Origin: Zeus faber
Lineage: Eukaryota; Chordata; Actinopteri; Zeiformes; Zeidae
Assembly (NCBI GenBank): GCA_960531495.1
Contig: OY482853.1
Span: 26,548,911 to 26,612,910, forward strand
Direction: 5' to 3'
Length of the DNA stretch: 64,000 nt
Made by a program: the position numbers and the translations under genes. The notes below the pieces were generated by a model. That model was not told the origin of the DNA. It made no database searches and saw only the letters and a list, made by a program, of their open reading frames with translations. Shown here in pieces: positions 1 through 64,000 of this stretch (positions are counted from its first letter, which is position 1; each line of letters opens with the position of its first letter).

Positions 1-101
1 CTAGCCGCCAACTCCGAGCGGCCGAGGCCGGGCGAGAACACCGCCGGGTGGCCGGCTGTCATCGGCCTTCCGCAGCTCTCCTTTCGGATTTTAACGCGAA
101 G
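1..101 (+). other. fbxo46: Probable 5' non-coding exon of fbxo46 (may continue left of the window)
   Basis: GC- and CpG-rich sequence ending in a strong donor (aag|gtaagactgg, gt at 102-103). No ATG-led frame is maintained. It lies upstream of the fbxo46 coding exons on the same strand, and a good acceptor sits at 5509. I infer that it is the first untranslated exon and part of the promoter CpG region. No transcript evidence is available, and the true start may lie outside the window. Confidence 0.5.
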
Positions 102-2918
102 GTAAGACTGGGTGGCCGGCTACTAATAACTACGTAGCCAAGGCTTCGATTGTAGCATGTAGCGAAGGTGCTAGTTAGCCTTGTTAGCCCGTGTCCCCAT
201 TACGGCTCAGGTAAGCAGGGCTAGCCAGCTTGCTATTGATGCTTTTTAAAGGACGATAAGACTATTGCCAACTATTAAGAGGTATGAGATCCACACGAGT
301 CTAGGAAATGTTTAACCCAGTGTATCAGTATTACAGTATAAAGAGTACCCATTCTTATTTTATTCACTATGCAAACTTGCACGTCTTCCAAATTTTGACA
401 GTGACTACTTTATACAGAGGTTCATTGTTTGTTCGTTTTTAGGTTGATTGTGTACTCGCATTTTTTATATTTATATATTTTATATATTATTACGCTGTTA
501 TTGCCTGTTTTGATGTGCTCTACCTGCTCTATCGCTTAGAAAAACAAGTGGCCACTTCCTTGAGGGTGTGATGGTTTATGACATTACAATGCACCAGCAC
601 CTGCCTGGTTGGATCCAAAATAGAAACAACCTCAAACTTAAAAGGTTCAGTTTCTGTTCAGTTGATTGTAACCAACACATGCCTTATATGATTACAGTTA
701 TTTCTAGAGACCGGGTTAATGTTTCTACATTTCCAAATCGTAATTGAGTTGATCTTTGACCAACTTGAAAGCGTTGCTTGTTGGTAAGATGGAAAGGAAA
801 TAAGACTACAAATAGTTTGAGTAGTTTAATCAATTTTTTACATTACATGTGATACAACTGCCGCCTTAAGAAGTCTGATTGTAGTCAAATAGGGGACATT
901 TGTGAGACACATATGGGGTTCATGAGCTTTTTACTGACTTGCATTTAAACTTATTTGGCACTTGACATGAATGCCCAGTTCCTATTACTGCATCTCATGT
1001 ATGATTGTAATGCGTACACAATGTAAGCTCATAGTTTGAGGTTTCCCCTCAAATGTCCATGTCGTGATGGTGTTTTGATGCCCAGTCCATGGCAGGTTGA
1101 CGGTGTGTGTGCAGTGATACAACAGCTCATCGAGCAGGCGCCGCACCCTCAGCCCGCCGGCCAGTCGAGGTCCTGCTCTAGATGGATTGACTGAAGGGCC
1201 ACTTTAAATGATGGTGTCCCTGGACGGGCTGCTGGAGTGATGCAGTCAGTCCTTTTGTTGTGTTTGAGGGTTTGTTGCCGAACTACCCTGTGGCCATACT
1301 CGTGTTGCATTGTCTCCTCAGACGGAGAACGCAAACACACACACACACACACTCTGAGCTAAGGCTTCCTGGCATGCTTGCTAATATCACTTGTCTGGGT
1401 GTCTATAAGTGTGTCTGGGGGGGTTATGTTACTTTTATTACGTAAAGTTTTAGTTTGCAAATTTGACTATTTAAGTTGTAACCAAAGATCTATGCCCTAA
1501 ATCTGTTAAGAAACAATGTGGAAAGACCCATTAGATACCAATGTAACTAATTCAACTTAAATTGAGGAGTGGGATGTGTTAGGGAGTGTGCGCATCAATT
1601 CTTAGGCGAAGGCAGAGTGCCCAACCAACCAGAATTGTTTATTGGGTAATGATTATCAGAACTGAGGTTACGATGCATTTCATGATGTTATTCTCTTTTG
1701 AAATGTTTATTATTATTTTAGTTTGCCATATGCAGAGTGCCAATACAAATACTATTACAGTAAGTTTGCTGTCACTGATTTTGAAGACCCTTTATCTTCT
1801 ATTATTTTCAGCTCCATCAATGAATTCACTGCTTTTAAACAAAATTTGATATGAAAATGTCAGTGTCAAAAATGGAACCGGACCTCACTTGGAGCACTCG
1901 CAGTATCACAGTACGTTGCTGTCAGAGCTTCTTTTTATCTATTTATTTTTTAATGACAAGCACTTTATTGGACCTGATTGGACCAGTATTCTATCTTTAC
2001 AACCCTAATAGTAAGATTGTCCATTTGTTTCTTGTACATTGAGTTTCCCAATGTCAGAATAACTACACCGTAAGTACACAAGATAGGTTGAATAACATAG
2101 TCTATATTATTATCATAATGCAGGTTAGTAAGGTGAACATTGCTGTGCGGAATACGGCTATCTACCATCTATGGTTGGTTCACAATAATTCAGTTTTATC
2201 AATCCAATCCTCTCAGACATCTCTAGTAGGGATGCATCGATCCCACTTTCAGTCCTGATACCGAAACCTGGGCTTTGGGTATCAGTCAATACCAGTGTTA
2301 AATTAATAAGCTGTATGAGGAAGAGACTGGGAATCCTTTATGTGTAAGGCAACATCAGGCTCGACTTCAACATTGCAATATAAATATCAACATAAACAGG
2401 ATTGTCTCATCCTATATCTTGTATGAAAATAAATATGTAAAAAAAAAAAAAAAGGAACAGAATGTGCATCTCTAGCCAATTAAACCGAAGGAACTAGCTT
2501 TTTATCTCCAAATAACATCTGTTGCACACATCTACTTCGCCCCTTCCACTCAATATAATTCTTCCGACTTACACCTGTTGTTCAAAGTGTACTCTAATGA
2601 TATATAAGAAGAAAGGTGATTTGTGTTTTTAATGAGCATGAGCTACTTTTGATTCCGGTTAAATGGTGAATGTATATGGGACCTTAAGATGTAGGCCTCT
2701 GTTCTGCTTTTATAGCAGTGCATAGTGGTATAGCTGTGGTGTTGTTGGCTGCATCTGGGCTTGGATGGGATTTGGTGGATTAGGCCTATGCAAAAAGCTT
2801 AAAGCCAAACCCAAGCCTCCGTTTTCAAGAATTGTTTCAAATAAGGGGGGCAGGGGGTATAACTGGCGGACTCTAAATTGTAGCCTACATCAGCTGTTTA
2901 ATGATAATAAAAGAGAGA

Positions 2919-2963
<45 letters not shown>

Positions 2964-4496
2964 TGAGAGAAGAGGGAGATCCCTGTACATATCACCCAAA
3001 AAAATCACTGCATTCCAATAGGCAGGCCCATAATCGAGAAATGGTGACTTCAATATCTGCTGATCAATCTTTCTGCGTACCTGTCTGTTATTACATTCTT
3101 GTCATGGATGGACCGTCAGTCCATGTTGAGATGCGGAGTCACAGTGAGCGAGCTGGATGACGGAAGATGAAAAGCAGTGCGGGAATAGATGACACGCAGG
3201 TTGGGCAGCAGGAGAGTGAGTGAAGGGAAGTACCATGAAAAGGCTTCACCCCCCCCCCCCCCCCTGACAGCATAATCTGTCTGCTCTTCCCCGAGCTGTT
3301 GCTCTGTGATTATGGAAGAAGCATTTGAAATTGGTTTCACAACGTGCGTGGGCAGCCTTTGCATTTTACCTCTCAGCAATGCCATTAGTCCAGAAGTACG
3401 AAGCCCCACCCAAACAGATGAGCAAAAGAAAGACCTCTTTTTTAAAGCATATGGATTTCATGTGTATGGTGGGTTTTAATTAGACAATAGGCTAATACCT
3501 CTTTAAAACTCAAGAGACACAAAGGTAATGAATTGGCAAAGTCCTTGTGATATTACACAGTACAATACAGGGCATTTAGGTGATACATAGCTTGCGCCTA
3601 TTGTCTAAACATACAAATAAAGTAAATGTATTTATTTTATTGAAATAAATTTAGATTCACAAAAAGGTGATTTAGAAATGCATTCTGTTCTGTTCTTCTC
3701 ACAGAACAAGTTAGACTGGAACTGTTCGTATTTTGGATGAGATCAGCTTTTCTCTAAGACACGCCTATGTTGTGATTCTTTTACCTCACTGACTTACATG
3801 AAACTCCAAAAACTGTTGGCTGTGCATCTTGCCAAATGGTGTGCTGAATGCATTGTCTGCCCAGAACCTACATGTAGATGACTCCTATTCCCTCACTGTA
3901 GCAAGGGATGACGACAATTAAACAGAATGGAAATATTTGCTTGTTACTGTGCAGTTAGCGTGTCATTTAAACTGTGTTGAACATAAAGGACAGTCAGTAT
4001 GATTCATCATGAATCATCTAACCAGTATTTAACACTGAGCAAAATAAGTGTAGTGAGTGTTTTGTATGGAAGTGCATGCAGGAAATTCTAACCAATGTTT
4101 CTAATTGTGAAATTATTAGGTAGGTTCATGAAAACAAAGTCCTTGTCAGTTACATTATGTAATTCATCAGTGTGTTAAGGTTGGTTAATTAACCCCACTT
4201 AAAGCGCAGCACTTAAAATATTGAGATGAAGTGTAACTAGAGGTTTAAGCTGTTTCAAAGCCGAGGTCTTTAAATCGGCAGCGAGCTCAACATGTTGCAC
4301 CGTCACCCCTAGCTTCTCTCATCCCCCCTCCGCTTGCATGCCGGCACGTTCCTGGCAGCCCTTACCTCTGGCACAGTCTGATGCAGAAGCAAGGCACTCT
4401 GGGTAGACTAAAGCCCCCTCCCTTGTAGCGTAGGCTCGATGTCAGGGAGATCGTGGGTGAGGCTATCGAAGGGCAACTACATCAATTTCACTACCC

Positions 4497-4527
<31 letters not shown>

Positions 4528-5509
4528 ACACCAGCAGCACGCAACCACTGTGTGTTAAAAATAGACCTAGCATATGCCTGCCCCTCCCTATGTTGCCTCT
4601 TATTAGTCAAGTCCTCTGAAGCACTGAGAGGAGGGGAGGAGAGCAGAGTCCATTTGGTGCATTTTGTACTATACTGCTTTAATCCCATCAGGCATACCCC
4701 AGACACAAGGCCTGAAATGGGATCCTTTTAATTTGATTGAAAGCCTCTATTGTGAGGGAATTGATCTCCACAATAAAGTATCTGATGTAATGGCTAATTG
4801 CATTTGGCTTAAGTAGCAGACTGATTGCTTAGGATATTCAGTTCTCACCACATTGGTGGCCGGTAGTGTTGGAATAGTGGACTGGGTTGCTTTCTGCTCT
4901 ATTGTCCAATTAGCACCTAGTGGCAAAATACGTGTTGTGACCTCAATGGGTCACTGACTATTGATCCTTCTACTGATTTGAATTGGTGGTCTAGTGATAT
5001 GAGCTTTGTTAAGATCAGGGGTTCCCAACCACCAGGTCATGGGGCATTTGCCACCAGGCCGTTAGAATGTTCTTTAAAAAGAAAAGTATTTTATTCGTTT
5101 GTAGATCTATTTATTTTCCCAGCTCCGCGCTAAATACGCAGCTTAATGGTGGCGGTTGGGGGTGCAGCGGTGGGGCCGGTTGCGGTACGCCTCACTCTGC
5201 TCGCCGGTCCTAAGTCGGGGGCGAAATTCTGAGTTTATTCTCAAAACGCAGGGGAACTTTTTATTTATTTTATTTTCTTTTAATGACCCTAATACGCTTT
5301 TATTGTAGATGTATTTAATCATTTTCCTCGTTGCGTAACGGAGATACACACACAGTCATCCACCCGTCCGTCCGTGAACATTTTATGCGCTGTGGTCTGG
5401 TCCATGATAAGAAAAAAAGTTGTGACTTTGCTGTTTGACAACTGTGTTGAGGTCCTCCTCTCACCCCCCCCCCCCTTTTATCTTGCCCCCACTTCTTGTC
5501 TTTACCCAG
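102..5509 (+). other. fbxo46 intron 1 (repeat-bearing, no gene seen)
   Basis: About 5.4 kb between the putative 5' UTR exon and the first coding exon. It holds a GT tract (2921-2961), a C run (about 3249-3265), a C run joined to CA repeats (about 4495-4530), and a possible hAT-like MITE at about 2226-2475 with ends resembling tagggatgca. A single hAT-type terminus (caggggttcccaacc at 5016-5030) has no partner end nearby. Open frames here are short and lack family features. Confidence 0.5.
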
Positions 5510-5514
5510 ATTGT

Positions 5515-5625
5515 ATGCCCACGGTAGCTGCTGATTCCAACAGCAGACGGCGCCCGTCAGGTTGGCACTGGGTCAGGGAGCAGAGAATGAGAGGTCCAGC
5601 TCTGGATTCCTGCCAGCCAGCCTAA
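5515..5625 (+). other. Upstream ORF in the fbxo46 leader
   Basis: After the acceptor tttacccag (5501-5509), the leader has an ATG at 5515 opening a 36-codon frame that stops at 5623-5625. Two more ATGs (5626 and 5634) follow, both out of frame with the main start at 5660. A scanning ribosome therefore meets three upstream starts. This could lower translation of fbxo46; that effect is inferred. Confidence 0.45.
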
Positions 5626-5659
5626 ATGCCGTTATGCCCCGTTGGTTGTCCGCTCCCTG

Positions 5660-8202
5660 ATGGACCGAGACCCCTTCTCTCACATCCGCCTGTGGTGCCC
5701 ACGGCCCTTCGGCACCTACTCCCAGAACAAGGCTCGCAGCACGGGCTCGGGAGGCAGTGGAGGAGGGGCAGGAGCCCCCTCTCTCTGCAAGGCTGAGCCG
5801 TTGTCAGTGAGCAGGAGCTCACTGGATGGCGGTGGAGATGCAGGGATGATGGTGGGGGGCCAGCAGGAGAGTGTAGATGGGGAAGATGACGCAGGCTCAG
5901 AGAACACTCCACCTGACCCTGAGCTCAGTTCCAGTTCCCTGACACTGAGCCAGGCCCCTCCACCCTCCTCAGCCCCACCCTCGCCACCCTCCTCCGGGGC
6001 CCAGATGGAAGATGGCCGCGTGCTGTTGGACACCTGGTATGTCATTAAGCCGGGAAATACCAAGGAGAAGATTGCCTTCTTTGTAGCTCACCAGTTCAGT
6101 GGAGCTGGGCTGCCCAGACCAAGCGCCATGAAGGTAAGAATGAGCTACTGCTGACTGGAAACACATGTGGTAGTTATTCATAGGTCAATTTTCAATATGT
6201 TTAGCATTTTCTGTTGGACACTTTGTCAACTGCAAAACACTAACTGGTAGCTGTTGTTTAAGTTAATATTTGTAGTTGCAGTGTAGTATAATTTTATGTG
6301 TAAATTGTAATATCAAAGAGTAAATTCTAAAACTTTTTTTTTTTTTTTTTTTGTCCTCCTAAGGTAAAAGGTAACTGGGCGACGGACTGCAGTAAGGCCA
6401 AACGGCGAAGGCGCTGCTCTTCCTACGAGCCACCAACACGCTCGCAAACCTCCTCGGACCCCCACCGCAATCATGAACTCACGATTGCCACTGATGTGCC
6501 CTCCAGCCCCGATGAGCCACCGCTTGGAGGGGTGAATGAGACGGACCTGCTGTCTGTGGCGGAGATGGTGGCTTTGGTGGAGCAGCGGACGGCAATGGCC
6601 CTCCAGGGGATGGTGACGGTCCAGGACAACCAGCAGCAGAATCACCAGCCTCTGAGCTCCAACGGCCAGGGCCTCTCCTCCCACCAGCATACCGTTCTCC
6701 AAAGCACCGTGTCGGACCCATCACCCATGGTCTTCTTGTCAGGTTCAGACCACCAGTCCTCGACAGAACCAGAGGGATCTTCTCCCATTCAGACAGACCA
6801 GGAGCTGGAGGAGCAACAGCAGGAGTCCTGCAGGGTGGCTGAGGCCATCGCACACTTTGAGTCCCAGAACCTGGAGAACAGGCTGCGGCTGGCCTCCAAC
6901 AATGGAATGGACTCTTCTGACCGGCAAAGGGGGCATAGGAGAGAAGGGGAGTCTGCGGCTGGAATTGCAACCCCTCCTCCACCCCCTAACCAATGCCACG
7001 GAGAGGTGAGGATAGCTTTTCGGGTGTCGAGCCTGGACTCTCGGTCCCAGTCGGAGCCCGCTGGCAGGCCCCGCTGTATGTTTATGAGTTGTGGCGGGGG
7101 GAGCAGCCAGGCAGGGGCCAGGGCCAAAGAGAAGATCACCTGCGACCTCTACCAGTTAGTCAGCCCTTCGTCACGAGACCCCAGCAGCCTGCTTCTTGCA
7201 GCCGCTTCAGCGCCTGCCAAACAAGATGGAGACCACCAACCCCCAGATAGGCAGGCATGCAGCAGTCCAGATCCGGCCCAAGAGCTTTGCAGTGGGGAGA
7301 AGAAGGCCGCCGGGGGAGGTAGAGAACGAATGACCGGTTTCCATGTTGAGGTGGTGGTGACCGGCGCTGTGGATCAGTGTGTCTTCTACGGAAAGGACAG
7401 CACTGAGAATGTCCAAGAGGAGACTGTGTGCTTTGCGATGCCGAGTGGTGGCGGGGGTGCAGGTAGCTCCCCAGATGCACTGTCAGATGACCCCCCTCCC
7501 GGCCAGCTTTTCTTTCTCCAACCCCCCCGGGGTCCAGAGGAGGATGGGAAAGGAACGGGCAGCGGGTCAGGAATGTGCTCTTTGGACTGTGCCAACAATA
7601 ACAGCAGCCCAGGAGCAGAGGTGGTGGTTGGCCAAGGCGAGAGGGTCACGCGGCCCGAGTCTCCGCTGGCCAGCGTGGGGGTGGTGGAGGACTGCACGGA
7701 CCCCTCGCTGTGTCGCCTGTACCGGCACGTCTCGCACGACTTCCTGGAGATCCGCTTTCAGATCCAGCGCCTGCTCGAACCCCGCCAGTACATGCTGCTG
7801 CTCCCAGACCACATCATGGTCAACATCTTCAGCTACCTGCCCACACGCTCCCTGGCCGCTCTCAAGTGCACCTGCCACGACTTCAAGGCGCTGATCGAGA
7901 CGTACGGGGTGCGGGCGGTAGATTCTCGCTGGAACCAAGACCCCCTCTACCGGGACGACCCCTGCAAACAGTGCAAGCGGCAATATGAGCGCGGGGACGT
8001 TTCCCTGTGCCGATGGCACCCCAAACCTTACCACCACGACCTGCCTTATGGACGCTCTTACTGGATGTGCTGCCGGCGGACAGACAAGGACACGCCGGGC
8101 TGCCGCGTCGGGCTGCATGATAACAACTGGGTCCAGCAGCCCACTGACGGCACCCAGACAGTCCGCGCCAAGAGGGAGGAGCGGAGGGAGGAGGCCAGGT
8201 AG
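5660..8202 (+). CDS. fbxo46: F-box only protein 46 (SCF ubiquitin ligase adaptor)
   Basis: CDS join(5660..6133, 6364..8202), 770 aa. The first exon ends in phase 0 at aag|gtaaga and the second begins after cctcctaag, preserving frame. The start at 5660 is chosen because the protein then opens with MDRDPF and WCPRPFGTYSQNK, as in vertebrate FBXO46; an in-frame upstream extension has no ATG. A basic stretch (SKAKRRRRC) follows the splice junction, then a long low-complexity Ser/Gly/Gln region. The F-box lies at about residues 636-680 (LPDHIMVNIFSYLPTRSLAA). After it comes the Cys-rich FBXO34/FBXO46-type C-terminus (DPCKQCKRQYERGD, YWMCCRRTDKDTPGC). F-box proteins bind SKP1 and bring substrates to SCF ligases. 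At 770 aa it is longer than the human protein (about 600), mostly in the disordered middle. Confidence 0.95.
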
Positions 8203-8790
8203 AGGGGGAAGAGAGGTCGACCTCCTCCATTTCCAGCATCCCTCCTCCCGTCTCCCCTTCCCTCTGTTTTTAGGAGGAACAGAGAGAGCACAGGCATTAA
8301 GTGGCACTCCAGGACTGTTTGTTTGTTATTTTTTCCAGCGCTCCTCTCGTTTCCCTCGTAAGAGGGCAGGATGAGGGGTAAAGAGAAGTCTCCTTGCCTT
8401 TTTTTTCTTCTATTTAAACCTCTCAGCCACGAGCCATGTGCTCGCTCTGTTTCTCTCCGCCTGTGCTACAGTGTGCAGTGGTGACATCATTGACAGTTAG
8501 TATATCAGGGTTGGGGTCCACTCCTCAGTCAACTCTTTGTCTGCCTCTTTCTGGATTTAAGTTTAGAAGTCTACACTCGGCTGAGCTTAGCATTCATGAC
8601 GTGAAGCATCGCAATGTATTGTTCTAGAACCTGTTTAATGCTCCTGTTATGGCCAATTCTCATACCTGTTTTGTGTTGTGAATTGTACCCATAAACACCC
8701 ATGTTGGCTGTGCAATGGTGCTTCACAGGGATGAACAGCACAAGGTCCTACAGATGTGTTCTTTTTGTTGGTGGAATGTCCTGCGTTTAT

Positions 8791-8796
8791 AATAAA
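8791..8796 (+). promoter_or_regulatory. Polyadenylation signal of fbxo46
   Basis: Canonical aataaa about 590 nt after the fbxo46 stop codon, followed by a GT-rich stretch. It is the first canonical signal I see downstream of the gene. Confidence 0.55.
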
Positions 8797-8799
8797 AAT

Positions 8800-10404
8800 G
8801 TGATTGTATAGAACTAACTTGAGTTTCTGTTCTACGAGACTGCAACTCACCTGTCCCATGCCATGAATTTCTTTCTATTTCTATGAATGTGCTGTAACAT
8901 TCTCTCTTCTACAGCCCCCTTATTAATGCTGCTGCAATCATTGCCTCTCGCACAGACGTTCACTCTGTAATAGCCATACTTTTGGCCGACAGCAGGCTCT
9001 GGTCTCTCCCCTCTAGCCTGTCTCACTGGCCACTGAGATCCATCCTTGTCATCCTGTCGGAGCTGACCCCAACCTTGCTTACCAGCCATGCAGGAGAACT
9101 GACGCAGACTTTTTGGTTTACAGAGGATTATGGGAGAAAGTATATTGAATGAGAAATGAAAAACAGACAAATGGGAGGAGTGGAGGGGCAACTTGATGTC
9201 ACTTTGCGCAAAGGCCTGATGTCACTTTGTATGGTTTGATTGACTTGCTTGTTTGCTATTTTTGTTACTTTGTTTGATTGTTTTATTAGGGTGTGTGTGA
9301 GGATGTTTGCTGTTCATTTTATCTTTTTGAGGACTGTGTTCTCCCAGTATCATGCCCCCCCCCTCACCCACCCACACACACACACACACTTAAAATATCT
9401 TATTTACTTAAGATATAAGTATCCGTTTTAACCGCTGAACTCTTATGCTCCTGTTCCCTGTCATCCTCAGTTTGATTGAGCAAAGGTTTGCCTAGTCTTA
9501 CTTTGGAGCGGGTGAAACCAATGACCAGACCATAGAAATTCTGTACACCAGCTTCCAGCCTTAAAACCCCCTACCTCTTGATCCACCCTGTAGGAGAATG
9601 AGGCGTCGGATGGCTCTCAAGAGGTCGAGTTTAGTAGGTGTTGCATGGGAGCTCGTAAGCAGCTCGACCTCTGGTGGCGACTGGACTCCATGCGAGTCTT
9701 TTCAAGTGTCCGCGACTACAAGCTTAGGTATTTGAAACAGTGCCTATAGACGGGTCTGACTCCTCATTCTGTCTCCTCCAGCTCACCCCTCCTGCTTTTA
9801 CACAACCCACCCCCGCCCCTGTGAGCTGACCGACATGGCAGACATAAAGGACTTGTTCTGGTGAATGATGTAGAGTGCATGGAAATGGGGACAAAAGTAT
9901 GGGAGGCATGGGAGAACTCTGTAGGTTCCCGATGTGTACAATGCTAATGGGAAATATCTGCTTAAATAAAAACAAAAGTGATGATTAAACTGGAAGCCTG
10001 CACTCTGCTCAGTTTTTGACAGACGAGGTTCAAGGGTTAACTTGACCCATACTATTCTAGAAATGATTATATTGGTGGTGTTCAACCTGTACATCTTCTC
10101 TGGAACAGTTGGTTAGCTGACGTTTTTTTTTTTTTTAATAATCGAACATTGATCAAATGGGTCACTGAAGATCCAGAAGAACTGTCTACTGCAATGTAAG
10201 AGGTTTGAAGGAAGAACTGTCTCATACAGCAAGGACTTGATTATATTTTCTCTGGTGCGGTTTAATCAGCTTGACAGAAGACAGTCATGCCACCATTTTG
10301 TAGCTCGGCACTGCTTTCTTTTTAACGGGGCAAATAATGTGCACACCCTGTCATGGCGAGTGCTGCGTAGTATCCGGTGCATGATCATTTCTGAATCATT
10401 TGCT
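8800..10404. other. Intergenic, fbxo46 to slc5a2 (convergent)
   Basis: Between two genes transcribed towards each other. It contains a C run with CA repeats (about 9355-9388) and a T run (about 10123-10136). No conserved frame, RNA gene or recognisable transposon was seen. It probably includes 3' UTR of both neighbours. Confidence 0.4.
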
Positions 10405-10410
10405 TTTATT
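10405..10410 (-). promoter_or_regulatory. Possible polyadenylation signal of slc5a2
   Basis: tttatt on the plus strand, which reads AATAAA on the minus strand, about 180 nt beyond the slc5a2 stop codon. Confidence 0.4.
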
Positions 10411-10589
10411 TTACACAGTTTAAGTAAAGAAATCATTGACAATTAAAGTTCTCATTCAATGCCTAGTGTCAGGTCTCGTCCCATTGGCGGTCCACTTTAT
10501 AAGAACTGACTCAGCACTCCACTGTACTTTGACACTAGACAATATCCAAACAATCGATACAATAAACTCATCTTTTAGGTGTTGGAATG

Positions 10590-17918
<7,329 letters not shown>

Positions 17919-18218
17919 CGCTCTGTCTGTGGCCTGATGCACCCGGCTCAACAATATACCTTTAATCTTTTAATCTAATGCAGGTGAAGATACTGCCAGA
18001 CTATTATTGGAAAAGCCGTCAGTCTAGCTCTATGAGTTCACTGAGGCTACTGGCCAGTACTGTGGGCTTGGACCTTTGGTCAGAAAAAGGAACACTGAGC
18101 AGATTCAGCAGAATATCAACGACACTAAATATTAACACCACAGTACGAAAAAAAGCCCCTCAGTCAGGTTTCAGTGGTTTTCACTTGTCATCCTGCTTTG
18201 CCTATGTTCTACCAACTA

Positions 18219-19093
18219 CACTCACTGAGCACTTTATTATGAACACTATACTTATACTGGGTGGGGCCTCCTTTTGCACTCAAAACAGCCTCAATTCCTC
18301 TTGGCATGGATTTCACAAGATGTCGGAAACATTCATTGAGATTCTTGTCCATGTTGACATGATTGCATCGCCAAATACCTGCGGATTTGTCAGCTGCACA
18401 TTCATGCTGCGAATCCCCCGTCACTTCCCAAAGGTGTTCTATTGGATTCGGATCCGGTGACTGGGCAGGCCACTGAAGAACATTGAATTCATTGTCATGT
18501 TCATGAAACCAGGTCGAGACGGCTTTTACTTTGTGTCGTGGTGCGTTACCATGCTGGAAGAAGCCATTAGAAGATGGTAAATTGGGGCCATGAAGGGATG
18601 CACATGGTCAGCAACAATACTCAAATAGGCTGTGGCATTCAAGCGAGGATTGATTGGTATTAAGGGGCCCAAAGGGTGCCAAGAAATAAGTCCCCACACC
18701 ATTACACCACCGCCACCGGCCTGTTGACAGTTGACACAAGGCAGGTTGGTTCCATGGATTCATGCTGTTGCCACCAAATTCTGACCTTACCATCTGTGTG
18801 CCTCAACAGAGATTCATCAGACCAGGCTACGTTTTTCCAGTCTTCAACTGTCTATCAGTAGTTACAGAAATACTCAAACCAGCCCGTCCGGCACCAACAG
18901 TCATGCTATGGTGGAAAACACTGAGATCACATTTTTTCCCCCCATTCTGATGATTGATGTGAACATTAACTGAAGCTGCTGACCTGTATCTGTATGATTT
19001 TATGCACTGCACTGCTGCCACACAATTGGCTGATTAGCTAACTGCATGAATAAGTAGGTGTACAGGTGTTCCTAATAAAGTGCTCAGTGAGTG
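18219..19093 (-). mobile_element. Tc1/mariner-type transposon copy, decayed (family A)
   Basis: 875 bp with matching inverted ends (CACTCACTGAGCAC at the left, GTGCTCAGTGAGTG at the right) and TA flanks at 18217-18218 and 19094-19095. The minus strand carries broken pieces of a DDE transposase, including the catalytic-region signature SPDPNPIEHLWEV and a C-terminal piece MPRGIEAVLSAKGG. Stops and frameshifts interrupt it, so it is not active. A shorter copy lies at 47936-48485. Confidence 0.85.
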
Positions 19094-19095
19094 TA

Positions 19096-20150
19096 TAAGC
19101 TCATTTGATCCTCAGTTGGGTAAATAAACAAAGCAATAGTAAGCAAATAGTTTTTTTTATTATCCAATAACACTGCTGTCATCAAAATATCCATTTGCCA
19201 TTCAGTTCAAAAACATCAGTTCCTATAAATGAGATGACTCACTCGACCTGAATGTGTGTAATGGCGAGGGGTATGAAAAATTCATGATCAAGAAATGTCC
19301 TCACATTACATTTAACCTATCAGCACACGACTCTATTAGAATAGGAAAGACAATCTGCATTCAGGCAATCATAACCTCCAAGCCAGGTACCGTGAAAGCT
19401 CCAGCCTGGGAGTGCTAAGGTAAAATTCTAACCTTCACATTTACTGCTGATTAATTCTCTAAATTGAATCCGTTTTCAAACCAGCCTCGAGAAAGGAAGT
19501 TTAAATGAAAATATTACTACAAAGATCATTCATGGAGGGAGGGGGGTTGGGGGGGCAAAATAAACACATTCATGGCCTTTCTCCTTTCTTGATCTTAAAA
19601 TAGGTTTTCAGTGTCCCCCGTCCTGGCAAATGGAAGCTGAGGATACATTCAAGTACAGGTCCCCTGACACCTTGTTGGCCCCACTGGCTCGCTGTTGGTC
19701 TACTTGTCTGGATGTATAAATTACTTTAAAAACCACTTCTGAGATTTAGGACTAGATTAAAAATAATTAAAAATAAAATAACATTGATACTCCAATATAC
19801 TTCAATTCCATTTTTCAATTTCTTAATTGATTTAGTAAATTGTAACATTGACACTGTGTTATGAGAGTTATGCAACCATTTTAGTTATCTCATATCTGTA
19901 ATGGACTGTATTTGTGCTGCGACATTTTTTGTAAAGCGCATTAGATTGTACATTGAAAAGTTGGTAGCAATTAAGTATAAAAATGTCAACATATCGATAT
20001 ACAATCGCATCGTGACCATTTGTATTGAAATTAAAACGAATCGTGAGATCCTGCCCCATAACCAGCAGTACTCAGATTGTCTAGAACACTCACTTCCTCA
20101 CAAATTGATGTTGATCATTAATATTACATGATTGATGATGGTGAAGAGTA
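19096..20150. other. Intergenic, no feature seen
   Basis: AT-rich sequence between the Tc1-like copy and the nested MITEs, upstream of slc5a2 and downstream of the Kelch gene. It has a short G-rich run (about 19535-19555). No conserved coding frame or RNA gene was seen. Confidence 0.4.
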
Positions 20151-20792
20151 AAGGCTGGTTTATGCTTCTCCCTCTCTACGTAAGTGAACGTGCGTCGGCA
20201 TCATACAGAGATGTTCCTATGGCTGAAATACAGGTACTCCTCACTTAACGACCTACTTGTTTAACCACTGTTCAAACTTAGGACCAGCTCTCTGACCAGT
20301 CTGTATAATATATAGAGATATATATATTATATGCAGTGTATATGCTTTATACACTGTATATACTATATTCAATATATATACTACAGTATATAAACTGTAT
20401 AAACTATATACAGTGCATATACTATATACAGTGTATCCTAGGGGAACAGAACTCTGTCGTTAAGTGAGGAGTACCTGTATTAGAATAAATATTTTTTCCC
20501 TGACAAACGTTAATTAAAAACTTTATACAACAAAAATTATATGCAAAAAATATTCTTTCCCAAGTCAAGTTCCTATCTGCCGAATTTTATTCCGCATTTC
20601 AAACCCACCTCCTGACAGGAAGTTGGACTATTCACCCAATCGGCGCGTTTGACATGCAGGACCGTGCAACCTTTTGAGATTTGGGCAGTGGTGCGTTGTC
20701 TCCTCAGCGAGCCTCTGTGACCCATTACCCCCTTAGCTGTGCAGCTCCGTGGGACGTTTATGTGTACCTACGCAGAAGCATAAACCAGGCTT
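20151..20792. mobile_element. Outer MITE, PIF/Harbinger-like ends
   Basis: The left end (aggctggtttatgcttct) is repeated inverted at the right end (agaagcataaaccaggct), about 640 bp apart. Fish Harbinger MITEs typically carry such ends. The interior has no coding capacity and is interrupted by a second, complete MITE at 20231-20478. Confidence 0.65.
20231..20478. mobile_element. Inner MITE with TA target duplication (family CAGGTACTCC)
   Basis: 248 bp with perfect inverted ends (CAGGTACTCCTCACTTAACG at the left, its complement at the right) flanked by TA on both sides, which points to Tc1/mariner-type mobilisation. The middle is a run of short AT palindromes. A second copy is at 26444-26730. 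Confidence 0.8.
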
Positions 20793-20844
20793 AGTTCTGG
20801 TGATTTTAACACAGTATGAAGCCTGTCATAGTGTCTCCAAAAGG

Positions 20845-23800
20845 CTAATGCCCAGTCTTCTTGTAGTCGTCTTTGGCTAGCCTTAATCTGGACAGGATGT
20901 GTTTCTTGGGGAACTTGAGAGTGGTACAGCCAAACTGACTGACCCCCCCGGTGTCGCCCGGGAGCTTCTCACGTCTCTGGACCCAGCTCCTCCAGCCGGG
21001 CTTCCAGCAGTACACGCTATCGTAGAACCGTGAGCCGTTCTCACCCCCAAGTACATAAATCCTTCGCTTCCAGCGGGCCACACCGCCAGCTGCAATGCGT
21101 CGCGGTAGACCCGGGAACACCACCGGGCTCGGTGCCCGATCGCTGCCACCGCCGCCGCCGCCTCCTCCTCCTGCGCCCCCCCGCTCCCCCGTGACAGTCC
21201 CTCCGCCCCCAGTCACCTCCCTTTCCACCCCGGACCCCCTACCCTCTCTAAAGAACAACACGCGTCCCGTGGCGTCCAGAGTCTCCAGGTTGGTATAGAT
21301 TCCGTCCATGAATTTGCTGGTGTCCCTCATGTAGCCGCCGATGGCGCAGACTCCTCCTCGCACAGCCACGCCTCCCGACAGGCAGGTGGCACCAGACTCC
21401 AGAGACACGCGCGTCCAGCAGTCCGTCAGGGTGTGGTATATCACCACTCCGGAATGCACCACAGCTCGGTTCTGGTCTAGCGTGGTTCCACCCAGCAGGT
21501 ACAGCCGTCCACGCAGGGCTGCGCTGGCAAAGGCGCGTAGAGGGAGGGGGAGTCTGGGGCCAGGGCCCCACTGGAGTGAAGCCAGGTCCATGGTCTCACA
21601 GGAGTCTAGGAGGGCGGAGCGGTTACTCCCGCCCAGGGCGTAGAGTAGATCCCCACAGCCTAGCAGCCCCAACATGGCCCGGGGCTGGACCATGGGAGGT
21701 CGCTCAATCCAGCGGTCCAGCACGGCGTCATATTCATGCACCGCGGCAGACACAGAACCCATCCTAAGAATTCCCCCGGCTACAAACAAACGGTCGCCGA
21801 CAGCAGTGCAGCCGGGACAGACCAGCGAATCCAGCGCAGCCAACTTCTCCCACTTGCCTGTCCGAGGGTCAAAGCAGTCGACCGTGTTGTTCCTCTCAGT
21901 CACATTGTGATCCTCGCGTGGCGTCAGGTCCACACAGACAATCTTTTTCTCAAACATGCCCTCCCTCGGTCTTAGCGGGCCACCGAGGCCCTCACCTGCT
22001 GCGGCCGGACCCAATTCCTGGCTCAGCCGTCGGCTCTCCTCCTGGGAGAGCAGTCCTGGCCGCAAGTGGTGAAGCAGCGCTGGCATGTAGGCATAGCGAT
22101 CCAGGGGCTGGTGTTCTGCCCAGCGCCGAGCCGCGTCATAGACCTCGGCCTCCGACTCCACCCCAAGACGGTCGGAGCCAAGGAGGCTTCCCAGGGTGCC
22201 GTGGTCCAGCAGGAGGAAGTCCTTCTGGCGAGCCACGCGTGGAAAGTGTTGGGCCACGAGCCTGAGGGAAGCCCGCAGCAGCAGCTGGTCATGGTGGGAG
22301 CGAGCCAGGGAGTACATCCCCAGGCAGTTGTCCACAGACAGGTGCTCAAATAGAAACCTGGGGCAGGGGGCCAGACACACAGAAGAGAATGAGGAAAGGT
22401 GCGGAAGACAATATAGATATACTGAATTATTTAAGTGGAAGCCACAGCTTTTGGACTATGCTATACATGTCATAACGTACACATATTTTAGGATTTTACA
22501 GGAACTCTGGCAGTGCCTACCTGGAGCACAGGTCCTGCAGGGGCAAGACTTGAAGCCGATTGGCTGCCACAAAGAGGTCCTCAGCCGTGTCCAGAGAAAG
22601 CCCCGCCTCCCCGGTGTAAACAAACTGGATGACAGTCTCCATGACAGACGGCGTCACCTCCTCCAATCGGATCTCGGTCAGGCGAGACTCTACCAGAGGG
22701 CTGGTGAACATCGCCCGGAAATATGGGCTAACGGCTGCCAAGAGCACTCTAGGGTGGTAAGAGATAAATTAAGAGGGAAAAGATGAGTGCTTGCCCACCT
22801 CAGATAGTTTTGGGCCGACGGGCACTGTATAGGAGAGAGAACTGGCAGCCATACCTGTGACACATGAACTTTTTCCCCTCCACTAACAGAGTGACATCAC
22901 ACAACTGTTGGGCATCCAATAGCTGCTTGAGTCCTGCAGCATGAATTGTGGGAAGGTGAGAAAGAATTGAAAAGAAGGGATGCATTAAAGGTATTCAAGT
23001 AAAACAAAGGACAATTAAGCTACAGGAAAACAAAGTCCCTCAGAGGATGTGAGCATATCACATGGATTTCCTAATATCATTCCCTGGAATGGAACTCCAC
23101 TCGTTTTGATAATAACTTTCTTTCCTAGCTCAGAGCTCCTAGTTGGAGCTCCAGGGGGGCGGTCAGAGCTAAACTGAAGACTGAGCGTTCACCCTACGAC
23201 CTCGGTGCTTCTGGTTGATCCCGGTCATTTTTCTCTTTGTCTTCCGGACAATTCTCACTCTACAGGCTCTTTTGCAGAATTTAATCAGCTAACAAAATCA
23301 CAATTCTTTGTTAATTGTTAAATCTGACATTTGGTCTACTTACTTGGTTTTAGGAGTGATCACACATGGAACATATATGGAACATTATATTTCAACAAAT
23401 ATTTTGCTGCCATGTTGGGTATTTGACAAATGTCAATATTTTGACTGAATGTCCGGTGGTATTCCTGATCTTCTTGTAATGCAAGTTATTGACGGCCAGC
23501 TGAACTCCTGTTCTGCAAGAAAGAAGCACTGCTTTCACAACAAAGTAAGTTTGTAAGTCTTCAGGTAAAGCTCGCACTACTGATAATAGACCGATCTTTG
23601 GGGCAGTTTGGTCTAGATCTGGTATTTAACAGTGTGTGACTAAATTCATATGCTATATATTATCTCTCACTTGAAGCAATACGAATCTTGCATCGACGCA
23701 TCTGCTTCTGATGTAAACACAATTGTGAAATCTTTGCTTCATGCATTCCTTTTAGGCCTGCAGGACGCTAAACAGCGGCTACTCCTACTATTAATGCAGA

Positions 23801-25741
23801 ATACATAGAGCAGGAACCTGCGATGTCCTTGTTCTAAAAGGTCGTATCTATGCATTGGGCAATGAAGTAAGACATCAAGTACTGGGTACTTGGACTTGAA
23901 TGTTCAGCCCAGTGTTTCCTGAAAGTCAGCAAAGAACTTTAAATTTCTGTTAACATTTCAGCAAGGTTCATTCTTATGTTTCACCAGGGGTGTTTTTAAC
24001 TATGTACACCCTAAAGTAGCATTTGTCTCAAGGTGTCATTTTAAAACACAAGAGAGCTCTGGTCTATTATACATGATCAAAACCATGTCCAATGCAGATT
24101 CTATAATATTCTTTGTTTGACTTGATTTTTTTATGCAATTTAATGGTTTGTTTAAGGGCCGGGACATAGAGATCTGCATCTGTACTATTGTTGGGAGGAA
24201 GGGAGGGAGGTCGCGGAGCTGTACAGCCCATTCTCTTCATCTTTCTCTCTATCCTATATATCTATCCTGTACCATCTTTTTATTCTTAATTAAAATTACA
24301 AAAAAACACTGACTCCTGTATTCAATTACAATAACTACCACAAAACAAATCAATAACCACTACTGGATCCATACTGGATCACATGGAATATAGCGTCCTT
24401 AAAGTAGTTTCCACAGGGTTCATTCTGGCATTACTTCAAGGACATTCAAGGACTTTCAAGTACTTTTTAAGCCCTACCTTTTTATTTTTATGGACAATAA
24501 ACAAATATAATAGATTTTCAATGTGTGGACACACAGTGTGTCCCCGTTATACAGGAGCTAATTATTGATGGAGGGAGACCGGTCACGATCTATACCTGAT
24601 CTAAGGTCTCTATAGCCTTCCATCCTCTGCTGCCATGATAGAGACACACAAGCAGACACTTTTATTTTTGTAGCGTCCGACTAAGTATTGATAACACACT
24701 TAGTATTTAACAAAATAGAACTGATTCTATTTGATGAACGTCAGCGCTGATACGTGAAAAATTAACTAAATCGATTTTATTGCTATTTATTTAAAAAAAG
24801 CAAAACGACGGTGGGGTGGTGGGCAAGTAATGTAATCGGTGTATGCCTGAATGCCGTGAAACACAAATAACCGCGGCAAACCCAGTAGCTCTTGTGTGGG
24901 AGACTTCGCTCCCCACGTACATCACTAGCCTTGGGCACCCGTGACCCTATCGCAGGTCCACCAGTTGTCCTTTCTTGGACCACTTTTGGTAGGTAATAAC
25001 CACTGTATACCAGGAACACCCCACAAGACCTGCTGTTTTGGAGATGCTCTGACCCAGTCATCTAGCCATCACAATTTGGCCCTTGTCAAAGTCGTTTAGA
25101 TCCTTACGCTTGCCCATTTTTCCTGCTTCCAACACATCAACTTCAAGAACTGACTGTTCACTTGCTGCCTAATATATCCCACCCATCGCAGGTGCCATTG
25201 GAATGAGATGAGCAATGTTATTCCCTTCACCTGTCAGTTGTTTTAATGTTTTGGCTGCACTTCCTGGTTTTCTCTACTGTAAATCATAGCTTTTTAAAGG
25301 CATTGGAAATTGGGATTCAGTTGAAGCAATTCAATTCTGCAAAAGAACCTCTGAAAAGAGATAAAATAGTGACTAATTTGAAATAAAAAATGACATGGCT
25401 GAAACTAAAGCACCGTGGTCCTATGGTGCACTTTCTGAATGTCTTGAGCAAAGCCACAAGCTCAGCGAGGGATGAGGGAGCCACTGGGGACAAGATGAGT
25501 GGTGAAATCCCCAGACTTTAGCAAGTTGTGGGCAGGCTACAGTTCCAAACGCGTAGCGAGGAACTGTACACCCTCTCCTTGTCGTACCGTGTGTTATGTA
25601 GTCCCCTAATGGAGTAGTGCTGTCATCCGGAAAGTCCTCCTCCTCTGAGTCACTGTCGGACAGGGGTTCCCCTCCTCCCCCGTCCCCATCCTGCCACGGC
25701 TGGGGGCGCCAGGTGACTGTGCCCCCCCGAACCGCATTCAT
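20845..25741 (-). CDS. Kelch-like protein (BTB-BACK-Kelch), member not assigned
   Basis: Minus-strand exons: 25741-25588, 22933-22855, 22748-22521, 22357-20845; phases agree and give 657 aa. The N-terminal exon encodes an acidic, unstructured leader ([12 protein letters not shown] at about residues 30-40). The BTB domain spans about 52-155 ([25 protein letters not shown]), then a BACK domain (NCLGMYSLA), then Kelch repeats from about 300 to the end (LFVAGG, LYALGG, LYLLGG, YVLGG). A Gly-rich insert at about 525-563 separates two Kelch blades. Such proteins usually link substrates to CUL3 ubiquitin ligases. I compared it with remembered KLHL21, 30, 35, 36, 38, GAN and ENC1 features and found no convincing match, so no symbol is given. 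Exon 1 was joined because its last codon phase completes G in THGLKQLL. Confidence 0.85.
22934..25587 (-). other. Kelch gene intron 1 (2.65 kb) with transposon remnant
   Basis: No coding exon seen. It holds a Tc1-like remnant (24830-25262) and one piece of a dispersed 'caaggactttcaagtacttt' repeat at about 24436-24470. The rest is AT-rich unique-looking sequence. Confidence 0.5.
24830..25262 (-). mobile_element. Tc1/mariner-type remnant (family B)
   Basis: The right part (tttggcccttgtcaaagtc ... ttttaatgttttggctg) matches the right half of the fuller copy at 38815-39614. The minus strand encodes a broken transposase piece ([18 protein letters not shown]). The left terminus is missing. Confidence 0.7.
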
Positions 25742-26260
25742 CTGAGAGAGGTATGCATGCTTGGTTAAATCATCTGCCAGTGATATGAAATACAGTGACG
25801 TAAAAATGCATTAGCCCCCTTACTGGTTTCCTTTATGATTGGGTATTTGTAACACCGAATGGTTTCAGATCTTCGGACAAATTGTAAGATTTGACAATAT
25901 CAACGTGATATAAAATTATAGAAAGCGTTTGGCTGCTGTTATCGCGGCTAAAATGTGCTGCAAACAGTTATTAAGGTTAAGTTGGGCATTTACTTTTGCA
26001 CATTGGTGATATGGGTGTTTGACAACTTCATAATTGAATAAATTATATAATAATTTCAATAAATGTGTTTTGTGTTTTCACAGATTATATTGTCTAATAT
26101 TATATTTTGTCATAAGATCTGGAACCATTCACGTGGCAAATATGCAATAATACAGATCATCAAGAAGGGGGCAAATACTTTCACGGCACTGTACAAATGC
26201 TTACAAAAGCATCATTATCACTGTACACTACAGGCTATAATCAAGATAGATACACATTTG

Positions 26261-26405
<145 letters not shown>

Positions 26406-26443
26406 GTACCAGGGTGGAAAAAAAAAAAATGGTAATAACATTA

Positions 26444-26730
26444 CAGCTACTCCTCACTTAATGATTGAGTTCCGTTCCTAGGACCAGGTCGTTAAGCAAA
26501 TTGGTCGATAAATGAAGAACCGTGTTATATCACGGTAAGGGGGCGTGGCAATTGCAAACGCTAGTGTAGTGAATACTGACAGACGGCGGAAACGAGACTG
26601 AAACTGAGAACTGTAATGCGCAATGAGATGCTTGACGCTGAGACAATTGACACTATTATACGCAGCTTACAATGCTGGTGGTCAGAGAGCTGGTCGTAAG
26701 TCCGAGCGGTCGTTAGGTGAGGAGTACCTG
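26444..26730. mobile_element. MITE with TA target duplication, second copy of the CAGGTACTCC family
   Basis: Ends CAGCTACTCCTCACTTAA and GGTGAGGAGTACCTG are inverted matches of those at 20231-20478, with TA on each side. Its inner sequence is longer and different, so the two copies share mainly their ends. Confidence 0.75.
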
Positions 26731-26762
26731 TATAATGTATGAAGCATTATCTTTAACATTTT

Positions 26763-26860
26763 CCTGTCTGGCTCAGATCAGATCACCCAGGTCAAGCCAG
26801 CCAGGGGGAGTTGTACAGTCAACAATCTAGTTAACAATATGCAGTCTTTGAATCTTTATC
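26763..26860 (+). repeat. Direct repeat, copy 1
   Basis: About 98 bases resembling 28507-28602, with shared blocks cctgtctggctcagatca, gatcacccaggtcaagcc and acaatatgcagtctttg. Origin unknown; perhaps a solo part of a retroelement. Confidence 0.7.
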
Positions 26861-28124
26861 TTTGAAATGTCCCTCCACAATTATAAAGGGGACCTATTTT
26901 GCTCATTTCCAGCTAGATATTTTTATTCTGGGACTCCACTAGAGTAGCTTTCCATGATTCACAGTAAAAATATATATTTTTTAATTTTACTGGCCCTCTA
27001 TGCGGCCCCTCAGTTCAGCCTCTGCTGAAACAAGCCATCATAGCTTCTGTCTCTTCAAGACCCCCTCCATAAAAGCCAAATTTCTCCCGATTGGCCCAAT
27101 TCCTGCCTCCTCAAACCTAGCCAGTGTGGGCAAAGTGTGGGCAGTGAAGGTACTGCAGGTGGGACGCAGGATGTCATGCTCAATTTTGTAATTAAGTTTG
27201 AAATTACAATAAAGTATTTATGATTAAATATTTAAATTTAAAAAAGGAATCAGAACAAATTAAACCATGGGAAAAAAAATCCATGGGATTTAAATTACAT
27301 GTTATTCTTCATGTATCTGACCTTGATTTTTTAATTTGTTAACCCTGTTTTTACATTTGTTGCTTTATAAATTGCTGCGTTGCCCTAGGCCCACGTTTAC
27401 ATACAATTGTTTTGTTTTTTTAAAAATACATAGCAAAATACTTGGTCCTGGTCTCGTGTGTTGATCAGAGTTGTTATTAAAAGTTCGGGTGCACCACAGA
27501 GGATTTTCTGATTTCCAGTTGGGCCCTGGCATTCCCAAGTTTGGGAATGGCCGTAATAAAATTTCTTGTTCTCGATTGGAAATGGCAAATAGTCAAATCC
27601 AACCGTACACGTTCGATCCCAAATGAGATTCTGAAAATGAGAGTGGACACAACAAAGATTACAGCAGGACGTCTCTGTTCGGTAAATATTATGCTCAATA
27701 CCTGCTTATTATGTGACATAACGGGTAGATTTTGCCCGCTAAACTAAACTGGGTTCTGAATTAAGCCCGGGTGTGTCCGGATCCAGGACACATGTTCCTC
27801 GTCCCGAAATGGAGACAAATTACATGTTTGTCTGTTCTTTACGGTTACACGGCTAAACTGGAGGCTTTTTCTCCCCCCCAAATCTAAAAACTTACAATGC
27901 AATCATAGTAAGTTTTTAATCAATAATTCCGTTCAGTGTGTACGCTGTTAACGTTGACGTTGTGATCCCGTGCCCAATTTACATACACAAACACACTTAT
28001 TTTAAGGATATTAGTCTTTGTTTTAAAGCGTAATCTCAAAGATCTCCGTCGCGTTGTTTTTGGCGACGCGTGTGGCGAAAGGCGGTAACTGCCGGTGTGC
28101 GGCGGAGGGAATGCATGTGAACGC

Positions 28125-28172
<48 letters not shown>

Positions 28173-28506
28173 AATGCATGGCGGGAAAGCCGCCACAGAC
28201 GTCCGGCTCTCCGGGGCTTTCACCAGTGGCCCACGGGCTCGGTCACCCGGTGACAGGCATTGATTAAACGCATGTTTTCGGCGCGACCCCCGTGCACCGT
28301 GGGGGGCCATATGACCATATGGACCATATGAGGAAATCCGGCGCGAGCTGACGTCAGCGCGGTCCGAAAGTGGATAGAAAACCGTTGGGAACCAGGCGCT
28401 GGGAAGCCCTGAGCTCACAGCCATTACTTTGTCATTCGTTTACCTCCTTATGTGACACTTAATAAACATATATAAGTGACAAAAATAAGTAGAAGCATAT
28501 TATGTC

Positions 28507-28602
28507 CCCTGTCTGGCTCAGATCACCCAGGTCAAGCCGGCCAGGGGACGAGTTGTAGGGTATACAATCGAGTACACAATATGCAGTCTTTGCATCTTTA
28601 TC
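28507..28602 (+). repeat. Direct repeat, copy 2
   Basis: Same orientation as 26763-26860 and about 1.7 kb away, differing by small indels and substitutions. The sequence between the two copies showed no coding frame. Confidence 0.7.
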
Positions 28603-29898
28603 ACATGCATTGACAACGCGTCTATCGAGGTGCATATATTATTATATTATATTATTATATTATTATTGTTGTTGTTTCACATTACCTTAGCTCTTCGTCT
28701 CGTTTCCACGGTGAAGCCTTGAGTGAGTACCTCAACGGGAACCGGTGGGCCAGTTGCGGTAAATGTTTCCGAACACCCGTTCGCTTCAGTTCAGTCCAGA
28801 CCAGAGACTCTTTAACGGTCCCATGTGTGATGATCCGCGGGGCTCCCTGGATACTTGGCCCGGTACCGGGAGTGAGGGAGCACGGCCTTGTGAGAGAGGA
28901 GCGTGGCTCCCACCAAGCCTCATGCAGGCCAACCAGTCTCTTTTACAGAAAATGAACAAATATTAGTCAACCATGGCACAATGTGAATACGCCCTTCATG
29001 GCTACGCACAACGAAGTCATATAAATATGTATATATATTTTTTTTTAAGCGGTGGATATGAGAAAGATGCAGCTGACTTTCGTCGGCCGCACTTGTCTTA
29101 CTGCAATGTGACGCTTCCGTGTTTCCGATTGGTTAACCTTTGAACCGTGACGATTTGTTTTGGGTTCGCTAGTGCTCCTTTGCACGAGAAATTAAAAAAT
29201 GTATTTAAATTTCTAGTAAAATATTTGACACAGTTGGTTTATATATGTAAAGTGCGTCTACAATGATATTCATACACTTGTATAGAAAAAAACCTCTCTC
29301 AGTTTTCAATTTTATTTTCTGATTGGTCAGTTCAATTTTGACCCCGCCTCCTCTGACCGTACGTACTTCCGTATTCCGAGCTCAGGTCGCTAATGGTGCG
29401 TTCAATTAAAATTGGAACTCGGGAAATATCTCAGCTCGGCTTAGGAAACTCTAAAGGAACGACCATTTAAATCAGAATTCCAAGTCGGAATTTCGGGACG
29501 GATTGCAGATTTGTTTTTCTTTTACGCGAAACCTTCAATCTCTCTTCCAAAAACATAAAAACTAAACACACATTTACTGCGGGCGTCCATGTTTTTTTTT
29601 TTCTCGAGCAGAAGCAATAGAATAGCTCGGAAGCGTGGACTCGCGAGTCGGAATGAACGAGTTCCAATTTTCAATGGAATGCAACACAACTTTCTAAAAT
29701 AAACTGATTTAATATACATAAATTAGTGCATTTCAATATTTATTATTATTGTTAATCATTATTACTATAATTATTATTATTATTATTCTATATTTTAGTG
29801 CTCAATCTTCGCAGGGGAAAATAATCTCCAGTTGGTGGCGGTAATGCACTTACAATTGGGTTTGCCGAACACCGAAGAAGAACCAGCCGACCCCAAAC

Positions 29899-32800
29899 AT
29901 GGCGACCTGCATTGGCATGGTCGCCCGGGCTGGAGGCGCAACACTGAACGCGCTGAAGCCGGTGACACGCGTTCGGCAAGCATCGTGCCGGGTGAGCCTG
30001 GTTCGTTCGGCCCACGGCACCCGGAGCAGTCTGCTCGACCATGTCCGGGAGGGCTACAGCGACAAGCCGGACCTGGACATGCGACCGGTGTGTGAGGAGA
30101 CTGACAGAGTCATGGCCGATGTGGAGAACAGGAAGGGGGAGCTGCGAGGGGAGCAAGTCAGAGACATCGTAAGAGCGGCGGCGTCATGAACGGTTGTCTC
30201 ATTAAAATGATGTCGAAACATTCCTACATTACAATGCTCTATATATTGTATATTCTTACACGTTACCGTTATGTTTTCCACCCGGTCCCTTACACAGTGT
30301 GTGTACACACAGAATACAGAATAATAAATAGCACTTGGCTGTAAGACTAAATTAAAAAAAATATTATTTTTCCAAAAATCTATTTTTAAATAGTCAAATA
30401 TATTTTTTCAAAGTTTTTAACTGATACCTGCACACCCCCTGGTGAAAGATATAGAAAGCGACAATGAAAAATGTCTGGATGACCTCTGCACTCCTTTCGA
30501 TATGATCAAGATTCAAGATTCAAGATTCAAGATTTTTTATTTGTCACATACATATACATACTTCCATACATATATGCAGTGAAATGTAATGCAACGCACC
30601 CGGTGATAGCACACACTATGTCCTAGGAAAAAATAAAAAATAAAATAAAAGTAGAAAAATTCTTTTCTAATAGACCGACTAACTGACTCCTAAAACGTAA
30701 TGCAGTAAGTTGAATACTTATAGAATAAGATAAAAATATATAGAATAAAATACAATAAAAATAAAATGGAATAGGTTGAAGGAATATGCCTATGTATATA
30801 CAGATATGTGCATTTAAAGTGGCATGTGAATTAAAGTGGCATGTGAATGTGAATAGTGTGAGGTAGTGTTTGGGATAATACAGCACAGTATACAACAGTA
30901 CGGCGCAGCAATACGGCATCACGAACAACCCTGAACAGTGACACAGTATGCGGTACAGTATGCTACATACAGTACAGTAGGTAGTGGAGCCTAGTGCATG
31001 GCTCAGTTAGGACCCCTGGTGAGGTCAGCGTTGACAGTTCTTATGGCGTGCGGGAAAAAACTCAGTCTCAGTCTCTCTGTTCTCGCTGTGTGACTGCGGA
31101 GGCGCTTGCCTGACCGCAGCAGCTGAAACAGTCCGTTGTTGGGGTGGTGAGGATCCTTCATGATCCTGCGGGCTCTGCTACTTCACCTCCTGGTGTATAG
31201 CTCCTGCAAGGGGGGGAGGGTAGTTCCATTTTGATAACTATAAATAATGATGAAAGTATTCGGACACATACATTTGACCCGCCCTTGTCCAGCTTCACCC
31301 CCGTGTCTACGCCGCGACCACATTTGGGCTGTTGTGTCTGTGTGCGTTGCAGGTGAGAGTGTGGCGGCAGCTCCAAGCGGTGAGGGAGGACATCTTCGAG
31401 CTGGAGGCGCAGAAGCACGTAGTCAGTGAGGAAGTCAGAGCGCTGGTGGTCAGTACGACTGCCCGCACACACCCAAATCACTTACAATACGCCTGCAAAC
31501 TGAAAGAACAACAACACATAGTTATTTTCAAAGAGCTGACAAAAACATACTTTTTACCCTGACATCCAGCCTCGAACAGATAGAGGACAATCTAACTTGA
31601 TGCATGTGTATATGTATAACATTCTAATAGTTTAATGTGTATTTCCTGAACATGACACGTTGCTGCTCTCGTTTTAACAGGACAAGAATGACAAGAAGGC
31701 TCTCGCAAATGTAAGTGGGACCTCATTTAATTTCCTATTATGTGTCATTGAGGGTTAAGACAAAACACTCAAAGATAATTTACATGCATAAACGAGGAAT
31801 TTTAGACAATTAGCATGAACATTTTTTTTTAAAGAATTAAATAGAATAAAAAGTGAAGATAAAATAAATAAGAAATACTTTTCTTAAATAAATACTTATT
31901 TTTGAATAAAAGTTAATAAAGAAAACCACAAAACGAAATAGTCAGATATATAAAAATAAATAAACAAATACAAGTGTTGACACTGGTTGACTGATTAAAT
32001 TAGATTATAACATTTAATTGTCCTCATTGAGTCTTTGAAATTCTGTACGTAAGTGTAGGAAGTAGGTTTTCAGTGAGTGACTTTTTTTATTTATTTTATT
32101 TTTATTTTTTTTTAATTATTTTCTTCCATTATCCAGATTCCAGAATTCAGCCAAGCTCGTCAGAGAGGTCGAAAGATCCGCGACCGGCTCAATCAACTGT
32201 ACCCTAAAGAAAGTGAGCTGGAACGGGAGCACTACAGCCGAGCACTCAGTCTGCCCAACACCACACACCCCGACGTGGTAAAGACACAGGAACAGTCCAC
32301 TGCTGCTTTTTGAAATGGTTGCATGCAAGATATTACAGCATTTATTCCGAACACGTTATTTGGAACTCAAGCCATGTGTCCGTGTTTCCGGTTTTAGCCA
32401 ATCGGAGATGAGAGCCAGGCGACGGTGCTGGAGCTGGTTGGACAGAAGCCAGGTGACCTGCGTTTGGAGTATATAGGCTTTCTGGATGGATAGGCATTGT
32501 TTTTAAGGGACATGCTGGACTCCCGACACAGGGTTCTCACCAGGTCCTTCAGGTGCTTGACGTGGGAGAATTTCGTCCTCAGAAATTTAAGTACCGGAGG
32601 ACCTGGAAAAATGGTCCCCTTCGTGCTGATGTGCTTGAAAACTCCTAAAAAAAAAAAAAAAAAAAAAAGATCATTGAAAACCTCTGGTTTTGTTATTCAG
32701 ATTGTAATAACATTTTTCCATAATTGCTTTTCATCTCATTGAATACATAAAATCGTGGGCCCATGGGGAATAGTAAGGATCATACAGGGTTATGTCCAGT

Positions 32801-35635
32801 GTAGATGCTATCGTTTGGACAATCTGGCGGCAACAGACGTACAATATGAATAGTTTTCTTTTTTTTTTCCTGGCTCTCCAGACCAGCGCTTCAGTTTCCA
32901 CCCCCCTGTATCCCCGCCCTTCCCGGACGCACTCAGTTCCCCCCTGTTGACGGAGCAGGGACAAAGCCCCTGGAAAAAATAACCCTAACCCAGGGTTATT
33001 AAATAAGTGTGACTACACACTTTGTCCTACACACTCTGCCTCCAACGGAGGAACGTTCTCCACCCATCCTATGTCTCCCTGTCCACTCGCTCCCTCTCCG
33101 GCTCCACACTAGGTGCGAGCACTGCTGCTCAATGCCACCAAACCTAACTCTAAAAGACACACTAACATGTGAGTGGCATTTTTTAAGAAGAAAAATAATG
33201 CAATTTAAGAATATAAATACCCATCTTCAGGTGGACGGGACGTGTTTCAGTTTATCATCTTTGCAGCTGAGCGCCACGGGTCGGATCGGACTCGCTGTTA
33301 TTCTGAAAAAAAACCCAAAAAACTTTCTTCTTCCGGAAAACAAATCATTTTGGAAATATTTGTACGAAACAAATATTCGTAAAAATCAACTATTTGTGCT
33401 TTCCCAATATTTGGATTTGGCTCCATCCCTAGTTTATGTGCTTGTCCCGACAATATGACTGCTTCCATTCCCATACACTTACATTACACAGTGGTGCCGG
33501 CATTTTCGAGGAAATTATACGAGGTCGAGAGTGGGGAAATTAATTGAACGACTTTTACAGAACATAGACACCGGCTCCTGTTCACACGTCATTGCCAGCG
33601 GATTTATGTGTTTCAGTGCAAGTGGGAAAGGGGCTTTGGTTTCAGATACTAAACAAAGGTATTATATAATGAAGGTCCCAAGGAGCCAGGTGTGGTCAGG
33701 GGGAGACACCATGCTAACTAAAGATATTAAGTGTCTCTCAGGAGAAAGGTGGAGGAAAGAGCAGAGGTCCGGTAAACACAATGTATTAAAATGAATGTCC
33801 CAAGGAATGTGACAAGCCAGGGGGGAGGTCATTGTACAAAGGGTACTACAAACAGACAGTCTACCGGAAAGGTTAGAAGTATACAACAGTTGATAATATA
33901 TATAATTGTACAACAATAATATATGCTGTATACTAATATTAATAATAGACAATGAGACTAAGATTATATTATATTTAATTAATAAAGATCACATTTTAAG
34001 TTTCTTTGAACTCCTTTAAAATAAAGAAATAGTGCTTGAAAGTCCTTGAATTCAGAATGAAGCCTGCTGACATTACTGTACTTTTTCCAAATTCAATATT
34101 AATTTGAGAAAAAAAATATGTATCCTAATGTCAATCTTTTCCACTTTCCGCCTTCAGTGTTCGACTTCAAACCCAAAGGTCATGTGGAACTGGGGGAGGA
34201 GTTGGGCCTCATCAGACAGAGGTGAGACCGTGAGGGTTTCTTACACCGTGTTCCAAATTATTATGCAAATGATATTTTTCTCTGATTTTCCTAAATAGTC
34301 GATGCATGAAGATGATTTTGCTACGGAAGGCACGGTTCTTCTTTTTGTACCATGGCAGAAAGTGGTCAGTCAGAAACTATATACTTTTCCGAGGTTATTC
34401 TCACACCTTCAGGGACCTACCACATCTCTCCCCATGATTCCGGCCCAAAACATGACTCCGCCACCTCCTTGCTGATGTCACAGCCTTGTTGGGACATGGT
34501 GGCCATCCACCAACCATCCACTGCTCCATCCATCTGGACCATCCAGGGTTGCACGGCACTCATCAGTAAACAAGACTGTTTGTTTCTGCTTGTGAGCATT
34601 GGTTAGGGGGGGCCCAATAGTAGGTTTATGCACAACTGCAAGCCTCTGGAGGATCCTACACCTTGAGGTTCACGGGACTCCAGAGGCACCAGCAGCTTCA
34701 AATACTTGTTTGCTGCTTTGTAACGGCATTTTAGCAGCTGCTCTCTTAATCCCATGAATTTGTCTGGCAGAAACCTTCCTCATTATGCCTTTATCTGCAC
34801 CAACCCGTCTGTGCTCTGAATCAGCCACAAATCTCTTCACAGTACGATCACGCTTAAGTTTTCGTGAAACATCTAATGTTTTCATACCTTGTACAAGGCA
34901 TTGCACTATTTCATGCTGTTCGGCAGCAGAGAGATCTTTTCTTTCCCATATTGCTTGAAACTGCTTAATAATGTGGAACGTCCATCTTAAGTAGTATATA
35001 TTTCAGTGACCCAAAGAGCCCTGAGACACTATACCATCCATGATTTTAATTGAAAAACAAAAAACGTAATGTTTAGGACACTTAAATCCAATTTGCATAA
35101 TAATTTGGAACGCAGTGTATGAAATGTATTGCTATATTTATTCTATATTCCAGAGGTTCCCAACCTTAAAATAAATCATATAGATAATTAATAAATAAAA
35201 AACACACTGTCCGCTCGTTTGTTTTCATTTTGAGAACGCTCTGATCAGGCTTTGCAAAACTAAAGTAAAGCACAGGCTAAACAGGGCACCCCTGCCCGCC
35301 TTTTCACGCCCAGTGGAAAATGGCCGGGCACCGCTCCGCGGCACGGTGGTTGGGAACCCCTGGTATATGCCACCTGCTCAATTTTTCAAACCAGTGCCTT
35401 TGACTATTTTTTTTGTATATGTTGTCCGTCTGTCCTCTGGTCCAGGCATCTGTCCCACATCTCAGGCCACCGGTCCTACTACCTGCGGGGGGCCGGGGCC
35501 AGGCTGCAGACCGCCCTGCAGAACTTCGCTCTGGACACCCTGCAGCGGCGGGTAGGCCTGGGTCAGAAAATAAAATTTTACATCTACATGTGGTATTCTG
35601 CCCCTGGAGGAGGCACAGCAAGGAGATGCAGAGGC

Positions 35636-35672
<37 letters not shown>

Positions 35673-36758
35673 TTTTCTGAAACTACCGCTTTTTTTTTTT
35701 TTTTTTTTTTTAATCCCTGTCTTCTTTTAACCCGCACAGGGCTTCATTCCCATGGTGGTGCCAGACATGCTGAAGGGGGCAGTGTTTGTAAGTGTCACAA
35801 CCTGTTCCTTGTGTTATCCGTTGTCTCTGTTATACTGTTCTTTTAGATTGATTTTTGAAATTGTCTTCCCTTCCAGGAGGGCTGCGGGATGCGACCCAAT
35901 GCCCACCGCTCCCAAGTCTACTCTCTGAACCCGGACCGTTTCCCTGATCTCAACCTGGCCGGAACCGGAGAGGTGGGGGTGGCAGGTAAAGCTCCATTGC
36001 CCTGTGGATGATCGAGGGGTTTCGGCTCAAGGGATTCTGGTTTGTAGACATATGGAGAATTTCTCGATACGCTTTCTCCCATTACATGATCATTCATTTA
36101 AAGGGGAAATATATCTCTCATATGCAGGCTTCTTACCAGGTCCTTGAAGTGCTTGAATTTCGTCCTTTGAATTATCGAAATTTAAGGACTGGAATACCTT
36201 GTAACTAGCCTCTTTTGTGCTTGAAAACTGATTGGAAAGCTTGAAATCCGTGATGAAACATTTCCAGAATTGTGTGTGGAGAGAGAGGGAGGGAGGGAGA
36301 GAGAGAGAGAGAGAGAGACATATAATATTGTAATTAATAAAGATCACAACGTTTATTATATTTGTTTTGCGTGAAGTTGTTGAAAATGAAAAAGTAGAGC
36401 TTAAAAAAGTACTTGAAAGTTCTTGAATTAGATTTTGTTATGCCAGAATGAACCCCGTTTTAACTTGGTGTATCCTGTCTCTTTCCAACACCAGGCTATT
36501 TCATGGACCATGCAGTAAACTGGAAGGACCTGCCTGTCCTGTGAGAACTGGGGAGCTCAGGGGTTTGGACTATCAAGTGGGAGATTTGGTATTTCATGTG
36601 TGTTTATTATTATTATTATTATTCTATTTTTGCATGATGTGACTCGTGATGTGCCACCACAGGACCGCGTGCAGCAGCACATGTTACAGAGCAGAGACCG
36701 ACACGGGACGAGAGACATGGGGGCTGTACAGAGTGCATCACTTCAACAAGGTGAAGGG

Positions 36759-36809
<51 letters not shown>

Positions 36810-38140
36810 CTCTGACTTTACTGATAATAAGATACTTGTGCCCAGGAAGATTGGCTCATCTTGCTGAAGTACCGTATATCAATGAAGTGTGTGGGGGTGG
36901 GGGATGTGTGTGTGTGTGTGTGTGTGTGTCTACAGGTGGAGATGTTCGGTGTGACGGCTGATGAGACGGGGGAGGAGAGCTCTCAGCTCCTGCAGTACTT
37001 CCTGTCTCTGCAGAAGGAGATCTTCTCCTCTCTCGAGCTCCCCTACAGGTCGCTGAACGCTTTAATGTTCGACAGCCTCACTCACTCAGTCCTACATCCC
37101 CACACAATCTGCACCTGCTCTTATGACATGCATCCGGAAGATTTGTACTTTTTTTTTTGATATATGTATACATTTTCAGAGTCCTTGACATGCCAACACA
37201 GGAACTGGGTCTTCCAGCACACAGGAAGTACGACATTGAAGCCTGGATGCCGGGGAGAAACGCCTATGGGGAGGTGAATGCCATGAGGTTGCTGTATGGC
37301 TGCACCGATTTCTTTGAACACGGCCCTTGACAATGTGCAATTTTATAGTTTTAAACCATTTTATGCAGGTTTTTTTTTTTTTTTTTTTAACAATTCTAAT
37401 ATAGTGCAATCTAAACTCTTTGAAGTATAATACGAGATTCTGTTGGAATCAGCATTGTTTGACTGGAGAGACCCACAAGCATGGCTTCAATTAGTTGTTT
37501 TACAGCCCATTGTACATACTCTTTGCGTAAGGGTAAGCCAAGTAAGAACCCAACCCAAGTCAGGTGCTTTAGTGCCATTCTGTACCCACTGAGCACCACA
37601 GGACCATTTCTTTCGTTTTCTTTTTCCTCTGCATGTCAGATCTCCAGCGCGTCCAACTGCACGGACTACCAGAGCAGGCGCCTAAACATTGTGTATGAGA
37701 GGGAGGATGGCAGCCTGCAGTACGCTCACACAGTAAGGCTTGGGGCTTGGGGCGGCAGAGGTATAATCATGCAGGTCTTGCTCACATTGGCTCACCATGT
37801 GCTCTATGTGTGCACCTTCAGGTGAACGCTACGGCGTGTGCCATCCCCCGGACCATCATTGCCATCCTGGAGACGCACCAGACCAAAGTGAGTCTGATGA
37901 TGTTGCTCATCACTTTTTTTTGATTTGCTCCGCACTCTTAACACTACCAATCCCTCTTTCACCCTCTCACTCCTTGTCGTCATCTCCCTCTGTGTACAGG
38001 AGGGAAAGGTGCGCGTACCACAGGCCCTGCAGTCCTATATGGGTCTGGAAGTGATCGAGAAGCCAGCCGACACTCCGCTGAAATACATCGGCCCCAACCA
38101 GCACCACCGCCCCCCCAGGCCCGCTCCAAAGACGAGATGA
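29899..38140 (+). CDS. sars2: Serine--tRNA ligase, mitochondrial
   Basis: Exons: 29899-30168, 31353-31448, 31681-31710, 32137-32277, 32398-32452, 34158-34221, 35446-35551, 35740-35787, 35877-35985, 36495-36540, 36663-36750, 36936-37048, 37180-37273, 37640-37732, 37822-37887, 38000-38140. All splice phases agree, giving 519 aa against 518 in human SARS2. The Arg-rich, acid-poor N-terminus fits a mitochondrial targeting peptide. A coiled-coil tRNA-binding arm region follows (residues about 80-180). The class II synthetase core has motif 1 region ([11 protein letters not shown]), motif 2 ([11 protein letters not shown], about 327-337; then GLYRVHHF) and motif 3 ([10 protein letters not shown], about 453-462). 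It charges mitochondrial tRNA-Ser with serine. The adjacent ccer2 matches human 19q13 gene order. Confidence 0.96.
30507..31215 (-). mobile_element. LINE 3' fragment in sars2 intron 1
   Basis: Read on the minus strand it encodes the tail of a non-LTR retrotransposon ORF2: [19 protein letters not shown], then [20 protein letters not shown] 3' UTR follows, ending in repeated cttgaatcttgaat units (30507-30535). 5'-truncated and inactive. Related tails occur at about 41540-41960, 38215-38270 and inside the palindrome at 54664-54914. Confidence 0.8.
34244..35117 (-). mobile_element. Tc1/mariner-type transposon, decayed (family C), in sars2 intron 6
   Basis: 874 bp with inverted ends (CACCGTGTTCCAAATTATTA at the left, TAATAATTTGGAACGCAGTG at the right) and TA on both sides (34242-34243, 35118-35119). 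The minus strand carries transposase pieces: a DNA-binding part ([32 protein letters not shown]) and a DDE-region part ([14 protein letters not shown]). Broken by stops and frameshifts. Confidence 0.85.
35151..35362. mobile_element. hAT-like MITE in sars2 intron 6
   Basis: 212 bp bounded by CAGAGGTTCCCAACC and its near-complement GGTTGGGAACCCCTG. Flanking 8-mers (ctatattc and gtatatgc) are an imperfect target duplication. It sits 33 bp after the Tc1-like copy. The same terminus occurs alone at 5016-5030. Confidence 0.7.
36761..36930. repeat. CA tract and GT tract in sars2 intron 11
   Basis: CA repeats at 36761-36807 and GT repeats at about 36905-36930 within one 185-nt intron. They are complementary to each other, and the GT tract ends 6 bases before the exon 12 acceptor. 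Confidence 0.85.
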
Positions 38141-38543
38141 CGAACATTCAAAAACAAACCTTAAACTGAGTGTGTCAACCCTAATCTATGACGAGAAATA
38201 TACTGTAATTTTTCAAGGTTCAAGAGGTTATTTGTCGCATATATATACATACGGTCATACATATGTTTCATCATATGACGTTGCCTGAATTTGTTTCTAT
38301 TGACATTAAGGATTAACTGCAATTCTTCTTTGCTTCGGTTAGGGTTCAAACTTTGGGCGGAATGCAATATGAGGTCACTACCCTGGCCAGAGTGGAAGCT
38401 TTGGACATGGATCAGTTGCACTATAAAATCGCTCTCCAATTGCTAACCGTTAATTTATATACAGTATATCGTTTTTGTGTTGATCATGAAATTGTACTTT
38501 AAACGTCAACTTGAATGTCAAGATAATGTAAAGAAAGATATGG

Positions 38544-38549
38544 AATAAA
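38544..38549 (+). promoter_or_regulatory. Polyadenylation signal of sars2
   Basis: aataaa about 400 nt after the sars2 stop codon. Confidence 0.55.
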
Positions 38550-38814
38550 ACACATCACTTCTTAAAAATTGCGAATCATCTTGATTGCTTGTTATGTGTA
38601 GTTCATTACATGCGTCTTATCAATCCAGCAAATATAAAAATTCCACCGTTGCTTTTTGTAATATATATATTTTTTAGAATAGAAAGGTTTGCGTATGACC
38701 CATGTGCAAACATAGATAGAAGAGCATATATTGTATTGCTGATGATTTTAGTTGGGGGGGGGGGGCTGTTGTGCTTTAACTGACTAATAAAGTCATTTCA
38801 CTTTACAGAATATA

Positions 38815-39614
38815 CACTGATCAGCCACAACATTAAAACGACCGGCCTTATATTGTATAGGTCCCCCTTGTGCCACCAAAACAGCTCTGACATGTGGAGG
38901 CATGGACTCCACAAGACCTCTGAAGGTGTCCTGTGGTATCTGGCACCAGGACGTAGCAGCAGATCCTTTAAGTCCTGTAAGTCGTGAGGTGGGGCCCCCA
39001 TGGATCAGGCTTGTTGTTCCAGCACATCCCACAGATGATCCATCAGGTTGAGATCTGTGGGATCTGAGTCAACACCTTGAACTCTTTGTCATGTTTCTTA
39101 AGCCATTCCTGAACATGTTTTTCGGTGTGGCAGGGTACATTTTCCTGCAGAAAGAGGACACTGCCATCAGGGAATACCGTTGCCATGAAGGAGTGAATTT
39201 CGTCTGCAACAATGTTTAGGTAGGTGCTACGTGTCAAAGTAACATCCACATGAATGCAGGACCCAAAGTTTCCCAGCAGAGCATCACGCTTGCCTTCTTC
39301 CCATAGTGCATCCTGGTGCCATCTCTTCCGCAGGTAAACGACCCACACACACCTGACCATCCACATGATGTAAAAGAAAATGTGATTCATCAGACCAGGC
39401 CACCTTCTTCCATTGCTCCAATTTGGCCCTTGTCAAAGTCACTCAGATCCTTACGCTTGCCCATTTTCCTGCTTCCGACACATCAACTTCAAGAACTGAC
39501 TGTTCACTTGTTGCCTAATATATCCCACCCCCCCTTGTCAGGTGCCATTGGAACGAGATGAACGATATTATTCACTTCACCTGTCACTGGTTTTAATGTT
39601 GTGGCTGATCGGAA
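38815..39614 (-). mobile_element. Tc1/mariner-type transposon, decayed (family B)
   Basis: 800 bp with ends CACTGATCAGCCACAACATT and AATGTTGTGGCTGATCGG in inverted orientation, flanked by TA (38813-38814, 39615-39616). The minus strand shows transposase pieces (HDKEFKVLTQIPQIST, VPCHTEKHVQEWLKK) with frameshifts. It lies between sars2 and ccer2. Confidence 0.85.
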
Positions 39615-39840
39615 TATTTAACGTCGACAAGGCGCTAGAATATTTTCAGCAGCCACACGTCTTTCAATTATTTCGTTTTTTAAATTAAATACTTTTAGTT
39701 ATATATATATATATTTTTTTTTTTCATTCGTATAAATCCATTAGATGTAATGTAGTAATAAATCATGCTTCTTAAATGCGTTTATATTTTATAAAAAAAT
39801 AAAAAAATAAAACGATACAGGTTGCATTCATCCGTCAGTC

Positions 39841-39970
39841 ATCGATCACCTGACCCGCGCGCCCTGCTCCTGGCCCCGCCCCCCCCGCGCCCTGGCTCCG
39901 CACCGCGCTCCGCTGGAGGCTGAGCCCTTATTTCGAGGTTGTCTGCTGCGGGGCGCGTCTCTCCGACCCC
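39841..39970 (+). promoter_or_regulatory. Probable ccer2 promoter (GC boxes)
   Basis: A GC-rich block with a GC-box-like run (ccccgccccccccgcgcc) just before the ccer2 start codon; CpG-rich sequence continues into intron 1 (about 40600-41050). No clear TATA box at a usual distance. Inferred from composition only. Confidence 0.4.
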
Positions 39971-43840
<3,870 letters not shown>

Positions 43841-43889
<49 letters not shown>

Positions 43890-44080
43890 TACATAGATAC
43901 ATACGCAGCAGACAAAACATCTTACACCTCACACCAATGGTTTTTTTGGAGCCAGGGTACAAACAAAAATATGTTGAAAACTAAAAAGTAATTCCTTGAC
44001 AATCTGAAGGACCTCCTTTTCCGTTCAAATATATTCTTTCTTTTAATTAGGTCGTAATATGGCATTTAGAACTTTGATAT

Positions 44081-44127
<47 letters not shown>

Positions 44128-45687
44128 TTTTCGAAATTGCCAATCTGAAATGCAGATGTTCTCTCTGAAATCAACCTGAATGTGGCAAATCTTATGCTTT
44201 TTTTTATTCAGGAGTATTATCTGTCATGGAGGTGATTCTCACTGGGGACGTTTTCTTTTCAACGTGTAACATATATATGTACTTTGAACTTTGTGCAATA
44301 ATGGAAAACTGTGTGTAAAACCGTTTCTGCTGTTCCGACTGTTAACGTGAGCAACGTATTTCCGACATTTCAATTGAGGAATACTCAGTTTTCTCTCCAT
44401 TTCCTTAAAGGAGTGACAAGGATTGTGTTTTATCTGGCTCACGCACTGTTAAAATCCGACTGTTTTACGAGGAGCTGAGGAGACACGACGCAACGCAGGG
44501 AATTGGGCGGCTCCAGAGACGGGGCCCGACCGTTGTCCCAACCTAATGCTGTTCGGCTTGACTCCCGGGCCGCGGCCGCCGCCGTGGGGAAGCCAGGACG
44601 CCATGTACCTAAAAGCTTATAAGGTCTAAAAGTGTCGCCTCAGGTTTTCAGCCAGCTTTGCACTCTTTATCGTTAACAAGCCAAGGAGGACTAGAGAGGA
44701 GCAGGAGACACTGAAGCCATTTGTTGTCGTTTGGTAAACAAAAGAAACATTAGACATTATAAACAATAGTGCTGGTGACTGGTGAATAGTGTTACATCGT
44801 CATTTCCCTTGCAGTTACTGTTACAGTGTCACTTGTGTAAATATCATTGTTGTCTGTATAAGCCAAGGTCATAAGTAAATATGAAGCCACAGTGCCCCCT
44901 GGTGGATGGTTGATAATAGTTCACTGCGTAGGAGATTACCAAGGCCCATTTACTGCAATAAAAGGACAGTACATAGACTACAGCACAGCTCAACGCAATA
45001 ATCAGCCAAATACATCATGATAAAGTCTTTAATGTATTTTAATATGTAATAACAATGCATCAGAGTATTCTAAATATAATCTCTTTTTCTATAAATACAA
45101 GATTTACAATACATTTTGTGTATTTAAAAACTGGCAAAAGCAACCATTTCAACTTATATTGACACTTGGTAATACCACGTTTAAAAATCAGTTTCAACTG
45201 ATTTTGATTCTGTCTGATTCCAAAGATGATCAAATAATTGTTTTCACTCGAGATTAACTAAATGAATGTATTTTTTTGTTTTGCTTTATTTTCTAGAGAC
45301 GTGCAAACCAGCAGAAATAAAAGATGTAGGAAATGTCGATGAAAATAAGATAAGATAAGGGCATAGACGACATTTCAAACATAGGAAAATGACAGAAAAT
45401 CACCATTCTTAATGTTATCAAGATTGGCCAATTGGAGTGCTGTATTTTGTGCCTCTTGTATCATGTTCTATGCTACCTATTAATCAATAAATGAATAAAA
45501 AGTGTGATACGCCATTCGGTGTCCTCTCTCTCGTGTAAGTTAACTATCAATAATCGAATAATAGCAGTTTAGTGTAGCTTTTAGTGCAGCAAAGTGTAAA
45601 TGTGGGGGGTCCAGGAATTTGGTTTGTTCCTCTTGTGTGAGGGAGAGCCGCTGTGGCCCTGTCAAGTGGTTCCTGCGAATTGCCAGG
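43841..45687. other. Region between ccer2 and itpk1 (convergent 3' UTRs)
   Basis: A CA tract starts directly after the ccer2 stop (43841-43886). A TTTA tetranucleotide tract is at 44080-44130. A plus-strand polyadenylation signal aataaa is at 44957-44962. A GC-rich patch lies at about 44505-44600. The far part is AT-rich and probably contains the itpk1 3' UTR. No coding frame seen. Confidence 0.5.
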
Positions 45688-52534
<6,847 letters not shown>

Positions 52535-54824
52535 ATGTCCCGCGGCTCCAACGCCGGTTTCGACCGCCACATCACGATTTTCTCATCACGATTTTCTCGC
52601 CGGACGGACGACTCTACCAAGTCGGTGAGTCGGGGTTTCTCCCGAAAGCATTAAAGTCACAACGGCGTCGACAAAGTCATCGATCGCGACAACGATGAGT
52701 CGACATCGATAAATTGGCGATATTTTGGGGACGCTGACTCGTGGTGCTTCCTGCTGTGTCTATATTTTCATATCACGATATAAAATACCGACATATCCAC
52801 CAATACATCGGTAACGTTTCTGTCATGGGTGTTTTCAAAGGATATTTATGTGCAATATTAAGTGAAGTATAACTATGATAACGATGATAACATCACCCAC
52901 ATGCACATGCCACGACCCTCCACACACACGAGTTTGTATGGTGTCAATGTTCTCTATCCGTGAAGAGCAATTTTTACTCCAGATCCAAAGGATGTGAGCA
53001 CACCTACACAGCTTCTACCCAAAAATGATCCATTGTGCAATGAAAGAAAATGATGAATAGTTAAACTTCCCCATGATTTCATTTACAAGACTTTATCACC
53101 ATGAGGGAAGGTACCATAACGACGGTTTTGATCCTAGTGTCACCGTCATCTTCCTAAGTATAGTATAGACGAGTATGGAAGGTTGGACTAAATCATATCT
53201 AACAATAAAAAATCTTCTCAGGGAACAAATCCCCTGATATTGGGGTCCCAGAGGCGGGGTGTCAGAATCACTTCTCTATTCTGTTCTATTCTCCCCTATT
53301 CTGTGGTTGGCTTGCAGAGTATGCGTTCAAAGCTGTGGCCCAGAGTGGGTTTACAACGGTGGGAGTCCGGGGAACAGACTGCGCTGTGGTGATCACACAG
53401 AAGAAGTTGCCGGTACGATATCAAGAAACACACAGAAACACGCGCACACACACACACACACGCAGTCATGGGGGTCAGATTCGAAGCTTGCCAAACGACG
53501 CTTGACAGAGTAGCCACTCCAGCATTCTGCCGACTCGACGGAACATTAGCCGATGCCGTTGGACACATTCCCAAATGTGACACATTATATACCTTATTAA
53601 GGTTTTAGTATGAAAATGTTTATGCCGCGAAATGTATTATAATGATAATCATTATGTTATGTCGTACCCTGTCTGGACCCCAGGACAAGCTGCTGGACTC
53701 ATCCACCGTGACCAACATATTCAAACTGACCCCTCTCATCGGCTGTGTGATGACCGGACACAGCGGTGAGTGGCATTTATCACCGCCTATCACCATTTAT
53801 TACCATCGTCACCAGTTCGCTATCCATCATCCCCCTCCCCCGCCCCTCTTGCAGCCGACAGCCGCTCCCAGGTGCACCGGGCCCGCGTGGAGGCGGGGGA
53901 GTGGAGGTACAAGTTTGGGTACGACATCAACGCGGACGTGCTGTGCCGCAGGATGGCCGACATCGCTCAGGTGTACACGCAGAACGCCGAGATGAGGCCG
54001 CTGGGCTGCTGTGAGTGCCGCCCCACCGGGGTCTCTTCCTCTACGGCCTCGACATTAACCTCATTTTCAGGTGTTTGCGTCCATGGGCACCACATGACTC
54101 ACAAATTACCAGGCGGTTTTGGAGAATGTGTAGCTCTTTTTGGTTCAACAGCAACAGTTGCATAAAATCGAACTATGGGAGTGAGTCAGGGTTCTGTGGT
54201 TCCCCCACTGTACGAGTAGTTGTATTTGTTTTTTATTGCGTCTTGTATTTTATGTCATGTTACATACAGTATATTGAATATGCCCACTAGCTGTCGTTTT
54301 ACTGCTAATACTAGGAGTATTAATAAAATAATCAATTAATCCATCAGTAGAAAACAATCAAATTTGATTTGTTGAATAATTGGTTAGTTGATGTTTCATA
54401 TAATATATATATATTTTTTTTTTACATTATTAACTTATTTTTCAGTCATTTTAAATAATTAGAAAAAAACTTTTTATTTTTTGCTTGTTCAGTATACAAA
54501 TCAGTATATATCAGTAGATGGATATTTAAACACACAGATACCTATATGTTTAGTTTCCATTCCTGTATATTTTTATTTTATTTTATTTCATAATATACAT
54601 ATATTTTCATTTATTTACATTTTTACTTTTTATTCTGTTATATTTTATATATATTTTTTTTAATTGACAGTCTGAGAAAAAAAATAAAAATAAAATAATA
54701 ATAATAATAATAATAATAATTCAAGATTCAAGATTCAAGATTTTTATTTGTCACATACATATACATATGTATGGAAGTATGTATATGTATGTGACAAATA
54801 AAAATCTTGAATCTTGAATCTTGA

Positions 54825-54884
<60 letters not shown>

Positions 54885-55856
54885 TTATTTTTATTTTTTT
54901 TCTCAGACTGTCAAGCTTTTTAAAATGCTAATGGTCTGTAGATACACACCAAAAATCGCCACGACAACTTCTTAGTACAGTGGTACCACGACTTACGACT
55001 GCATCTACTTACGACTAATCCAAGATACGAGTAGCGATAGTCACGTAAATTTTGTGTTGACTTGCGACCGACTGCTCCAAGATACGACCGTGGAAATTTG
55101 CAGTTGGCGCGTCGGTGGCCAGTCAGCAGTCAGTCAGCGGGCGACCTACATGGTGTGTGCACGTAGTTCATGGCTTATCAATATTTTTTTCATATTTACT
55201 GTGTTTGTGCTGTGTATTTTGTTTATTTTCACCCTTCATGATTTTTTTTCATTTATTCCCCCTCCTTGCAGGTATGATCCTGGTGGCCATGGACCCCCAG
55301 CGGGGCCCGGTGCTGTATAAGTGCGACCCCGCCGGCTACTACTGCGGCTTCAGAGCCACGGCAGTGGGTGCCAAACACAGCGAGGCCAACACCTACCTCG
55401 AGAAGAAGCTGAAAAAGAGGCCAGAGCTGAGCCAGGACAGGACCGTGCAGGTAGGGGTAAAAATGTGTCCGTTTTCACAGTTGGGTCTGCACAGCTCCCA
55501 CAATTTCTGAGGCTTTTTGGCTGTTGAGCTTCATGGAAAACGTTCTCTCTTCCCACTCTAGTTAGCCATCTCCTGCCTCTCTTCGGTCTTGTCCATGGAC
55601 TTCAAGGCCAGTGAGCTGGAGGTGGGCTTGGTCACCAAAGAACAGCCCAAGTTCAGGTAGATTGACCGCTGGATCGCGCATCATACAGCGGCAAAGGGGG
55701 AAACATTTCACATTTCATGATGGAGCGGCCTCTGATTTTTACGTAAGACTTTCCCCCGCTCTCCCTCCCTCTTCTCTCCCCTCTCTCCCCCGCTGCAGGA
55801 CCTTATCTGAGGCGGAAATAGAAGCCCACCTGGTGGCCATCGCAGAGCGGGATTAG
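52535..55856 (+). CDS. psma6l: Proteasome subunit alpha type-6-like; exon 1 frame broken by a 14-bp duplication
   Basis: Exons: 52535-52624, 53318-53412, 53684-53765, 53855-54010, 55272-55450, 55562-55656, 55799-55856. Without the duplicated 14 bases in exon 1 the joined length would be 246 codons plus stop, exactly that of human PSMA6. The start [17 protein letters not shown] is the alpha-6 N-terminal signature. Exons 2-7 keep their frame and show alpha-6 hallmarks ([33 protein letters not shown]-terminal [11 protein letters not shown]). The alpha-6 subunit is a non-catalytic ring subunit of the 20S core. The sequence is much more diverged from human PSMA6 than expected for this conserved subunit, so I infer the duplicate often called psma6l rather than the housekeeping copy. 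As written, exon 1 shifts frame and the product would stop early; sequencing error, allele or pseudogenisation are all possible. Confidence 0.82.
52571..52598 (+). repeat. 14-bp tandem duplication in psma6-like exon 1
   Basis: The unit atcacgattttctc occurs at 52571-52584 and again at 52585-52598, inside the codons for the conserved N-terminal motif. The extra 14 bases change the frame by two. No ATG occurs upstream in the shifted frame before a stop at about 52432, so no simple alternative start repairs it. Confidence 0.95.
54664..54914. repeat. Near-perfect 251-bp palindrome in psma6-like intron 4
   Basis: The left arm begins ttgacagtctgag and the right arm ends ctcagactgtcaa; both continue inward through A/T-rich sequence and AAT (or ATT) repeats to an inverted pair of LINE tails (tcaagattcaagattcaa at 54721, mirrored to about 54825) around a loop of about 10-12 bases. 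The arms match except for the longer ATT tract on the right. Confidence 0.93.
54978..55150 (+). mobile_element. Possible MITE end (cagtggtaccacgactta)
   Basis: The segment starting cagtggtaccacgacttacg after TA, with repeated 'ttacgac' and 'agatacga' motifs, looks like the end of a fish MITE. No matching opposite end was found before exon 5. Confidence 0.4.
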
Positions 55857-56328
55857 AGGGGTTTGACGCTGCCGTCACACAACGCAATATAGTATCGTTT
55901 TTTTTCAAGGTTTAGGTGTGATCCGAGTAGCTTGCTTGACTTAACAACAAAGTATTGTGAAAAATGTCCGTCTAGACAGGCCATTAAGTCTCAAAGTGGA
56001 AAAAGAACAAACCAAAAAAAACAGAACACTGGCTTTTCTATAACTAAACCTGTGCATAAAGCAGATGATACGGCACAAATAATGTTTTTAATGTGTAATC
56101 TTTTGATCCGTCTTCATCTTGTATGGTCATTGATTGATTTAGAATGTGGTCAAGGTTTGTTTTGAAGGTGAGTCTGAGCATATTTCTTGAGAGATCCCGC
56201 ACACACAGCAATGTAGGGAAGTATACGATGTTCAAAAGCAGATACTTATTGTAGCTTCCTGTGTAGTATAGAACAGTTCTGTTGATTGCACCAGCCTCAG
56301 TGTCTCTAGACATCCACAATACAATTGC

Positions 56329-56334
56329 AATAAA
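56329..56334 (+). promoter_or_regulatory. Possible polyadenylation signal of psma6-like
   Basis: aataaa about 470 nt after the stop codon of the psma6-like gene. Confidence 0.4.
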
Positions 56335-56514
56335 ACCACCCCGTTTGAATATCATGGTTAATGTATTTTGTATATACATATTATTGAAATGCAATGGTCT
56401 GACATTTAGAACACACAGCTTTAATTAGCAGGACTTGGACTTTGGAGGGCCATTATACTTTGCATGTGGGCAACTGTTTTGAATTGGGTTATATTCATCC
56501 CTGTACCGAAGGAG

Positions 56515-56614
<100 letters not shown>

Positions 56615-57166
56615 ACCTACCTCATGACGAAACTTCCGGTGTGTTGAGGAGAACGGATGTCAAGAAACACATATTTCTCCTTCCTCCCTTATCACACACC
56701 TACCAGCATTCCCCTGCTTGCACAGCAGATAGCACCAGTGAGCTTGAAGCTCATTTAAAACAAGATGCCGTTCAACAGTTCTGAGCAGGTCGGCTTCCGC
56801 TTTCCACCTATATCGAATTCAGTATCAAAATGGCCCGTTTTGCCACAGATAAATTCATTCTATGAAACGGGTGGCTATTGGAAACTTTCATTCAACATCT
56901 ATTATCTCTCTGAGAATTATACATGATTGTTTTGGGGACACCTGCCTCATAGGAAGCATCACATAGGGCTTAATGAAGTCCTAGCGCTGTACAACCACTG
57001 GGGGACAGTGTTGTAACTTGCCTGTGAGTCTTTCATAATGTTTTTTGCCTTTATAGATTTATATTTATAGATTATTTATTAATAGGTTATTCTCACTCAA
57101 CAATTATGATCAATTGTCATCATTGACTTCATTGTTTTAATCCTATTGATCAGTTTTAATGTGTAT

Positions 57167-57203
<37 letters not shown>

Positions 57204-57639
57204 GGGGGGGTCTGTTTGTGTGTTCCAATGTGAGTGATACAGCAATTGCTTGTTGTCTGTGTGCATGTTTCTATTAGTACAGTTGTCTCTGTCTGTATGG
57301 CCCCGGAGACCAAGGAGTTGTAAATGAAGCAACATGAAGCTGATAGCCATTTATGTTCTGTTGAATTAAAGTATTATAGATTCAAGATACATCACCCCTC
57401 TCTAAATTATTAGAACACGCAGAAGCTGGATTACTGTCTATCTTGTGCTGTAGCATAATATAAAAAAAGGATATTAGCACAAGTTTTAATATTAATATCA
57501 ATAAACAACAAAGTACTCCACAAAAAGGAAAAAACAATGTCGAAAGGTGTATAAGGCAAATCACAGTGAATGAGTCAAAGCAAATAATCATTATTCAATA
57601 TTATCATTGTTATTAGTGGTCCACAGTGTACAATAAGCC

Positions 57640-60450
57640 CCTTTTTGTTATAGATCAGGACAAAAAATCGCAGAATTTTGAAGCCTAAAACTATCTGGAA
57701 CACCAAATTCGGTGGTTTACGTCTTGTTTGAACCACACTGTCACAAAGATCTTGTGGTTGAAGTTTCATCCAAATCGATCCACATACAGAGCAGATATTT
57801 GTAAAAAAACAAAACAAATTTGAACCCAAAATATTATTATTGGTTAACTCACACGTCGCACGTCTCGTTCTAAAATGAACGAGATGAGTTTTACAGTATG
57901 ACTCTTGATGACATCATCATATTATTTACTATAAATGTACAGATTGCGATTGAGAATGTCCAGTTGGACTGTGTCCCATGTCCGGTGTAGACTCTGTCAC
58001 TTTGAAGTAGTTACCAAACTAAAGAAAATCAATTTTACGTTTATTTTTATGTAGCTTCGTACACCTGGTATATGTCAGTAGATCTGTTTGATTGATATTT
58101 AAAATCTGTCGTCCACATTACTTTTCCAGATTAACGGAAGAAAATAATCCTTAAGCGCCTCCCTCGCAAACACTGAAATGTGCGACTCCGTGATGCACTC
58201 AAAATCCAGCGAGGCGTCGGAAAAATAGAAGTCGTGCAATGGTGATTACCCACAGAAATACCACAGCGTTTTTCATATTTAATGGAAACATGACTGACTA
58301 AAAATGTAATCCAAGGAAATAACTCAACAAATAAATGATGTGCCCGGCACAAAACGGCCACCCGTCACTGAGAGTGCTGCTCTATTTCTGCAGACAACAG
58401 GGTGAGTTCTAACAATGAGGAGTTCTGGTTAACAGGCAAACATGGACGGTGGGATCAAAGACGGGAGGGTTGCGCTGTGTAGACCGCATAGTGGCTGCTC
58501 CGCGAGACGAGCAACCAGGAGACGACAGACCAGGGGGGAGCCCATGCTGTTTTCAAGTTAATTCGGTAAATCGTGCTGCCTTTCAGAGATCTTGTAAAAC
58601 ACGCCCAACATGACCAAACTTGTCTCCCTGTGTTTTGCTGCCTGCAACAATTGTTTTTATTACGGGTCCAGCCCACAAGGCTGGAACCCTATTGTAATTG
58701 TGTCACAGCCCCTTTTTGTTATTGTAAGAGGAAAAATAACCCCAAATTCTCTGAATTGAAAGCCTAAAACTATCTGAAAAACCAACTTCTGCATAACACG
58801 CAAACCCAGTTGATGTCTCATTTGAACCTGCACTGTCACAAAGACCTCTTGTTCAAAGTTTCATACAAATCGATGCACATACGGAGCAGATATTAGCTGA
58901 ATACCAACCAAAAATGTCGCGATTTCCAGACTGACATGCCGGCACGCAAGTCCAAAAAAAGTCGAACCTGGATAAAACTGTAACAGATACTTCAGCATAA
59001 GCTAGAAACACGGTTAAGGTGTCGTTTAAATTGAGATATAACAAGGATCTCGTGGTTTCAATTTCATACAAATCGATCCACTTGTAGAGCAGATATTAGT
59101 GAAAAACAGAACAAATTTGACGTGAAATATTCAGTATTTCTTGTTATATGACACGTCACAAGGGTCATTCGAAATTAAACAAGATGAGATTTACAGTAAG
59201 TTGCTTTATGACGTCATCATATTATTTACTATAAATGTACAGATTCCAATTGACAATATCCAGTTGGATTTTCTTTAGAAATTAACAAACTATTGATTTA
59301 CCTGTATATTATAAAGCTTCTTACACCTGGTAGATGTCAGTAGATCTGTTCGATTGATGTTTTAAATCTGTGGTCCACATTACTGACTTAAAAAAAGTAC
59401 TGAAGAAACGAAGCCAACAACCAGGAGACGACAGACGGGGGGAACACATGCTGCGTTTCAGAGAAACTGGGAAACTGTAACACATACCTATAACAAATAA
59501 ACTGGACCCTGTGTATTGTTGCCTGAAGCTATATTTATTATTGATATTGTTCCAGGAAAATTCTCTGAATTTATAAATTTGAAACAGAAGAACGGCAAAA
59601 GCCACTAACACGGTTTACGTCTTGTTTGAACCGATATTTCACAAACACCTCGTGGTTGAAGTTTCATGCAAATCGATCCACATAGGGAGCATAAATTGGT
59701 AAAAAACAAAACAAAAAAAAAAACCATTTGACAGATCACAGACATGCATGGATTTAACGCTAAAATATGCCCAAACCGGCTAAAATGATCTGGAACACGT
59801 CAATGACATAAGCTACGAACACAGTTGAGGTGTAGTTTGAACGGGTATGTCACAAGCCTCTCGTGGTTTCAGCGTCATCCAAATCGATCCACATATGGAG
59901 CAGATATTAGTGAAAAACCGAACAACTATGACTCCAAGTATTCAGCTGGTCCTGCTTGAGTGACATGCCACTATTCGTGAACAAAATGAACGAGATGAGA
60001 TTTACAGTAAGGCGCTTTGTGACATCATCATATTATTTACTATATGGAGGTTCTCATTCAGAACGTCTAGTCAGAGCGTGTCCAGTGTGCGGCGTAGACT
60101 CTGTCACTCTGTAGTGTTTCGACGTTACAAACAAACTACTAAACACTACTGCTATATACTGTATTTATGTACAAACTTACCCGGTAGATGTCTGTGGATT
60201 TGTTTGATTGACATTTCATCTCTTTGGTCTCCATGACTTTGCCGGATTCATAAAAAATACGAAAAATAGTAGTCCACAAAAACTTGTGACCACGTCGAGT
60301 CTAATCCACTAAAATTTACGACTGAGTGATGTGTTCAGGATCCAGCGATCCGTCAGAAAAATAGAAACCGAAGCAATGTTAATTTCTCACAGAAATACCA
60401 CAATGTTTTTGAACGTAACTTATTGAAAATGTAATCCAAGGAAAAAAGTC
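57640..60450. repeat. Diverged array of related segments
   Basis: The block 'aaatcgatccacatac.gagcagatat' recurs at about 57770, 58867, 59069, 59669 and 59877. 'catcatattatttactata' recurs at 57911, 59214 and 60026, and 'ggtagatgtcagtagatctg' at about 58066 (variant), 59329 and 60183. A further block (aaatagaa... cacagaaataccaca) occurs at about 58200-58280 and 60350-60405. The order is kept between units, so this is a tandem array of roughly 0.8-1.3 kb units that has diverged. No protein frame spans it. Confidence 0.8.
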
Positions 60451-61555
60451 ACCACTGAAATGACCTGAGTTCGACTTCTATCGTAAATCTCCGTAAATAA
60501 GTAGACCTATGTAAATACGTCATCATTGACGCACACGAGACCTAACGTCACCTGCCATCAATGACACTGCAAAGGTACCTACAACAAGGTAAGTTATAAT
60601 GATGACAAGATTTGGTTCAAAGTTAAAAAAAACCCCCATGTTTTTTAAAGAAGTTTCCTACAGCCAAACCTAGCAGATTTAAATGAAAAGATAGAAAGTG
60701 TCAAGTATTGACAAGTTCTTCCATAATAATTGTAATGACAAATTAATCGCTAAGTTCCATAAATGTCGTCTGCATTACAATATAGACAAGTAATCTATTA
60801 AACTGAATTTTTCAATTGTAGATTCTTAACAGAAAAAATACAATGAAGTACTAATTAAATGTATTTATAATGTTTATGAAATAACATGTATTTATTATTA
60901 TTGTCACGTAAAGTAATTACAAATTGTGTTTTTGTTATTGTTCCAGATGACGAAAAATAGCTGAAAGTCGGCGTTGGCGTGTTTGAGAATACATAACAAG
61001 GAATAAGGCGCTTTCCAAAATTGAGGAAGATCCAAAAAACACAAACAACAATAATGAATCTGTGTGCATTGGTAATATGGAAAATGCAGATTTAAGTTTA
61101 GAAGATGAAAATATTGATGAAACGTTAACTGATGGATGAGCATGGAGTGTTTATGGACACATGTTTCCAACTACAGTAGTTGATATTGTACAGGAAGTAT
61201 CAGAGCAGCACTTGCAGGAGGAAACAACCCTGCACCATTATTGGCAGATTAAACCAATGAAGCAAAATGTTTCCCAGTTCTTTTCCCAAACAACCATGGG
61301 AACGTTTCACATGTGTTATCCTCCAAGTTTGATTTACACCGGTCTACATTTGTATCAGGAAATATTGATACAACTTTACAAACCCCCTTAAAATAGAAGA
61401 CATAGAAAACATTAGCGTTACATTGAGAACACACTCACTTTGTGATATCATGAACCAATGCTATATAAATTCACGGTTCGTCTCTAAAAAAAAAAATCGA
61501 AAAATTGTAACTTGTGCTACATTGCACAGAATCAGGAGAACTGTAATAAATATCT
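60451..61555 (+). other. Spacer with possible decayed coding fragment (61010-61390)
   Basis: AT-rich sequence. At about 61010-61390 a plus-strand frame reads like degraded protein (SLEDENIDETLTDG, stop, then MFPTTVVDIVQEVSEQHLQE) without a recognisable family. It may be the remains of a transposon gene. The rest shows no feature. Confidence 0.25.
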
Positions 61556-61735
61556 TACATGACTCAACTGGGCCCTGTGTATTCCTGCCTGCAGCTATAT
61601 TTATTATTATCATTTGTAATCTCACTCTGTGAAGTTTTATGTGAGTACCATTCAGATCGTTTTACCTGAGTTCATTTATTTATAATAACAATCATAAATA
61701 TAGCTGCAGGCAGCAAAACGCGGGGTCCAGAGTAG
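61556..61735. repeat. Inverted repeat with 'ctgcctgcagctatattta' arms
   Basis: The left arm (about 61570-61612) includes cctgcctgcagctatattta; the right arm (about 61685-61730) is its complement (aaatatagctgcaggcag), and gggccc/ggggtcc-type sequence lies outside both. Variants of the arm occur at about 58625 and 59515 in the array. Confidence 0.7.
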
Positions 61736-62639
61736 TCGGCCCTTCATTAAAGTTCAATGGACGAGTGTGCTTTGACTCTGTTCTGGTGTGTTTTGTGACT
61801 GCAGAAGTTCATTGGTTCTGGCCTGGTTACAGTGAAATTCTGTGATCGGGCGGTGTTTGCGGCTTTGAATGGGTTTCCTACGCCGCAAGTAATGGAGGTT
61901 ATCATTCTAAAGTAGGGCTGCATGATTATGTCTGAAATGATAATCAGTTATTAATAAATTATAAGTAAACAATTATTGATCATAATTATTAATCCATTTT
62001 GAGCAACAGAATTGTTTTATGGCACTTTGAACAAAAAACTGCCTTCACAATAATAATGGATTTTATTATCTCTTTTATTACCGGTATCTATCGATCAATA
62101 AATACACTAAGGCAAGTGGTTTAACGGACTCCAATTGTAGAGGATATATAATGAAAAACAATTTGTGTAGCTGTAGCATTGTGTGTGTGGGCTACACATC
62201 TTTGTAGTAATTGTAACAAATCTTTGAGGCATCTGGAAGGGAACCCAAAAACACAAGAAGAATGAAAATATAATATATACATACACAACAAAATGTTCCT
62301 TGTATTATGTAATTGCTTATGGTTATTGTGACCAGCAATTATAGTTCAGGAAGTTTGTATACATTGATATCTCTGGAATGTCAAAAAATTCTGACAGTGA
62401 TGTTATTGGGTTTTTATTTTGTGGAACTTACTCTGGTGCGTGTCAGTTGTCCTCAGAAGCACATACTGTACATTTATGCCTTTTAATACACCGCACTTTG
62501 TTAAATCCAATTGTCTTCTGGTAATACTTTAACTTCCTTCAAACATAATAAGGTTTAATGGAAATAAAATAATACCTGTCACTTTGTAACTTCCTATGGT
62601 TAAGAGTTTGTATCTCATATTCCTTTAGTTAAAATCGAA
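61736..62639. other. Intergenic, no gene seen
   Basis: AT-rich sequence without a conserved frame, RNA gene or clear element. Confidence 0.35.
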
Positions 62640-63165
62640 TTGCGACTGTACTGTTTCTGTCACACGATCTGTGTACTGTGTGTACGTCAACTTGCACATC
62701 TGTGCTGTGCGAGGCGCCATCTTGGCGAGGTGGCGATTGTTAATTACAAACTTCTTCCACAATAAGGAAACTTGGACGACGCCATGTTGGAACTGCCCCG
62801 AATACATATCTTATTCGGATTGTCTGTGGGTTCGTCGGATCCACAACATCCATAAAGTTCTGACGTCAGTCCCATCTCCCATTCGCCATCTTGGTGAAGT
62901 CCTGATTGTTGACCAATCACTGGACTGCAATGCTGTCATGCGACGTGTGTGTGACGTTATTTTCGGATGTGAGCGCGTTGCAGCGATGATAATAAATACA
63001 GTTTTTTACTAAATTATTCCACAATAATGGACTGATCTGTATCAAACTTGGGTGACAACATGTCGGAACTGCCCCGAATACACATTTTATTCATGTTTTC
63101 TGTGAGTGCGGCGGATCCAGGAGATCCATAGACTACTGGTGTCAGTTTTTGATAGGCGGGACCCT
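62640..63165. repeat. Two diverged tandem copies of a CGCCATCTTGG-bearing unit
   Basis: Copy 1 (about 62714-62860) and copy 2 (about 62885-63131) share, in order, cgccatcttgg, gattgtt, ttccacaataa, ggaactgccccgaataca, tctgtg and ggatcca...atccata. The second ends in ggcgggaccctaatgataat, a variant of the sequence edging the elements at 58660 and 61720. Confidence 0.7.
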
Positions 63166-64000
63166 AATGATAATAACAATAATATAAGATTAAAAATAGT
63201 GCTCACATAGAACTTCAAACAGAATTGAAGGTGAGATTATAAAATGTAAAATAGTTATTATTATTTTTTAGGCGTAGCAGATCCAACACACAGCGATTTG
63301 TCCCCTATGTATGTTAAGGACATAACCCAAGAAAATACATTACTCTCACTTTTTTATTTACCCTTATAGGCAAATTATAAAGGCATCCTGTTGGCATGTT
63401 CGCATCCTGTTTGCTGTTCCATTATTAAATATCATCCGTCAGTCTGTCAGCCCACGCAACACACAGACAAACACACACACAAAAGCTTAAGCCCACATCC
63501 AGAGACAGTACAACGACAGAAAACGTTTGCTTTCATCCATTTTATTTTATTTATGACATTCTATATTTCCGAGACCAATATCATTTTTCAGGGTTACAAG
63601 CACACTCAGAACATTTTTAGCAACGAACAGCAAGCATCGCATTTGGCTGCCCACTTTCCCCAATAAAAAGATGTGTACGTGTCACGTCAGTCGCTGGAGT
63701 CTTGTGTTAACCTTTGCGTTCGTGTATCACTTATGCACGGTAACCACAGAGGGCTTGCTTGAACCCTTTAACACTAACCCTGACCCTAACGCTAACACTA
63801 ACACTAACCCTAACACTAACTCTAGTCAGCGTACCATAGGCCTTTAGTCTGCACGGCCTTAGCTCCATTTGCAGCCACAACTAGACACAGTAGTTAGAGG
63901 GCTGTTTATCTCAGAGGGAAATGCATTTAACACAGCGGCCTCTGAGAATTAACAATGTAAGAGGTCACCAATACGGATTCATATCTAAAAGAAAACACAT
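63166..64000. other. End of window, no gene seen
   Basis: No supported coding frame. It contains degenerate telomere-like repeats (63765-63825). A gene may begin beyond the window. Confidence 0.35.
63765..63825. repeat. Degenerate interstitial telomere-like repeats
   Basis: A run of ctaaccctgaccctaacg-type hexamers (CCCTAA and one-base variants such as CACTAA) over about 60 bases. Confidence 0.7.

Follow-up and report, generated by a model that had tools for sequence, protein, structure and literature searches.

A 14-bp tandem duplication and the probable recent loss of a fast-evolving, putatively interferon-inducible PSMA6 paralogue in Zeus faber

The first coding exon of a psma6-like gene in the genome of Zeus faber (803 Mb, 153 contigs) contains a 14-bp unit twice in a row, which raises the question of whether this gene has recently lost its function, still yields a protein by another route, was dead before the duplication arose, or is broken in the assembly and intact in the animal. 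The stretch of DNA analysed here, called the window in the following, comprises 64,000 nucleotides and is part of contig C9. The gene occupies seven exons at 52535-55856 on the plus strand, and its parts are arranged as follows:

52411-52428, plus strand: IRF/ISRE-type element, its three GAAA, with a 6-bp period (52411-52426), overlap the GAAASNGAAASY match at 52417-52428
52435-52624, plus strand: open stretch in the frame of exons 2-7, beginning after a TAG at 52432; contains no ATG and, together with exon 2, carries PF10584
52535-52624, plus strand: exon 1, 90 bp, ATG at 52535, donor GTGAGT
52571-52584, plus strand: 14-bp unit, first copy, exact sequence match, also detected by TRF
52585-52598, plus strand: 14-bp unit, second copy, which puts exons 2-7 out of frame with the ATG
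53318-53412, plus strand: exon 2, open in the family frame; the ATG frame has a premature TGA at 53390-53392
53684-53765, plus strand: exon 3, intact
53855-54010, plus strand: exon 4, intact
55272-55450, plus strand: exon 5, intact
55562-55656, plus strand: exon 6, intact
55799-55856, plus strand: exon 7, intact, includes the stop codon TAG

The unit ATCACGATTTTCTC at 52571-52584 is followed directly 3' by an exact second copy at 52585-52598, both inside the 90-bp exon 1, and the period-14 run extends over 29 bp (52570-52598). TRF has detected the same repeat, and no further copy of the unit has been found on the plus strand of the window besides the two tandem ones. Read from the ATG, the spliced message consists of 54 codons followed by the TGA in exon 2, and the 54-aa product matches none of the Pfam families at E values up to 1. 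The frame of exons 2-7 is open and in phase with GT/AG borders throughout, and it encodes an alpha-6 proteasome sequence of 220 aa; neither an additional stop nor a further frame break or lost splice site has been found in these exons and their splice borders. The sequence-only reading, in which the duplication was said to break a psma6-like frame ahead of six intact, in-phase exons, thus describes the gene correctly, and its figure of 246 aa after removal of one copy is arithmetically right as a sum of lengths (90 − 14 + 665 = 741 nt). Removal of the 14 bp by splicing has been considered as well and was rejected, since this length is far below the size of a spliceosomal intron; programmed frameshifting, weighed by eye, has likewise been set aside.

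Regarding the identity of the gene, exons 2-7 match the proteasome domain PF00227 with an E value of 5.4e-45 (153.8 bits, cut-off 22.4), and nine of the ten best PDB sequences (E 1e-101 to 1e-104) are labelled alpha type-6, the tenth simply 'alpha type'. The next PDB matches are a plant chain at 7.6e-73 and then, at about 1e-62, the yeast 'alpha type-1', which we take to be the counterpart of alpha-6, while the first chain labelled alpha type-7 follows at 4.7e-27. By these matches the window gene is nearer to alpha-6 than to the other alpha subunits, and it aligns over 220 residues to human PSMA6 (PDB 1iru_A) without a gap.

The earlier reading had advised looking for a second intact psma6 in the same genome, and such a gene is present on contig C2. 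A protein search of the assembly returned 17 matches, six belonging to the window gene, five to the C2 gene and six being weak (E 0.02 or worse) and presumably derived from other proteasome genes; the search scores the best candidates only, so that a further, poorly matching copy could escape it. The C2 psma6 (L026) is complete and intact. Its exons 2-7 are equal in length to those of the window gene, and its exon 1 measures 76 bp vs 90 bp in the window gene, a difference of exactly 14 bp. Over residues 27-246, the C2 protein shares 198 of 220 residues with human PSMA6 (90%) and the window gene 150 of 220 (68%), with 144 of 220 identical between the two fish genes. Counting unique changes after Tajima has given 59 for the window gene vs 11 for C2 with the human outgroup, 34 vs 17 with the plant outgroup and 19 vs 18 with the yeast outgroup, at which depth the asymmetry is gone (the outgroup chains are presumably human or bovine, spinach and yeast). 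Judged from these comparisons, the window gene is a separate, rapidly changing paralogue of the PSMA6 (alpha-6) type, and the C2 psma6 is the more conserved of the two. The description of the gene as a diverged paralogue has accordingly been borne out, as C2 is intact and the larger share of the divergence from human falls on the window copy.

A protein that changes fast in comparison with C2 is also what a gene already dead or decaying would display, with the duplication as a late neutral accident, and of the 86 sites at which human, plant, yeast and C2 all agree, 14 are indeed altered in the window gene (among them K45T, P110N, E145P and E146Q), vs 3 of 75 altered in C2 in the converse control. 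Many of the 14 altered residues are chemically mild, however, exons 2-7 are free of any further stop, frame break or splice loss, and differences at third codon positions exceed those at first or second ones two- to threefold (52, 38 and 111 differences at positions 1, 2 and 3 of 220 codons). Together with dN of 0.24 and dS of 1.41, the latter being so high that the ratio is coarse, the codon-position differences point to long purifying selection as the likely past of this sequence, and we regard the late accident in a dead gene as highly improbable.

The duplication itself is not a chance repeat. Perfect complex tandem duplications of at least 12 bp have been found in none of 12 order-1 Markov simulations of the window, vs three in the real window (30814, 46452 and 52570), and four occur in 116 kb of other sequence fetched from the same genome, a set that partly consists of mutually tandem copies. 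The 17-bp tandem duplication at 30814-30848 is the reverse complement of L030:3573-3607, so that the same repeat stands at two distant places; the pair is probably part of a dispersed repeat and no local event, which leaves two duplications in the window and three in the 116 kb. The 14-bp repeat exceeds chance and is a mutational product of a type found elsewhere in the genome. This type of mutation is ordinary, and the position in a coding exon is the notable part. Another short tandem repeat, also perfect (GCGGTCCAC, 2.7 copies, TRF), lies at 52505-52528 and ends 6 bp upstream of this gene's ATG.

If the second copy were an error of assembly or consensus and the animal's gene intact, the rest of the gene would be expected to be intact in frame and splice borders, as it is, and the locus is represented by one assembled copy without a second haplotype for comparison: no second allele is present in the assembly, and a second copy of the locus in the form of a haplotig has been rejected, the 431-bp query of promoter and exon 1 having matched itself alone. 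The 14-bp unit is neither a homopolymer nor a microsatellite, however, and exact complex duplications of this length are an unusual type of assembly error. Furthermore, the C2 psma6 is unbroken, and so are two other frames of the window, an F-box one of 623 aa and a kelch one of 536 aa. Taken together, an error of this kind is considered unlikely.

A further question concerns the N-terminal signature of alpha subunits. The second 14-bp copy retains 17 protein letters, and PF10584 is still matched, since HDFL, supplied by the shifted end of the first copy ahead of ITIFSPDG, takes the place of the FDRH of the family. The signature has not been found joined to a start codon and is confined to the frame without an ATG; the alpha N-terminal motif is thus not destroyed but severed from its start codon. 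The PF10584 match covers 23 of 23 positions with 50.9 bits, vs 52.9 for the intact C2 protein, and upstream of the second copy this frame stays open over 50 codons, back to the TAG at 52432, so one may postulate that an alpha-6 protein is still made in the frame of exons 2-7, from a start codon other than AUG or from a spliced exon further upstream. Yet this open stretch contains no ATG, only the near-cognate codons ACG at 52435, ACG at 52480, ATC at 52585, ACG at 52588 and ATT at 52591, and the out-of-frame ATG has a good context with A at −3. The sequence-only reading had named transcripts with an alternative, frame-restoring first exon as a finding that would overturn it; an in-phase ATG exon of up to 400 nt with a GTRAGK donor is absent from 51400-52530 and 52625-53300. 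Continued production of the protein is therefore judged very unlikely on these grounds. The bolder version, in which the duplication re-founded the gene with a near-cognate start and created an alpha-6 subunit, probably interferon-induced, with a new gate tail, deserves very little credence.

The region upstream of the gene bears on its presumed regulation. The IRF/ISRE-type pattern GAAASNGAAASY has one match in the 64-kb window, at 52417-52428 and 118 bp before the ATG, and this match is contained in a triple GAAANN run that begins 124 bp before the ATG; a further triple GAAANN stands at 37611 on the minus strand of the window. The proximal promoter of the window gene thus carries, by pattern, an IRF/ISRE-type element, in a 5' region that is rich in purines, which raises the odds of GAAA motifs. 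As a positive control, GAAASNGAAASY has been found in six of six psmb copies, 243-419 bp upstream of the motif GTTIAGVVFK by which these copies were chosen in L028-L044 (five on C1, one on C4); they are close tandem copies, hence non-independent, and a subset of the psmb matches of the genome. At least one match is present in 14 of the 17 fetched 10-kb loci, L040, L041 and L042 being without, while 12 other loci of the same genome (54,887 nt including the C2 psma6, with about 10 kb counted twice, as L001-L003 lie inside L040 and L041) contain no match to GAAASNGAAASY and one triple GAAANN. Neither pattern occurs in the 6-kb C2 psma6 locus, at which no ISRE-type promoter element has been detected, unlike at the window gene. 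Given the presence of the element before the psmb copies and its absence from the C2 locus, the window gene carries a putative promoter mark that is common to the psmb copies and absent from the conserved psma6 locus. The window element reads GAAAGAGAAAGT and the psmb copies have GAAAGTGAAAGC or similar; the latter are presumably closer to the ISRE consensus, from which we take the window element to deviate at one position, with A instead of a pyrimidine. Many proteasome beta matches lie at C1:6.20-6.66 Mb and C4:32.54-32.56 Mb (L028-L039), and from its psmb copies the C1 block looks like an expanded MHC class I region, of which C4 would hold a further site.

Accounts of the immunoproteasome usually centre on the beta subunits, and the alpha ring forms the gate of the proteasome. 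An alpha-6 paralogue that evolves rapidly and has an IRF/ISRE-type promoter agrees with the notion that in some fish the alpha ring, too, is varied under interferon. Comparable descriptions exist for Atlantic salmon, in which, according to the passages available from the respective papers, PSMA6.2a is up by log2 2.9 after IFN-gamma while most of the other proteasome subunits do not reach 1.2, PSMA6.1a and 2b are given as 'ns', 1b as 0.5 and 3 as 0.3, with the authors stating that transcription alone cannot settle functional relevance (PMC7573153); in a further study the values with IFN-gamma are 3.75 for PSMA6.2 and 2.82 for PSMA6.5, and five PSMA6 copies are expressed, which its authors find surprising (PMC12234341). 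As portrayed there, PSMA6.2a, PSMA6.2 and PSMA6.5 are extra copies that rise after interferon-gamma in the manner of psmb8 to psmb13, and they are reported as expressed; the window gene is likened to them by description and not as an orthologue. In the excerpts concerned, psma6 is also listed among the up-regulated immunoproteasome components of salmon skin (PMC8987027), and a PSMA6-like protein is noted in fish skin mucus in a context that concerns no inducible copy (PMC6336924). The zebrafish psma6l has been selected together with psme1, psme2, psmb8a and psmb9a from an LPS-responsive proteasome cluster; this PSMA6-like paralogue is likened to the window gene by description alone, and the passages on it make no mention of a frame break (PMC9751191). 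Among the listings and passages returned by the literature searches, no report of a frameshifted psma6-type copy has been found.

The reading that we favour, and consider probable, is that a tandem duplication has recently abolished the function of an alpha-6 paralogue which is dispensable and probably interferon-inducible, the conserved gene being intact at another locus. A short tandem duplication would have arisen in the first coding exon of this fast-evolving paralogue, as real DNA of the sequenced animal, and the paralogue itself may be induced by interferon through its IRF/ISRE-type promoter element. With the stop in exon 2 of seven, five exon junctions lie downstream, and because such a stop is expected to trigger nonsense-mediated decay, the message would presumably be removed. 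As the constitutive subunit would come from the C2 gene, the loss would be tolerated, and the inducible alpha-6 variant would be left with a null, either a segregating allele or a young pseudogene. The earlier reading had called the event recent, which agrees with exons 2-7 and their splice borders being free of further disabling changes; the 95% bound on its age amounts to 0.047 to 0.028 neutral substitutions per site (about 3-5% divergence) under a rough neutral model that assumes 0.05 to 0.15 indels per substitution and takes constraint to end with the duplication. From the three options that it had offered, the diverged paralogue with a second intact psma6 on C2 has gained support, and none of allele, pseudogene and assembly error is singled out. 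The frameshift itself is an ordinary loss-of-function event; a natural null of an inducible alpha-6 would reveal whether the variant matters.

Several further features of the window have been observed. Intron 4 contains a 251-bp fold-back at 54664-54914, with inverted arms of 57 nt at 100% and 89 nt at 92%, whose two sides differ in the length of their AAT/ATT runs; it is a recent fold-back element or a fold-back artefact. A 391-bp GA repeat (51771-52161) lies between the psma6-like gene and an ITPK1-like gene on the minus strand, for which Pfam matches are located at 45540-46313 and 50037-50399. Open frames at 18209-18607 and 48079-48462, both on the minus strand, resemble what we take to be pieces of a Tc1/mariner transposase. 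The plus strand carries a very acidic 510-aa open frame at 42223-43755, without a Pfam match in the part searched (42559-43700), which we assume may belong to a granin-type gene.
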